A stretch of DNA of 64,000 nt from Nocardia farcinica (lineage in GTDB: Bacteria > Actinomycetota > Actinomycetes > Mycobacteriales > Mycobacteriaceae). The notes beneath the pieces are model-generated. The model was given only the letters and a program-made list of their open reading frames with translations. It was not told the origin of the DNA and did no database searches. The stretch covers positions 2,170,001 through 2,234,000 of the forward strand of contig NZ_LN868938.1 of assembly GCF_001182745.1 (NCBI RefSeq), written 5' to 3'. The position numbers and the translations under genes are program-made. Of the stretch, positions 1-64,000 are shown one piece after another. Position 1 is the stretch's first letter, and every line of letters begins with the position of its first letter.

Positions 1-683
1 CCGGTGCGGCCGATGCCGGTCTGCACCTCGTCCAGCACCAGCAGCGCGCCGTGGCGGGCGGTGATCTCGCGCGCCTTGACCAGGTAGTCCATCGGGGGCA
101 CGACCACGCCGCTCTCCCCCATGATCGGCTCCAGGAACACCGCGGCGGTGTCGGCGTCGACGGCGGCGGCCAATGCGGCGGCGTCACCGTAGGGGACGTG
201 CACGACGCCGGGCGGCATCGGCTCGAACGGGGCCCGCTTGGACGGCTGGCCGGTGAGCGCGAGCGCGCCCATGGTGCGGCCGTGGAAGCCTTCCTCGCAG
301 GCGACGATCTTGCGGCGGCCGGTGAGCCGCGCGATCTTGAAGGCCGCCTCGTTGGCCTCGGTGCCGGAATTGCAGAAGAACGCCTTGCCCGCGCCGTCAC
401 CGAAGTGCGCGAGCAGCCGCTCGGCCAGCTCGATCACCGGTTCGCTGACATAGAGATTCGACACGTGGCCGAGCGTGCCGAGCTGCTGGGTGACCGCCGC
501 CAGGATGGCCGGGTGGCCGTGACCGAGGCTGTTGACCGCGATGCCGCCGAGGAAGTCGAGGTAGCGCTTGCCGTCGGCGTCGTAGACGACCGCGCCCGCG
601 CCGCGCACCAGCGCCACCTTGGGGGTGCCGTAGTTGTTCATCAGCGCGGCCGACCACCGCTGCTGCAGATCCGATGTGCTCAT
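1..683 (-). CDS. argD: Acetylornithine aminotransferase, 3' part cut by window edge
   Basis: PLP-dependent class III aminotransferase of arginine synthesis (N-acetylglutamate semialdehyde to N-acetylornithine). About 227 residues are visible. The fold-type I features present are the [15 protein letters not shown] region near the N-terminus, the phosphate-binding [13 protein letters not shown] segment, the [10 protein letters not shown] segment and the [14 protein letters not shown] end where D binds the pyridine nitrogen. The PLP lysine lies beyond the window. The ATG at 683 follows a good AAAGGAG ribosome site. It begins 26 bp after argB on the same strand and is the last visible gene of the argCJBD operon. 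Family assignment by motif and operon context is secure. Confidence 0.95.
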
Positions 684-709
684 GGGTGTATCTCCTTTCG
701 GCACGGGCG

Positions 710-1617
710 TCATGCCGGGACGACTCCGTCCGAGGCGGCGGAGGGCGTCACCATCGTGCCGATCCCCTCCCCGGTGAACAGTTCCAGCAGGACCGCGTGC
801 GGCACCCGTCCGTCGATGACATGCGCGGTCGGCACGCCGCCGCGCACCGCGCGCAGGCACGCCTCCATCTTCGGCACCATGCCCGCGTCCAGCCGCGGCA
901 GCAACTCGGCCAGCGCGCCCGCGTCGATGCTGCTGGTCAGCGAGGAACGGTCGGGCCAGTTCGTGTAGAGGCCCTCGACGTCGGTGAGCACCACCAGCTT
1001 CTCGGCGCCGATGCCCTCGGCGAGTGCGGCGGCGGCGGTGTCGGCGTTGATGTTGTGCACCACGCCGTCGGCGTCGGGGGCGATGGTGGAGACCACCGGG
1101 ATGCGGCCCGCGCCGATCAGGTCGAGCACGGCGTCGGGGTTGACCTCGGTGACGTCGCCGACCAGGCCGATGTCGGTGGGCTCGCCGTCGACGACCACGG
1201 TGCGGCGGGTCGCGGTGAACAGCCCGGCGTCCTCCCCGGAGATGCCGACGGCGTAGGGGCCGTGCGCGTTGATCAGGCCGACGAGTTCCCGGCCGACCTG
1301 ACCGAACAGCACCATCCGGACCACGTCCATCACTTCGGGGGTGGTGACGCGGAAGCCGCCGCGGAATTCCCCGTGCAGGCCCAGCTTCTTCAGCATGGCG
1401 CTGATCTGCGGGCCGCCACCGTGCACCACCACCGGGTGCACGCCGACGGTGCGCAGGAAGGCCATGTCGGCGGCGAAGGCGCGCTTGAGTTCCTCGTCGA
1501 TCATGGCGTTGCCGCCGTATTTGACGACGACGATCTTGTCGCGGAACTTCTGCAACCACGGCAGCGCGTCGGCCAGGACGTGGGCCTTGTCCAGGGCGGT
1601 GAGCGAATGGATGGCGG

Positions 1618-1621
<4 letters not shown>
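710..1621 (-). CDS. argB: Acetylglutamate kinase
   Basis: 303 aa. Phosphorylates N-acetylglutamate with ATP, the committed step of the acetylated arginine pathway, in the cytosol. Amino acid kinase fold: KYGGNAM at residues 34-40 and VHGGGPQI at 66-73 form the phosphate and substrate loops, and the C-terminal LTDVEGLY and KMEACLRAV segments are typical. The N-terminal helix of about 28 residues before the first strand is the feature associated with arginine-inhibited hexameric NAGK, so feedback inhibition is likely (inference). The start ATG overlaps the argJ stop in an ATGA, indicating translational coupling. Confidence 0.96.
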
Positions 1622-3911
<2,290 letters not shown>

Positions 3912-5150
3912 TCATTCATGAGCGGGGTGTGACCTCGCGGTTTCCGGCGCGGTCCGCGGCCGGAGCAGCCGCGCGAGCAGCGGGAACAGCAGCACGGTCG
4001 TCGCGCCGGCGGCCACCATGGTGGAGGCGATGGCGACGGGGAGCAGGCCGGTGGCGGTGGCGACCTGGGTGACGGCGACGATGATCGGCAGGCCGGTGGC
4101 GGCGTAGAGCGCCAGCTGGACGCGGGCGCGACCGCTCACCAGATTCTCCCCGTGTGGCACGAAGCGTTCGCCCAGCCACACCGGCAGGCCACGCGCCAGC
4201 GCGATCGACACCACGAAGGACAGCCACAGCAGCGGCTCGCCCAGAACGGCCCCGATGTCGATGCCCATCCCGGACACCACGAAGAAGACGGGCACGAAGA
4301 CGCCGAAGCCGATCGTCTCCCAGGCGCGCCCCACCTCCGTCACCCCTTCCGGGATGAGCCTGCGCAGGATCAGACCCGCGGCGAACGCGCCGAGCACCAC
4401 GTCGAGCTCGAACACTTCCGCGACCGTCATGAGCACCAGCAACAACAGGAACACCACCCGGACCGGCAGCTGCACCGTGCCGCCACCGAGGCGGCGCAGC
4501 AGCCGGGTCGCGCCGGGCACGCGGTCCAGCACCCGCTGGTGCACCAGGCCGATCAGCGCGGCCGCGATCACGAACAGCACCAGCACCACGACGGCCGAAC
4601 CGAGGCTGCGGCTGGTCAACAACACCGACATGGCCACGATCGGGCCGAGTTCGCCGACCGCCCCGTGGGTGAGCACCGCCCGGCCGAGCGGCAGGCCGAG
4701 CAACCCGTCCTGCTTCATGATCGGCAGCAGGGTGCCCAGGGCCGTGGAGGTCATGGCGATGGCGACGGCGATCCGCGCGGTGGTCGAGGCATGGCCGGCG
4801 AACAGCGTCACGGCGGCGAAGGCCAGCGCCAGGCAGCACAGCCACACCACCCACGCCTGCTTGCCCGGCCGTCCGCGCAACAGCGCCGGGTTCAGCTCGT
4901 ATCCGGCGAGCAGGAACAGCATGCCCAGGCCGAGTTCGCTGAGCAGGCTCACCCCGCCGCCGGAGTCGGCCCAGCCGAGGGCGTGCGGGCCGACGATGAT
5001 CCCGAATATCAACAGCAGCACCACATCCGGGACGTAGCCGCGCAATAGCCGGGAAATCACTGGGGCCGCCACGGCGACGGCGGCGATCCAGAACAGTGAC
5101 ACGATCGGGGACACGGACGACTCCGGCGCGGCGGCTGCGGTCAGGTCCAT
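3912..5150 (-). CDS. CPA2-family cation/proton antiporter (KefB/Na+-H+ exchanger type)
   Basis: 412 aa integral membrane protein with about 12 hydrophobic segments and no soluble TrkA-N domain. Family features include the DVVLLLIFGIIVGPHALGW segment, FLLAGYELNP, AMTSTALGTLLPIMKQ and ELDVVLGAFAAGLILR, where the conserved acidic residue of the ion path lies. It probably exchanges K+ or Na+ for protons across the plasma membrane. The ATG at 5150 is chosen because the 60 codons upstream in frame look non-coding. Its stop is only 12-27 bp before argC, but the argC promoter in the gap suggests a separate unit. Substrate is unknown. Confidence 0.88.
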   Translation of the reverse strand: MDLTAAAAPESSVSPIVSLFWIAAVAVAAPVISRLLRGYVPDVVLLLIFGIIVGPHALGWADSGGGVSLLSELGLGMLFLLAGYELNPALLRGRPGKQAWVVWLCCLALAFAAVTLFAGHASTTARIAVAIAMTSTALGTLLPIMKQDGLLGLPLGRAVLTHGAVGELGPIVAMSVLLTSRSLGSAVVVLVLFVIAAALIGLVHQRVLDRVPGATRLLRRLGGGTVQLPVRVVFLLLLVLMTVAEVFELDVVLGAFAAGLILRRLIPEGVTEVGRAWETIGFGVFVPVFFVVSGMGIDIGAVLGEPLLWLSFVVSIALARGLPVWLGERFVPHGENLVSGRARVQLALYAATGLPIIVAVTQVATATGLLPVAIASTMVAAGATTVLLFPLLARLLRPRTAPETARSHPAHE

Positions 5151-6420
<1,270 letters not shown>

Positions 6421-6441
6421 TCGTCGCGCATCCGCGCACCC

Positions 6442-6474
6442 GGCCCTGTCACACCCCGGTGGTGTGTCAGGGCC
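6442..6474. terminator. Bidirectional terminator hairpin between convergent genes
   Basis: A 14-base stem (6442-6455 with 6461-6474) with one T-T mismatch and a five-base loop, located just after the rpf stop and before the stop of the convergent PPOX gene. Confidence 0.7.
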
Positions 6475-6483
6475 GTCGCCGTG

Positions 6484-6975
6484 TCAGGACTTGCGCACCA
6501 CCCGCTCCCCCTCCCCCGGCTTCCAGATGGTGATCGCCAGCTCGTCCGCGCCGACCTCCACGCAGGAAGCGCCGGTGAGATCGGCGACATAGAAGTGGTC
6601 GAACTCCTCGCCGCGGATGTCGAAACCGCTCTCGTCGAACAGGTCCTGGGCGAAGCGGGCGTGCACCTCCCGGTCCGGCAGGTCGCGCACCTGCCCGAAC
6701 AGCTTGGCGTCGCCCTCGCGGACCTGCGGGTCCGCCGTCGCGGTGTGCAGGCAGAACCGCGGATCGCGGGCCAGATCCTTGAACTTGGTGGTGCCAGGCA
6801 TACCGACGATGACGAGCATCCCGTCGAAGATCCGCGGCTCCACCGGGCTGATGCGCGGTGACCCGTCGGCCCGCACCGTGCCCAGCAGGCACAGGTTGCC
6901 GGTGGCCCGGTGCCTACGGGTGAACACGCTCGCGATCTTCGGTGCTTCCTCGGTGAACCTGCTCCATGTGGTCAT
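6484..6975 (-). CDS. Pyridoxamine 5'-phosphate oxidase-family flavoprotein
   Basis: 163 aa split-barrel protein of the PPOX/FDR superfamily, which binds FMN or F420. The N-terminal strand pair LCLLGTVRADGSPRISPVEPRIFDG, then MPGTTKFKDLARDPRFCLH, is the characteristic cofactor-binding core. Substrate cannot be deduced. It is divergent from the WYL regulator at 7039 with 63 bp between the starts, suggesting that regulator may control it. Convergent with rpf, with a shared terminator. Start ATG at 6975. Confidence 0.85.
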   Translation of the reverse strand: MTTWSRFTEEAPKIASVFTRRHRATGNLCLLGTVRADGSPRISPVEPRIFDGMLVIVGMPGTTKFKDLARDPRFCLHTATADPQVREGDAKLFGQVRDLPDREVHARFAQDLFDESGFDIRGEEFDHFYVADLTGASCVEVGADELAITIWKPGEGERVVRKS

Positions 6976-7038
6976 ACCGCGACGCTACGACCCAACCCTG
7001 CCATCGGGTGTCAGGTTTGCCGGATAGGGTCGGCGAGT

Positions 7039-8007
7039 ATGCGAGCGAGTCGACTGCTGCGGTTGCTGCTGCTGTTGCAGACCCGCGGACGGGTGAGCGC
7101 GCCGGAGCTGGCGGCGGAGCTGGAGGTGTCGGTGCGCACCGTGTACCGGGACGTCGAGGCGCTCTCGGCGGCCGGGGTGCCGGTGTACAGCGAGGCGGGC
7201 CGCGGTGGAGGTGTGCGGCTGCTCGACGGCTTCCGCACCCGGCTCACCGGGCTCACCTCCGCCGAGGCCGACGCCGTCCTGCTGGCCGGGCTGCCCGCGG
7301 CGGCCGCCGACCTCGGACTGGGCGCGGTGCTGGCCACCGCCCAGCTCAAGATGCTGGCCGCCCTGCCGCCGGAACTGCGCGGCCGCGCCACCCGCATCGC
7401 CGAACGCGTGCACGTCGACGCGCCCGGCTGGTTCCACCGCCCCGACGAGACACCGACCCTGGCCACCGTCGCCGACGCGCTGTGGCACGACCGCAGGCTC
7501 GACGTCCGCTACGGCCGCCCGGACCGGGAGGTCCGCCGCCTGCTCGACCCGCTGGGCCTGGTGCTCAAGGCCGGCACCTGGTACCTGGTCGCCCGGCACG
7601 AGCACGACATCCGCTCCTACCGGGTCGGGCGCATCCGTGCCGCGGAACCGACCGGAGAGACATTCACCAGGCCCGCCGGGTTCGAGCTCGCCGACCACTG
7701 GTCCACCGCGCAGGACGAGTTCGCCCGGTCGATGCTGCGGGTGCGGGCGCGCTGCCGGATCGCCGCCGACCATCTCGGACTGCTCCGGCTGGGGTTCGAC
7801 CCGGCGGCGGTGACCGAGGCATTCGCCTCCCGCGGCGAACCGGACGCCGACGGATGGGTCGAGGTCACCGTGGCCGCCGAATCCGAGACCGTGCTGGTGC
7901 ACGGCATCCTGCCGCTGGCCGAGTACGCCGAAATCCTCGACCCGCCCGAGTTGCGGGCCCGGCTGGCAGCCACCACCCACGCAATGGCCGCCCGCTACGC
8001 CGGGTGA
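7039..8007 (+). CDS. YafY-type transcriptional regulator (HTH + WYL domain)
   Basis: 322 aa. Residues 1-60 are an HTH_11/DeoR-like winged helix (RLLRLLLLLQTRGRVSAPEL, then LEVSVRTVYRDVEAL). The middle carries a WYL ligand-binding domain with RLLDPLGLVLKAGTWYLVARH and the DIRSYRVGRI segment, followed by a WCX C-terminal region. The family controls adjacent genes in response to nucleic-acid-like or small-molecule ligands; the divergent PPOX gene is the obvious target (inference). ATG at 7039 starts at the HTH; longer in-frame extensions run into the neighbour's promoter. Confidence 0.85.
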   Translation: MRASRLLRLLLLLQTRGRVSAPELAAELEVSVRTVYRDVEALSAAGVPVYSEAGRGGGVRLLDGFRTRLTGLTSAEADAVLLAGLPAAAADLGLGAVLATAQLKMLAALPPELRGRATRIAERVHVDAPGWFHRPDETPTLATVADALWHDRRLDVRYGRPDREVRRLLDPLGLVLKAGTWYLVARHEHDIRSYRVGRIRAAEPTGETFTRPAGFELADHWSTAQDEFARSMLRVRARCRIAADHLGLLRLGFDPAAVTEAFASRGEPDADGWVEVTVAAESETVLVHGILPLAEYAEILDPPELRARLAATTHAMAARYAG

Positions 8008-8038
8008 CCCCACGCCGCGATCGAGGTGGGTCACCCGG
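8000..8038. terminator. Bidirectional terminator overlapping a stop codon
   Basis: Perfect 11-bp stem, CCGGGTGACCC at 8000-8010 with its complement at 8028-8038 and a 17-base loop. The TGA stop of the WYL regulator lies inside the left arm. It separates this gene from the convergent monooxygenase. Confidence 0.7.
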
Positions 8039-8165
8039 CCGGGTGCGCCCGTCACCACCAGGCGGCCGCCGGATACGCGCGGGCGGTGCGACCCGACCGA
8101 CCATCCACGGGACCGGTCGGTACCGCGTGCTTTCCCAGCGGAACATGGTTCGGACCGGGCGATCC

Positions 8166-9257
8166 TCAACACCGCCAATCGAGGATCGGGGCCAGGGCTC
8201 GCCATTGCAGGGAGGACGGTAGGGCGCGCAGGGCGGTGTCGCGGGCGGCGACCAGAGGGCGGGCGGAGAGTTGGCCGGCGGTGCCGACGCGATCGGAGAG
8301 GGCGGCGATCCTGCGGGTGCGGGGGCGGCGGGCGCGGTCGTAGGCCGTCAGGTCGTCGGCGGTGGTCGCCAGGGTGACGGCGTCTTCGAGGGCTTGGCAG
8401 GCGCCCTGACCGAGGTCGGGGGTCATGGCGTGCGCGGCGTCGCCGAGCAGGGCGACGCGGCCGGAGACGAAGATGGGCAGGTCGGGCAGCCGGTAGATGT
8501 CGTGGCGTAGCACGGCGGCCGGGTCGGTGGCGGCGAGCAGGGCGGGGATGGGGTCGTGCCAGTGGCCGAAGCGACGGCGCAACTCGGCGAGCCCGGCGTC
8601 GGGTGCGCCCGCGGGGACGGTGGCGGCGGCGAAGCAGTAGACGCGGTCGTCGGCGAGGACGGCGTAGCCGAAACGCTCGCCGCGGCCCCAGCTTTCGCCG
8701 AGATCGGTGGTCGGCGCGCTGGGGGTGAGGATCATCCGCCAGGCGGTGTAGCCCGCGTAGACCGGGGCGATCTCGCCCGCGACGGCGCGGCGCACCACGC
8801 TGTTGATGCCGTCGGCGCCGACGACCACATCGCCCCAGGACTCCCCCGCCGAGTGCACGACGGTGCCGTCGGGACGCGCCTCGGTCACCGTGACGCCGGT
8901 GCGGATCGCCTCGTCCGGCACCGCGGCGCGCAGGATGTCGAGCAGGTCGGCCCGGTGCAGGATCACCGGCAACCCGTATCGGGCCCGCAGGGCGGCAACG
9001 TCGAATCGCGACAACCAGCGGCCGCGGCTGTCCCGGATGCCCGCCGACACGTCCTCGCGCGCGCGGGCGCGCACCTCGTCGCCGATGCCGAGCGCATCGA
9101 GTGCGCGCAAGGCGTTGGACCACAACGATATTCCGGCACCGAGGGCGGTCAGGCGCGGCGCGCGCTCGAGGATTTCCACCTCCCATCCCTGCCGAGCGAA
9201 CGCGATCCCGGTCGCCAAGCCGCCGATTCCGGCCCCGACGACAACCACTTTTCGCAT
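8166..9257 (-). CDS. FAD-dependent aromatic-type monooxygenase
   Basis: 363 aa group A flavoprotein hydroxylase of the salicylate/6-hydroxynicotinate monooxygenase type. Dinucleotide fold GAGIGG at residues 8-13, the GADG motif at 147-150 that contacts FAD and NAD(P)H, and GDAAHAMTP at 272-280. It would hydroxylate a small, probably aromatic substrate with O2 and NAD(P)H in the cytosol. Divergent from a TetR gene across about 100 bp of operator-like repeats, so probably repressed by it and induced by its substrate. Substrate unknown; an antibiotic-modifying flavoenzyme is a possible alternative. Confidence 0.85.
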   Translation of the reverse strand: MRKVVVVGAGIGGLATGIAFARQGWEVEILERAPRLTALGAGISLWSNALRALDALGIGDEVRARAREDVSAGIRDSRGRWLSRFDVAALRARYGLPVILHRADLLDILRAAVPDEAIRTGVTVTEARPDGTVVHSAGESWGDVVVGADGINSVVRRAVAGEIAPVYAGYTAWRMILTPSAPTTDLGESWGRGERFGYAVLADDRVYCFAAATVPAGAPDAGLAELRRRFGHWHDPIPALLAATDPAAVLRHDIYRLPDLPIFVSGRVALLGDAAHAMTPDLGQGACQALEDAVTLATTADDLTAYDRARRPRTRRIAALSDRVGTAGQLSARPLVAARDTALRALPSSLQWRALAPILDWRC

Positions 9258-9294
9258 CCGCTGCTCCGTTCACTCGAGGTTCCCCCGCGACGCT

Positions 9295-9349
9295 ACTACT
9301 GCTGTAGTTTTCAAACAACAGTTGTAGTGCCAGTCACTACCGACGTAGT
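9295..9349. promoter_or_regulatory. TetR-type operators in divergent promoter region
   Basis: Two inverted repeats built from the same ACTAC/GTAGT half-site: ACTACTGCTGT at 9295-9305 with ACAGTTGTAGT at 9318-9328 (9 of 11 paired), and ACTAC-N4-GTAGT at 9336-9349, which ends 8 bp before the tetR start. The position between monooxygenase and tetR starts fits autorepression and control of both genes. Confidence 0.65.
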
Positions 9350-9357
9350 ATCGCGCC

Positions 9358-9897
9358 GTGCCCACCCGACGCGAACTGCTCCTCGACGCCGCCATCGACT
9401 TGCTGGGCACCCGCGGCGCCCGGGCATTGACGCACCGCGCGGTGGACGACGCGGCCGGGATGCCCGCCGGGTCGGCGTCGAACTACTTCCGCACCCGGGA
9501 CGCGCTGCTCGCCGCGCTCGCCGAGCGCCTGGAGGAACGCGACCACGCCGACTGGACGGCACTGAGCCGGATGCCGGCGCCCACCACCGTCGAGCAGTTG
9601 GTGAGTGCCGCTGCCACGTTCGTCGGGCACGCGGTCACCACCGATCGCGCCCGGACCATGGCGCGCTACGCGCTGTTCCTCGAGGCACAGGCCGACGGGC
9701 CGCGAGACGCCGTGCGACGGGGGCGCGGGCGGCTGACCGAATGGGCGGCCGAACAACTGCGCGGGGTCGGTGCCGACGATGCGGTCGCGCCGATCCTCGT
9801 CGACTATCTGGACGGGCTGATCCTGCACGGGATCGTCGCGCCGGATTTCGATCCGCGGCCGGGGCTGGAGCGGATGGTCGCCGCGTTGTTGGACTGA
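9358..9897 (+). CDS. TetR-family transcriptional repressor
   Basis: 179 aa from a GTG at 9358. The N-terminal HTH (residues 1-50) shows RRELLLDAAIDLLGTRGARALTHRAVDDAAG followed by the recognition-helix region SASNYFRTRDALL. The C-terminal ligand-binding region is all-helical with a TetR_C-like pattern. It faces the monooxygenase gene and is separated from it by matching operators, so it most likely represses that gene and itself. Inducer unknown. Confidence 0.88.
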   Translation: MPTRRELLLDAAIDLLGTRGARALTHRAVDDAAGMPAGSASNYFRTRDALLAALAERLEERDHADWTALSRMPAPTTVEQLVSAAATFVGHAVTTDRARTMARYALFLEAQADGPRDAVRRGRGRLTEWAAEQLRGVGADDAVAPILVDYLDGLILHGIVAPDFDPRPGLERMVAALLD

Positions 9898-9914
9898 CCG
9901 CCACAGCGGCGCTG

Positions 9915-9946
9915 CCGGGCGACGCTCGACCGTTCGCGTCGCCCGG
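9915..9946. terminator. Bidirectional terminator
   Basis: Perfect 11-bp stem CCGGGCGACGC (9915-9925) with GCGTCGCCCGG (9936-9946) and a 10-base loop, lying between the convergent tetR and D-threonine-aldolase-like genes. Confidence 0.75.
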
Positions 9947-9958
9947 ATCCCCGCGCGT

Positions 9959-11233
9959 TCAGAAAAAGGTGTGCACCAGGTCCACCACGACCGGTGTCGC
10001 CACGGCGCTGTCGTCGAGCACGGGAATCAGCCGCCATTTGTCGAACGCGGTGCAGGGATGGGAAAGGCCGAGGCGGACGACGCTGCCGACCGCGAGGTCG
10101 GCGGCGTCGGGCAGCCGGAGGAAGGCGTGCTGGTCGTTGAGCGCGCTGACGGTCGCACCCGGAACACCCTGCGGGACAGGAAGTCCCAGGTCGTGCGGGA
10201 AGTCGCGTTTACCGCCGTCCAGCAGGGCGAGACCGGGTTCGGGACGCGAGATCACCCGGGCCCAGCCGTGCATGGCGGCGCGCAACGGGTGTGCGGTGCG
10301 AGCACCGGCGAGCGGGGAGATGCCCGCGTAGAAACCGTCGTCGTGCACGAGGTAGGCGCCCGAGCGCAGGACGACGGTGGTGGGGACGCCGTGCGCGCCG
10401 GTCTCGTCCGCCAGTCCGGCGAGGTGCTCGATGACCAGGTCCGGGTAGGCGCTGCCGCCGGCGGTGACCAGGGCGGGACCGGTGTAGGCGTCGGCGGCGG
10501 CGAGTTCGCGGTGCAGGCGGGCCAGTTCGCCGAGATAGTGGCGGACGGCGGCGACGGCATCGGGCTCGCGGGTGTTCGCCAGCGCCGCCTCGTATCCCCC
10601 GACTCCGGCCAGCCGCAGGCGCGGTTCGCGCCGCACCGCCTCGGCGACCACGTGGGCGTCCTCGACGCGGCGCAGGCCGGTGCGCCCGCCGGGCCCGCCG
10701 AGTTCGACGACGACGTCGACCCGCACGCCCGCCGGCGCGTCCGCGAGGTGCTCGGCCATCAGCGCCACGCTCGCCGGCGAGTCCACCCAGCAGCAGAACT
10801 CGAACTCCGGGTCGCGGGCCAGCTCGGCGCCCAGCCAGCGCAGCGCGACCGGGTCGAGGACCGCGTTGGCCAGCACGATCCGGCGCACCCCGAACGCCCG
10901 CGCCAGCTGGGCCTGCCACGCGGTCGCGAGCGTGATCGCCCAGCATCCCGCCGCCAGCTGCTGCGCCCAGAGCTGTGGCGCCATCGTCGTCTTGCCGTGC
11001 GGGGCCAGGCGGACCCCGGCCGACCGCGCCCACTCCCCCAGCAACGCCTGGTTGGCCGCCATCGCCGACCGGTCGAGCGTCAGCAGCGGAGTCGACAGCT
11101 CTGTCAGTGCCGGTGCCGCGGCGAGGAATTCGCGCACCGTCGCGCCCCAAGCGGCCGACGGGATGCTCTTGTGCTCCGGGCCGAGGACCGCGTCGGCCAG
11201 CGCGGCGACCGCGCGGGTGTCGATACCGGTCAT
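9959..11233 (-). CDS. D-threonine aldolase / D-serine dehydratase-like PLP enzyme
   Basis: 424 aa fold-type III PLP protein. The N-terminal alanine-racemase-like barrel includes [19 protein letters not shown] and then [16 protein letters not shown], where the lysine of HGKT is the likely PLP Schiff base. The C-terminal part carries the D-serine dehydratase-like domain ending with an H-x-C metal site ([12 protein letters not shown]). It should cleave or deaminate a D-amino acid with a divalent metal. The start ATG overlaps the ppc stop (ATGA), so the two are coupled. Which D-amino acid it uses cannot be told. Confidence 0.8.
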
Positions 11234-14001
11234 CCGGAGTTCCGCAGGGCGGTAGCCAGGCCGTTCATGGTGAGCAGGATGCCGCGTTTGACCAGCTCGG
11301 AGTCGTCGCCGGACCGCAACCTGCGCAGCAGCTCCACCTGCATCTGATTGAGCGGCTCCAGGTACGGGAAGCGGTTGTGGATGGACTCGGCCAGCGACCG
11401 GTTGTCGGCGAGCAACTGGTCGTGACCGGTGATGGCGGCGTGCATGCGCAGGGTGCGGGCGTGCTCCTCGCGGATCATGCCGAAGATCTGGTCGCGCAGT
11501 GCCGCGTCGTCGACGAGTTCGGCATAGCGGGCAGCGATGTCGAGATCGCTCTTGGCCATCACCTGGGCGAGGTTCGACAGCACGGTCCGGAAGAACGGCC
11601 ACCGGCGGTACAGGTCGGTGAGCCGGGCCAGCCGCCCCGGATCGCCGCCGACCCACTCCTCGAGCGCGGCGCCGGTGCCGTACCAGCCGGGCAGCATGAC
11701 GCGGGCCTGGCTCCAGGCCATCACCCACGGGATCGCGCGCAGATCCGACACCGAGTTGGTGGGTTTGCGGGAGGCGGGCCTGCTGCCGATGTTGAGATCA
11801 CCCACCTCCGCGACCGGGGTGGACTGCCGGAAGTACTCGACGAAACCGGGCGTCTCGTGCACCAGCCGCGCGTAGGCGGCCCTGGCCAGCGCGGCGAGTT
11901 CGTCCATCAGCTCGTAGGCCGGTTCCGCGTCGGTGCCGAGCCCCTCCACGTCCAACAGGGTGGATTCCAGCGTGCCCGCGATGAGCGATTCCAGATTGCG
12001 GTGCGCCGCACCGGGTTCGGCGTACTTGGCGGCGATCACCTCGCCCTGCTCGGTCAACCGCAGCGCACCGCGCACCGCGCCCGCGGGCTGGGCCAGGATC
12101 GCGTCGTAGCTGCGGCCGCCGCCGCGACCGACGGTGCCGCCGCGGCCGTGGAACAGGCGCAACCGGATGCCGGTCTTGCGGGCGACCTCCACCAGATCCA
12201 GCTCGGCGCGGTAGAGCGCCCAGTTGGCGGCCAGGTAGCCGCCGTCCTTGTTGGAATCGGAGTAGCCGAGCATGACCTCCTGGCGCATTCCGGCGGCCGC
12301 CACCAGCTCCCGGTACACCGGCACCTCCAGCGCCGCGGCCAGCGTGGCCGCGCCCGCGCCGAGATCCTCGATGGTCTCGAACAGGGGCACGATGTTCACG
12401 GTGCAGGACGGGCTGCCCTCGGGCGCGCCGGGATCCAGCAGGCCGCCCTCCTTCAACAGCAGCGCGGCCTCGAGCATGTCGCTCACCGACGTGCACATGC
12501 TGATGATGTAGTTCGGCACCGCCTCCGGCCCGAAGGTGTCCACCACCTGCTTGGCGGCGCGGACGATGCCGACCTCCTTGGCGGCCTGCTCGCTCAGGCG
12601 CGCGTGCGGGCCGAGCAGCGGTCGGCGCGTGCGCAATTCGGCGGCCAGCAGCTCCACCCGCGCGTCCTCGGGCAGGTCGCCGTAGGCCGGATGCACCCCG
12701 GCCCACGCCAGCAGTTCGGCGACGACCTGCTCGTGCACCTCGGAGTTCTGTCGCATGTCCAGGCCCTGCAGGTGGAAGCCGAAGGTCTCCACCGCATGCC
12801 GCAGGGCGGCCAGCCGGTCGTCGGCGAGCAGGCCGTCGCCGGAGGCGCGCAGCGAAGCGTCGATCGCGTCGAGATCGTCGAGGAACTCGCGCGGGCCTGC
12901 GTAGGGCTGCGCGTCCGGTTCCGCCACCGCCTCGGGCACGGGCGCGTCGAGGACGCGGTCGGCGGTGGCGGAGAGCCGCACCCGGATGTGGTGCAGGGCC
13001 CGGCGATACGGTTCGTCGCCGTGCGTCGCCGGATCCGGGTAGCCCGCCGCGGCCAGCTCGGCCACCCGCGGCGTCACCGGCACCAGTCGCGCCGACAGCG
13101 ACAGCGTCTTCGCCAGCTCGACCAGCTCAGCCAGGTAACGGCGCAGCGCCACACCCGCCGCCTGGGTGGCCGCGTGCCGCACCACCTCGGCGGTGACGTA
13201 CGGATTGCCGTCCCGGTCGCCGCCGATCCAGGAGCCGGGACGCAGGATCGGGCGGGCCAGCAGGTCGGCACCCGGCCAGCGCGCGCGCAGCGCGGCGCGC
13301 ACCTCGGCGTTGATCGCCGGGATCACGTCGAACAGGGTCAGCTCGTAGTAGCGCAGCCCCACCGCGATCTCGTCCTGGATGCGCAAGCGCGCCAACCGGA
13401 TCAGCGCCGTCCGCCACAGCGAGAGCACCTGGCGGCGGATGCGCAACTCCAACGCGGCGCGCTCGGCCGGGTCGGTGGCGCGCTGGCGGGCGCGCATCAA
13501 CTCGGTGATCCGGGTCTGCGCGTCGAACACGGTGCGCCGCCTGGTCTCGGTGGGGTGCGCGGTGATCACCGGCGAGACCAGCGCGTCCGAGAGCAGGTCC
13601 GCCACCGCGGCGGCGTCGAGCGCCGCGGCGTCGAGTTTGCGGTAGGTCGCGGCCAGCGACGAGTCCTGCGGCGGCTCCCCGGCGGCGACGTGCACGGCGC
13701 GGCGGCGGTCGCGCTGGATGTCCTCGGCCAGGTTCGCCAGCAGCACGAAGTAGCTGAAGGCCCGGATCAGCGGCAGCGCCACGGCGATGTCGACTCCGCG
13801 CAGCATCTCGGCCACCGCACTGCGCCCGACCTCCTCGCGCCGCACCCGGAACGCCTCGATGCGGACCCGCTCGATCAGGTCGAACACCTCGGGGCCCTCG
13901 TGGTCGCGGATGGTGTCGCCGAGCACGCCGCCGAGGAAGCGGATGTCGTCGCGCAGCGGCCGGGTCGCATCCTGTTCGGTCTCGATCCGCGGTTCGGTCA
14001 T
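11230..14001 (-). CDS. ppc: Phosphoenolpyruvate carboxylase
   Basis: 923 aa, full family length. Carboxylates PEP with bicarbonate to oxaloacetate, feeding the TCA cycle. Catalytic signatures are [13 protein letters not shown] with H149, [12 protein letters not shown] for substrate binding, the [11 protein letters not shown] segment and [13 protein letters not shown]. The C-terminus ends RNSG where most family members end RNTG, so the allosteric-site tail is conserved apart from T to S. Start at the ATG at 14001; the longer reading adds 38 arginine-rich codons over a hairpin. Followed by the D-amino-acid enzyme with a 4-bp overlap. Confidence 0.96.
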
Positions 14002-14029
14002 GGGATCGACCCTACTGCGACGCACCGGC

Positions 14030-14047
14030 CCGGCGCGGTCGCGCCGG
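14030..14047. terminator. GC-rich hairpin after the acetyltransferase gene
   Basis: CCGGCGCG (14030-14037) pairs with CGCGCCGG (14040-14047). It lies 78 bp past the stop of the acetyltransferase gene on the minus strand and 29 bp before the ppc start. Acts as a terminator if Rho-independent; there is no T-run. Confidence 0.4.
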
Positions 14048-14124
14048 CCGGGATCACACCGGTGTCGGCGCCACCGGTCCGGCCGGTACCAGGGCGGGAC
14101 GTCGAGCAACCCCACGCCGAGGCC

Positions 14125-14682
14125 CTACAGCCCCCGGATCACCCGCGCCGGGTTGCCGGCGGCGAACACCCGGGCCGGCAGATCCCTGGTGACCACGCTG
14201 CCTGCGCCCACGACGGTGTCGTCGCCGACGGTCACACCGGGGCAGACGATGACACCGCCGCCGAACCACACGTTGTCGCCGACGCGGATCGGCGCGGCCG
14301 ACTCCCACCGCTGCCGCCGCAGTTCGTGGTCGGTCATCGGATGCAGGGCGGTCAGCAGCTGGCAGCGCGGACCGATGGAGACGTCGTCGCCGATCGTGAT
14401 CGGCGCGCAGTCGAGCAGGATCGCGTCGTAGTTGAGGAAGCTGTTGGCCCCGATCTCGATGAGATAGCCGTAGTCACACTGGAACCGCGGCATGATCCAC
14501 GACCCGTCCCCGAACCGGCCCAGTAGCGTGCGCAACAACTCCGCGCGCCGCTCGGTCTCGTCGGGGCCGGTCCCGTTGAACTCGTTGCACAACCGCTGTG
14601 CCCGGCGCCTGTCGGCCACCAGTTCGGGATCGTTGTCCCGATAGAGCTCACCGCGCAGCATGCGGTCCTTCTGCTCGCCCAT
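14125..14682 (-). CDS. Maltose/galactoside-type sugar O-acetyltransferase
   Basis: 185 aa left-handed beta-helix acetyltransferase of the LacA/Maa group. The N-terminal Mac domain shows MLRGELYRDNDPEL and the hexapeptide region runs from about residue 70, including FLNYDAILLDCAPITIGDDV, the catalytic histidine in LTALHPM, and the CoA-binding NVWFGGGVIVCPGVTVGDDTVVGAGSVV repeats. It acetylates a sugar or similar hydroxyl acceptor. It starts 6 bp after the stop of the unknown 343-aa gene and is probably co-transcribed with it. Confidence 0.88.
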   Translation of the reverse strand: MGEQKDRMLRGELYRDNDPELVADRRRAQRLCNEFNGTGPDETERRAELLRTLLGRFGDGSWIMPRFQCDYGYLIEIGANSFLNYDAILLDCAPITIGDDVSIGPRCQLLTALHPMTDHELRRQRWESAAPIRVGDNVWFGGGVIVCPGVTVGDDTVVGAGSVVTRDLPARVFAAGNPARVIRGL

Positions 14683-14688
14683 CTGCCC

Positions 14689-15720
14689 TCAGTGGGTGGC
14701 GTCGGTGAGGATGGTCAGGACGGTGTCGGAGGTGTAGAAGGGTTCGAGGCGTTCGCGGATGAGACGGGCGAGCACGCCGTCGCGCTTGGCGGCTTCGATG
14801 ACGGCGGGGCCGTAGCGCAGGATCTCGGTGGTGATGTCGTCGGCGGTGAGACCGAGTTCGGGGAGCATGGCGGCGAGGGTGTAGTCACGGTACTTGTCGT
14901 AGAAGACCTCCACGCACTGCTCGACCAGCAGACCGAAGTACTCCTTCTCACGGGTGGTCACCGCGATCTCGTAGCAGAGCAGCACCAGCTCGTTGAGGTC
15001 CTTCTTGGTGAGGTATTCGCGCAGCCCGCTCACCGGTTCGCCCGCGTGCAGATCCCAGAACTCCATCGCCGCCGAGTGCACGGGCGCGTCGCGCAGCATC
15101 TCCCGGATCGCGTTGTTGGTGCGCTTGAGGGCGAACAAGGCACCCTTACCTGCCAGATCGCCGACGAAGGAGGAACTGTCGGCGACCTTCCTGGCGCGGT
15201 TGGCCGCGGACTGGCCCAGCGACATGAGCGAGCCGACGCCGGGGATCTTCTCCGCGCGCTCCCGGTTGGCCTGCAGGAAATCGTCGATCAGCTTGTCGAC
15301 GAACTTCGCGGCGACGGTGGCCACCAGCGGCGACTCGGTGAGCCGGTCCAGGATCCGCTCCTGCGCCTGGTGCATGCCGAAGACCTTCTCCAGCAACGCC
15401 TCCACCGGTTCGCGGTCCACCACCTCGCCCAGGGTGTAGTCGGTGTTCTCGGCGATGTGGTCGTAGACGGCGTCGGCGAACACGCCGACCATGTCGGCCA
15501 GCACCGGGCTGCCGCCCATCAGGTCCACCACGGTGGCGACCGTCTGCTTGCCCTGGTCGAGGCCGACGACCTCGCCGAATCCGATGGTGTCGGCGACGGC
15601 CAGCACGTCGGCGACGTCGCGGGCCACCACCTGCGCGAAGCGCTCGCCGCTCACCTCGGCCAGCACGAAGTCGACCTGGGCGTCGAGCAGCCGTTCGGCG
15701 ATCTCACGCGGTTCGGTCAT
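14689..15720 (-). CDS. Conserved actinobacterial protein of unknown function (343 aa)
   Basis: Predominantly helical, acidic, soluble protein without signal peptide or membrane segment. Visible features: a hydrophobic middle helix around VATVAAKFVDKLIDDFLQA, a basic linker GQSAANRARKVADSS and a long C-terminal helical part (NELVLLCYEIAVTTREKEYFGLLVEQ). I recognise no catalytic motif. It sits 42 bp after the 159-aa gene and directly before the acetyltransferase on the same strand, so the three may form one unit. Start ATG at 15720. Function is unassigned. Confidence 0.75.
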   Translation of the reverse strand: MTEPREIAERLLDAQVDFVLAEVSGERFAQVVARDVADVLAVADTIGFGEVVGLDQGKQTVATVVDLMGGSPVLADMVGVFADAVYDHIAENTDYTLGEVVDREPVEALLEKVFGMHQAQERILDRLTESPLVATVAAKFVDKLIDDFLQANRERAEKIPGVGSLMSLGQSAANRARKVADSSSFVGDLAGKGALFALKRTNNAIREMLRDAPVHSAAMEFWDLHAGEPVSGLREYLTKKDLNELVLLCYEIAVTTREKEYFGLLVEQCVEVFYDKYRDYTLAAMLPELGLTADDITTEILRYGPAVIEAAKRDGVLARLIRERLEPFYTSDTVLTILTDATH

Positions 15721-15762
15721 CGAGTTCCACCCCTTGTCTCGGGTCCGCCCGCGCCGGGGCGT

Positions 15763-16242
15763 TCAGTCGGCGCCCTCGCCGTGCAGCGATCTGCGGATGC
15801 GGTCCAGGCGTTCACGCGCGGCTTCTTCACGCGCGGCGAATTGCTCGTCGACGCTGCGGCCCACGGGAGTCTCCCGGTCGAGTTCGCTTCTCCCCTGCGC
15901 GGTGCCGAAACGCTGTTCGACCTTATCGCGAACGGAGTCGAAGGTGGGCATGCCGGAGGAGGTGTAGCCGCCGGCGCCGGAGGGCGGCGAGGCGACCGGC
16001 GGCGGCGGGACCGGCCCGCCGACCTGCCCCGATCCCGGGGTTCCTGGCTCGGGGCGGGCCGGCGGCGTGGCCGGACTCACAGCATCGGCGGCGTCGGCAT
16101 GACCGACACCGGCCAGCTCGGCGAGGGCGGCGTGGACCGCCCAGAACGCGCCGCAGCCCGCGGTGGCGGCGCGCAGGACGGCGGCCAGCTCGCTGTCCGG
16201 CAGCGCGGCCAGCCGGGTCAGGATCTCGCTCGACTCACTCAT
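15763..16242 (-). CDS. Hypothetical proline-rich-linker protein (159 aa)
   Basis: Unrecognised. It has three parts: a helical N-terminus (residues 1-50, RLAALPDSELAAVLRAA, with one cysteine), a low-complexity Pro/Gly/Ser linker (about 55-95) and a charged C-terminal coiled-coil-like helix with DEQFAAREEAARERLDRIRR. This two-helix-plus-linker design suggests a scaffold or partner protein. It precedes the 343-aa unknown gene by 42 bp on the same strand. Codon use is typical of the chromosome. Confidence 0.65.
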   Translation of the reverse strand: MSESSEILTRLAALPDSELAAVLRAATAGCGAFWAVHAALAELAGVGHADAADAVSPATPPARPEPGTPGSGQVGGPVPPPPVASPPSGAGGYTSSGMPTFDSVRDKVEQRFGTAQGRSELDRETPVGRSVDEQFAAREEAARERLDRIRRSLHGEGAD

Positions 16243-16274
16243 GCAGCCAGGCTACGCAGCTCGCGCGGCCGCGG

Positions 16275-16565
<291 letters not shown>

Positions 16566-16656
16566 CGGGGCTCCTCCGTGATCGTCGTCGAACCGGACAG
16601 GTCCACGCTACGCCGATCCGGCCCACCCGGACTGCGGCCTCGCGCTCCCCTCCCGC

Positions 16657-18009
16657 TCAGGCGAAGTCGAACAGCGGCGGCAGCGCGGCCACCACCAGCG
16701 CGGCCCACAGGCCGAAGACCGGCAGGTAGCGGGTCTGCCACCGTTCGGCCGCCGCGAAACTCACCCGGCCCCGCACGAAACCCGCCAGCAGCCGCGCCGA
16801 CCAGGCCAGGTTCACCAGCAGCACCAGGTTCAAGCCGAGTGCGGCGGTCTTGTTGGCGGTGGCACCGAATTCCGCGATGCGGGAGAGCATCGCCGTCAGC
16901 ATCACCACGTCGACCGCCAGTGCCAGGCCGACCAGGACCAGTTGCAGCCAGTCGAACGGACCGGCGGGCAGCAGCGGGTCGCGCGCGGAGAGGGCGTAGA
17001 GCAGCAGGCCGAGCACCACCACGAGGATCAGGTCCATCAGGATCAGCAGATCCCGGTCGACCTCGGTGAGGCTGCCCGCCGTCGCGAAGCCCACCAGCAG
17101 TGCCGCCAGCATGAGGATGGCGATGGGGGTGAACACCCGGGTCAGCACCGGGGCGATGTTCTCCACCACGCTCTGCTTGGCCTCCACCAGCCAGGCCGCG
17201 ACCACGGCCGCGCCCGCCGGTCCGAACGGCAGCACCACGTGCTCCATCACGCCCTCGACGTCCATCTCCAGCGCCTGTAGCGCCGCGCCGGTGAGGCCGA
17301 CGAGCACCATACCGCCCAGTGCCAACAGGCTCAGGTAGACCAGCCACTCGCCGGTGAACCGGAGGAAGTCCATGCGCCGCCGATCCGAGCGCCACGCGCC
17401 GCCGACGTAGGCGAAGCCGACCACGAACCACAGCACCAGCGGCGCGTGGATCGCGGCGATGATCTCCGTCGCCCCCTCCGGCTCGAACGGGAAGACGTTC
17501 ACCACCATCCCGACCACCGCGAACGGCACCACCAGCGCCGCCGCGGCCAGCGGCGGCATCCGCCGCTTCCACGCGAAGTAGGCGGTGAGGAACGGCAGCA
17601 CGAACAAGCCGGCATTGCGGGCGAAGACGTGCGGTTCGATCCCCGCGGTCAACGCGATCTTGATGGCCGCGCCCGCGCCCAGTGCCAGCGCCAGCACGAC
17701 CGCCAGCTCCCGGCTGGCCGCGCGCCCGCTGCCGTCCGGTCCGTCCGGCAGCAGCACCAGCTGCTTCCACAGCCGCTCCGAATGCTCGCGCGCGAACTCG
17801 CGGGAGATGCTGTCCACGCTGCCCATCCGTTTGACCGCGACCAGGAACGCTTCGTCGGCCGCCAGCCCCGACCCGGTCAGATCCGAGATCTGGCCGCGCA
17901 GATGATCTTCCATCTCGTCCACATCGGCCGCCGAGATCGCCCGGTGCCGCTCGACGTAGCCGCGCCACTGCCCGATCTGCGACTCGAGTTGCGCGTCCAC
18001 CCCCGTCAC
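16657..18009 (-). CDS. PadR-associated permease-prefix membrane protein
   Basis: 450 aa from a GTG at 18009. Residues 1-75 are a soluble helical permease-prefix domain (DEMEDHLRGQISDLTGSGLAADEAF and GSVDSISREFAREH). The rest holds about ten hydrophobic segments, from LAVVLALALGAGAA to LWAALVVAALPPLFDF. Such proteins accompany PadR regulators and are thought to act in membrane stress or export; no substrate is known. The GTG overlaps the PadR stop (GTGA), the normal arrangement for this pair. The residues upstream of this GTG in the open frame are out-of-frame padR sequence. Confidence 0.82.
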   Translation of the reverse strand: MTGVDAQLESQIGQWRGYVERHRAISAADVDEMEDHLRGQISDLTGSGLAADEAFLVAVKRMGSVDSISREFAREHSERLWKQLVLLPDGPDGSGRAASRELAVVLALALGAGAAIKIALTAGIEPHVFARNAGLFVLPFLTAYFAWKRRMPPLAAAALVVPFAVVGMVVNVFPFEPEGATEIIAAIHAPLVLWFVVGFAYVGGAWRSDRRRMDFLRFTGEWLVYLSLLALGGMVLVGLTGAALQALEMDVEGVMEHVVLPFGPAGAAVVAAWLVEAKQSVVENIAPVLTRVFTPIAILMLAALLVGFATAGSLTEVDRDLLILMDLILVVVLGLLLYALSARDPLLPAGPFDWLQLVLVGLALAVDVVMLTAMLSRIAEFGATANKTAALGLNLVLLVNLAWSARLLAGFVRGRVSFAAAERWQTRYLPVFGLWAALVVAALPPLFDFA

Positions 18010-18368
18010 GCGAGACCGCCCTCGGTCGCCAGCGGCAGCCGCGCGCTGCGCCACACCTCGTCGAGCGCCTCGGCCACCGCATCCCATTGACTGCGCCGCT
18101 CCACCAGTACCGCCCGCCCGGCCTCGGTGATCGCGTAATGCTTGCGCCGCCGCCCGCTCTCGGAGGCCCCCCACGAGGCATTGACGTACCCGGATCGCTC
18201 CAGTCGGTGCAGCAACGGGTACAGCATCCCGTCGGTCCACTCGATCCGCCCGCCGGACAACTCCCTGACCCGCTTGAGAATCGCGTACCCGTAGGACTCG
18301 CCTTCGGCGAGGATCCCCAGCACCAGCAGCGTCGACGACGCCGCCACCAGATCCTTGTCGATATACAT
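18006..18368 (-). CDS. PadR-family transcriptional regulator
   Basis: 120 aa winged-helix repressor: STLLVLGILAEGESYGYAILKRV for the first helices, then GGRIEWTDGMLYPLLHRLERSGY for the recognition helix and wing, and a C-terminal dimer helix. ATG at 18368 follows AGGAG. It is the first gene of a two-gene operon with the membrane protein and is preceded by a concentric palindrome at 18378-18419, so it is almost certainly autoregulated. Confidence 0.92.
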   Translation of the reverse strand: MYIDKDLVAASSTLLVLGILAEGESYGYAILKRVRELSGGRIEWTDGMLYPLLHRLERSGYVNASWGASESGRRRKHYAITEAGRAVLVERRSQWDAVAEALDEVWRSARLPLATEGGLA

Positions 18369-18377
18369 AGGTCTCCT

Positions 18378-18419
18378 ATACCTAGGACTGCTAGGTTCAA
18401 CCCTAGCGCATCTAGGTAT
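18378..18419. promoter_or_regulatory. Concentric double palindrome, PadR operator
   Basis: ATACCTAG (18378-18385) mirrors CTAGGTAT (18412-18419), and inside it GCTAGG (18390-18395) mirrors CCTAGC (18402-18407). Both share the same centre at 18398.5. The four CTAG cores recur about every 10-11 bp, one helical turn. It lies 10 bp upstream of the padR start. Confidence 0.8.
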
Positions 18420-18441
18420 GGAAGGGTCGAAACCCGGCGTG

Positions 18442-19040
18442 TCAGGACACCGCCGGCCGCGCTTCCCCGGCGCGATAGTCCTCGCCGCCGACATAGAAGG
18501 TGTGTCTGTCGGCGACCGGGGCATCGACGGCCGCCACCACCGTGCGGGCGAAGTCGTCGACGGTGGGCAGCGGGCCCGCGGAGCGGCGAGCCTCGACGGC
18601 CGCCGGGTCGCGCCGTTCGAGCAGCCGGACGATGATCGTGCCGTCGATCATGTCGCCGGACACGACGACGAAACCCACACCGCGGCGGGTGAATTCGGGG
18701 AGAAGGGCGCGCAGAGCGTCCTCCCCGGCGCGCTTGCCGGCGGCGATCGGCTCGTACCCCTCGGGCAGCGGCCGGCCGGTGCCGTGGAAGTGGGCCTGGT
18801 GACTGGTGACGAAGACGACGCGGCCGCCGGGACCCATCAGCGGCAGCGCCGAGGTGGCGAGGTGGACCTGGGCATCGCGGTTCAGGCGCAGGGCATAGCC
18901 GGGGTCGGCGTCGCGTTCCAGACCGCCGGAAGCGTTGAGGATCAGCGCGTGCAGTCCCCCGAAGCGGGCCCGGATCTCCTCCAGCATTTCGCGATCCGCC
19001 CGGATCCGATCGACCCGGCGCGGATCGACGGGGACGGCTG
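18442..19040 (-). pseudogene. 5'-truncated short-chain dehydrogenase remnant
   Basis: The reading frame encodes the C-terminal two thirds of an SDR protein: ALILNASGG, YALRLNRDAQ, a strand VVFVTSHQAHF, then EPIAAGKRAGEDALRAL and VVVSGDMIDGTIIVRLL. The N-terminal Rossmann strand and TGxxxGxG cofactor motif, about 60 residues, are missing. Upstream the frame runs directly into the 3' end of the SRPBCC gene. The first internal ATG (18987) would give 181 aa without cofactor site. Best read as a deletion remnant; a truncated but translated protein cannot be excluded. Confidence 0.65.
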
Positions 19041-19043
19041 CTT

Positions 19044-19535
19044 TCAGGCCTTGTACTTTCGGATGGGATCGCCGGTGCCGGTGCCGATCAGCTGCGGCAG
19101 GCTCTTGGTGATGTAGAAGGTCCAGCCGCGCGAGCAGGCCTCGAAGCACTCGGATTCGGCGGTCAGGCCCTCGTGCGCGAAGTGCAGCGTCGTGCCTTCC
19201 GCGGTCGCGGTGAGGTCGAAGACCACGGTGGTGTCGGTCCACTCGGTGCGGTCATCGACAAAGGTGAGGCAGGAATCGACGACCTGCCAGACCATCCGGG
19301 CGCCGGGCACCACTTCGGTGAGCCGGAACCGCGCGAAGCGGATGCCCGGCTTCTCCTTGGCCGTCTCCCCCGCGTACCGGATGTCGTCGGTGAAGACGAA
19401 CTCGTCGCCCGGCGCGGCGGTCGCGCCGATGATGTTCTCGTTCCACCATCCGCGCACATTCGTGACCGCGGCGAAGACCTCCGCCGGGGTCCGGCGCACG
19501 GACATGGTCGCGGTCAGGTACTCGGTGTTCGGCAT
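19044..19535 (-). CDS. SRPBCC / AHSA1-type domain protein
   Basis: 163 aa START-like fold with a hydrophobic cavity. It shows the typical opening TMSVRRTPAEVFAAVTNVRGWW, a middle FRLTEVVPGARMVWQVVD and a final long helix with GWTFYITKSLPQLI. The family binds lipids, polyketides or other hydrophobic ligands, or acts as stress co-factors; the ligand here is unknown. Start at the ATG at 19535 behind AGAGAGG rather than the longer reading, which would begin in an AT-richer spacer. Abuts the SDR remnant directly at its 3' end. Confidence 0.8.
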   Translation of the reverse strand: MPNTEYLTATMSVRRTPAEVFAAVTNVRGWWNENIIGATAAPGDEFVFTDDIRYAGETAKEKPGIRFARFRLTEVVPGARMVWQVVDSCLTFVDDRTEWTDTTVVFDLTATAEGTTLHFAHEGLTAESECFEACSRGWTFYITKSLPQLIGTGTGDPIRKYKA

Positions 19536-19636
19536 CGTCTTACCTCTCTCCATCGGGTGGTTGTGCCCCACCGACGAAGCAGGCCCCGCGAGATCGACAA
19601 CGACACGAGAAATTCCGGAAATTTCTGCCGAGCAGG

Positions 19637-20854
19637 TCAGAGGTCGCGGAGCCGCCCGGCCAGATAGCGGCGCTCGGCCTCGGTCGGCGCCAGTTCCATC
19701 GCCGTGGCGTAGGCCGCGGCGGCTTCGGCGACCCGGCCGGCCCGGCGCAGCAGATCGGCCCGGGTGGCGGGTAGCAGATGGTAGTCGGCCAAGCGGCCGG
19801 ACTCGGCGAGCTCATCGACGAGTGCCAGACCGGCCGGGATCCCCTCGGCCATCGCGACCGCCACCGCGCGGTTGAGATCGACCACCGGCGAGGGCGCCAA
19901 CCGGGCGAGCTCACGGTAGAGCGCCGCGATCTGCGGCCAGTCCGTGGCCGCCGCGTCGGCCGCGGTGGCGTGGCAGGCCGCGATCGCGGCCTGAACCTGA
20001 TACGGCCCGGGACGCCGTACGGCCAGCGCCTCGTCCAGCACCCGGACCCCTTCGGCGATCAGGGTGCGATCCCACCGGGATCGGTCCTGGTCCTCCAGCG
20101 TGACCAGCATGCCGTCGTCGATGCGATGCGCGCGACGCGCTTCGAGCAACAGCATCAGGGCCAGCAGACCACGCGCCTCGGGCTCGGCGGGCAACAACCG
20201 GACCAGGACCCGGGCGAGGTGGATCCCCTCGGCCGGCAACCCGCGGTGACCGTCCTCCTCGCCGTAGCCCTCGTTGTAGATCAGATAGAGCACCGCCAAG
20301 ACCGCGGACAACCGGTGCGGCAGCAGCTCCGCCGGGGGAACCCGATACGGGATGCCCGCTTCGACGATCTTGCGTTTGGCGCGCACCAGGCGTTGCGCCA
20401 TCGTCGATTCGGCGGTCAGGAACGCCTTCGCGATCTCGGCCGTGCTCATCCCACCCAGCGTGCGCAACGTGAGCGCGACCCTCGCCGGAAACGGCAGCGC
20501 CGGATGGCAACAGGTGAAGATGAGCCGCAACCGCTCATCGGGAATCCCGTCCGCCGGCGGCTCGACCGGGTCTCCGGCCGGCACGGCGAGCTGCCGCAGC
20601 TTCGTGCTCGCGGCCCGGTCCCGGCGCAACCGGTCGATCGCGCGATGGCGCGCCGTGGTGGTGAGCCAGGCCCCCGGCCGGTCGGGGACACCGTCGCGTG
20701 CCCAGGTCGTCAATGCCGCGGCGAACGCGTCCTGCGCGCAGTCCTCGGCCAGATCCCAATCCCCGGTCGCCCCGATCAGGGTCGCGACCACCTGACCCCA
20801 CTCCTCGCGATACGCCGCGTCCACCGCGGCCCGAATCGCGTGCGGCGCGGTCAT
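19637..20854 (-). CDS. ECF42-type RNA polymerase sigma factor with C-terminal TPR-like domain
   Basis: 405 aa. Region 2 is [20 protein letters not shown] with [20 protein letters not shown], and region 4 is [21 protein letters not shown] with the [16 protein letters not shown] helix. A large C-terminal extension of about 200 residues includes [23 protein letters not shown] and [18 protein letters not shown], the hallmark of ECF42 factors, where it replaces an anti-sigma factor as control module. The ATG overlaps the stop of the DGPF gene (ATGA). Probably directs transcription of its own operon. Confidence 0.9.
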
Positions 20855-21186
20855 TCCCACACGGGGCGGATCTCGATGGAGCCGCGCAGCGCGTAGGGGT
20901 GACGCGCGGCGATCGCGATGGCCTCGTCCAGATCCGCGCACTCGATGATGTCGATGCCGCCGATGAAATCCTTGGTCTCCGCGAACGGACCGTCGGACAC
21001 CAGCGTTTCCCCGGCCCGTACCCGGACCGTCGTCGCGTCCGCCACCGGACGCAACCGGGCTCCGCCCCGCCGGGCACCCCGCCGAGCCAGTTCCGTGTCG
21101 TATGCGCGATACGCCGGATCCGCCGCGATCTCCGCCGGGCTCGCCGACGACGTCTCGTCGTCGCAGATCAGCAGCACATACTTCAT
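20851..21186 (-). CDS. YCII/DGPF-domain protein partner of ECF sigma
   Basis: 111 aa. A ferredoxin-like YCII domain starting [11 protein letters not shown] and carrying the DGPF motif at residues 65-68, followed by [26 protein letters not shown] proteins are the constant neighbours of ECF42 sigma factors and are thought to be their target or sensor. Translationally coupled to the sigma gene. Start ATG at 21186; the upstream 35 codons in frame are non-coding by composition. Confidence 0.88.
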
Positions 21187-21274
21187 GCCCCCACTATGCC
21201 CGACCACGCGCGTCCACGGGACAGCCGTGGCGCGCGCCGGTGGCGCGGGCACCACCGCGTGCCGGGGGCGGGGC

Positions 21275-21297
21275 CGGCGGGCGAGCGGCACCCGCCG
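21275..21297 (-). terminator. Terminator after pheT
   Basis: Seven-base stem CGGCGGG (21275-21281) with CCCGCCG (21291-21297) and a nine-base loop, 10 bp beyond the pheT stop on the minus strand. Confidence 0.5.
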
Positions 21298-21306
21298 ACC
21301 GGTGAC

Positions 21307-23811
21307 TCAGCCGCGCAGTACCGCGCCCACCGCGTCGGCGGCGGCCGCGACGGCGGCGTCCCGGGCCGCGCTGGCCTCGTCCTCGGTGAGGGTGCGGTCG
21401 GGCGCACGGAACCGCAGCGCGTAGGTGAGCGACTTGCGACCCTCACCCGCCTGCGCGCCCTCGTAGACGTCGAACAGCGCGATGTCCTCGAGCAGCTCGC
21501 CGCCACCGCTGCGCAGCGCCGACTCCACGGCGGCCGCGGCGACGGACTTCGAAACGCTCACCGACACGTCCTGCAGCACCGCCGGGAACGGCGACACCAC
21601 CGGCACCGGCCGGGATTCGCGCAGCGGCAGCGCGTCCAGGTCCAGCTCCAGCGCGCAGGTGCGCGCGGGCAACCCCGAACGCTCCAGCACGGCCGGGTGC
21701 AGTTCGCCCGCGTACCCCACGACCCGGCCCTCGACGACCAGTTCGGCGCAGCGGCCCGGATGCCACGGCAGGTAGGCGGCGGGGCGGCGTTCGATCACCA
21801 CACCTGCGGCGTCGGCCACCGCGTCGACCAGCGCGAAGGCGTCGGCGGCCTCGGCCTGCCTGCCCGGCCCCCACGGGCCGCGCGGCTCGCGGCGGCCGGT
21901 GAGCACGGCGGCGACATGCACCGGCTGGTCGGGCAGCGAACCCAGCAGTTCGGCGATCTGCTCGTCGGTGGGACGCCGGTCCACCGGCAGCGGCGCGACC
22001 GGTTTGGTGTCGCCGGTGGGCAGCACCACCTGAGCGATGCCGTAGAGGGTGAGATCGCGCGCGCCGCGGGAGATGTTGCGCTGGGCCACCTCGAGCAGCC
22101 CCGGCAGCAGCGTGGTCGCCAGCTCGGCGCGCTCCACGTCGAGCGGGTTGAGCACCCGGGTGGTGGTGCGGCGCGGATCGTCGGCGTCCAGACCCCAGGT
22201 GTCGAAGACACCGGCCGGCAGGAACACCGGCGGCGGCACCTCCACCCCGCCCGCGAACGCCAGCGCCCGGCTCACCGCCCGGCGACGTCGCTGCTCGGAG
22301 GTGAGGCCGCGACCCGCGGGCGCGGCGGGCACGATCGACGGGATCTGCTCGAGCCCCTCCAGCCGCAGCACCTCCTCGACCAGATCGGCGGGCTGCGCGA
22401 GGTCGGGCCGCCAGCTCGGCGGCGTCACCACGAGCTGCCCGTGCCCGGACTCCTCGTCGACGGAAACCTCGACGTGGCAACCGATCTGGGCCAGCCGACG
22501 CGCGGCGGTGCCGGTCGGGTAGGCGACCCCGGCGACCCGGTCGGGCAGGTCGATGTCCATCCGGATCGGCTCGGGCGCCGGGGTGGGCACCCGCACGTCG
22601 GACAGCACCGGCTCGACGGTGCCGCCGGCGATCTCGGCCAACAGGGTGGCGGCCCGGTCGAGCGCGGCGACGTTGATCTCCGGGTCGACCACCCGCTCGT
22701 ACCGCTTGCCCGCCTCCGAGACCAGCTTGTGCCTGCGCGCGGTCCGGTAGACCAGCAGCGGATTCCAGGTGGCCGCCTCGAGCAGCACGTCGGTGGTGCC
22801 CTCGCCCACCTCGGTGCTCGCGCCGCCCATGATGCCCGCCAGCGAGACGGCGCCGGAGTCGTCGGCGATCACCACGTCCTCGGCGTCGAGGGTGCGCTCG
22901 GTGTCGTCCAGGGTGCGCAGCTTCTCCCCCGGCTTCGCGGTGCGCACCACCAGGCCACCGCTCAGCTTGGCCGCGTCGAAGGCGTGCAGCGGCTGGCCCA
23001 GCTCGAGCATGACGTAGTTGGTGACGTCCACCGCGGGCGAGATCGGCCGCACGCCCGAGAGCAGCAGCCTGCGCTGCAACCACCACGGGCTCACCGCGTT
23101 CGGGTCGATACCGGTGACCCGGCGGGCGGCGAACCGGGTGCACTGCGAGGCCGGTTCGATCGTGATCGGCCAGGCCTCGGCCGCGTCCTCGGGCAGGGTG
23201 CGCACCGCGGGATCGAGGTATTCGAGGTCGAAGCCGCAGGCCAGTTCGCGCGCGAGGCCGCGCACCGAGAAACAGTAGCCGCGATCCGGGGTGATGTTCA
23301 GTTCGATGACGGTGTCGTCGAGGCCGAGCAATTCGTTGGCGTCGGTGCCCGGCTCGGCGGTGCCCGGCTCGAGCACCAGGATGCCCGAATGATCCTTGCC
23401 GATACCGAGTTCGGCGACCGAGCAGATCATGCCGTTGGACACGTGCCCGTAGGTCTTGCGCGAGGTGATCCGGAACCCGCCGGGCAGCACACCGCCCGGC
23501 AGCACCACGACCACCAGGTCACCGACGGCGAAATTGCGGGCGCCGCAGATGATCTCCTGCAGCTCCGGCGCGCCGACGTCGACCTTGCAGAACCGGATCG
23601 GCTTCTTGAACTCGGTGAGTTCGGTGATCTCGACGACCCGGCCGACCACCAGCGGACGCTCGATGTCGCCGCCCACCCGCTCGAGCCGGTCGACCTCCTC
23701 CACCTCGAGCCCGACGCGGACGAACCCGGCGTCCAGCTCCTCCGGCGTCACCGACCAGCCGGCGTTGGTGCGCTCGATGATCTCGGTCAGCCAGGACTGC
23801 GCTACTCGCAC
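21307..23811 (-). CDS. pheT: Phenylalanyl-tRNA synthetase beta subunit
   Basis: 834 aa. Charges tRNA-Phe as an alpha2-beta2 heterotetramer with PheS. Domains in order: N-terminal region and EMAP/OB tRNA-binding domain (residues about 40-150, with the [16 protein letters not shown] core), B3/B4 editing domain (about 210-390, including [19 protein letters not shown]), B5, the inactive synthetase-like core and a C-terminal FDX-ACB anticodon-binding domain that contains [16 protein letters not shown] at 23811; 32 bp after pheS on the same strand. Confidence 0.97.
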
Positions 23812-23843
23812 TTGACGTTTCGCTCTCTCGATCGAAGGGGAGG

Positions 23844-25031
<1,188 letters not shown>

Positions 25032-25037
25032 CGCGGA

Positions 25038-25877
25038 TTACCGGCGGGCCGCGTCGCGGTGATGCACGCGAGCGCTGGCGTAGAGGCAGATGGCCGCCGC
25101 GGCGGCCAGGTTCAGGCTCTCGGCGCGGCCGTGGATGGGGATGCGCACGCGATGGTCGGCGCGGGCGGCGACGGCGGGGTCGAGACCGTGTGCCTCGTTG
25201 CCGAACAGCCACGCCACCGGGCCGGCGAGGATCTCGTCGGCCTCGTCGAGCACCACCTCGCCGTCGGCGGCGGTGGCGAGCAGCGTGAGACCCGCCGCGT
25301 GCAGCGCGTCCAGGGTCGGCACGACCTCGCGGCCCCGCACCACCGGCACGTGGAACAGGCTGCCCGCGCTGGCCCGCACGCATTTGCCGTTGTGCGGGTC
25401 GACGGTGTGCCCGGCCAGCACCACGCCGTCGGCGCCGACCGCGTCGGCCACCCGGATCAGGGTGCCCGCGTTGCCGGGCTCGGCGATCTCCACCGGGACC
25501 GCGAGCAGGCGCGGGTCGCGGGCGAGCACCTCGGGCAGCGGCACGTCGATCTGCTCGCAGACGGCCACCAGGCCGGGCGCGGTGACGGTCTCGCCGAGGT
25601 GCTCGGCGGCCCGGTCGCTCACCAGTGTGGTGCGCACCCCGGTCGCCGCGGCGGTGGCGACCAGTTCGTGCTCGCGTTCGGCGGCGGCGGCCGAATAGAA
25701 CAGCTCACGCGCCCGGCCGGTGTCGAGGGCGGCGGTCACCGCGTTGGCGCCCTCGGCGAGGAACAGGCCGGTCCTGCGCCGGTGCGCGGCGCGATGGAGC
25801 TTGACAGCCGAAACGACCCGCGGGTTGCGCTCGGAGAGCGCGTCCGCGGGTCGTTTCGACGGAGATCCCTGCGTCAA
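25038..25877 (-). CDS. SpoU/TrmH-family RNA 2'-O-methyltransferase
   Basis: 279 aa SPOUT enzyme. An N-terminal substrate-binding domain (LHRAAHRRRTGLFLAEGANAV, residues 27-47) precedes the knotted AdoMet domain with LAVPVEIAEPGNAGTLIRVADAVGADGVVL, then GPVAWLFGNEAHGLDP and PIHGRAESLNLAAAAAI. It methylates a ribose in rRNA or tRNA. Its place behind rplT matches the tsnR gene of M. tuberculosis. It begins 6 bp after rplT and is part of the infC operon. Confidence 0.9.
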   Translation of the reverse strand: MTQGSPSKRPADALSERNPRVVSAVKLHRAAHRRRTGLFLAEGANAVTAALDTGRARELFYSAAAAEREHELVATAAATGVRTTLVSDRAAEHLGETVTAPGLVAVCEQIDVPLPEVLARDPRLLAVPVEIAEPGNAGTLIRVADAVGADGVVLAGHTVDPHNGKCVRASAGSLFHVPVVRGREVVPTLDALHAAGLTLLATAADGEVVLDEADEILAGPVAWLFGNEAHGLDPAVAARADHRVRIPIHGRAESLNLAAAAAICLYASARVHHRDAARR

Positions 25878-25883
25878 CGGGGC

Positions 25884-26264
25884 TCAGGCGGCCGGCGCGT
25901 TGACGTCCTGCGGCAGGGCGGCCTTGGCGATGGCGACCAGGCCGGCGAACGCCTCGGCGTCGGAGACGGCCAGCTCGGCCAGGTTCTTGCGGTCCACCTC
26001 GACACCGGCGGCCTTCAGGCCCTGGATGAAGCGGTTGTAGGTGATGTCGTTGAGGCGCGCCGCGGCGTTGATGCGCGCGATCCACAGCTTGCGGAAGTCA
26101 CCCTTGCGCGCCCGGCGGTCCCGGTAGGCGTAGGTGAGCGAGTGCAGCTGCTGTTCCTTGGCCTTGCGGTACAGCCGCGAGCGCTGGCCGCGGTAGCCCT
26201 TGGAGGCCTCGAGGATGGAACGGCGCTTCTTCTGAGCGTTGACGGCCCTTTTGACGCGTGCCAC
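25884..26264 (-). CDS. rplT: 50S ribosomal protein L20
   Basis: 126 aa, usual length. N-terminal basic tail [23 protein letters not shown] and globular part [21 protein letters not shown] identify L20, an early assembly protein of the large subunit. Fourth-from-last gene in the infC-rpmI-rplT-methylase order found throughout actinobacteria. A short alanine-rich C-terminus (PQDVNAPAA) is typical of the group. Confidence 0.97.
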
Positions 26265-26343
26265 TGGTCAGTCCTTGATCGAATAGGGGGCGCGGGCGCG
26301 CCCGGATGTGGTCGGGGTGACGTCGGCGAAGCCGGCGCGGGTC

Positions 26344-26538
26344 TCAGCGACCCAGCAGCTTCTTCACACGACGGACGTCGGCGGCCGCGACGACCTCCGT
26401 GCCGTCCAGACGACGAGTCCGGCGGGAGGGCTTGTGCTCCAGCAGGTGGCGACGGTTCGCCTGCTGACGCAGCAGCTTGCCTTTACCGGACACCTTGAAT
26501 CGCTTCGAGGCGCCGCTGTGGCTCTTCATCTTCGGCAT
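26344..26538 (-). CDS. rpmI: 50S ribosomal protein L35
   Basis: 64 aa. Starts [20 protein letters not shown], the unmistakable L35 N-terminus, then [26 protein letters not shown] strongly basic small large-subunit protein. Lies 58 bp after infC and 79 bp before rplT on the minus strand. Confidence 0.97.
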
Positions 26539-26596
26539 GGGTTCCTCTATCTAGTCGTCCCGGCGGTCGAGCACCGACCGACGGCATCTGAACGTA

Positions 26597-27217
<621 letters not shown>

Positions 27218-27582
27218 GGGGCCTCCTAGGTCAAGCGGTGTCGTCCGACGACCGCAAGCAATGCAACCCCTTGTTCAACACGAAGGCCCCGGTCCGGTAT
27301 TTCACCGGCACGGGGCCCGAGTCGACCGATCGTCGACGCGACGCAGGGCTCGCATCGACTCTCGCACATCTCTCCCGTGCGAGAAACCCACCGGATCGGC
27401 GGGCGACCGGACCGTTTCACCAGTGCGATTGCTCGCCGGCAACGGTGGGAGTCGGGCTCCACTTGTCGGCCCCAGCGCAGCCGGGGCGGTCGTCGGCAAA
27501 AAGTTTAGCATCGCGGCAGTCGAACACCGAATCGGCGGATATTCCGTTGCCGGGGCAGCCGACGGGTGGCACGCTCGGCCGC
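27218..27582 (-). promoter_or_regulatory. Structured 5' leader region of the infC operon
   Basis: About 360 bp between infC and the divergent DinB gene. Three hairpins are visible on the minus strand: GTCGAC arms at 27321-27326 and 27332-27337; TCTCGCAC/GTGCGAGA at 27360-27367 and 27377-27384; and a long one at 27285-27317 (GGCCCC arms with an inner CCGGT/ACCGG helix). A TAAACT -10-like hexamer lies near 27511 in TGCTAAACT, an extended -10. This would give a leader of nearly 290 nt, suggesting regulation of IF-3/L35/L20 at the RNA level. Confidence 0.5.
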
Positions 27583-28116
27583 GTGTCGACCACCCCGCGC
27601 GCGCTGCTGCGCAGCCAGTTCGAGCTGACCTGGGCACTGGCCGAGGTCCACCTCGATCCGCTCACCGACGACGACGCGCACTTCGCGCCCGCCGAGCTGA
27701 TCTGGACAGTACACCGCGGCCCGGACGACCACTGGCGGCCGGACTGGGCCGACACCGAACCCGACCCGATCCCGGTGCCCACCATCGCCTGGCTCACCTG
27801 GCACATCGACTGGTGGTGGAGCAGCGCGCTGGCGCACGTGCGCGGGCGCGAACCGGCGCCCCGCGACCAGGTCCACTGGGCGGGCAGCGCGGCGGCGGCG
27901 GTGGCCCGGCTGCGCGAGCTGCACGCGGCCTGGACGGAGTGGCTGGGCACCGACGAGGTGGACCTGGAGGCGCCCTCGGCCTACCCGTGGCCCGCCGAGG
28001 CCGGGCTCACCGTGGCGCACACCGCGGCGTGGGTGAACGCGGAACTGATGAAGAACGTCGCGGAGATCGGGCAGCTGCGGTTGCTGCGGGCGGCGCGGCT
28101 AGCCTGTCGTCCATGA
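27583..28116 (+). CDS. DinB-superfamily protein
   Basis: 177 aa four-helix-bundle protein starting with GTG at 27583. The N-terminal helix RSQFELTWALAEVHLDPLTDD, the middle IAWLTWHIDWWWSSALAHV and the C-terminal AHTAAWVNAELMKNVAEIG place metal-ligand histidines as in the DinB/YfiT family. These act as thiol- or other small-molecule transferases, for example with mycothiol, or in damage responses. Divergent from infC. Its stop overlaps the next start (ATGA), so it is coupled to the DUF1844 gene. Confidence 0.75.
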   Translation: MSTTPRALLRSQFELTWALAEVHLDPLTDDDAHFAPAELIWTVHRGPDDHWRPDWADTEPDPIPVPTIAWLTWHIDWWWSSALAHVRGREPAPRDQVHWAGSAAAAVARLRELHAAWTEWLGTDEVDLEAPSAYPWPAEAGLTVAHTAAWVNAELMKNVAEIGQLRLLRAARLACRP

Positions 28117-28454
28117 CTGACGAGCTCGATGATTCCGTGCGCGAACTGGCCGACATTCCCGCGGTCGAGGTGATCAGCCGCGCGGCCGTGATGCTGATGA
28201 GTTCGGCGGCAGAGAAGCTGGGGCTCGCCGACGAGGACCCGGACAACAGCCCGCGCAAGGATCTGGACGAGGCGCGCCGGGTGATCACGGCGCTGGCCGG
28301 GCTGGTGACCGCGTCGGTGGAATATCTGGGGCCGCACGCGGGGCCGATCCGCGACGGGCTGCAATCGCTGCAGCGGGCCTTCCGGGAGGCTTCGGCGCAT
28401 CCCGACGAGCCGGGCAAGGGACCGGGCGAGAAGTACACCGGACCCGTCTACTGA
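28113..28454 (+). CDS. DUF1844-family protein
   Basis: 113 aa. Begins with an acidic stretch, then VRELADIPAVEVISRAAVMLMSSAAEKLGL and DLDEARRVITALAGLVTAS, which fits DUF1844; the conserved order is a helix pair followed by a Leu-rich region. The family has no established function. It overlaps the DinB gene by 4 bp, and in mycobacteria a similar small gene also neighbours uvrA. Followed by a terminator at 28463. Confidence 0.82.
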   Translation: MTDELDDSVRELADIPAVEVISRAAVMLMSSAAEKLGLADEDPDNSPRKDLDEARRVITALAGLVTASVEYLGPHAGPIRDGLQSLQRAFREASAHPDEPGKGPGEKYTGPVY

Positions 28455-28462
28455 ACCGAAGC

Positions 28463-28493
28463 GGGCGGGGCGGCCTCGTGAGCAGCCCCGCCC
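28463..28493. terminator. Terminator after DUF1844 gene
   Basis: Perfect 9-bp stem GGGCGGGGC (28463-28471) with GCCCCGCCC (28485-28493), 9 bp past the DUF1844 stop. It also lies just past the stop of the convergent 35-aa gene, so it can serve both directions. Confidence 0.7.
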
Positions 28494-28499
28494 GGCGGG

Positions 28500-28607
28500 T
28501 CACACCGTCGGGATGGGCGGGGGCGTGACCGAGATCGAGGAGCCCGAGGCGAGCATGTTCGCCAGGGCGGTGAGCAGGCTGCCGAGGCCGGCGCTTCCGG
28601 TGTCCAT
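28500..28607 (-). CDS. 35-residue micro-protein B of a tandem pair
   Basis: ATG at 28607 with an AAAGGAA ribosome site ten bases upstream. The protein starts MDTGSAGLGSLLTALANMLA, then SGSSISVTPPPIPTV. It has an acidic second residue, an amphipathic Leu/Ala helix, the tetrad SGSS followed by I, and a proline-rich end. It has no signal peptide and no cysteine. It lies 31 bp after micro-protein A, which shares the acidic start, helix and GSS-I pattern and an identical AAAGGAA ribosome site. Tandem short leaderless acidic peptides recall the corynebacterial PorA/PorH channel formers; that link is only a hypothesis. Confidence 0.72.
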   Translation of the reverse strand: MDTGSAGLGSLLTALANMLASGSSISVTPPPIPTV

Positions 28608-28638
28608 GGGTGGTCGTTCCTTTCGTGGGGGAACCCGC

Positions 28639-28734
28639 TCAGGCGGGCGAGCCCGGGATGTAGTTGATCGACGAGCCGCTGCCCAGGAACCCGAGAACCA
28701 TCTCGAGGATGGCGGCGATGTCCACGCCCTCCAT
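28639..28734 (-). CDS. 31-residue micro-protein A of a tandem pair
   Basis: ATG at 28734, with AAAGGAA eight bases upstream, an excellent site. Reads MEGVDIAAILEMVLGFLG, then SGSSINYIPGSPA, and stops at 28639. A 14-residue hydrophobic helix flanked by two acidic residues is followed by the SGSSI motif, also present in micro-protein B. Codon choice is typical (GCC, CTC, ATC). It is the first gene of the pair and has its own 5' region between 28735 and 28951, separated from uvrA by a strong terminator, so it is an independent unit. Function unknown. Confidence 0.74.
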   Translation of the reverse strand: MEGVDIAAILEMVLGFLGSGSSINYIPGSPA

Positions 28735-28754
28735 AGCTGATTTCCTTTCTTGTC

Positions 28755-28876
28755 CCCCGGCCACCGTCACCGGGGTGGAGCTCGGTCGAGACACCCCCGC
28801 GCACGGCGCCGGGTCCGTTTACCGCGACTGTCCGGAACGATCCCGGACACGGTGAGCCGATCTTACACATCAGCAT
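28755..28876 (-). promoter_or_regulatory. Leader and promoter region of the micro-protein pair
   Basis: On the minus strand a TAAGAT -10-like hexamer lies near 28862 in GTGTAAGATCG. Two hairpins follow: TGTCCGG/CCGGACA at about 28829-28849 and CCCCGG/CCGGGG at 28755-28760 and 28770-28775, the latter about 10 bases upstream of the ribosome site of micro-protein A. The leader would be about 120 nt and could be regulated. Confidence 0.45.
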
Positions 28877-28951
28877 TTCACTTTCGCCCGGTTTGTCGGC
28901 GGGGTCGATCCGATCCGCCGCGTCCGGCATCCGCCCACCGGACGGCGAACA

Positions 28952-28989
28952 CCGGCGGCCCGGCACACCGTCGTGTACCGGGCCGCCGG
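28952..28989 (-). terminator. Strong terminator after uvrA
   Basis: Perfect 12-bp stem, CCGGCGGCCCGG (28952-28963) with its complement at 28978-28989 and a 14-base loop, 21 bp beyond the uvrA stop. Confidence 0.8.
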
Positions 28990-29010
28990 AACGGGCTCGC
29001 GGGCGGCGCG

Positions 29011-32037
<3,027 letters not shown>

Positions 32038-32340
32038 CAGGTGAGTCCCTTCTCGATCGTGTACGGCCGTCCAGACATACCCCCGCTCGCCATGCTAGGC
32101 GCGACCACCGACAAGTTTTCGCCGCTCGGGTCCGCGGGCGCGCGCGACCACCCGGCGCACCGCGCACGGGCCACGGGCGTGCCGGTCCGCTTCCGTGCAG
32201 CAACGCGCGCGCTCCCGGCATTCCCGGCCCGCCGCCGCCGGTCCGCCCGCCCCGTCCCGGTGCGCCCGCCGCGGACGCGAGATACGGTGAGCCGGTGGGC
32301 CATTCACCCGCCCACGGTGAACCGGTCAGGAGGGGGTCGT
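32038..32340 (+). promoter_or_regulatory. uvrA-devR divergent region with direct repeat
   Basis: A 303-bp gap. A 13-base direct repeat ACGGTGAGCCGGT (32284-32296) and ACGGTGAACCGGT (32314-32326) lies 30 bp apart, three helical turns, just before devR. TACGGT at 32283-32288 within the first copy could be a -10. No LexA-type box is seen for uvrA. Confidence 0.5.
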
Positions 32341-32964
32341 GTGCTCTCGGTGTTTCTCGTCGACGACCACGAGATCGTCCGGCGCGGCTTGATCGACCTG
32401 CTCGACAGCGACCCCGACCTGCGGGTGATCGGCGAGGCGGGCGATGTGGCGAACGCCATGGCCGGGATCAGGGCCACCCGCCCGGACGTCGCGGTGCTCG
32501 ACGTGCGGCTGCCCGACGGCAACGGCATCGAACTGTGCCGCGACCTGCTCGCCGAGCTGGACGGCCTGCACTGCCTGATCCTCACCTCCTACACCGACGA
32601 GCACGCCATGCTCGACGCCATCCTGGCCGGCGCGTCCGGCTACGTGGTCAAGGACATCAAGGGCATGGAGCTGGCGGAGGCGATCAAGGCCGTCGGCGCC
32701 GGGCGTTCGCTGCTGGACAACCGCGCCGCCGAGACGCTCGAGGCGCGGCTGCGCGGCGCCGAGGGACCGCTGGCCGATCTCACCGAGCAGGAACGCAAGC
32801 TGCTGGCGCTGCTCGGCGAGGGCCTGACGAACCGGCAGATCGCCGCGCGCATGTTCCTGGCCGAGAAGACGGTGAAGAACTACGTCTCGCGGCTGCTGGC
32901 CAAGCTCGGGATGGAACGGCGTACCCAGGCCGCGGTGCTCGCCACCCGGCTGCGGGACCGCTGA
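32341..32964 (+). CDS. devR: DevR/DosR-type NarL-family response regulator
   Basis: 207 aa from a GTG preceded by AGGAGGGGG. The receiver domain (1-120) has phospho-acceptor D54 in [22 protein letters not shown]82 and K104. The LuxR HTH (about 144-205) reads [21 protein letters not shown] and [27 protein letters not shown]. Both domains resemble mycobacterial DosR very closely, so it should control hypoxia/dormancy genes. No DosS/DosT histidine kinase lies beside it, making it an orphan here. Stops 5 bp before the convergent hibernation-factor gene. Confidence 0.9.
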
Positions 32965-32969
32965 TCGGC

Positions 32970-33746
32970 TCAGGCGGGTACCACGATGGTCAGGTCGCCG
33001 TCGTAGCGGCGGTAGAGCAGCCGTCCGCGGTGGGTGCGCACGTCGGTGAAGAACAGGTGCGGCAGGCCGTGCCGGCACAGGTGGGCGGCCGCCTCGGATT
33101 CGGTGAGCACCGGGGCCGGTTCCGGGCGCACGTGCACCGCGAGGGCCTCGCCGGCCCGCGGGGTGCGGGCGGGCACGGTGGTGGCGCACTGCCGGGTCAG
33201 GCGCACCGCATGCGGTTCGGCCCAGGAGACCAGCGCGTCCTCGCCGGTGTCGGAATCGGTGAACAGATGCGCGTCGTAGTCCATCGCGTCCATCATCTCG
33301 ACGGCCTCGGCGGGCGTGCCGATCAGCAGGGCGCACCGCTTGCGCCGCACGATCGGCCGGGCCGGACCGGCCTCGGCCAGCGGCGGTCGGGCCGGATCGG
33401 GCCATTCGCGGCCGCGCCGGGCGGCCAGCCGGGTCAACTGCCGGTCCAGCCGCTCCACCGCGAAGGTCACCGCGAACCCGCGCGGACCGGTGACCTGCAC
33501 GCGGGCCTGTGTGTGCGGGAGCCGCACATTGGCCTGCACGACGTTGGGCCGGTCGCGATCGGCGGGCGCGGTGATCCGGACCCGGGCAGGCAGATCGAGG
33601 TGGTGGCGGCGCAGCACCCGGCCGATCGCGCGGACCGCGCGGGTCACGTCGGCCGGGGCGACGTCGCCGCGGGTGGTCACCGCCAGATCGGGGTCGGCGG
33701 CGCTGGACCAGTGCTCGGAGAAGGACACCGCTCGCGTCGTGCTCAT
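32970..33746 (-). CDS. Dormancy-type ribosome hibernation factor (HPF/RaiA family)
   Basis: 258 aa. The N-terminal S30AE-like ribosome-binding domain (about 20-115) includes the strand VVQANVRLPHTQARVQVTGPRGFAV. Two copies of the S30AE C-terminal dimerisation domain follow: AVEMMDAMDYDAHLFTDSDTG and EAAAHLCRHGLPHLFFTDVRTHRG with RLLYRRYDGDLTIV. M. tuberculosis Rv0079, a DosR-regulon ribosome inhibitor, is the nearest known type. It is convergent with devR and has a DosR-like box about 70 bp upstream. Expected to silence ribosomes in hypoxia. Confidence 0.85.
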   Translation of the reverse strand: MSTTRAVSFSEHWSSAADPDLAVTTRGDVAPADVTRAVRAIGRVLRRHHLDLPARVRITAPADRDRPNVVQANVRLPHTQARVQVTGPRGFAVTFAVERLDRQLTRLAARRGREWPDPARPPLAEAGPARPIVRRKRCALLIGTPAEAVEMMDAMDYDAHLFTDSDTGEDALVSWAEPHAVRLTRQCATTVPARTPRAGEALAVHVRPEPAPVLTESEAAAHLCRHGLPHLFFTDVRTHRGRLLYRRYDGDLTIVVPA

Positions 33747-33808
33747 GGGACACCCCTGCTCTGTAACCGCCCGGTCGGGCTCATCTCACCCCGGCGGCGG
33801 GCGCGCGA

Positions 33809-33828
33809 ACAGGGCCGAAAGTCCTCGA
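33809..33828 (-). promoter_or_regulatory. DosR-like box upstream of the hibernation factor
   Basis: The 20-base segment matches the mycobacterial DosR consensus TTSGGGACTWWAGTCCCSAA at 13 of 20 positions, with the GGG, the AAAGTCC core and the spacing intact. It lies 63-82 bp before the ATG at 33746. The devR product next door is the presumed binder. Confidence 0.5.
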
Positions 33829-33860
33829 ACCGAACACTGCGCTGTGCGAGCCCGGATGAC

Positions 33861-35030
33861 TCAGTGCGGCGGGCCGAGCACCAGCATCGAGTTGTGGCCG
33901 CCCATCCCGAGCGAGGATTTCAGCGTGAGTCCGTCCACCAGCGGGGTTGGCCCGTCCAGCAGGCGCGGGTGGGCGGGCGCGACGACGGGGGCGGCGGGCA
34001 CCACCCCGCGCTCGTAGGCCAGTGCGGCGACGGCCAGTTCCACCGCGCCCGACGCGCCCTGACTGTGCCCGGTGAGCGGTTTGAGCGCGTACAGGTGCGG
34101 GCGATCGGCGAACACGTCGGCGACGAGGTGGCGTTCGGCGAGATCGCACTGCCTGGTGCCGGTGCCGTGCGCGTTGACGTAGGCGATGTCCTCGGGCCGC
34201 ACGCCCGCCTGTGCCAGCGCCCGGCGCGCGCAGTCGACGATGTGGGTGTGCTCGGGGTCGATGGACACCACGTGATGGGCGTCGTTGGTCATCGCCGCGC
34301 CGAGCACCCGGGCGTAGGGCCTGCCGTTGTCGCGCCCGATCACGAAGGCCACCGACGCCTCGCCGAAGACGAATCCGCGGCTGCCTTCCTGGAAGGGGCG
34401 GCAGGCGGTCAGCGGGTCGGCGTCGGTCACCGCGGCGCCGAGACGCACGAACCGCTCGACCATGTCGGGGGTGCCGGACAGGTCGGAGGTCACCACCACG
34501 ACGTCGTCGGCGAGGCCCGCGTCCAGCCACAGCCGCGCGGTGAGTACCGCAGCATTGGCCGAACTGCACGCCGCGGAGACGTTCATGGTGGGGCCGTGGA
34601 AACCGAACTCCCGCATGGCGAGCGCGATCGGGGTGGACGGCAAGAGGCCGAGATAGCCCCGGGAGGTGCGGTCGGCTTCGTCGAGGGTGTGGAAATCGCG
34701 CCAGCCGCGCACGTCGCCGAGCACGATCGCGTGGATCAGGCCGACGGTGCGGCCCGGTCGCCAGTCCCGAGCGCGGGCGTCGGCGACGGCCTCGCGGACC
34801 GCGGCCAGCACCGCCCGGGCGTACCGGTCGTCACCGGTGCCGGGATCGCCGCCCTCGGGCACCAGCGCGACCCACGCCTGCTCGTCGCGGCCGGGCCCGT
34901 AGCCCGGGTGCGGGGCGGCGGCCGGCTGCCCGGTCAGCAACCCCCGCCACAGCGCTTCGGTCCCCCAGCCGTACGGGGTGACCGCGCCCATGCCCACGAT
35001 CGACAGTCCGCGCGATCGATCCGCCCGCAT
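33861..35030 (-). CDS. Beta-ketoacyl synthase (KAS I/II type)
   Basis: 389 aa condensing enzyme. The thiolase-fold triad is complete: C155 in VSAACSSANAA, H288 in NAHGTGT and H322 in KPLTGHSQGASG. It would elongate acyl chains on ACP, or act in a polyketide or mycolate-related route; no ACP, reductase or dehydratase is adjacent, so its pathway is unclear. ATG at 35030 follows AGGAGGGG. Divergent from the diguanylate cyclase. An alternative reading with 93 more N-terminal residues is rejected on composition. Confidence 0.88.
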   Translation of the reverse strand: MRADRSRGLSIVGMGAVTPYGWGTEALWRGLLTGQPAAAPHPGYGPGRDEQAWVALVPEGGDPGTGDDRYARAVLAAVREAVADARARDWRPGRTVGLIHAIVLGDVRGWRDFHTLDEADRTSRGYLGLLPSTPIALAMREFGFHGPTMNVSAACSSANAAVLTARLWLDAGLADDVVVVTSDLSGTPDMVERFVRLGAAVTDADPLTACRPFQEGSRGFVFGEASVAFVIGRDNGRPYARVLGAAMTNDAHHVVSIDPEHTHIVDCARRALAQAGVRPEDIAYVNAHGTGTRQCDLAERHLVADVFADRPHLYALKPLTGHSQGASGAVELAVAALAYERGVVPAAPVVAPAHPRLLDGPTPLVDGLTLKSSLGMGGHNSMLVLGPPH

Positions 35031-35117
35031 CGTCCCCTCCTTCGCCGGGCCCCGCCCGTACCCGTCCGCGCGCTCGCCGAGCGCCGGTGTCATGATCGTC
35101 CCCGGCACGACAACCGA

Positions 35118-35162
35118 CACGAGATGTGATCTGGACAACAGCGAAGACCGTGTGATCTCGTG
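35118..35162. repeat. Nested inverted and direct repeats between ketosynthase and GGDEF genes
   Basis: CACGAGAT (35118-35125) mirrors ATCTCGTG (35155-35162). In addition TGTGATCT occurs twice in the same direction at 35125-35132 and 35151-35158. The TGTGA half-site is that of CRP-family regulators. The block sits in the divergent promoter region, about 70 bp before the GGDEF gene and 90 bp before the ketosynthase. Confidence 0.5.
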
Positions 35163-35230
35163 CACGTCGATACCAGAATGAACCCGTGCCGCCATGACCA
35201 TACGGGGGTCTACGATCGGGGGTCGACGAG

Positions 35231-36559
35231 GTGGGTGAGGAGCAGACGAACGACGCGGTCGACGCCGAGCAGCTCGCCCAGCGCTACCGCGCGCTGGTGG
35301 AGCACACACCGGACGGGATCTGCGTGCACGAGCACGGGGTCATCGTCTACGTCAACCATGCCACCGCGCGGTTGCTCGGGGCCCGCACCGCCGACGATCT
35401 GGTCGGCCGTCCGCTGACCGACTTCGTCCACCCGGAATCCGTGCCGGGCATGCTCGAACGCATCGGCAAGCTCACCACCGCGGGCGCGGCCTCCCAGCCC
35501 ACCGAGATGGAGCTGGTGCGAGTCGACGGCGGCACCGTCCCGGTCGAGACCGTCTCGGTGCTCACCCCCTGGCACGACCACTACGCCTACCAGGTGGTGA
35601 TCCACGACCTCACCGCCCAGCGCGCCGCCGAGGACGCCCAGCGCCGCGCCGAACAGCATTTCACCGCGGTGGTCGAACAGCTGGAGGAAGGCGTGGTGGT
35701 GATCGCGCGCGGCGGGGTGATCGAGTCGGCCAATCCGGCGGCGCTGCGCATCTTCGGCGCCGACGAACGCTACGGCGACCTGGTCGGCTACTCGATCGAC
35801 GACCTGCCGCTCACCCTGTTGGACGCCAACGGCAAACCGCTCCCGGTGACCAGGCATCCGATGGCACGCACGCTGGCGACCGGCGAGGCGTTCACCGGCT
35901 ACGTCTTCGGGATCGACCGCCGCGACGGGCAGCGGCGCTGGCTCTCGGGCAGCAGCAGGTTGCTCAATCCGGGCGATCCGTACTCCCCTGCGGTGTCCTC
36001 GTTCTCCGACATCACCGAATTCCGCGCCAGCCGAAGGCAATTGGAGTACCAGGCCACGCACGACTCGCTGACCGGCCTGGCGAACCGCTCGCTGATCCTC
36101 TCCCAGCTGGCCGGCGCGCTGGCCGCCAGCGACGACCTGCCGGTCGCCACCGTGCTGTTCATCGACCTGGACGGCTTCAAATCGATCAACGACACGCTCG
36201 GCCACGCCATCGGCGACACGGTGTTGCAGATCGTGGCGCAGCGCCTGCAACGCGCGCTGCGCTCGGAGGACCTGGTGGGCAGGCTGGGCGGCGACGAATT
36301 CCTGGTGCTGCTGGCGAACGGGCCCGGCCCGCTCGACCTCGACGCCCTGGTGGCGCGGCTGCGCGCGACGATGGCCGAGCCGATCGTCGCGCGCGGGCAC
36401 CGCATCCAGGTGCGCGCCTCGATCGGCGTCACCGAGCTCGAGCCCGGCGACAACCGCACCCCGGAAGCGGTGCTGCACGACGCCGACGTGGCGATGTACC
36501 GGGCCAAACCGCCCGGGCACCGCGACAGTGCCGTCGCCGACTCCTCGCACGTGTCCTGA
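35231..36559 (+). CDS. PAS-PAS-GGDEF diguanylate cyclase
   Basis: 442 aa soluble signalling enzyme making c-di-GMP from two GTP. PAS 1 spans about 15-130 and PAS 2 about 140-265, followed by a short coiled-coil linker. The GGDEF domain opens with YQATHDSLTGLANRS and has an intact active site, GGDEF at 353-357. RSED at 344-347, five residues before it, is a complete RxxD product-inhibition I-site. No EAL domain or membrane segment is present, so it senses a cytosolic signal. GTG start at 35231. Confidence 0.93.
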   Translation: MGEEQTNDAVDAEQLAQRYRALVEHTPDGICVHEHGVIVYVNHATARLLGARTADDLVGRPLTDFVHPESVPGMLERIGKLTTAGAASQPTEMELVRVDGGTVPVETVSVLTPWHDHYAYQVVIHDLTAQRAAEDAQRRAEQHFTAVVEQLEEGVVVIARGGVIESANPAALRIFGADERYGDLVGYSIDDLPLTLLDANGKPLPVTRHPMARTLATGEAFTGYVFGIDRRDGQRRWLSGSSRLLNPGDPYSPAVSSFSDITEFRASRRQLEYQATHDSLTGLANRSLILSQLAGALAASDDLPVATVLFIDLDGFKSINDTLGHAIGDTVLQIVAQRLQRALRSEDLVGRLGGDEFLVLLANGPGPLDLDALVARLRATMAEPIVARGHRIQVRASIGVTELEPGDNRTPEAVLHDADVAMYRAKPPGHRDSAVADSSHVS

Positions 36560-36580
36560 CCACGCCCCGGGCGGTGCCGA

Positions 36581-36639
36581 CGGCGCGCCCGGCGAACTCC
36601 CAGTAGACTCGACAACTCTGTTTTCCGCCGGGCGCGCCG
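36581..36639 (+). terminator. 14-bp inverted repeat enclosing a promoter-like hexamer
   Basis: CGGCGCGCCCGGCG (36581-36594) is exactly complementary to 36626-36639. It lies 21 bp after the GGDEF stop, the place of a terminator, but its 31-base loop contains TAGACT (36604-36609), a -10-like hexamer pointing to helD. Confidence 0.55.
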
Positions 36640-36706
36640 GGGTCGGCCCACCGGCCACGCGCGGTGTTCCCTGCCCGGGAGCAGCGGCATCGAGAAGGAG
36701 TTCAGT

Positions 36707-39004
36707 GTGCCCGACCGCCTCACCCAGGACCGCGACGCGACCGACGCCGCGGCCGACCGCGACCGTGAGATCGACCGCGAGCAGGCCTACCTGTCGGTGC
36801 TCTACGAACGGCTCGACGCGATGCGCGCCTACGCGCAGAACCGGCTGCGCACCGTGCTGCTGGAGAACGGCGGCGCCCCGCAGGCGCGCAGCGAACGCGA
36901 GTCGTTCACCCAGCTCTACACCGAGGACCTGGCCAAGTACGACGCGGCCGAGCACGGCCTGTGCTTCGGGCGCATCGACCTGGCCGAGGAGGACGAGCCC
37001 CGTTACATCGGCAGGCTCGGCATCCTCGACGAACGCGACGACTACGCCACCCTGCTGCTGGACTGGCGCGCGCCGCTGGCCCGCCCGTTCTACCTGGCCA
37101 CCACCGCCGCGCCGGACGGGGTGACCCGGCGCAGGCACATCCGCACCCGCAACCGCTCGGTGACCGCGATCAACGACGAGTACCTCGATCTGGACGCGGC
37201 GCAGCGGGCCGGAATGGTGGAGTCCGACGGCGGCGTCGGCAGCGAGAGCGCGCTGCTGGCCGCGCTCAACGCCGCCCGCACCGGGCACATGACCGACATC
37301 GTCGAGACCATCCAGAGCGAGCAGGACGCGATCATCCGCTCCGAGCACAAGAGCGTGCTGGTGGTGCAGGGCGGGCCGGGCACCGGCAAGACCGCGGTGG
37401 CGCTGCACCGGGCCGCGTACCTGCTCTACAACTACCGTCAACAGCTGGCCAAGAGCGGTGTGCTGATCGTCGGGCCGAACGCCACCTTCCTCGACTACAT
37501 CGGCCAGGTGCTGCCCTCGCTCGGCGAGACCGGCGTGCTGCTGTCCACCATCGGCGACCTGTATCCGGGGGTGAAGGCGACCAGGACCGACACCCTGCGC
37601 GCGGGCGAGATCAAGGGCTCGCTGCGGATCCTCGAGGTGCTCAAGCAGGCGGTGCGCGACCGGCAGGAGGTGCCCGCGCAGCCGATCGAGCTCAGCTTCG
37701 ACGGCTATCCGGTGCGGCTGGACAAGAAGATCGCCACCAAGGCCCGCGGCCGGGCCAGGTCCTCGCGCCGCCCGCACAACCTGGCGCGCCCGATCTTCGC
37801 CAACTCGGTGATCGACGCGCTCACCGATCAGCTGGCCCAGACGATGGGCGCCGACCTGTCCGGCGGGCCGAGCCTGCTCAGTCGCGCCGATCTGGCCGAG
37901 ATCCGGGACGAGATGAAATCCGATCCGGCCGTGCAGGCCGCGATCGGGCGGCTGTGGCCGCTGCTCACCCCGCAGCAGGTGCTGGCCGACCTGCTCGCCG
38001 ATCCGGCGCGGCTGGACCGCGCGGGGGCCTCGCTCACGCCCGAGGAGCGCGCGGAACTGGTGCGGCCCGACACCGGCGAGTTCAGCGCCGCCGACGCCCC
38101 GCTGCTCGACGAGCTGGCCGAACTCCTCGGTGTCGACGACACCGAGGAGCGCGAGCGGGCCCGTCGGCGCTGGCGGGCCAAGCTCGCCGAGGCCCAGGAC
38201 GCGCTGGACATCCTCACCGGTTCGGCGCCGCAGGACCTCGAGGACGATCTGGACCCGGAGATCCTGATGGCCTACGACCTGATCGACGCCTCCCAGCTGG
38301 CCGAGCGGCAGGACGTGCGGACCCGGCTGACCGCCGCCGAGCGGGCCGCGGGCGACCGCACCTGGACCTACGGCCACGTCATCGTCGACGAGGCGCAGGA
38401 ACTGTCGGAGATGGCCTGGCGGATGGTGATGCGACGCATCCCGAACCGTTGGATGACGGTGGTCGGCGACGTCGCCCAGACCGGCGATCCGGCGGGGGCC
38501 GCGTCCTGGCAGCAGGTGCTGGAACCCTATGTGGCGCAACGCTGGAAGCTCACCGAGCTGACGGTGAACTACCGCACCCCGGCCGAGATCATGACGGTCG
38601 CCGCCGACGTCCTCGCCGCGATCGACCCGGCCGCCACCGCGCCGCGCTCGGTCCGCGAGACCGGGCATCGTCCGCGGGCCGAGCGCGTCACCGAGGCGGA
38701 ACTGCCCGCCGCGGTCGCGCGGGCGGTGGCCGAGCACCACGGGCCCGGCACCACGGCGGTCATCGCACCGCACGAGCTCACCGACGCGCTGGCGGAGGTG
38801 GACGGCGAGGCGGTGCGGGTGCTGACCGTGTCGGAGGTGAAGGGGCTGGAGTTCGACACGGTGCTGCTGGTCGAACCCGCCCGGATCGTCGAGGAGTCAC
38901 CGCGCGGGCTCAACGATCTCTACGTCGCGCTCACCCGCGCCACCCAGCGCCTGCACGTCCTGCACACCGCCGAGCTGCCGGAGGTACTCGGCGCCCTGGC
39001 GTGA
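36707..39004 (+). CDS. helD: HelD-like superfamily 1 helicase, RNA polymerase recycling factor
   Basis: 765 aa, GTG start after AAGGAG. The N-terminal antiparallel coiled coil (about 10-80, REQAYLSVLYERLDAMRAYAQ) is typical of HelD and inserts into the polymerase secondary channel. The split ATPase carries Walker A GGPGTGKT (222-229), the Walker-B-type VDEAQELSEMAW, VVGDVAQTGDPAG, and the C-terminal LNDLYVALTRATQRLHVL motif. An insertion between motifs (about 330-470) matches the class II actinobacterial HelD that opens stalled RNA polymerase. Some relatives protect against rifampicin; no rifamycin-associated promoter element was seen here. Confidence 0.88.
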   Translation: MPDRLTQDRDATDAAADRDREIDREQAYLSVLYERLDAMRAYAQNRLRTVLLENGGAPQARSERESFTQLYTEDLAKYDAAEHGLCFGRIDLAEEDEPRYIGRLGILDERDDYATLLLDWRAPLARPFYLATTAAPDGVTRRRHIRTRNRSVTAINDEYLDLDAAQRAGMVESDGGVGSESALLAALNAARTGHMTDIVETIQSEQDAIIRSEHKSVLVVQGGPGTGKTAVALHRAAYLLYNYRQQLAKSGVLIVGPNATFLDYIGQVLPSLGETGVLLSTIGDLYPGVKATRTDTLRAGEIKGSLRILEVLKQAVRDRQEVPAQPIELSFDGYPVRLDKKIATKARGRARSSRRPHNLARPIFANSVIDALTDQLAQTMGADLSGGPSLLSRADLAEIRDEMKSDPAVQAAIGRLWPLLTPQQVLADLLADPARLDRAGASLTPEERAELVRPDTGEFSAADAPLLDELAELLGVDDTEERERARRRWRAKLAEAQDALDILTGSAPQDLEDDLDPEILMAYDLIDASQLAERQDVRTRLTAAERAAGDRTWTYGHVIVDEAQELSEMAWRMVMRRIPNRWMTVVGDVAQTGDPAGAASWQQVLEPYVAQRWKLTELTVNYRTPAEIMTVAADVLAAIDPAATAPRSVRETGHRPRAERVTEAELPAAVARAVAEHHGPGTTAVIAPHELTDALAEVDGEAVRVLTVSEVKGLEFDTVLLVEPARIVEESPRGLNDLYVALTRATQRLHVLHTAELPEVLGALA

Positions 39005-39021
39005 GTGGGTGGCGATACCCG

Positions 39022-39057
39022 ACGGCTCCGCACCGCCCGAAGGCGATGCGGAGCCGT
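39022..39057. terminator. Bidirectional terminator between helD and stress protein gene
   Basis: Perfect 11-bp stem ACGGCTCCGCA (39022-39032) with TGCGGAGCCGT (39047-39057) and a 14-base loop between two convergent stops. Confidence 0.8.
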
Positions 39058-39069
39058 GGGGGTCGCGGA

Positions 39070-39522
39070 TCAGCGCACGGTGTGCACGATCAGCACATCG
39101 GAGCGCGACTTGCGGGCCACGTCCGACGGTACCGAGCCGAGCAGGCGGCCGGTCAGGGTGTTCAGGCCGCGGTTGCCGACCACCAGCAGATCGGCCTCGG
39201 TCTCCTTGACCAGGTTGAGCAGCGACTCGACCGGCTCGCCGACCACCGGGCGCTCGATGATGTTCTTGGCGCCCGAGGCCACCGCCTTGTCGCGCGCGAT
39301 GCGCAGGATCTCGGTGGTGGGGGCCGAACCGCGCACCTGGTAGGCCTCGTCCTTGAGCACGTCGGCGGCCGCGGCGATCTCCCGATCGTCGGTCGGGTAG
39401 TAGGCGCAGGCCACGACGAGGGTGGCGTCCGCGTCGGCCGCCAGGGCGGCGGCCTTCTCGACGGCCACGTACGACGAGTCCGAGCCATCGGTACCGACGA
39501 CAATGGTCCGGTAGGCGGTCAT
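39070..39522 (-). CDS. Universal stress protein
   Basis: 150 aa single USP domain. Opens TAYRTIVVGTDGSDSSYVAVEKAAAL and ends with the nucleotide-binding pattern VVGNRGLNTLTGRLLGSVPSDVARK. Position between uvrB and uvrA matches M. tuberculosis Rv1636, a cAMP-binding stress protein, so a cAMP-buffering role is likely (family knowledge). Start ATG at 39522 behind GGAGAG; the 62 codons upstream in frame are spacer. Confidence 0.92.
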   Translation of the reverse strand: MTAYRTIVVGTDGSDSSYVAVEKAAALAADADATLVVACAYYPTDDREIAAAADVLKDEAYQVRGSAPTTEILRIARDKAVASGAKNIIERPVVGEPVESLLNLVKETEADLLVVGNRGLNTLTGRLLGSVPSDVARKSRSDVLIVHTVR

Positions 39523-39975
39523 CTCTCCTCCAACTATGCGGGTCGGGTGCCTGCGCCCGGCGTTCCCGGCATGTCGGGGCTCCGGCGCGGCGACTGCGGT
39601 TGACGATAGCCGCTCCGGGTGCGGAAACAGCAGAAATCGCAGCACATCACACTTTCGCCGGTCGCGCCCGGTGCGCGCCGAGCCCGCCCCGGCATTGTGA
39701 CGCGGCATTGCCTACCTGCGGGGATTCGAATTGGCGGAGGGTATTCCTGTGATTTATCACAAGCGAATCGAAGGTTCTTGCGGCCCTGGGATATTCATCA
39801 CAGAGCCGAGTGGCGAGGCGGGCCGCCACCCGCCCCAGCGGTCCGGGCTCGGGGGCACCGCGAGCCGTTGACCAGTCCCGTTGCCGCCCCCAGGGCGGTG
39901 GCGGAAATTCGGCGAGAATCGGGGCAGGCGTGTCGCGCGCCACCCCCGCATTCCGGCGCGGATATTTCCGGGCAC
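39523..39975. other. Gene-free stretch upstream of the stress protein gene
   Basis: About 450 bp, locally AT-richer around 39720-39800. Contains the palindrome TGTGATTTATCACA at 39748-39761, reminiscent of a CRP site but with a four-base instead of a six-base centre, and a small hairpin CCGCCC/GGGCGG at 39884-39898 that may end the araC-type gene. No convincing coding frame. Confidence 0.5.
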
Positions 39976-40824
39976 TCACCGGCCGGGCGCGCCCACGGAA
40001 TCTCCGGCGAGCGCCGCGGAATGCCGCGCGTACTCCGAGGGCGTCATTCCGATCTCGGCGGTGAACTCGCGGGAGAAATGCGCCTGATCGAAATAGCCCA
40101 GTTCCACCGCCAGGGTCGCCAAATCGGCCGCCCGGCCCTGCGCGAGCAGATCCGCGCCGTCCTGCAGCCGGTACCGGCGCAGCACCCACTTCGGGCCCGC
40201 GCCGACGTAACGGCGGAACATGCGCTGCAACGTCCGCACCGGTACCCCGAAGCGGTCGGTGACCTGGTCGACGCGGGTGAGCGTGCGATCGTGCTCCATC
40301 GCGTCCACGATCCGCAGCACCAGCCGGTACACCGGGTCGTCCGTGCCCGCCCGCCGGGCCAGCCAGTCCTCGACCATCGCCTGGCGTTCCTCGTCCGAGT
40401 CCGCCGTCAGCACCGCCTCGGGCAGGTCGCCTGCGTCCGGGAACACCTCCCGTATCGGCACACTGCGGTCGCGCAGTGCCCCCACCTCGATCCCGGTGCA
40501 GGCGCCGAACCCGCCCGCACGGAAGCGAACCCCGAAAGTCGAACCGACACCGGTCAATTCGCGCACGTACTTGGTGGTGGTGACACCGGTGACGAACGCG
40601 CCCGTGCGGGTCGCGCTGCGTTCGAACGTCAGGTTCACGCAGGGGAACGACAACACCTCGGCGCGGTAGGCGGGACGGCCGCGCAGATCCCAGTGCACGA
40701 TCCAGTACCAGTCGACGAACCGGCCGACCGCGGGCCCGGGCGGGCGCCGCTCCAGGGTGCGGTGCCGGGACTGCTCACGCGGGTGCAGGATCCCCTTCTC
40801 CCCCGGGTCGACGGGCCCGCTCAC
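39976..40824 (-). CDS. AraC-family transcriptional regulator
   Basis: 282 aa from a GTG at 40824. The N-terminal effector region (about 1-150) includes VGRFVDWYWIVHWDLRGR and an FGVRFRAGGFGACTG segment found in DUF6597-type AraC regulators. The C-terminal double HTH (about 185-270) includes VDQVTDRFGVPVRTLQRMFRRYVG and DLATLAVELGYFDQAHFSREFTAEIGMTPSEYA. Divergent from the VOC gene at 40923 with 98 bp between, the usual layout for a regulator and target. Ligand unknown. Confidence 0.87.
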   Translation of the reverse strand: MSGPVDPGEKGILHPREQSRHRTLERRPPGPAVGRFVDWYWIVHWDLRGRPAYRAEVLSFPCVNLTFERSATRTGAFVTGVTTTKYVRELTGVGSTFGVRFRAGGFGACTGIEVGALRDRSVPIREVFPDAGDLPEAVLTADSDEERQAMVEDWLARRAGTDDPVYRLVLRIVDAMEHDRTLTRVDQVTDRFGVPVRTLQRMFRRYVGAGPKWVLRRYRLQDGADLLAQGRAADLATLAVELGYFDQAHFSREFTAEIGMTPSEYARHSAALAGDSVGAPGR

Positions 40825-40922
40825 GGTGGCGCCCCTCGATCATCTCCGCTCGCCCGGCCCTGGCTCGCGAATGTCGCCTTCTTACAAGATCGGGCAGGCC
40901 GGGCCGCCGCAGACTGGAAACC

Positions 40923-41393
40923 ATGACAGCGAAGGTGAATCCGATCCCCGACGGCTACCACTCCATCACGTGTTTCCTGGCGGTCGACGACGGGGTGAAA
41001 GCGATCGATTTCTACCGGGCCGTGTTCGGCGCCGAGGTGCTCAGCCGCAACGACCTGCCCGACGGTCAGCCCGCGCACGCCGAACTGCGCATCGGCGACT
41101 CCACCGTCCAGGTCGGCCTGCCCGTGCCCGAGCACGGCGTGCGCGCCCCCAACGGCGAGTGGGTGCACACCTCGATCGTGCACTACTGCCCCGACGTGGA
41201 CGCGGTGGTCCGCCGCGCCGCCGAGCACGGCGCCCGGTCGGTGGACGAGCCGCAGACGTTCCTCACCGGTGACCGGTTCGCCGCCGTGCTCGATCCGTTC
41301 GGCCACCGCTGGGTGGTGATGACCCGGGTGGAGGACGTCTCTCGCGAGGAGGGCGAGCGGCGCGTGCAGGAGTGGCTGGCCACTCAATCCTGA
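40923..41393 (+). CDS. VOC-family (PhnB-like glyoxalase) protein
   Basis: 156 aa, beta-alpha-beta-beta-beta fold repeated twice. YHSITCFLAVDDGVKAIDFYRAVFGAEVL and LRIGDSTVQVGL in the first half, then DVDAVVRRAAEHGA and DRFAAVLDPFGHRWVVM in the second, match PhnB-type VOC proteins. Such proteins bind small ligands or confer resistance or modify substrates with a metal. Presumably controlled by the divergent AraC regulator. No specific reaction can be assigned. Confidence 0.83.
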   Translation: MTAKVNPIPDGYHSITCFLAVDDGVKAIDFYRAVFGAEVLSRNDLPDGQPAHAELRIGDSTVQVGLPVPEHGVRAPNGEWVHTSIVHYCPDVDAVVRRAAEHGARSVDEPQTFLTGDRFAAVLDPFGHRWVVMTRVEDVSREEGERRVQEWLATQS

Positions 41394-41411
41394 CCACCGG
41401 CACCGGTCCGC

Positions 41412-41441
41412 GCCGTGCCGGTTCCGTGGAACCGGCACGGC
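41412..41441. terminator. Strong bidirectional terminator
   Basis: Perfect 14-bp arms GCCGTGCCGGTTCC (41412-41425) and its complement (41428-41441), separating the convergent VOC and uvrB genes. Confidence 0.82.
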
Positions 41442-41468
41442 CACGGCAGCGGGTGACATCGTCGGCGG

Positions 41469-43634
41469 TCAGCTCAGTCCGGCGGCGTCCATGCCGCGCA
41501 GTTCCTTCTTCAGGTCCGCGATCTCGTCGCGCAACCGGCCCGCGAGCTCGAACTGCAGTTCGCGGGCGGCGTTCATCATCTGCGCGGTGAGTTCGGTGAC
41601 CAGATCGGCCAATTCGGCCCGCGGCATCGACTTCACGTCGCGGCCTTCGATCACCCCCGCGCTCACCGCGCGTCCCGGCTCGCCCTGCGCACGCCGGCCC
41701 CGGCTGGCGTTGCGGCCGGAGCCACCGACCTCCACCTCGTCGGCCTCCCGGTACACCTGGTCGAGGATGTCGGCGATCTTCTTGCGCAACGGCTTCGGAT
41801 CGATGCCCATCTTCTCGTTGTAGGCGATCTGCTTGGCGCGGCGCCGCTCGGTCTCCTCGATGGCGAACTGCATCGAGTCGGTGATCTTGTCGGCGTACAT
41901 GTGCACCTCGCCGGAGACGTTGCGGGCGGCGCGGCCGATGGTCTGGATGAGGCTGGTGCTGCTGCGCAGGAAGCCCTCCTTGTCGGCGTCCAGGATCGCC
42001 ACCAGCGAGACCTCGGGCAGGTCGAGACCCTCACGCAGCAGGTTGATGCCGACGAGCACGTCGTATTCGCCCAGCCGCAGCTGCCGCAGCAGCTCCACCC
42101 GGCGCAGGGTGTCGATCTCCGAGTGCAGGTACCGCACCCGGACGCCGAGGCCGAGCAGGTAGTCGGTGAGATCCTCGGCCATCTTCTTGGTCAGGGTGGT
42201 GACCAGCACGCGCTCGTCGCGCTCGGTGCGCAGGCGGATCTCGTGCACCAGGTCGTCGATCTGGCCCTTGGTCGGCTTCACCACCACCTTCGGGTCCACC
42301 AGCCCGGTCGGGCGGATGACCTGCTCGACGACCTCGCCGCCGGTGCGGCCCAGCTCGTAGGGCCCCGGCGTGGCCGACAGGTACACCACCTGGCCGATCC
42401 GGTCGGCGAACTCCTCCCAGGTGAGCGGACGGTTGTCGACGGCCGAGGGCAGCCGGAAGCCGTACTCGACGAGGTTGCGCTTGCGCGACATGTCGCCCTC
42501 GTACATGCCGCCGATCTGCGGCACGGTGACGTGCGACTCGTCGATGACGAGCAGGAAGTCCTCCGGGAAGTAGTCCAGCAGCGTGGCGGGCGCCGACCCG
42601 GCCGGGCGGCCGTCGATGTGGCGCGAGTAGTTCTCGATGCCCGAACAGAAGCCGACCTGGCGGATCATCTCCAGGTCGTACTGGGTGCGCATGCGCAGCC
42701 GCTGCGCCTCGAGCAGTTTGCCCTGCCGCTCCAGTTCGGCCAGGCGCTCCTCGAGTTCCTGCTCGATGTCGCGCACGGCGCGCTCCATCCGGTCCGGCCC
42801 GGCCACGTAGTGGGTGGCCGGGAAGATGCGCAGGGTGTCGACCTTGCGCACCACGTCACCGGTGAGCGGGTGCAGGTAGTACAGCGCCTCGATCTCGTCG
42901 CCGAAGAACTCGATGCGCACCGCGAGTTCCTCGTAGGACGGAATGATCTCGACGGTGTCGCCGCGCACCCGGAACGAGCCGCGGGTGAAGGACAGGTCGT
43001 TGCGGGTGTACTGCACGTCGACCAGCAGCCGCAGCAGCGCGTCCCGGTCGACCTCGGTACCCACCTCGAGCTGCACGGAGCGGTCCAGGTAGGACTGCGG
43101 GGTGCCCAGGCCGTAGATGCACGACACCGAGGCGACCACCACCACGTCGCGGCGGGACAGCAGGCTCGAGGTCGCCGAGTGGCGCAGGCGCTCCACATCG
43201 TCGTTGATCGAGCTGTCCTTCTCGATGTAGGTGTCGGTCTGGGCGATGTAGGCCTCGGGTTGGTAGTAGTCGTAGTAGGAGACGAAGTACTCCACCGCGT
43301 TGTGCGGCAGCATCTCGCGCAGTTCGTTGGCCAGCTGCGCGGCCAGCGTCTTGTTCGGCGCCATCACCAGCGTCGGGCGCTGTAGCCGCTCGATCAGCCA
43401 GGCGGTGGTTGCCGACTTGCCGGTGCCGGTGGCGCCGAGCAGGACCACGTCCTTCTCGCCGGCCTTGATGCGGCGCTCGAGCTCGTCGATCGCGGCGGGC
43501 TGGTCGCCGGCGGGCTGATGTTCGCTGACCACCTGGAAACGCCCCTCGGCGCGCTCGATGGCGCCGACGGGGCGGAACTCCGAATGCGCGAGGGGGGTCT
43601 CGCCCTCGGCGGGGATCTCGGTAGCGAAAGCCAT
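41469..43634 (-). CDS. uvrB: Excinuclease ABC subunit B
   Basis: 721 aa helicase-like repair protein that verifies damage after UvrA loading. Walker A GATGTGKS at 67-74, the flexible beta-hairpin region [11 protein letters not shown] (near 115), DESHV Walker B, motif [27 protein letters not shown] and QTIGRAARN helicase motifs, and the C-terminal UVR domain (about 675-710) for UvrC/UvrA contact. A variable [19 protein letters not shown] linker precedes it. ATG at 43634. No SOS box in the 225 bp upstream. Confidence 0.97.
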
Positions 43635-43859
43635 GTCACCAGCGTAGGCGTGCGCACCGACAGAAATCGCCCGAGAGGGCCGGACTCCCCTCCTGCCCGG
43701 CCCTACTCACGGCGGAGGGATACCGAAACGGAACTCTCGTGCCTGGGCGCGGTCAGGATATCCAGGGCAGCTACCGGCGAGCAACAAATTCAACTCTCAA
43801 CGATCGAGGCTCCGCCGTCGACCGGCGCCGGTGGCGGGCCGCCGGTAGATTCTCGGTGC

Positions 43860-44381
43860 ATGACGCAGGCATCCGTACACGTGCACCGGCCCAAGGTCGA
43901 GCACTTCGACGTGGCGAACCTGACCAACACCGACCCGAAGGGTTTCGTCCGCGCCGTCGAGCGCTACCACGTCGAGCCCTGGGGCCTGTACATGGCGCGC
44001 AGCGCCGACCATCCGGAGTTCCACTACCTGGAGTCCTGGCTGCTGCCCGCGCTCGCGGTGCGCGTGACGATCTTCCATTTCCGGCCCGAGCACCGGCGCG
44101 ATCAGGACTACTACCTGGACCTCGGCGAGTTCACCGAGGTGGCGCCGCAGCGCTGGCAGTCGGTGGACCACTACCTCGACATCGTCGTGCGCTCCGGACG
44201 GGCGGCCGAACTGCTCGACGTGGACGAACTGCTCGCCGCGCACGCCGCGGGCCTGCTCTCCGCGGCCGCGGCGCAGGCCGCGATCGAACACGCCACGCGC
44301 GCGATCGCCGGTATCGCCGCGCACGGCTACTCGCTGGAGGGCTGGCTGGCGTCCGAGGGCATCACGCTGACCTGGCGCTGA
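43860..44381 (+). CDS. DUF402-family protein
   Basis: 173 aa. The pattern VHRPKVEHFDVANLTNTDPKG, the FHYLESWLLPALAVRVTIFHF strand pair, DQDYYLDLGEFTE and the W-x-DHYLDI-type segment QRWQSVDHYLDIVV fit DUF402/FomD-like beta-barrel proteins, some of which are metal-dependent nucleotide phosphatases. The same gene neighbours uvrB in related genomes. Divergent from uvrB. ATG at 43860. Confidence 0.78.
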   Translation: MTQASVHVHRPKVEHFDVANLTNTDPKGFVRAVERYHVEPWGLYMARSADHPEFHYLESWLLPALAVRVTIFHFRPEHRRDQDYYLDLGEFTEVAPQRWQSVDHYLDIVVRSGRAAELLDVDELLAAHAAGLLSAAAAQAAIEHATRAIAGIAAHGYSLEGWLASEGITLTWR

Positions 44382-44394
44382 GGCCGACACGACG

Positions 44395-44428
44395 GCGGCC
44401 CGGCGGCGAACCCTCGCCACCGGGCCGC
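44395..44428. terminator. Bidirectional terminator
   Basis: GCGGCCCGG (44395-44403) pairs perfectly with CCGGGCCGC (44420-44428), between the convergent DUF402 and secreted-protein genes. Confidence 0.75.
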
Positions 44429-44448
44429 ACCACCTCGGGCGGGACCGC

Positions 44449-44889
44449 TCAGCCCGCGGACAGGCTCGGGAACAGGCTGCCGAGCCCGCTCGCGCCGCAC
44501 GAGGCGCTGCCGGTGAGGCCGCCGGACCCTTCGGCGACCTGCACGGTCACCGAATCGCTGATCAGCAACTGCCGGGCTTCCAAGCGGTGCGTGCCCGGCG
44601 TCGCGGGCTTCCACTTGATGCTCACCTTGTCGCTGAGCAGCGACGGCTTGACCGGGCTGCCCGCGATGGCGGTGCCGTTGTCGGTGAACTTCACCTCGGT
44701 GAGCCGGTCGATGTCGACGCGCGCGGTGAGGGTGTAGGTGCAACCGACCGTGTGGTTCTCCCCGGAGACGGTGAGATCACCCACCCACGCCGCGGCGTGC
44801 GGCGCGGTGAGGACCGCGGTGGCGAGCATGGCGCCGAAGGCCGATGCGCCGATTCCGGCGCGTCGCAGGTGACGGTGTGCTGCTGTCAT
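44449..44889 (-). CDS. Secreted Ig-like-domain protein
   Basis: 146 aa from the ATG at 44889. A signal peptide (about 1-34) ends after LTAPHAAA. The mature part is beta-rich with an Ig-like pattern (VGCTYTLTARV, TPGTHRLEARQ) and a Ser/Gly C-terminus SGGLTGSASCGASGLGSLF. Two cysteines, one in each half, could form a disulfide. Likely a cell-surface protein; similar small secreted proteins recur in Nocardia. An alternative GTG at 44901 has a ribosome site too close to work well. Confidence 0.7.
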   Translation of the reverse strand: MTAAHRHLRRAGIGASAFGAMLATAVLTAPHAAAWVGDLTVSGENHTVGCTYTLTARVDIDRLTEVKFTDNGTAIAGSPVKPSLLSDKVSIKWKPATPGTHRLEARQLLISDSVTVQVAEGSGGLTGSASCGASGLGSLFPSLSAG

Positions 44890-45007
44890 GGGCGTTGCCA
44901 CTTCCTGTCTTCCCGCCCCACTGCTGTGGGGTGAGCGTCAGGCTACACAGGCAGAGGCAAGCCTCGGGCTATTTCTGAAATATTGACGTTTCACCGCGGT
45001 CGGGCTG

Positions 45008-46159
45008 TCAGACCGTGCCGAGCAGCCGCTCGGCCACCTCGGCCAGCCACGGATGCAGCACGGCGTCGAACGCCGCCCCTGCCGCCGCCCCCGCCGAGCC
45101 CGCCGCCTCGGCCTCGGCCTTGCGCGCGACGTCGAGATACTCCTCACGCAGCGCGGCATCCGCGCGCAACCGCTCACCCAGCGCACTCGCGAACCGCTGC
45201 TCCGGCGTGCCCTCGACACGCACGGCCACCACCGCGGGCCGGCCGGGATCGGCGCTGCCGTGCCAGGCCGCCGCCCGCAACGCACCGGACCCCTCCCCGG
45301 ACATCGCGGGGAAGCCCGCCGCGCCCAGCGCGTCCCGCAGCCCGGTGGCGGCGGCGGCATCGGCGACGACGATCTGCAGCTCGAGCAGATCCCGCGCGGG
45401 CAGATCGGGTACCGCCGTGGGTCCCACGTGCTCGATGCGCGCGGCCGCGGCGCCACCCGCCACCGCCAGCCGGGCGACCAGCCGCTGCGCTTGCGCCTGC
45501 CGCTCCGTGTCGACCCGCAACTCCGGCGTGCCCGGCGCGGCCGGTGTGGCCGCGCGCAGGTTCCGCTCGAACGGCACCAGCCTGCGCTCCCACAGCTCCC
45601 GCACCACCTGCTCGACCGCGCCCTCGGGGCCGCTGTTGTCGAGCAGGACGTCGGCCACCGCGCGGCGCTGCTCGTCGGTGGCCTGCGCGGCGATCCGCGC
45701 CCGCGCGTCGGCCTCGGCGACACCGCGGAATTCGACCAGCCGCCGAATTCGCGTCTCCGCCGGTACATCCACCACGAGCACCAGATTCATCAACGGCGCC
45801 AGCCCGTTTTCCACCAGCAGCGGAATATCCTGCACCACGATCGCCTCGGCGGGCGCGGCGCCGATCAATTCCGCCGTGCGCTTGCCGACGAGCGGATGGG
45901 TGATGGAATTGAGTTTCGCCCTGGCCGCGTCGTCGGCGAATGCCTTGGCCGCCAGCGCGGGCCGGTCCAGGCTGCCGTCGGCCGCCAGGATGTCGGAGCC
46001 GAACGCGGCCACCAGGGCGGCCAGCCCCTCGGTACCCGGCGCCACCACCTCCCGGGCGATCACGTCGGAATCGACGATCACCGCCCCCAGATCGGCGAGA
46101 ATCCGCGCCACCGTCGACTTGCCCGCTCCCATGCCTCCGGTGAGGCCGATACGCAACAT
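45008..46159 (-). CDS. coaE: Dephospho-CoA kinase fused to GrpB/UPF0157 domain
   Basis: 383 aa two-domain protein. Residues 1-200 are CoaE: P-loop GLTGGMGAGKST (5-16), DSD at about 30 and the lid with RLVEFRGVAEADARARIAAQ; it makes CoA from dephospho-CoA and ATP. Residues about 215-383 are a GrpB nucleotidyltransferase-fold domain containing RIEHVGPTAVPDLPARDLLELQIVVAD and LREEYLDVARK. The same fusion exists in mycobacteria (Rv1631), where the second domain is thought to affect folding or activity. ATG at 46159. Confidence 0.95.
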   Translation of the reverse strand: MLRIGLTGGMGAGKSTVARILADLGAVIVDSDVIAREVVAPGTEGLAALVAAFGSDILAADGSLDRPALAAKAFADDAARAKLNSITHPLVGKRTAELIGAAPAEAIVVQDIPLLVENGLAPLMNLVLVVDVPAETRIRRLVEFRGVAEADARARIAAQATDEQRRAVADVLLDNSGPEGAVEQVVRELWERRLVPFERNLRAATPAAPGTPELRVDTERQAQAQRLVARLAVAGGAAAARIEHVGPTAVPDLPARDLLELQIVVADAAAATGLRDALGAAGFPAMSGEGSGALRAAAWHGSADPGRPAVVAVRVEGTPEQRFASALGERLRADAALREEYLDVARKAEAEAAGSAGAAAGAAFDAVLHPWLAEVAERLLGTV

Positions 46160-46384
46160 GGGCCCAGTTTCGCATCCCCGCCGTCGGCGTCCGCGCCGGA
46201 CCACCGTGGCCGGCGTCGCGTTTATCCCGGGCGCGCGGTGGGCAATTTTCTCCCGGGAGCGCGGGCGCGCATTGCCCGTTCCGTGACGGCGCCGAGACCG
46301 ATTCGCAACATTTCCGGTTCGGCACCCGGCACGAACGGCAAAGTTCCGACACGCCGGGCAATTACTCCAGCAAAATACTCTGCG

Positions 46385-46447
46385 GTCGAGTTCGGTTCGA
46401 CTAATCTTCGCCGTGGCGATCCAGGCCGATACCAGCAAGCAAAGGAA
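46385..46447 (+). promoter_or_regulatory. Promoter of the 70-aa plus-strand gene
   Basis: TAATCT at 46402-46407 is a good -10 hexamer. Immediately upstream GTCGA (46385-46389) mirrors TCGAC (46397-46401), an operator-like repeat touching the -10. AAAGGAA at 46441-46447 is the ribosome site. The remaining 200 bp back to coaE show no gene. Confidence 0.45.
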
Positions 46448-46452
46448 CACCA

Positions 46453-46665
46453 TTGGGCATGAGTAACAACCAAGCGGGTCGCCACCGCCTGGGTACGCCG
46501 GGTCGGGTGCACTGCCTCGAGATCCCCGCCGTCGCGGCCGCGCTCGCCGAGCACCGCCGCTCGTGGTTCACCTCGTTGGTCAGTCCCGCCCGGCACAGCT
46601 TCTCCGCGATGCGCCGCCGCCCCGCCATGGCGACGTCGCGCTGGGTACCGGCAGCAGCGAGCTGA
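46453..46665 (+). CDS. Small basic protein of unknown function (70 aa)
   Basis: Starts at TTG 46453 (six bases after AAAGGAA) or the in-frame ATG at 46459. Reads MSNNQAGRHRLGTPGRVHCL, then EIPAVAAALAEHRRSWFTSL and a basic end with several R. No signal peptide or membrane segment; one cysteine. Support for a real gene is the full set of a -10, ribosome site and a perfect 13-bp terminator 38 bp after the stop, all in the same direction and none belonging to neighbours. Could be DNA- or RNA-binding by its charge; unassigned. Confidence 0.6.
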   Translation: MGMSNNQAGRHRLGTPGRVHCLEIPAVAAALAEHRRSWFTSLVSPARHSFSAMRRRPAMATSRWVPAAAS

Positions 46666-46703
46666 GGCCGCTCGCGACGGCACCGTTCCACCCACGTCAC
46701 GAC

Positions 46704-46733
46704 AAGACCCCGGTCCACACGGACCGGGGTCTT
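46704..46733 (+). terminator. 13-bp perfect terminator of the 70-aa gene
   Basis: AAGACCCCGGTCC (46704-46716), four-base loop, exact complement at 46721-46733 ending in TT. Confidence 0.82.
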
Positions 46734-46779
46734 CCGCATCCGAGGGGAATTCCGCGGACGGATACGGCTACCGAACGCG

Positions 46780-46813
46780 GACGACCCCCGGACCGATCGG
46801 TCCGGGGGTCGTC
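46780..46813 (-). terminator. 34-bp perfect palindrome terminating rpsA
   Basis: The whole 34 bp is self-complementary (15-bp arms around GATC), 13 bp beyond the rpsA stop. Its arm resembles that of the terminator at 46704, so they may share an origin. Confidence 0.82.
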
Positions 46814-46826
46814 GTGCTCAGTACGC

Positions 46827-48290
46827 TCAGGCGTTGCCGGAGAGCTTCTCCCGCAGCGCGGCCAGCTGGGCGTCGCTGGCCAGCGAGCCACCGGCGGGCT
46901 CGGACTGACCGGCGGACGACTGCGCGCCGCTCTCGGAGGAGTAGTTGCCGCCGCCACCGTTCGCGGCCTCGGCCGCGGCGTCGGCCGCCATCTTCTCCAT
47001 CTGGGCGGTGTGCATCTTGTGGCGACGCTCGGCCTCGGCGTAGCGCGACTCCCACTCGTCCCGCTGCTTCTCGTAGCCCTCGAGCCATTCGTTGGTCTCG
47101 GGGTCGAAGCCCTCGGGGAAGATGTAGTTGCCCTGCTCGTCGTAGCTGTCGGCCATGCCGTACTTCGACGGGTCGAACTCGGGGCTGTAGTCCTCGTTGG
47201 CCTGCTTGAGACTCAGCGAGATCCGGCGACGCTCCAGGTCGATGTCGATGACCTTGACCATCGCGTCGTCGCCCACGGCCACGACCTGGTCCGGCACCTC
47301 GACGTGGCGCTCGGCCAGCTCGGAGATGTGCACCAGGCCCTCGATGCCCTCCTCGACGCGGACGAACGCGCCGAACGGCACCAGCTTGGTGACCTTGCCC
47401 GGCACGATCTGGCCGATCGCGTGGGTGCGGGCGAACTGACGCCACGGGTCTTCCTGGGTGGCCTTGAGCGACAGCGACACGCGCTCGCGGTCCAGGTCGA
47501 CGTCGAGCACCTCGACGGTGACCTCGTTGCCGACCTCGACGACCTCGGACGGGTGGTCGATGTGCTTCCAGGACAGCTCGGAGACGTGCACCAGGCCGTC
47601 CACGCCGCCCAGGTCGACGAAGGCGCCGAAGTTGACGATCGAGGAGACCACACCCTTGCGGACCTGGCCCTTCTGCAGCTGGTGCAGGAACTCGCTGCGG
47701 ACCTCGGACTGGGTCTGCTCCAGCCAGGCACGACGCGACAGGACCACGTTGTTGCGGTTCTTGTCGAGCTCGATGATCTTGGCCTCGATCTCCTTGCCGA
47801 CGTACGGCTGCAGATCGCGCACGCGCCGCATCTCGACCAGCGAGGCGGGCAGGAAGCCGCGCAGGCCGATGTCGAGGATCAGGCCGCCCTTGACGACCTC
47901 GATGACGGTGCCCTTGACGGCCTCGTCCTTCTCCTTGAGCTCCTCGATGGTGCCCCACGCACGCTCGTACTGCGCCCGCTTCTTCGACAGGATCAGGCGG
48001 CCTTCCTTGTCCTCCTTGGTGAGAACGAGGGCCTCGACCTCATCGCCCACGGAAACGACCTCGTTCGGGTCGACATCGTGCTTGATGGAGAGCTCGCGGG
48101 AGGGGATGACGCCTTCGGTCTTGTAACCGATGTCGAGCAGGACCTCGTCGCGATCGACCTTGACGATGGTTCCTTCGACGATGTCGCCGTCGTTGAAGTA
48201 CTTGATCGTGGCGTCGATGGCGGCGAGGAAGTCCTCGGCGGAGCCGATGTCGTTGACGGCTACCTGCGGCGAGGTGACGGTGGTGGGCAT
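46827..48290 (-). CDS. rpsA: 30S ribosomal protein S1
   Basis: 487 aa. Four S1 OB-fold repeats follow one another, for example GDIVEGTIVKVDRDEVLLDIGYKTEGVIP and VRKGVVSSIVNFGAFVDLGGVDGLVHVSELS. The C-terminal 100 residues are acidic, Gly/Ser-rich and end LREKLSGNA, as in mycobacterial RpsA, the region associated with pyrazinoic-acid and trans-translation binding. Essential for mRNA loading and tmRNA function. ATG at 48290 is chosen over an upstream in-frame start because conserved sequence begins there. Confidence 0.96.
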   Translation of the reverse strand: MPTTVTSPQVAVNDIGSAEDFLAAIDATIKYFNDGDIVEGTIVKVDRDEVLLDIGYKTEGVIPSRELSIKHDVDPNEVVSVGDEVEALVLTKEDKEGRLILSKKRAQYERAWGTIEELKEKDEAVKGTVIEVVKGGLILDIGLRGFLPASLVEMRRVRDLQPYVGKEIEAKIIELDKNRNNVVLSRRAWLEQTQSEVRSEFLHQLQKGQVRKGVVSSIVNFGAFVDLGGVDGLVHVSELSWKHIDHPSEVVEVGNEVTVEVLDVDLDRERVSLSLKATQEDPWRQFARTHAIGQIVPGKVTKLVPFGAFVRVEEGIEGLVHISELAERHVEVPDQVVAVGDDAMVKVIDIDLERRRISLSLKQANEDYSPEFDPSKYGMADSYDEQGNYIFPEGFDPETNEWLEGYEKQRDEWESRYAEAERRHKMHTAQMEKMAADAAAEAANGGGGNYSSESGAQSSAGQSEPAGGSLASDAQLAALREKLSGNA

Positions 48291-48647
48291 GTGTCGGTTT
48301 GCTCCGGACGGATTGTGGTCGGTTGCGGACATTGGAACTTTCGGTACGCTGCGTGATCACCGCGACGATGCGACGACGGACACCAAGGAACGTACCGCAC
48401 TCATCAATGTGTGAAACCCAGCACGGGTGCACTGATCTTCAGTACGCTGTGACGGCGAACCGCCTGAACGGAACCACTTTTGCGGCGGGACCGCCTTGCG
48501 AAACATCGGCAACAGTGCACACTCGCGGGTTCAGCGTACGCGACCTTGGTCGGCAGGGGCAAACCGGTCCGCACCACGGTGGGAGCGCGCCGGGCGGGCC
48601 CGGAGCGAGCGCAAACATCCAGCGCGGGACGGATAGGGTGAGCACCC
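48291..48647. promoter_or_regulatory. Long rpsA leader and opposing promoter region
   Basis: The rpsA promoter reads TTGCCC (48557-48562), 18-bp spacer and TACGCT (48533-48538) on the minus strand, predicting a leader of about 235 nt. GTACGCTG occurs at 48344-48351 and 48442-48449 on the plus strand and once inverted at 48532-48539. The first plus-strand copy has TTGCGG 16 bp before it (48323-48328), an apparent promoter reading antisense to the leader towards the methyltransferase. Confidence 0.5.
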
Positions 48648-49499
48648 GTGTCCGACGAACGTCATGCCCAGGCCAACGCGGTGCTGGGCACCACCGGGAC
48701 GGCGCGCACCCGCCTCGGCTCGGCCGAGAGCGAACGCGCCAGCAGGCGCTGGTGGGACGCCGACGCCGACGACTACCACCGCACCCACGCCGACTTCCTC
48801 GGCGTCGACTCCCCCGGCGGTGAGTTCGTCTGGTGCCCGGAGGGCCTGCACGAGGGGGACATGCGCCTGCTCGGCCCGGACCTGACCGGCAAACGCGTCC
48901 TCGAGATCGGCTGCGGATCGGCGCCGTGCGCGCGCTGGCTGGCCGGGCAGGGCGCGCACGCGGTCGGCCTGGATCTGTCGATGGGGATGCTGCGCCGCGG
49001 GCTGGCGGCCATGGCGCGCGGTGGGCCGCGGGTGCCGCTGGTGCAGGCCGGCGCCGAGGCGCTGCCCTTCGCCGACGCCAGTTTCGACGCCGCCTGCTCG
49101 GCGTTCGGCGCGGTGCCGTTCGTCGCCGACTCGGCGCGCGTGATGCGGGAGGTGGCGCGGGTGCTGCGGCCCGGTGGGCGCTGGGTGTTCTCGGTGAACC
49201 ACCCGATGCGCTGGATCTTCCCCGACGACCCGGGCGCGGCCGGGCTCACCGCGACCATCCCCTACTTCGACCGCACGCCGTATGTGGAGGTCGACGCCGA
49301 GGGCACGCCCACCTACGTCGAGCACCACCGCACGATGGGCGATCGGGTCCGCGAGATCGTCGCCGCCGGGCTGGTCCTGGAGGACCTGATCGAGCCGGAC
49401 TGGCCGGAGTGGCTCGACCGCGAATGGGGGCAGTGGAGCCCGCTGCGCGGGGAGATCTTCCCCGGCACCGCGATCTTCGTGACCCGCAAACCGGACTGA
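48648..49499 (+). CDS. Class I SAM-dependent methyltransferase
   Basis: 283 aa from a GTG at 48648. AdoMet motif I is VLEIGCGSAPCARWLAGQGAHAVGLDLS (about 84-111), followed by ALPFADASFDAACSAFGAVPF and VMREVARVLRPGGRWVFSVNHPMRWIF, typical of methyltransferase type 11. The extended N-terminus and the PEWLDREWGQWSPLRGEIFPGT end are conserved among actinobacterial homologues. Methyl acceptor unknown. Divergent from rpsA. Confidence 0.88.
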   Translation: MSDERHAQANAVLGTTGTARTRLGSAESERASRRWWDADADDYHRTHADFLGVDSPGGEFVWCPEGLHEGDMRLLGPDLTGKRVLEIGCGSAPCARWLAGQGAHAVGLDLSMGMLRRGLAAMARGGPRVPLVQAGAEALPFADASFDAACSAFGAVPFVADSARVMREVARVLRPGGRWVFSVNHPMRWIFPDDPGAAGLTATIPYFDRTPYVEVDAEGTPTYVEHHRTMGDRVREIVAAGLVLEDLIEPDWPEWLDREWGQWSPLRGEIFPGTAIFVTRKPD

Positions 49500-49521
49500 C
49501 CCCGGACCGAACTCGCCGGGG
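49500..49521. terminator. Short terminator after the methyltransferase gene
   Basis: CCCCGG (49500-49505) pairs with CCGGGG (49516-49521) with a ten-base loop directly after the TGA; also lies past the stop of the convergent RHH gene. Confidence 0.5.
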
Positions 49522-49537
49522 CCGGGGACGGCGGGCG

Positions 49538-49696
49538 CTAGTCGGCTTTGGGCTTGCGCCCGGCCTGTTCCAGCGCCAGGCGCAGCGCGTACTCGATCTG
49601 CGCGTTGATGCTGCGCAGGTCGTCGGCCGCCCATCTGGCGATCGCCTCGTGGACGGCCGGGTCGAGTCGCAGCAGCAACTTCTTGCGTTCGGGCAT
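49538..49696 (-). CDS. Ribbon-helix-helix (Arc-like) DNA-binding protein, 52 aa
   Basis: ATG at 49696. Reads MPERKKLLLRLDPAVHEAIA, then WAADDLRSINAQIEYALRLA, a complete RHH unit: one beta strand with alternating K/L/R residues (4-10) and two helices, the second SINAQIEYALRLALEQA. Short basic tail GRKPKAD. Dimer DNA-binding protein of the Arc/MetJ class. It starts 9 bp after the SPFH gene and must be co-transcribed; direct repeats at that operon's promoter are the likely target. Confidence 0.85.
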   Translation of the reverse strand: MPERKKLLLRLDPAVHEAIARWAADDLRSINAQIEYALRLALEQAGRKPKAD

Positions 49697-49705
49697 CAGC
49701 CGGGC

Positions 49706-50590
49706 TCAGTTGTAGAGCGTTCCGGCGTTGACCACCGGTTGTGTGGCCCGGTCGCCGCACAGCACGACCAGCAGGTTCGACACCATCGCCGCCCGGCGTT
49801 CTTCGTCGAGTTCGACCACCCCCTGCGCGGTGAGCCGGTCCAGCGCCATGCCCACCATGCCGACCGCGCCCTCCACGATGTGCGTGCGCGCGGCCACCAC
49901 CTGGGCGGCCTGCTGGCGGACCAGCATCGCCTGGGCGATCTCCGGTGCGTAGGCAAGGTGAGTGATGCGCGCCTCGAGCACCTCGATACCGGCCATCTCG
50001 GTGCGCTCGCGCAGTTCGACGGTGAGTTCCTCGGCGATCTCGGTGCCGTCGCGCAGGCTGGTGCGGCCCGCGTCGTGCGCGTCGTAGGGGTGCGTGGTGG
50101 CCAGATGCCGGACGGCGGCCTCGGACTGGGTCTCCACGTACTCCTCGTAGTCGTCGACGGCGAAGGCGGCCTTGAAGCTGTCGACCACCCGGTAGACGAC
50201 CACCGCGGCGATCTCGACCGGGTTGCCGTCGGCGTCGTTGACCTTGAGCTTCTGGGTCTCGAAGTTGCGCACCCGCAGCGAGATGCTCTTGCGGTCGGTG
50301 AGCGGGACCACCGAGAAGAAGCCGGGCTCGCTGACCGAGCCGATGTAGCGGCCGAAGAACTGCACGACCTTGGCCTCGTTGGGGTTCACCACGGTCAGGC
50401 CGGTGGCGAGCAGGGCGAGCACGACCACGACGACGGTCGCGGCGATCGCGGCGACCAGGGCGGGCACGTTGCCGTCCTTCGCCCCGGTGACATAGCCGAG
50501 CGCGGCCGCGCCACCGAAGACGAGGGTCAGCACCAGCCATGCCACCAGCACCAGAAAGCCGTTGACGTGGACCGCGGGCCTGAGCTTCAT
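49706..50590 (-). CDS. SPFH/Band-7 (stomatin-like) membrane protein
   Basis: 294 aa. Two N-terminal membrane segments (about 10-35 and 45-65) anchor it, followed by the SPFH domain that includes [48 protein letters not shown] and a C-terminal coiled-coil [27 protein letters not shown]. Such proteins form large membrane rings and recruit proteases or stabilise domains. ATG at 50590 behind GGAGG. Paired with a 52-aa RHH protein, an arrangement known in other bacteria. Confidence 0.92.
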
Positions 50591-50612
50591 GACAACCTCC
50601 GGGTATCAAAGT

Positions 50613-50630
50613 GATAGCACGAAGATAGCA
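50613..50630. promoter_or_regulatory. 11-bp-spaced direct repeats at the SPFH-RHH promoter
   Basis: GATAGCA at 50613-50619 and again at 50624-50630, one helical turn apart; a related TATCA lies at 50604. On the minus strand a TATCTT -10-like hexamer overlaps them. Tandem half-sites at this spacing are what Arc/RHH dimers bind. Confidence 0.6.
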
Positions 50631-50657
50631 TGACGCGGGCGCGCCCGGAACCGCCGA

Positions 50658-52001
50658 TCAGGCGGGGCGGATGTTGCGGTTGAAGCGGAACATGTTGTGC
50701 GGGTCGTACGCCGTCTTCAGCCCGGCCAGGCGGGCGTAGACCTCGGGCCGGTAGCCCGCCCTGGTCTGCGCTTCGTCCGCACTGTCGCCGGCGCCGTAGA
50801 GGAACGCCAGGCTGTGGCCGACGGTCCACGGCGCGAGCGCCGTGCGCACGAGCCCGTGCTCCTCCGGAGCCACCCGGCCCGCGCCGGGCTCGGGCATGGT
50901 GATGACCCGGACCAGAAAAGGCGCGCTCCGATCGGCCACCGGCGTCGCCGGTCCCGGCTCGGCCAGCGCGCCGCCGAGGTGGCGGATGTCGAGGACCGCC
51001 GCCACCGCGCCGTCCGGACCGGCCATGTCCAGCAGCGCCGCCGCCGTCGCTCCGGTGAACTCCCCCAACAGGGCGTTGGTCGCGGCGTAGGGGTGCGGAT
51101 GGTCGGGGTCGGCGTGGATGGTGTGCGACTCGGTGTAGGGCATGTCCCGCAGGTCGTCGCGCAACCGGTCGCCGACCGCGCGCAGCGGGCCGGCCAACCG
51201 CTGCCCGGCCTCGGCGGGGCCGTCGAAGGCGATGCGGATCGAGGCGACGTAGCGCCCGCGCACGGCGGCGGGCACCTGCTCGATGTCCGGATAGCGCAGC
51301 ATGGTGAACGAGGAGGTCAGCGCGTCGGGCACGGTCGCGGTCCAGTCCCGCCAGGCCGCCAGTGCCGGCGCCACCAGCTCGGTGTCGAAGACGAGCTGGC
51401 CGCCGTGCACGGTGCGCACGGGCACCAGCTCGACCTCCAGCGCGGTGACCACGCCGAAGTTGCCACCGGTCCCGAGGACGGCCCCGAAGAGGTCGTCGCC
51501 CGGACGCAGGGTGCGGACCCGCCCGTCGGCGGTGACCAGCTCGATCTCGCGCACGTGGTCGGCGGCGTAGCCGTAGCGGCGCGCGAGCAGGCCGAGCCCG
51601 CCGCCGAGGGTGTAGCCGACCACGCCGACCGACGGCGACGAGCCCGTCAGCGGCGCGAGCCCGTGCTCGGCCGCCGCGTCGATCAGCGCGCCCGCCCTGA
51701 CCCCGGCCCCGATGCGGGCGGTGCGGCGGGCGGGATCGATCCGGATGGCGGTCATGCGCCGGGTGCTGATCAGTACGCCGTCCTCGGCGGGGACCGACAG
51801 TCCGTGCCCGGTCGCCTGCACGGCCACCGGGAAGCCATGGCGCGCCGCGTATTCCACCGCCGCGCGGACGTCCTCGGTGTGCCGCGCGCCGACGACGAGC
51901 GCGGGGCGATGGGTGTAGGCGGTCTGGAAGCCCGCCACTTCGGCGTCGTACTCGGGCTCGCCCGGACGCAGGACCGGGCCGGAGAAGGTGTCGGTGTGCA
52001 T
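50658..52001 (-). CDS. Berberine-bridge-type FAD-linked oxidoreductase
   Basis: 447 aa. FAD_binding_4 domain (about 35-180): RPALVVGARHTEDVRAAVEYA, GHG-type VQATGHGLSVPAEDGVLI, VGVVGYTLGGGLGLLARRYGYAADHV and GTGGNFGVVTALEVELVPV. The BBE tail ends YDPHNMFRFNRNIRP. The histidine in GHG is the usual covalent FAD ligand. It oxidises an alcohol, sugar or alkaloid-like compound. Divergent from a LysR regulator, with matching repeats between them. No Tat or Sec signal is visible from the ATG at 52001. Confidence 0.88.
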   Translation of the reverse strand: MHTDTFSGPVLRPGEPEYDAEVAGFQTAYTHRPALVVGARHTEDVRAAVEYAARHGFPVAVQATGHGLSVPAEDGVLISTRRMTAIRIDPARRTARIGAGVRAGALIDAAAEHGLAPLTGSSPSVGVVGYTLGGGLGLLARRYGYAADHVREIELVTADGRVRTLRPGDDLFGAVLGTGGNFGVVTALEVELVPVRTVHGGQLVFDTELVAPALAAWRDWTATVPDALTSSFTMLRYPDIEQVPAAVRGRYVASIRIAFDGPAEAGQRLAGPLRAVGDRLRDDLRDMPYTESHTIHADPDHPHPYAATNALLGEFTGATAAALLDMAGPDGAVAAVLDIRHLGGALAEPGPATPVADRSAPFLVRVITMPEPGAGRVAPEEHGLVRTALAPWTVGHSLAFLYGAGDSADEAQTRAGYRPEVYARLAGLKTAYDPHNMFRFNRNIRPA

Positions 52002-52024
52002 GTCTTCACCGTGCGCCGCCCCGG

Positions 52025-52067
52025 TCGAGAAGTACAACAGATGATCCTTCTCGAACCTAGAATCATC
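52025..52067. promoter_or_regulatory. LysR-type operator in the divergent region
   Basis: TCGAGAAG (52025-52032) mirrors CTTCTCGA (52047-52054). A second pair, GATGAT (52040-52045) and ATCATC (52062-52067), overlaps it. The 70-bp gap holds both promoters, fitting LysR control of oxidase and of itself. Confidence 0.6.
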
Positions 52068-52071
52068 GGTT

Positions 52072-52968
52072 ATGGAACTGCGGCAGCTGCGCTACTTCGT
52101 GACGGTCGCCGAGGAGGGCAATTTCACCCGTGCCGCCGCTCGACTGCACCTGGCGCAACCCGGCCTGAGCGCACAGATCCGGTCCTTGGAACGCGAACTC
52201 GGCCACCCGCTGCTCGACCGCGGCGGCCGCAGCGTCACGCTCACCGAGGTCGGGGCGGCCGTGCTGCCGCACGCACGGGCCGCACTGGCCGCGTCCGAGC
52301 GGATCGCGCACACCGCGGACGAATTCGCCGGGCTGCTGCGCGGCCACGTCCGCATGGGGCTGATCTCCGGCGCGGCCACCGAGGAGTTCGACGTCGCCGC
52401 CGTACTCGCCGCCTTCCACCACGACCATCCGCAGATCGCCATCAGCCTCACCGAGGACACCTCGGAGAACATGCTCGCCGCCCTGCTCCGCGGCGAACTG
52501 GACATCGCGCTGGTCGGCCTCACCGGCGCACCGCTGGATCCCGCCCTCGGCATCGACGTCGTCCTGGACACCCCGATCGTCGCCGCCGTCGCCGCCACGG
52601 ACCGCGATCACGGTGAGACCATCGCGCTCGCCGCGCTGGCCGGACGCCCGCTGATCTGCCTCACCCGCGGCACCGGCCTGCGCGGCGTCTTCGAGCGATC
52701 CTGTGCCGCCGCGGGATTCACCCCGGACGTGGCGTTCGAGGCCGCCGCACCCGCGCTGCTGCTGCGGCTGGCCGCGCGCGGGCTCGGCATCGCCGTGGTG
52801 CCCGCCATCGGCCCCGCCGAGGCCGCGGCGGCGGGCGTCCGCACCCTGCGCATCACCGATCCGGAACCGCACGGCCGGCTGGCGCTGGCCTGGCGCACCG
52901 ACCAGCACCCGGCCCCGGCCACCAAGGTGCTGCTCGGTCAGCTGCGCCTGGCCCTCGGCCGCGGCTGA
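52072..52968 (+). CDS. LysR-family transcriptional regulator
   Basis: 298 aa. HTH in residues 1-60: MELRQLRYFVTVAEEGNFTR, AARLHLAQPGLSAQIRSLERELGHPLLDRGGRSVTLTEVG. The substrate-binding domain (90-295) resembles periplasmic binding proteins, with GLISGAATEEFDVAAVLAAFHHDHPQI. Presumably activates the divergent FAD oxidoreductase in response to its substrate. ATG at 52072. Its stop is 4 bp before the stop of the convergent ABC ATPase, with no terminator between. Confidence 0.92.
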   Translation: MELRQLRYFVTVAEEGNFTRAAARLHLAQPGLSAQIRSLERELGHPLLDRGGRSVTLTEVGAAVLPHARAALAASERIAHTADEFAGLLRGHVRMGLISGAATEEFDVAAVLAAFHHDHPQIAISLTEDTSENMLAALLRGELDIALVGLTGAPLDPALGIDVVLDTPIVAAVAATDRDHGETIALAALAGRPLICLTRGTGLRGVFERSCAAAGFTPDVAFEAAAPALLLRLAARGLGIAVVPAIGPAEAAAAGVRTLRITDPEPHGRLALAWRTDQHPAPATKVLLGQLRLALGRG

Positions 52969-52972
52969 GCGA

Positions 52973-53764
52973 TCAGAGCAACCGGGACAGGAAGGCCTTG
53001 GTCCGTTCGTGCTTCGGCTGCGCCAGCACCTCGCGCGGGGCTCCCGCCTCGACCACCACCCCGCCGTCCATGAACACCAGCTGATCGGCGACCTCGCGGG
53101 CGAACCCCATCTCGTGGGTCACCACCACCATCGTCATGCCGCTGTCGGCGAGTTCCCGCATGACGGTGAGCACCTCGCCCACCAGCTCCGGATCGAGCGC
53201 CGAGGTCGGCTCGTCGAACAACATGAGCTTGGGGTCCATCGCCAGCGCCCGGGCGATCGCCACCCGCTGCTGCTGGCCGCCGGAGAGCTGGGCCGGATAG
53301 GCGTTGGCCTTGTCCCGCATACCGACCCGGGCCAGCAGCTCCTGGCCGCGGGCCACCGCCTCGGCCTTGGGAATCTTCTTCACCTGCACCGGCGCCTCGA
53401 TGATGTTCTCCAGCGCGGTGCGGTGCGGGAACAGGTTGAAGTGCTGGAACACCATGCCGATGTCGCGGCGCTGCCGGGCCGCCTCGCGCGGATGCAGTTC
53501 GTAGAGCTTGTCGCCCTTCTGCCGGTAACCGACGAGCTCGCCGTCGACGTAGAGCCTGCCCGCGTTCACCTGCTCGAGGTGGTTGATGCAGCGCAGGAAG
53601 GTGGACTTGCCCGAGCCGGACGGCCCGATCATGCACAGCACCTCCCCGCGCCCCACCTCCAGCGAGACGCCCTTGAGCACCTGGAGGGCGCCGAAGTTCT
53701 TGCAGACCCGGTCGGCGCGGATCATCGGCGGCGCCGCGGCGGCGCCTTTCGTCGTGGACGTCAT
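52973..53764 (-). CDS. Polar amino acid ABC transporter ATP-binding protein
   Basis: 263 aa. Walker [11 protein letters not shown]-loop [16 protein letters not shown], signature LSGGQQQR, Walker [20 protein letters not shown] and the H-loop [12 protein letters not shown], all as in GlnQ/ArtP type ATPases. Drives import by the coupled permease; overlaps the permease stop by ATGA, so it is the third gene of the operon binding protein - permease - ATPase. Confidence 0.95.
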
Positions 53765-54687
53765 TTCGCGGCATCCAGCTTCTGTGCGTCGGCCAGTTCA
53801 CGCAGTTGCTTGGCGGTCAGCTGCCGCGACGCACCGCGCGAGTAGTGCCGTTCCAGGTAGTACTGCCCGACCATGAGCACGCTGGTGATGGCCAGGTACC
53901 AGGTCGCGGTCACCAACAGCAGCGGGATCGGCTGGAAGTTCACCCCGTAGATGTCGCGGGCCCGGCCGTACAGGTCGGTGCTGAGCGGGATGGCGGTCAC
54001 CAGGGAGGTGGTCTTGAGCATGCCGATCAGCTCGTTGCCGGTGGGCGGGATGATCACCCGCATCGCCTGCGGCAGCACGGTCCGGCGCATGGTCTGCGCC
54101 CAGGACATGCCGAGGGCGATGGACGCCTCCCGCTGTCCCTCGCCGACGGAGTTGATCCCCGCGCGGACGATCTCGGCCATGTAGGCGGCCTCGTTGAGGC
54201 CGAGACCGATGACCGCGAAGGCGAACGCGGCCTGCAGGCCCTGCACGTCGAGGTGGAAGAACTGCGGCCCGAACGGCACGCCGAGGTCGATCTGCCGGTA
54301 CAGCGAGGGGAACAGGCCCCAGAACACCAGCTGCACGAACACCGGCGTGCCGCGGAAGATCCACAGGTACACCCACGCGGTGGAGCGCAGCACCGGATTC
54401 GGCGACAGCCGCATCACCGCGAGCACCGTGCCCAGCACGATGGCGATGGCCATGGCGAGCACGGTGAGCTCGAGGGTCACCAGCGCGCCGGAGAGGATGC
54501 GGGTGTCGAACAGGTACCGGCCGTAGGTGCCCCACTGGTAGGCCTCGTTGGTGGCCGCGCCGTAGACGAACAGGCCGAGCAGCACCAGGATGATCCCGGC
54601 CGCGATCCAGCGGCCGGGCCTGCGCAGGGGAACAGCTTTGATGGGTTCCGGTTCCCGCGACACCGCGGGGTCGTCGCTACCGGTCAT
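53761..54687 (-). CDS. Polar amino acid ABC transporter permease
   Basis: 308 aa with one N-terminal extra segment ([20 protein letters not shown]) and about five HisM/GlnP-type transmembrane helices. The EAA loop is [33 protein letters not shown]. The conserved [10 protein letters not shown] segment is present. A hydrophilic C-tail of about 25 residues follows. It forms the membrane channel, probably as a homodimer since only one permease is encoded. 3 bp after the binding-protein gene. Confidence 0.95.
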
Positions 54688-54690
54688 CGG

Positions 54691-55596
54691 TCAGCTCACG
54701 GCCCCGTTGATCACCGATTCGGTGATGGCGCCGTCCTGCACGCCCCAGTTCTCGGTGATCTGCTTGTACTGGCCGTTGCGGATGAGGTGGTTGACCGCCG
54801 CCTGCAGCACCGCCGCCAGCGGCGAGCCCTTCTGCACCGCCCAGCCGTAGGGCGCGGAGTCGAAGACCGGGCCCGCGGGCTCGATCTTGCCGCCGCTCTG
54901 CTTGATGGCGTACGCGGTGACCGGCGAGTCCGCCGACATCGCGTCCACCTGGCCCTGGACGAGGGCGTTGGTCGCCGCGCTCTGCTCGTCGAAGGCCTTG
55001 ATGTCGATCGGCGGCTTGCCCTGCGCCACGCACTCGGCGCTCTTGGCGGGCACCTCCTCGGTGTGCTCGACGGTGGTGGCCTGCACCGCGACCCGCTTGC
55101 CGCAGGCGTTCGCCGGGTCGATCGGCTTACCGGTCTGCTGGGCCCACTGGATGCCCGCGTTGAAGTAGGTGGTGAAGTCGACCTGCTGTTCGCGTTCCTT
55201 GGAGTCGGTGATCGAGGACATGCCGACGTCGTAGGTGCCCGCCTGGATGGCCGGGATGATCTTCTCGAACGCCGATTCCACGTATTCGGCCTGGATGCCG
55301 AGCACGGCGGTGACCGCGTCCATCAGATCCACGTCGAATCCGACGATCTTGCCGTCGGCGTCCCGGTACTCGTTGGGCTGATAGGGCACGTTCACCCCGA
55401 CCACCAGCTTGCCGGACTGCTTGATCTTGTCGGGCAACCGGTCGGCGATCTCGGTGACCTTGTCCACCTGGACCTTCGACGCCGCCGGACCGGACTCCTC
55501 GGTGTTGGTCGTGCACCCCGTCAACACCAGCGCACCACCGACGACCGCGGCGAAAGCCCGCACCGCGGACCCGCCAAGCACTGATCGAACAGACAC
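54691..55596 (-). CDS. Amino acid ABC transporter substrate-binding lipoprotein
   Basis: 301 aa from a GTG behind GGAGGG. Signal peptide ends in lipobox LTGC with C28 as the lipid anchor. The mature protein is a cluster-3 family solute-binding protein: KLVVGVNVPYQPNEYRDADGKIVGFDVDLMDAV, then TYDVGMSSITDSKEREQQVDFTTYFNAGIQW. It captures a polar amino acid (glutamate/glutamine/arginine type cannot be distinguished) at the outer face of the plasma membrane. First gene of the three-gene operon. The longer in-frame reading is rejected because the lipobox signal begins here. Confidence 0.94.
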   Translation of the reverse strand: MSVRSVLGGSAVRAFAAVVGGALVLTGCTTNTEESGPAASKVQVDKVTEIADRLPDKIKQSGKLVVGVNVPYQPNEYRDADGKIVGFDVDLMDAVTAVLGIQAEYVESAFEKIIPAIQAGTYDVGMSSITDSKEREQQVDFTTYFNAGIQWAQQTGKPIDPANACGKRVAVQATTVEHTEEVPAKSAECVAQGKPPIDIKAFDEQSAATNALVQGQVDAMSADSPVTAYAIKQSGGKIEPAGPVFDSAPYGWAVQKGSPLAAVLQAAVNHLIRNGQYKQITENWGVQDGAITESVINGAVS

Positions 55597-55862
55597 AGCA
55601 CCCTCCACTTTTCGATTGGGTGAAACCCGGGTGTCACCACCCGTTCGCAATGTAAGCGACGCGGGGCGTTCGTGTTGGACAGTAATGGAAGCGAAACACG
55701 AATTCGTCATCGCCGAACCCGCGCGCGCGTCGGGCGCCGGCGGCGGATTTCCGCAATAAGTGAATGGATATTCTGCCCCTGCACTAGGCTTTCCCGCAGG
55801 CCGGAGCGACCGGCGCCGCGGAAACGCGGCCAGCACAACCACTCGGCTGAAGGGGTTTTCCA

Positions 55863-57533
55863 GTGGGGACGACGGTATCGCCGCGGGCGGCGTTGCGGAC
55901 GGTGACCGACGCGGTGGCGGCGCTGCGCGTGCTCGGCAAACGCGGCATGATCGACATGCGGCGCCCGGGCGAGACCATCCGCACGATGCGCGACGCCGAC
56001 ATCTACGGCCCGTTCGTCACGGTGCTGCGGCACGCGGTGCGCACCTACGGCGACGCCCCCGCGCTCGTCGACGAACACGGCACCCTCTCGTTCACCGAAC
56101 TCGACGCGCGGTCCGACGCACTGGCCTGCGGGCTGGCCGCGGCCGGACTCGGCCCGGACACGGTGCTGGCGTCGCTGTGTCGCGACCACCGCGGCTTCGT
56201 GCTCACCATGCTCGCGGCCGGGAAGCTCGGCGCGCGGCTGGTGCTGATGAACACCGGATTCGCCAAGCCGCAGCTGGCCGACGTGGCCACGCGCGAGCAG
56301 GTCGGGGCGATCCTGTTCGACAGCGAGTTCGCCGCCGTGGTCTCGGCGGTGCCCGAGACCACCGCGCGTTTCCTGACCTGGGTGGACGAGGAACACGAGG
56401 TCGACCCGGCGATCCCCGCCATCGACGCGCTCGTGGACGCACACCGGGGCGAGGCGCCCGCCGCGCCCGAGCGCCCCGGCGGGATCGTCATTCTCACCAG
56501 CGGCACCACCGGGACACCGAAAGGCGCACCGCGCGACAAGGTTTCGCCGTTGCAGTCGGCGCAGTTCCTCGACCGCATCCCGATGCCGCGCGAGGACACC
56601 ATCGTCATGGCGGCACCGATCTTCCACGGCACCGGGCTGTCCCAGTTCGGGCTGGGCTGGGGCCTGGGCAACAAGGTGGTGCTGCGGCAGCGCCGCTTCG
56701 ACGCGGAGGCCACCGTCGCCGCGGTGGCCGAACACCGCGCGGCCACCCTGGTGCTGGTGCCGACGATGTTGCAGCGCATCATCGATCTCGGTCCCGACGT
56801 GCTCGGGCGGTACGACACCTCGTCGCTGCGGGTGATCTTCGCCGCCGGCTCGGCGCTGTCACCGGATCTGAGCAAGCGCACCGAGGCGGCGTTCGGCGAG
56901 GTGCTCTACAACCTCTACGCCTCCACCGAGGTCGCCGTGGCCGCCGTGGCCACCCCGCGTGACATGCGGGAGGCGCCGGGCACCGTCGGCCGTCCGCCGG
57001 TGGGTTGCCGGGTCGCCCTCTACGACGAGCAGCGCAGGCGGATCACCGAACCCGGCGTGGTCGGCACGATCTTCGTCTCCAGCGGGCTGAGCTTCAGCGG
57101 GTACACCGACGGCCGGAACAAGGAGATCGTCGACGGGCTGCTCTCCAGCGGTGACGTCGGGCATTTCGACGCCGAGGGACGGTTGTTCATCGACGGCCGC
57201 GACGACGACATGATCGTCTCCGGCGGTGAGAACGTCTTCCCGCTGGAGGTGGAGAACCTGCTGGTCGAGCGGCCCGACGTGCTCGAGGCCGCCGTCGTCG
57301 GCGTGCCCGACCGCGACTTCGGCACGCGGTTGCGCGCTTTCGTCGTGCCCGCGGAGGGCGCCGCCCGTGACCCGCAGGAGATCCGCGCCTACGTCAAGGC
57401 GAACCTGGCCAGGCACAAGGTCCCGCGCGACGTCGTGTTCCTCGACGAACTGCCGCGCAACGCCACCGGCAAGCTGCTGCGCCGCGTGCTGGCCGAGACC
57501 GAGGTGGGCGAGCAGTCGACCGCCACCGAATAG
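55863..57533 (+). CDS. Fatty-acyl-CoA/AMP synthetase (FadD12-like)
   Basis: 556 aa adenylate-forming enzyme. Motif ILTSGTTGTPKGAPRDK (P-loop, near 212), the middle LYNLYASTEVA (A5), GYTDGRNKEIVDGLLSSGDVG (A7/A8) and C-terminal LPRNATGKLLRR with the adenylation lysine. It activates a fatty or other carboxylic acid as an acyl adenylate and transfers it to CoA. An unusual N-terminal 40 residues (LRVLGKRGMIDMRRPGETI) is found in mycobacterial FadD12-type proteins. GTG at 55863. Divergent from the ABC operon. Confidence 0.9.
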   Translation: MGTTVSPRAALRTVTDAVAALRVLGKRGMIDMRRPGETIRTMRDADIYGPFVTVLRHAVRTYGDAPALVDEHGTLSFTELDARSDALACGLAAAGLGPDTVLASLCRDHRGFVLTMLAAGKLGARLVLMNTGFAKPQLADVATREQVGAILFDSEFAAVVSAVPETTARFLTWVDEEHEVDPAIPAIDALVDAHRGEAPAAPERPGGIVILTSGTTGTPKGAPRDKVSPLQSAQFLDRIPMPREDTIVMAAPIFHGTGLSQFGLGWGLGNKVVLRQRRFDAEATVAAVAEHRAATLVLVPTMLQRIIDLGPDVLGRYDTSSLRVIFAAGSALSPDLSKRTEAAFGEVLYNLYASTEVAVAAVATPRDMREAPGTVGRPPVGCRVALYDEQRRRITEPGVVGTIFVSSGLSFSGYTDGRNKEIVDGLLSSGDVGHFDAEGRLFIDGRDDDMIVSGGENVFPLEVENLLVERPDVLEAAVVGVPDRDFGTRLRAFVVPAEGAARDPQEIRAYVKANLARHKVPRDVVFLDELPRNATGKLLRRVLAETEVGEQSTATE

Positions 57534-57604
57534 GACCACCGAACCGCCCGCGAAACGCCGCGTTGTCGGCCGCGGGGGTGCCCGCGCGGCCCGGCGGGGG
57601 AACA

Positions 57605-57940
57605 ATGGCGCCCGTGACGGGTGCACCGGAACCCTGCCCGCTGGACTGCCTGGTGGAGATCACCTGGCCGGCGGGCGCACGCCCCTGGTGGGCGGCCCGG
57701 CACACCGGCAGCCGGGCGCAGGTGGCCGCCGCGCTGGACGAGCTGGCACTGCGGGTCGCCATCGATCACTGGGCGCGGGCGCTGTCGGTGCTGGACCGTC
57801 CCCTGGTCGGATACAGCCTCACCGTGTGCGAGCCCGACGGGCACTTCCTCATCGACTACGCCGCCGCGGTGGCCGTGCACACGGTGCCCGCCGTCATCCA
57901 CGCCCACGCCACGGCGCTGCGGGAACGCAGCCGCCGCTGA
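57605..57940 (+). CDS. Hypothetical protein (111 aa)
   Basis: Unrecognised. Two cysteines near the N-terminus in PCPLDCLV, several tryptophans (ITWPAGARPWWAARH), a helical middle AQVAAALDELALRVAIDHWARALS and a short strand-rich YSLTVCEPDGHFLIDY. No signal peptide. ATG at 57605 after GGGGGAA. Lies 71 bp after the acyl-CoA synthetase on the same strand and may be co-transcribed with it. Convergent with the sigma factor. Confidence 0.55.
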   Translation: MAPVTGAPEPCPLDCLVEITWPAGARPWWAARHTGSRAQVAAALDELALRVAIDHWARALSVLDRPLVGYSLTVCEPDGHFLIDYAAAVAVHTVPAVIHAHATALRERSRR

Positions 57941-57959
57941 GCGGATGCCACGGGCGATG

Positions 57960-58781
57960 TCAGGAGGCGGGCACCGGCTCGGCCAGCGCCTTCTCCCGCA
58001 GCATGGTCAGCGTCTTGGCCAGGATCCGCGACACCTGCATCTGCGAGCAGCCGAGCAGGCGGCCGATCTCGGCCTGGGTCTTGTTGTCGTAGAACCGCAG
58101 GATCAGCACCTGTCGTTCGCGTTCGGGCAGAGCGGCGATGAGCGGGCGCACCGCCATCGCGTCCTCGAGCAGGCCGTAGCACGGTTCCACCGCGCCAAGG
58201 CGGTCGGCGATCGGCAGCGCACCGCCCTCCTCGGTGGTCCGCTCGCCGCCGTCGAGGGATTCGGTGGTGAAGGCATTGCGCGCCACCAGCGCCTGGGTGA
58301 CCTCGGTGAGTTCCACACCGAGTTCGCTCGCCAGCTCCCGTGCGGTCGGCTGCCGCCCGAGCTGGTGGGTCAGCCGGTCGGTGGCCGGGCCGAGCAGCTG
58401 GTGCAGTTCCTTCATCCGGCGCGGCACCCGCACCGCCCACCCGTGATCACGGAAGTAGCGGCGCACCTCGCCCATGATGGTCGGCACCGCGAACCCGAGG
58501 AACGAGTCGCCGTGTTCGAGGTCGAACCGGTCCACCGCGTGCACCAGGCCCAGCCGCGCGATCTGCAGCAGGTCCTCGAACTCGACGCCGCGGTTGGTGA
58601 ACCGGCGGGCGATGTTGTGTGCCAGCGGCAGGCAGCGGTGCAGGATCTCCTCCCGCACCACCGCGCGGTGCGGGTCGTCGGCGTCCAGTGCGGCCAGCTT
58701 CTCGAACCAGGGCTCGATGTTCTCGTACCCGTCACCTTCCGACGGCGACGGTTCGTTTCGTGCCTGCATCGAGTTGCTCAT
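57960..58781 (-). CDS. SigB/SigF-family alternative sigma factor
   Basis: 273 aa. Region 2: HRCLPLAHNIARRFTNRGVEFEDLLQIARLGLVHAVDRFDLEHG with SFLGFAVPTIMGEVRRYFRDHGWAVRVPRR, region 3: ELGRQPTARELASELGVELTEV-like segment, region 4: ERERQVLILRFYDNKTQAEIGRLLGCSQMQVSRIL. These are group 3 stress sigma factors. The promoter at 58821-58846 matches its own class, indicating positive autoregulation. No rsbW/usfX lies directly upstream; a MEDS-HATPase gene is divergent instead. ATG at 58781. Confidence 0.92.
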   Translation of the reverse strand: MSNSMQARNEPSPSEGDGYENIEPWFEKLAALDADDPHRAVVREEILHRCLPLAHNIARRFTNRGVEFEDLLQIARLGLVHAVDRFDLEHGDSFLGFAVPTIMGEVRRYFRDHGWAVRVPRRMKELHQLLGPATDRLTHQLGRQPTARELASELGVELTEVTQALVARNAFTTESLDGGERTTEEGGALPIADRLGAVEPCYGLLEDAMAVRPLIAALPERERQVLILRFYDNKTQAEIGRLLGCSQMQVSRILAKTLTMLREKALAEPVPAS

Positions 58782-58820
58782 TCGGATACCTCGTTTCCAC
58801 GCGACTTCGACTCCTGTCCA

Positions 58821-58846
58821 ATATCCGGGCGCACCCGGGATCAAAC
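58821..58846 (-). promoter_or_regulatory. SigB/F-type promoter of the sigma gene
   Basis: On the minus strand GTTT (58843-58846), exactly 16 bases, then GGATAT (58821-58826), against the consensus GTTT-N15-17-GGGTAT. It sits 40 bp before the start codon. Confidence 0.65.
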
Positions 58847-58975
58847 AGCCCGGCGAGATTTGTTCCGGACGGCCGGTCGGCGCGCCGAACGGCACGCCGA
58901 CGGGCGATCGGGCTGTTCGTCCGTGGGTGGTACCGTCGCTTGATCTGCCCGGCAGGCGGTCGAAGGGGCACGCAC

Positions 58976-59950
58976 ATGGTGATCGGAAGCGAGCGCGGCG
59001 GCGATGACGCGCGCTCGGAGCCGGTCCATGCCCACGACGACCCGTTCCACCATCCGGCCTTCTTCTACCGCGACTCGGAGGAGTACCTGGCGGGCACGCT
59101 GGCCTTCATCGGCGCCGGCCTCTCCCGTGGCGAGCCGGTGGCCGTTTCGGTGCCGGGCCCGAACCTCGCCTTGATCCGGGCCGCCCTCGGCGCCGACGCC
59201 GCCGACGTCCGGCTGATGGACATGACCGTGGAGGGCCGCAACCCCGGCCGGATCATCCCCGGCGTGCTGCGCGCCTTCGCCGACGAGCACCCGGAGGGCC
59301 GGGTGCGCATCATCGGCGAACCGATCTGGGCGAGCCGCTCGGCCACCGAGTACCCGGCGTGTGCCCAGCACGAGGCGCTCATCAACGCCGCGTTCACCGG
59401 CCGCGAAGTGAGCATCCTGTGCCCTTACGACGTGTCCCGGCTGGCCCCGGCCGTGGTCGAGGACGCGCACGCCACCCATCCGGTCGTGCTGGACGGCCAC
59501 GGCGAGCGGGTGAGCCCCGCCTACGACCCCGACCGGATCGTGGCCACCTACAACCAGCCGCTGCCGGATCCGCCGCCCACCGCTTTCCTGCGCGAGTTCG
59601 ACGCCGCCGCGCTCACCCCGGTGCGGCATCAGGCCGTCGACTACGTCCGCGCCCTCGGCATGAGCACCGCCCGGGTGACCGACCTGGAGCTGGTGGTCGG
59701 GGAGACCACCACGAACTCGGTGGTGCACGGCGGCGGTTCGGGCACGCTCGCGCTGTGGGTGCAGTCCGGTCAGCTGGTATGCCAGGTCAGCGACGGCGGC
59801 ACCATCACCGATCCGCTGGCCGGGCGCCGCCCCGCTCCCCCGCTGCGTCCCGGCGGGCGGGGCCTGTTGCTGGTCAACCACCTCGCCGACCTGGTGCGGC
59901 TGCACACCGCGCCGTCCGGCACCACCCTGCGAATGTACTTCGACCTCTGA
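58976..59950 (+). CDS. MEDS-domain sensor fused to HATPase (RsbW-like) domain
   Basis: 324 aa. Residues about 24-175 form a MEDS (DcmR-sensory) domain: HHPAFFYRDSEEYLAGTLAFIGAGL, PEGRVRIIGEPIW and CPYDVSRL. Residues about 205-324 are a GHKL ATPase: the N-box LVVGETTTNSVVHGGG with E243, and the G-box GGRGLLLVNHLADLV. The domain pair suggests a ligand-sensing anti-sigma kinase or a partner-switching regulator for the divergent sigma factor (inference). ATG at 58976. Confidence 0.82.
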   Translation: MVIGSERGGDDARSEPVHAHDDPFHHPAFFYRDSEEYLAGTLAFIGAGLSRGEPVAVSVPGPNLALIRAALGADAADVRLMDMTVEGRNPGRIIPGVLRAFADEHPEGRVRIIGEPIWASRSATEYPACAQHEALINAAFTGREVSILCPYDVSRLAPAVVEDAHATHPVVLDGHGERVSPAYDPDRIVATYNQPLPDPPPTAFLREFDAAALTPVRHQAVDYVRALGMSTARVTDLELVVGETTTNSVVHGGGSGTLALWVQSGQLVCQVSDGGTITDPLAGRRPAPPLRPGGRGLLLVNHLADLVRLHTAPSGTTLRMYFDL

Positions 59951-59982
59951 GCCGCTCAGCCCACCGGCCGCTCAGCCCACCG
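59951..59982. repeat. Tandem 16-bp duplication at a gene end
   Basis: GCCGCTCAGCCCACCG occurs twice head to tail at 59951-59966 and 59967-59982. The APC permease stop lies in the second copy, so the same stop codon is repeated 16 bp downstream. Probably a recent replication-slippage event. Confidence 0.85.
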
Positions 59983-61285
59983 GCTCGGGCTCGCGCCGGG
60001 CCCGCACCCGCCCGCGCACGGCGTTGACGGCGCCGAGCAGCAGACCGAGCCCGAGCAGCACCGCCCCGCGCACCCACACCTCCGCCTCGATGCGGGTGAA
60101 CAGGAACAGGCACGACGCCAGTCCCAGCCACGGCACCACCGTCGGCACCCGGAAGTGGTCGCCGGTCGCGGGTTCGCGCCGCAGGATCAACACGGCGATG
60201 TTCACCGCGCCGAACACGACCACCAGCAACAGCACCAGCGTGGCGGCGAGCGCGGCCACCTCGCCGGTCAGCGCGAGCACCAGCGACACCGCCGAGGTCG
60301 TCAGGATCGCCACCCACGGGGTGCGCCGCACCGAGAGCACCCGGCCCAGCGCCGCCGGCAGCAGCCCGTCGCGGGCCATGCCGTAGGCCAGCCGCGAGGC
60401 CATGATCCCGGTGAGCAGCGCACCGTTGGCGACGGCGACCAGCGCGATGACGGCGAACAGCCGCTCGGGCACACCGCCGGCCACCCGCACCACCTCCAGC
60501 AGCGGGCCGGTGGAGTTCGCCAGCACGTCGGTGGGCACCGCGGCCGCGGCGACCACGCCGATCGCCACGTACACCGCACCGGCGGTCAGCAGCGCGCCGA
60601 ACAGGGCGCGCGGATAGGTGCGGCGCGGATCGCTGACCTCCTCGGCGAGATTGACCGAGGTCTCGAAGCCGACGAAGGAGTAGTAGGCCAGCACCGCGCC
60701 CGCCAGCGTCGCCCCGACCACGCCCTGCTCGGCGGTACCCAGCTGGGTGAGCCGGCCCGGATCGCCGTCACCGCGCACCAGCACCCAGGTGCCCAGGCCG
60801 ATCACCAGCAGCAACCCGCCCAGTTCGACCGCGGTGGCGGCGACGTTGGCACCCAGCGACTCCTTGATGCCGCGCAGGTTCAGCGCGGCCAGCGCGAGCA
60901 GGAACACCACCACGACGACGACCGTCGGCAGCGTCACCAGCTCGGCCAGATAATCGGAGGCGAAGCCGCGGGCCAGCGCGCCGACCGACACCACCCCCGC
61001 GGCCAGCATGCAGAACCCGATGAAACTGCCCGCTGCGGGCCCGAACGCCAGCGTCACGTAGTGGGCCGACCCACCCGCCCGCGGAAAGCGAGTCGCCAGT
61101 TCGGCATACGAGCCCGCGGTCAGGCAGGCCAGCACCAGCGCGGTCAGCAGCGGCACCCACACCGCGCCGCCCGAGGCCGCCGCGATCTGACCGACCAGCA
61201 CGTACACCCCCGCCCCCAGCACGTCACCGAGGATGAAGAAGTACAGCAGCGGCGTGCGCACCACCCGTTTCAAGGTCATCGGCAT
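59972..61285 (-). CDS. APC-superfamily amino acid permease
   Basis: 437 aa with about 12 transmembrane helices. Starts near LKRVVRTPLLYFFILGDVLGAGVYVLVG, the conserved helix 1 break of the APC/CAT group, then AGGSAHYVTLAFG and SFVGFETSVNLAEEVSDPRRTYPRA in the middle. Secondary transporter or exchanger for an amino acid or amine. Starts at ATG 61285 or 61279; no strong ribosome site is seen, and translation may be coupled to the 48-aa gene 49 bp upstream. Confidence 0.86.
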   Translation of the reverse strand: MPMTLKRVVRTPLLYFFILGDVLGAGVYVLVGQIAAASGGAVWVPLLTALVLACLTAGSYAELATRFPRAGGSAHYVTLAFGPAAGSFIGFCMLAAGVVSVGALARGFASDYLAELVTLPTVVVVVVFLLALAALNLRGIKESLGANVAATAVELGGLLLVIGLGTWVLVRGDGDPGRLTQLGTAEQGVVGATLAGAVLAYYSFVGFETSVNLAEEVSDPRRTYPRALFGALLTAGAVYVAIGVVAAAAVPTDVLANSTGPLLEVVRVAGGVPERLFAVIALVAVANGALLTGIMASRLAYGMARDGLLPAALGRVLSVRRTPWVAILTTSAVSLVLALTGEVAALAATLVLLLVVVFGAVNIAVLILRREPATGDHFRVPTVVPWLGLASCLFLFTRIEAEVWVRGAVLLGLGLLLGAVNAVRGRVRARREPEPVG

Positions 61286-61334
61286 ACCGGGTCGGATACC
61301 CCGGCGCACGCGGTTCAGCCCGGCCGCGGCCGGG

Positions 61335-61481
61335 TCAGAGCAGGGCGAGCGCCAGGCTGGCGGCGGCGATCAGGGCGATCCAGACGACCAGCACGCCGCG
61401 CGCCGAGGCGGGGCGGCCGAATTTCGGGGCGGGCGGGCGGGGTCGGCGTCGTACGGAACCGGTCATGGCGACAGTGCTCAC
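61335..61481 (-). CDS. 48-residue single-span membrane protein
   Basis: GTG at 61481 with an excellent AGGAGG ribosome site. The protein is a basic N-terminal half, MSTVAMTGSVRRRPRPPAPK, then a single membrane helix GVLVVWIALIAAASLALALL, ending one residue later. A positive-inside orientation is predicted. It lies 49 bp before the APC permease on the same strand, so a subunit or regulator of that transporter is possible. No homologue recalled. Confidence 0.68.
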   Translation of the reverse strand: MSTVAMTGSVRRRPRPPAPKFGRPASARGVLVVWIALIAAASLALALL

Positions 61482-61681
61482 GGTCCACCTCCTGAAGCGA
61501 GTGTGTGTGCCTGTCCCCCACCGGCTACCCGTTCCCGGCGGCCGATCGCGCGATCGCGAGATGGGCCACAGTCGGGTTTCACCGAACCGGTTGCCGCAGG
61601 GCCCGATTCGTTGCCCGCCTGCTTGTAGGGTGCACGGGGGAAATCCCGGCGCAGGGCCCGGGAACGACGGGAAGGACGACG

Positions 61682-62203
61682 ATGTCGGAAGCCTCGGCCG
61701 AGGTGCTCCTCGACGACTTCGAGAACAAGGACAATTGGGAACTGGCCGGGCCGGGTGCGGAGCGCACCCACCTGACCACCTTCGCCGAGGGCGCGCCGTG
61801 GAAGCGGCCCGGCGTCTACGCCGACGGCGCGGCGGGCGCCGACCACCGCGCGGTGGTGCTGCTGATCCGTTCGGCCACCGAGGGTTTCGCGGTGGAGCTG
61901 GCGGCGCGCGCCGACCGCCCGATCACCGTCGCGGGCCCGATGACCGCGCTGTGCCTGTGGGTGCGCTCGCCGCACGCCTCCCTCACGGTGGGGGCGCGGC
62001 TGCGGCACGGCGGCGCCGACACCGAGGTCGACCTGGGCCGGGTGACCGCCGCGGGCGAGTGGACCCGGCTCGAATTCCGGCCCGCCGAGCCACTCGCCGA
62101 CGTCGAGCTGCGCGCGGTGACCATCCGCCTGGACGAGGTGGTCAAGCGCGCGGGCGAGGTGATGATCCTGTTCGACGACCTCACCGCCGCCACCGGCGTC
62201 TGA
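61682..62203 (+). CDS. Hypothetical beta-rich protein (173 aa)
   Basis: Starts with ATG behind GGAAGGACGACG. The pattern VLLDDFENKDNWELAGPG, several short strands, RSPHASLTVGARLRHGG, TRLEFRPAEPLADVELRAVTIRLDEV and MILFDDLTAA looks like a carbohydrate-binding or jelly-roll module of the type that follows a DFE...W motif. No signal peptide, so it would be cytosolic. Divergent from the small membrane protein across about 200 bp that hold a CGATCGCGCGATCG palindrome (61543-61556). Function unknown. Confidence 0.62.
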   Translation: MSEASAEVLLDDFENKDNWELAGPGAERTHLTTFAEGAPWKRPGVYADGAAGADHRAVVLLIRSATEGFAVELAARADRPITVAGPMTALCLWVRSPHASLTVGARLRHGGADTEVDLGRVTAAGEWTRLEFRPAEPLADVELRAVTIRLDEVVKRAGEVMILFDDLTAATGV

Positions 62204-62212
62204 CCCGCACGC

Positions 62213-63508
62213 TCAGTCCAGGGCGGCCAGCTTGCGCCGCAGCAGTGCCCGTTCGCCGGCATTGCCCGCCAGCCGCAGAGCGCTCTCGTACTCCGCCCGC
62301 GCCTCGCCGGTCCGGCCCAGCTGCCCGAGCAGTTCGGCACGGGCGGCGTGCAGGTAGTGGTAACGGGCGAGCGCGGCTGTGCCGAGCAAGCCGTCCACGA
62401 TGCGCAGCGCCGCCGCGGGGCCCGCGGCCATCGACACCGCGACGGCGCGGTTGAGTTCGACGATCGGCGAGGGCGACAGCCTGCCCAGCGCCTCGTAGAG
62501 CAGCACGATGCGGTCCCAGTCGGTCTCGGCCACCGAGGGCGCCAGCGCGTGCGTCTCGGCGATGGCGGCCTGCAGACCGTAGGCGCCGCGGCCGCGGCCG
62601 AGCGCGTCGGCCCGGGCCAGCGCCGCCTGACCGCGCAGGATGCGGGAGCGGTCCCAGCGGGAACGGTCCTGGTCGGCGAGCAACACCGGCTCGCCGTCCG
62701 GGCCGATCCACGCCGGGAACCGCGCCGCGGTCAGCTCCATCAAGGCGACCAGCCCGTGCACCTCGGGTTCGTCGGGCACCAGCTCCGCGAGCGCGCGCCC
62801 GAGCCGCAGCGCCTCCCGGCTCAGGTCCGGCCGCATCCACTCCTCGCCCGAGCCGGCGGCGTGCCCCTCGTTGAACACCAGATACAACACGCCGAGCACA
62901 CCGGAGAGCCGGTCGCCGAACTCCGCGCGCCCGGGCACCGCGAACGGCACCTTCGCCGCGGCCAGTGTCTTCTTCGCCCGGACGATCCGCTGCTGGACCG
63001 TCGCCGTCGGCACCAGGAACGCCCGCGCGATCTCCTCGCTGGTGAGGCCGCCGACCACCCGCAGCGTCAACGCGACCTGGGCCTCCCTCGACAGCACCGG
63101 GTGGCACGAGACGAACAGCAGCCGCAGCACGTCGTCGCCGATGTCGTCGGGGTCCCACGGCAGCGGCGCACCCGCGCCGACCGCCGCCGCCTCCTCGGCG
63201 GCCAGATCCCGCGCGAACATCGCCAGCCGTTCGTCGTAGCGCTCCTGCCTGCGCCACCCGTCGATCGCCTTGCGTTTGGCGACGGTGGTCAGCCACGCGC
63301 CGGGGTTGGCGGGCACCCCGGTGCGCGGCCACTGCGCCAGCGCGTCGGCCAGCGCCTCCTGGGCCAGGTCCTCGGCCAGCGCGAAGTCGCCGACCGCACG
63401 GGTGAGGGTGGCGACGATGCGCGCGGACTCGATCCGCCACACCGCCGCGACGGAACGCCGCACCGACTCGTCGGGGCCGGTGCGGGTTCCGTCGTCGGAT
63501 CCGGTCAT
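62213..63508 (-). CDS. ECF42-type sigma factor with C-terminal TPR-like domain (second copy)
   Basis: 431 aa. Region 2: ESARIVATLTRAVGDFALAEDLAQEALADALAQW and NPGAWLTTVAKRKAIDGWRR. Region 4: LTLRVVGGLTSEEIARAFLV then ATVQQRIVRAKKTL. The long C-terminal domain includes [20 protein letters not shown] and SPIVELNRAVAVSMAAGPA, the ECF42 signature. It is 20 bp behind a DGPF gene on the same strand. Closely parallel to the copy at 19637 but clearly diverged in sequence. Confidence 0.9.
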   Translation of the reverse strand: MTGSDDGTRTGPDESVRRSVAAVWRIESARIVATLTRAVGDFALAEDLAQEALADALAQWPRTGVPANPGAWLTTVAKRKAIDGWRRQERYDERLAMFARDLAAEEAAAVGAGAPLPWDPDDIGDDVLRLLFVSCHPVLSREAQVALTLRVVGGLTSEEIARAFLVPTATVQQRIVRAKKTLAAAKVPFAVPGRAEFGDRLSGVLGVLYLVFNEGHAAGSGEEWMRPDLSREALRLGRALAELVPDEPEVHGLVALMELTAARFPAWIGPDGEPVLLADQDRSRWDRSRILRGQAALARADALGRGRGAYGLQAAIAETHALAPSVAETDWDRIVLLYEALGRLSPSPIVELNRAVAVSMAAGPAAALRIVDGLLGTAALARYHYLHAARAELLGQLGRTGEARAEYESALRLAGNAGERALLRRKLAALD

Positions 63509-63528
63509 GTCGTCGGGCCGCCGACCGC

Positions 63529-63957
63529 TCAGGCGGTACCGGTGCCGGTGCCGAGCTCTTCGCGCCAGGCGGATTCCTTCTGCACCCACTCGTTGTCCTG
63601 CGGGAAGTCCTCCGGCTCGGTGACCCGCCTGACCTCGATCTTGGAGCCGGGGCCGAGCGGCACCCGCTTGGCCCATTCCACCGCCTCCTCCTTGGAGGCG
63701 ACGTCGAGCAGCCAGAAGCCGCCGAACAGTTCCTTGGTCTCGCCGTAGGGACCGTCGGTGACCAGCGGCGGGTCCGCGGAGAAGTCGACGACGAACCCCT
63801 CCTCGGGCTCGCGCAGTCCCTCACCGCCCAGCAGCACACCGGCCTTCATCAGGGACTCGTTGAACTTGCCCATGTCCTCGATGATCTGCTCGAACGGGAT
63901 CTGCTTGGCCGCCTCGATCGCCTCGTCGGTCGCCCGCATGATCAGCATGTACTTCAT
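63529..63957 (-). CDS. YCII/DGPF-domain protein, second copy
   Basis: 142 aa. MKYMLIMRATDEAIEAA opens the YCII fold; the motif is TDGPYGETKELFGGFWLLDVASKEEAVEW (DGPY at 68-71 instead of DGPF). ATG at 63957 behind AAGGAGCGG. Longer than the copy at 20851 by a C-terminal extension (EPEDFPQDNEWVQKES). Immediately upstream of its sigma factor, the canonical ECF42 arrangement. The promoter lies beyond or at the window edge. Confidence 0.88.
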   Translation of the reverse strand: MKYMLIMRATDEAIEAAKQIPFEQIIEDMGKFNESLMKAGVLLGGEGLREPEEGFVVDFSADPPLVTDGPYGETKELFGGFWLLDVASKEEAVEWAKRVPLGPGSKIEVRRVTEPEDFPQDNEWVQKESAWREELGTGTGTA

Positions 63958-64000
63958 CGATCCGCTCCTTGTCCGGGGGCCGCCATTCGACCCTCTCACC

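Follow-up and report, generated by a model that had tools for sequence, protein, structure and literature searches.

The PorA and PorH proteins of Corynebacterium glutamicum (45 and 57 amino acids) are O-mycoloylated and form a hetero-oligomeric channel. PorACj and PorACur, the smallest known corynebacterial channels, are reported as helical, homo-oligomeric proteins of 40 residues (~4 kDa) that lack a presequence and are encoded at the groEL2-PPK2 locus (PMC3792995, PMC5944148). ProtX of C. glutamicum is described as a signal-less protein of unknown function that is mycoloylated at its penultimate Ser37 (PMC5310785, PMC12632848). NfpA, NfpB and other MspA-type channel proteins of Nocardia and Rhodococcus are given as MspA-related, of about 20 kDa and with a Sec signal (PMC5310785, PMC9233653, PMC5944148). 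O-mycoloylation has been linked to mycomembrane targeting and is carried out by Cmt1/MytC in C. glutamicum; orthologues of mytC/cmt1 have also been described from Nocardia and Rhodococcus (PMC11066868, PMC5310785). The O-mycoloylated residues listed for C. glutamicum are for the most part serines with Gly, Ala and Ser around them, and a strict consensus is described as absent (PMC11066868). Surface assembly of PorH is said to need PorA, with at least one of these two proteins mycoloylated, and the same study calls the export route of PorH unknown (PMC12632848). It likewise presents the arrival and retention of mycomembrane proteins as an open question, studied mainly with C. glutamicum PorA, PorH and ProtX (PMC12632848).

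We analysed two neighbouring micro-genes, pep1 and pep2, in a 64-kb stretch of Nocardia farcinica DNA (hereafter the window). Like porA and porH, they are tandem, co-oriented and very small, and their products lack a signal peptide and are helical (AF2 prediction for pep1). Unlike PorA and PorH, they encode only 31-35 residues in which a GS(S) turn directly follows a short helix, show no profile similarity to those proteins, and lie at uvrA or an NRPS instead of groEL2-PPK2. ProtX comes closest in size and kind, being signal-less and acylated on a serine near the C-terminus, and PorACj and PorACur share the helical character and the missing presequence but differ in locus and in homo-oligomeric assembly; both likenesses are drawn from published descriptions. 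NfpA and NfpB resemble the pair in that neighbouring genes of the same genus encode two proteins that act together. We rejected an MspA-type porin as an identity for the pair, whose products of 31 and 35 amino acids have neither a Sec signal nor the ~200-residue MspA domain. In the literature that we could search (titles and abstracts, with subscription papers largely outside reach), no description of these peptides was found.

Results

Two tandem micro-ORFs of 31 and 35 amino acids had been proposed in an earlier note on this DNA. Both are present at the places it gave (Table 1), and their conservation in related genomes confirms them; both lie on the minus strand, which that note had not stated. 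The 31-bp gap between the genes, the acidic second residue (Glu in pep1, Asp in pep2) and the SGSSI common to both peptides were borne out as well. The predicted ribosome site AAAGGAA does precede both ATGs, at distances of 7 and 9 bases instead of the 8-10 claimed, and across 47 distinct pep2-class ORFs a ribosome-site core lies 5-12 nt before the start. The proposed own leader found support in a promoter block, AAGTGAAAC-N4-GTGTGTAAGATC, that is well kept, if not letter for letter, across 20 aligned uvrA-linked loci; the whole block matches once in the 64-kb window, against 0.01 matches expected in shuffles. Downstream of this block stands a palindrome, found in degenerate form in several relatives, which from its sequence and place is a possible candidate for an operator or a leader hairpin. 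Where a terminator had been assigned to each side of the pair, there is a real hairpin on both sides, but the T-run expected of a textbook terminator is missing from both. The nearest neighbours of the pair in the window are the uvrA, DUF1844, DinB_2 and IF3 genes, with no RiPP-type modification enzymes among them. The C-terminal part of uvrA was matched in 117 of 118 genomes of the genus.

Table 1. Positions of the micro-genes, their signals and neighbours in the window, and of module-bearing frames at other loci (L numbers).
Feature	Position	Strand	Basis or remark
pep2	28500..28607	-	35-aa micro-protein MDTGSAGLGSLLTALANMLASGSSISVTPPPIPTV; translation
pep2 ribosome site AAAGGAA	28617..28623	-	sequence
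pep1	28639..28734	-	31-aa micro-protein MEGVDIAAILEMVLGFLGSGSSINYIPGSPA; translation
pep1 ribosome site AAAGGAA	28742..28748	-	sequence; majority form among 20 aligned uvrA-linked loci, GAAAGGAA
Leader palindrome TGTCCGG-N7-CCGGACA	28829..28849	-	one exact match in window
-10-like TAAGAT (within TGTGTAAGATC)	28860..28865	-	alignment of 20 uvrA-linked loci
Upstream promoter element AAGTGAAA, conserved	28876..28883	-	alignment of 20 uvrA-linked loci
Strong terminator-like hairpin between uvrA and pair	28952..28989	-	fold of 28945-28996, -42.1 kcal/mol, z -5.15
Hairpin between pair and DUF1844 gene	28462..28494	.	fold of 28455-28500, -32 kcal/mol, z -3.03
uvrA, upstream neighbour	29011..32037	-	ORF; UvrA domains PF17760, PF17755
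DUF1844 gene, convergent, outside the system	28113..28454	+	Pfam PF08899
G006 fusion frame	L142 3275-4270	+	ends in pep1 module
G006 fusion frame	L143 4051-5115	-	ends in pep1 module
Window-genome module proteins	L135 2823-3206, 3398-3676	+	A4 profile (pep2/pep3 search) matches one, E 1.9e-4

Each peptide is laid out as a short acidic start, a hydrophobic or amphipathic helix of ~13-15 residues, a GS turn and a short tail of Ser, Thr and Pro. Lys and Arg are absent from both window peptides, and by inspection neither has a signal sequence, the start being acidic and a basic n-region lacking. AF2, run for pep1 only, predicted a helix at residues 6-18 with a mean pLDDT of 80. The GS after the helix is invariant in all 18 pep1 rows (alignment A1) and GS on both sides of the helix in all 18 pep2 rows (alignment A2). 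The pep2-class peptides contain almost no charged residues. Profile-profile comparison of the pep1 and pep2 families gave a probability of 91.5, which supports their homology. Whether the helix is amphipathic, as had been claimed, depends by shuffle P on the segment chosen: the window's own helices gave P 0.046 (pep1, residues 5-18) and P <0.001 (pep2, residues 7-20), but the 14 residues that precede GS in the same peptides gave 0.64 and 0.34, a measure that reached P <0.05 in 9 of 12 pep1 and 8 of 9 pep2 relatives tested.

We cast this design as a filter for frames of 24-60 aa that start with ATG behind a ribosome site, contain no Cys and few basic residues, and have a hydrophobic stretch preceding GS[SAT]. 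Two of the 39 micro-ORFs with ATG and ribosome site in the window passed it, pep1 and pep2 themselves, and none passed in 20 second-order Markov resamples of the window; the filter was defined after the family had been seen, and its chance rate comes from the window and these resamples. Pfam and NCBIfam held no usable family for the peptides: pep2 had a chance-level match to STAS_2 in Pfam, and one of 16 pep1 members matched NF058668 weakly (E 0.022). No solved relative was found in the PDB, and all Rfam matches were sub-threshold, with none at gathering score. The remark that such genes are too short for routine gene callers holds in part, several relatives having been deposited as 'hypothetical protein' of Nocardia species.

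If neither frame had been conserved in related genomes, the proposal of two genes would have failed; both are clearly conserved. Profile searches at E<=0.01 found relatives of pep1 in 57 of 118 same-genus genomes and of pep2/pep3 in 58 (weakly in G006 and G042), while a single-sequence pep2 search reached 69 at E<=1, many of these matches being weak. Since pep1 is undetectable in 61 of the 118 genomes, its function is dispensable. Order is fully kept, with pep1 ahead of pep2 on one strand in 57 of 57 genomes that have both. The gap between them is 24-63 bp in 50 of 51 loci; in the 51st (L123) pep2 starts with TTG, a start that the gap measurement did not accept. The gap is 24-31 bp in 24 uvrA-linked loci (including L043 and L044 from outside the 118, with the UvrA end seen) and 25-63 bp in 26 NRPS-linked loci. 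Diversity at codon positions 1, 2 and 3 is 0.33, 0.27 and 0.42 in pep1 and 0.34, 0.19 and 0.43 in pep2, so that second positions vary least and third positions most. We relied on this pattern instead of on pN/pS, whose values of 0.47-0.67 come from saturated pairs and are weak evidence. Strong matches were confined to the genus among 301 genomes of the family (31 genera), where the best extra-genus matches had E 3.7e-3 for pep2 and E 9.4e-4 for pep1. Deposited relatives formed 58 and 41 clusters (E<=0.1), from Nocardia wherever an organism was named. Of eight loci with weak extra-genus matches to the A3/A2 profiles, seven (L049, L200-L203, L206, L207) were discarded as lying inside or against other frames, and L199 alone was kept.

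The pair has two genomic homes. It stands directly behind uvrA in 29 of the 57 peptide-bearing genomes, and in the other 28 (loci L105, L115-L124, L141, L144-L159) the upstream DNA always carries, on the strand of the pair, an NRPS-like frame or, in G002 and G073, a thioesterase match. An MbtH-like gene accompanies it in 26 of these 28, none being seen in G085 and G091. MbtH, NRPS, GroEL, PPK2 and UvrA were recognised by motif patterns, and Pfam confirmed MbtH for three genes and PPK2 for two. Two layouts occur: NRPS, pep1, pep2, mbtH, and NRPS, mbtH, pep1, pep2, pep3. The third gene, pep3 (e.g. MFSGSMVNDLFATLAKMLGTGSSYTFPPQA), accompanies the pair in 15 of the 28 NRPS-linked genomes as well as in G244, a genome from beyond the 118; in the uvrA-linked loci examined, a search with the pep3 profile gave no third gene. 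Pfam identified condensation, adenylation and carrier domains in six frames of five (partial) loci and in L116, whose NRPS reads A-T-C-A-T-TE over 1880 scanned residues, and a thioesterase in all scanned NRPS frames except the split frames of G055. The tails of 11 of these NRPSs share about 49-76% mutual identity. At the G055 locus (L155 1-4855, +) the NRPS is divided between two frames, neither with a thioesterase, and the last of them runs into pep1.

The window's own genome also contains a large NRPS followed by MbtH (G000:C2 ~1394000-1421300, L136), with no peptides there; its thioesterase and that of G102 are 62% identical. Peptides were likewise missing from the NRPS 3' ends in nine regions of uvrA type (L161-L169) and in eleven genomes free of peptides (L170-L180). 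Conversely, no uvrA-linked copies were found in 29 same-genus genomes in which the pair is not placed there (ten of these uvrA regions are from NRPS-type genomes, and one runs for only 453 bases to the contig end), and in other genera the pair was behind uvrA in 0 of 20 cases. A tree of concatenated pep1 and pep2 was rejected as a guide to the ancestral location, many nodes having low support and the uvrA-linked rows not forming one clade. Judged by gene order, the link to the NRPS is strong in the genomes that have it; the pair also exists without an NRPS.

The helix-GSS module also occurs inside larger proteins. In N. stercoris (G006, matched by protein identity), it makes up the last ~20 residues of two larger frames, built of a signal-like start, an Ig-like Big_3_5 domain, a Thr-rich linker and an end such as ...FDYGAMLTQVLTFLGAGSSINYHP. 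This tail is likely homologous to pep1, judging from its match to the A3 pep1 profile (E 1.3e-10). An AF2 model of the fusion protein made without an alignment had a mean pLDDT of 43 and was discarded. Among the best 21 of 90 hits for the fusion protein (P0101-P0121), one of them the query, the pep1 module forms the end of 3, and the other 18, from Nocardia and Rhodococcus, finish in a different GS-hydrophobic-GS element (e.g. GSLGSLLGGFGSSK); the pattern for this count was written after the tails had been read, and it scored P0103 as 'other' although its tail is of pep1 type. The pep1 module thus stands where a surface-attachment tail would. Two small proteins encoded side by side in the window's genome have signal-like starts and contain 3 and 2 GS-helix-GS modules. 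By sequence, these other module-bearing proteins may be homologues or look-alikes. The NRPS link and the reuse of the module as a protein tail go beyond the earlier note.

We also compared the pair with micro-genes beside PPK2, the porA/porH neighbour in Corynebacterium according to PMC5944148 and PMC3792995. The best extra-genus pep1 match is a free 30-aa ORF in G171, MSSDLDFTAILALILGALGTGSSDNAGVPA, the second of two micro-genes behind PPK2; about 0.3 matches at its E of 9.4e-4 would be expected by chance over the 301 genomes. The PPK2 of G171 groups with those of Rhodococcoides and R. fascians-like Rhodococcus, and the 30-aa Rhodococcoides-type peptide is supported because it is repeated in related genomes and has the tandem layout. 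A profile-profile comparison of the 30-aa pair of g6 with pep1 gave a probability of 88.5. With a filter set after the peptides had been seen and applied to the PPK2 strand only, design-type micro-proteins flanked PPK2 in 14 of 18 Rhodococcoides-type loci, a group set apart, by PPK2 identity and record title, among the 80 loci returned. The same filter gave 0 of 9 loci in Corynebacterium, 0 of 9 in other Rhodococcus/Antrihabitans, 0 of 13 in Mycobacterium, 0 of 6 in Gordonia/Tsukamurella/Segniliparus and 0 of 25 in genera without mycolic acids (Streptomyces, Arthrobacter, others). Longer micro-ORFs with the look of PorH/PorA flank PPK2 in 4 of 6 genomes of genus g3, taken for Corynebacterium, and in 3 of the 4 named Corynebacterium loci that were read, in agreement with the published locus (PMC5944148, PMC3792995).

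The earlier note had seen a likeness to PorA/PorH in design only. The shared layout is backed by the PPK2-flanking micro-genes, while membership of the PorA or PorH family finds no support in sequence or place. The A3 pep1 profile scored an hhalign probability of 0.2 against four PorA-like ORFs, and the A4 profile one of 0.3 against two PorH-like ORFs and two Rhodococcoides-type sequences, small sets recognised by place and look rather than by annotation. The pair does not stand at groEL2-PPK2, its neighbours being uvrA or an NRPS, and no PPK2 of this type was found at 1e-30 in the window's genome and six sampled genomes of the genus. By these comparisons, the link to PorA/PorH is one of layout and neighbourhood, not of sequence.

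Discussion

The GSS motif, the helix and the pattern of O-mycoloylation in C. glutamicum together lead us to see in the pair micro-proteins of the mycomembrane that are probably attached through a helix and an acylated serine. By analogy, pep1 and pep2 would be signal-less mycomembrane micro-proteins held by their helix and probably by serine O-mycoloylation, a reading to which we give a probability of roughly 0.55. We take the two genes to be paralogous and their products to belong to the cell surface; their translation, export, acylation and assembly we infer. The peptides would be made in the cytoplasm from their own promoter and would pass through the inner membrane in the same, as yet unexplained, way as PorA, PorH and ProtX. 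A mycoloyltransferase of the MytC/Cmt1 type would then O-acylate a serine of the acceptor-like GSS motif, and helix and mycoloyl chain together would hold the peptides in the mycomembrane, where the two kinds, or three in other species, may assemble together. In its favour we count the conservation, order and spacing of the pair with its codon-position pattern, the module at the end of exported-looking proteins in N. stercoris and its repeats in two proteins of the window's genome, the design-type micro-proteins beside PPK2 at Rhodococcoides-type loci but at none of the 25 loci without mycolic acids, and the acceptor serines known from C. glutamicum. Against it weigh the missing sequence link to PorA or PorH, the absence of a Pfam or NCBIfam family and of a solved relative, the 0.3 chance matches expected for the Rhodococcoides-type peptide, the zero counts of the design at the PPK2 of Corynebacterium, Mycobacterium and the other groups, the 61 genomes with no detectable pep1, and the lack of a strict acylation consensus. 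The naturally occurring fusions favour attachment as the module's basic property.

A hetero-oligomeric pore like that of PorA/PorH, in which two or three helical peptides would form a water-filled channel through the mycomembrane, seems to us unlikely. It would fit a tandem paralogous pair of helical peptides without signal peptides, as well as the design-type micro-genes beside PPK2 in Rhodococcoides-type loci, and PorACj is reported to form a channel alone with 40 amino acids (PMC3792995). The predicted 13-residue helix of pep1, however, would span ~20 Å by arithmetic, against ~34 Å for the modelled PorA/PorH pore and a mycomembrane given as 50-80 Å thick (PMC12632848), the pep2-class peptides offer almost no charged residues for a lumen, and Nocardia farcinica is described as already having the channels NfpA/NfpB (PMC5310785, PMC5944148). 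Somewhat more doubtful is that the peptides are accessories of the adjoining NRPS, helping to display, export or anchor its product; that this product is a lipopeptide is a guess. The gene order of the 28 non-uvrA genomes speaks for such a role, and so does the window's genome, which has that kind of NRPS with MbtH and lacks the peptides there. A related thioesterase (E<1e-70) occurs in 51 of 57 peptide-bearing against 25 of 61 peptide-free genomes, counts that are raw with respect to kinship and paralogues and were obtained with a query from a peptide-bearing genome. Yet those 25 peptide-free genomes retain a similar thioesterase, and 29 of the 57 have the pair behind uvrA.

We regard it as very improbable that the products are secreted membrane-active peptides, such as a two-peptide bacteriocin or modulin-like peptides, or a type I toxin. 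It would suit them that the genes are tandem, have their own promoter and encode small hydrophobic helices, but no recognisable immunity, transporter or modification gene adjoins the pair in the window, its two peptides have no Lys or Arg, and the same module serves as the tail of larger proteins. That the region is non-coding, its ORFs having arisen by chance in a small RNA or an untranslated leader, is scarcely credible: the strong hairpins on both sides and the conserved promoter block would agree with it, but the protein is conserved while the DNA changes, with ribosome sites and a coding-type codon-position pattern, no Rfam family reaches its gathering score, and homologous modules lie within larger proteins.

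Beyond the reading of the pair as attached mycomembrane micro-proteins, we propose, tentatively and with rather less confidence, that Nocardia and Rhodococcoides have an unrecognised class of such signal-less proteins, in which the GS-helix-GS(S) unit would be a portable attachment module, free-standing, fused or repeated, and part of an NRPS operon in half of the Nocardia genomes with the peptides. If so, the portable unit occurs as tandem pairs or trios, as the C-terminal tail of exported Ig-like proteins and as repeats in Sec-exported proteins, and its place in NRPS operons would link a coat of ribosomally made micro-proteins with an envelope peptide of nonribosomal origin, a new connection between the two kinds of product. 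A second independent set of signal-less micro-proteins in Nocardia and Rhodococcoides, with its invariant acceptor-like motif and its natural fusions, would give a comparative handle on the export route, the acylation signal and anchoring, and the short module sequence would be testable as a mycomembrane tag.

Two minor observations were made along the way. The PPK2 flanks of Rhodococcoides type (L264-L277) carry arrays of signal-less micro-genes on both sides, including a well-kept 37-aa type of the form MGSAA...SGSAA. In G042, one protein (L160 4632-5621, -) has a C-terminal region with many GSS/GSA repeats.
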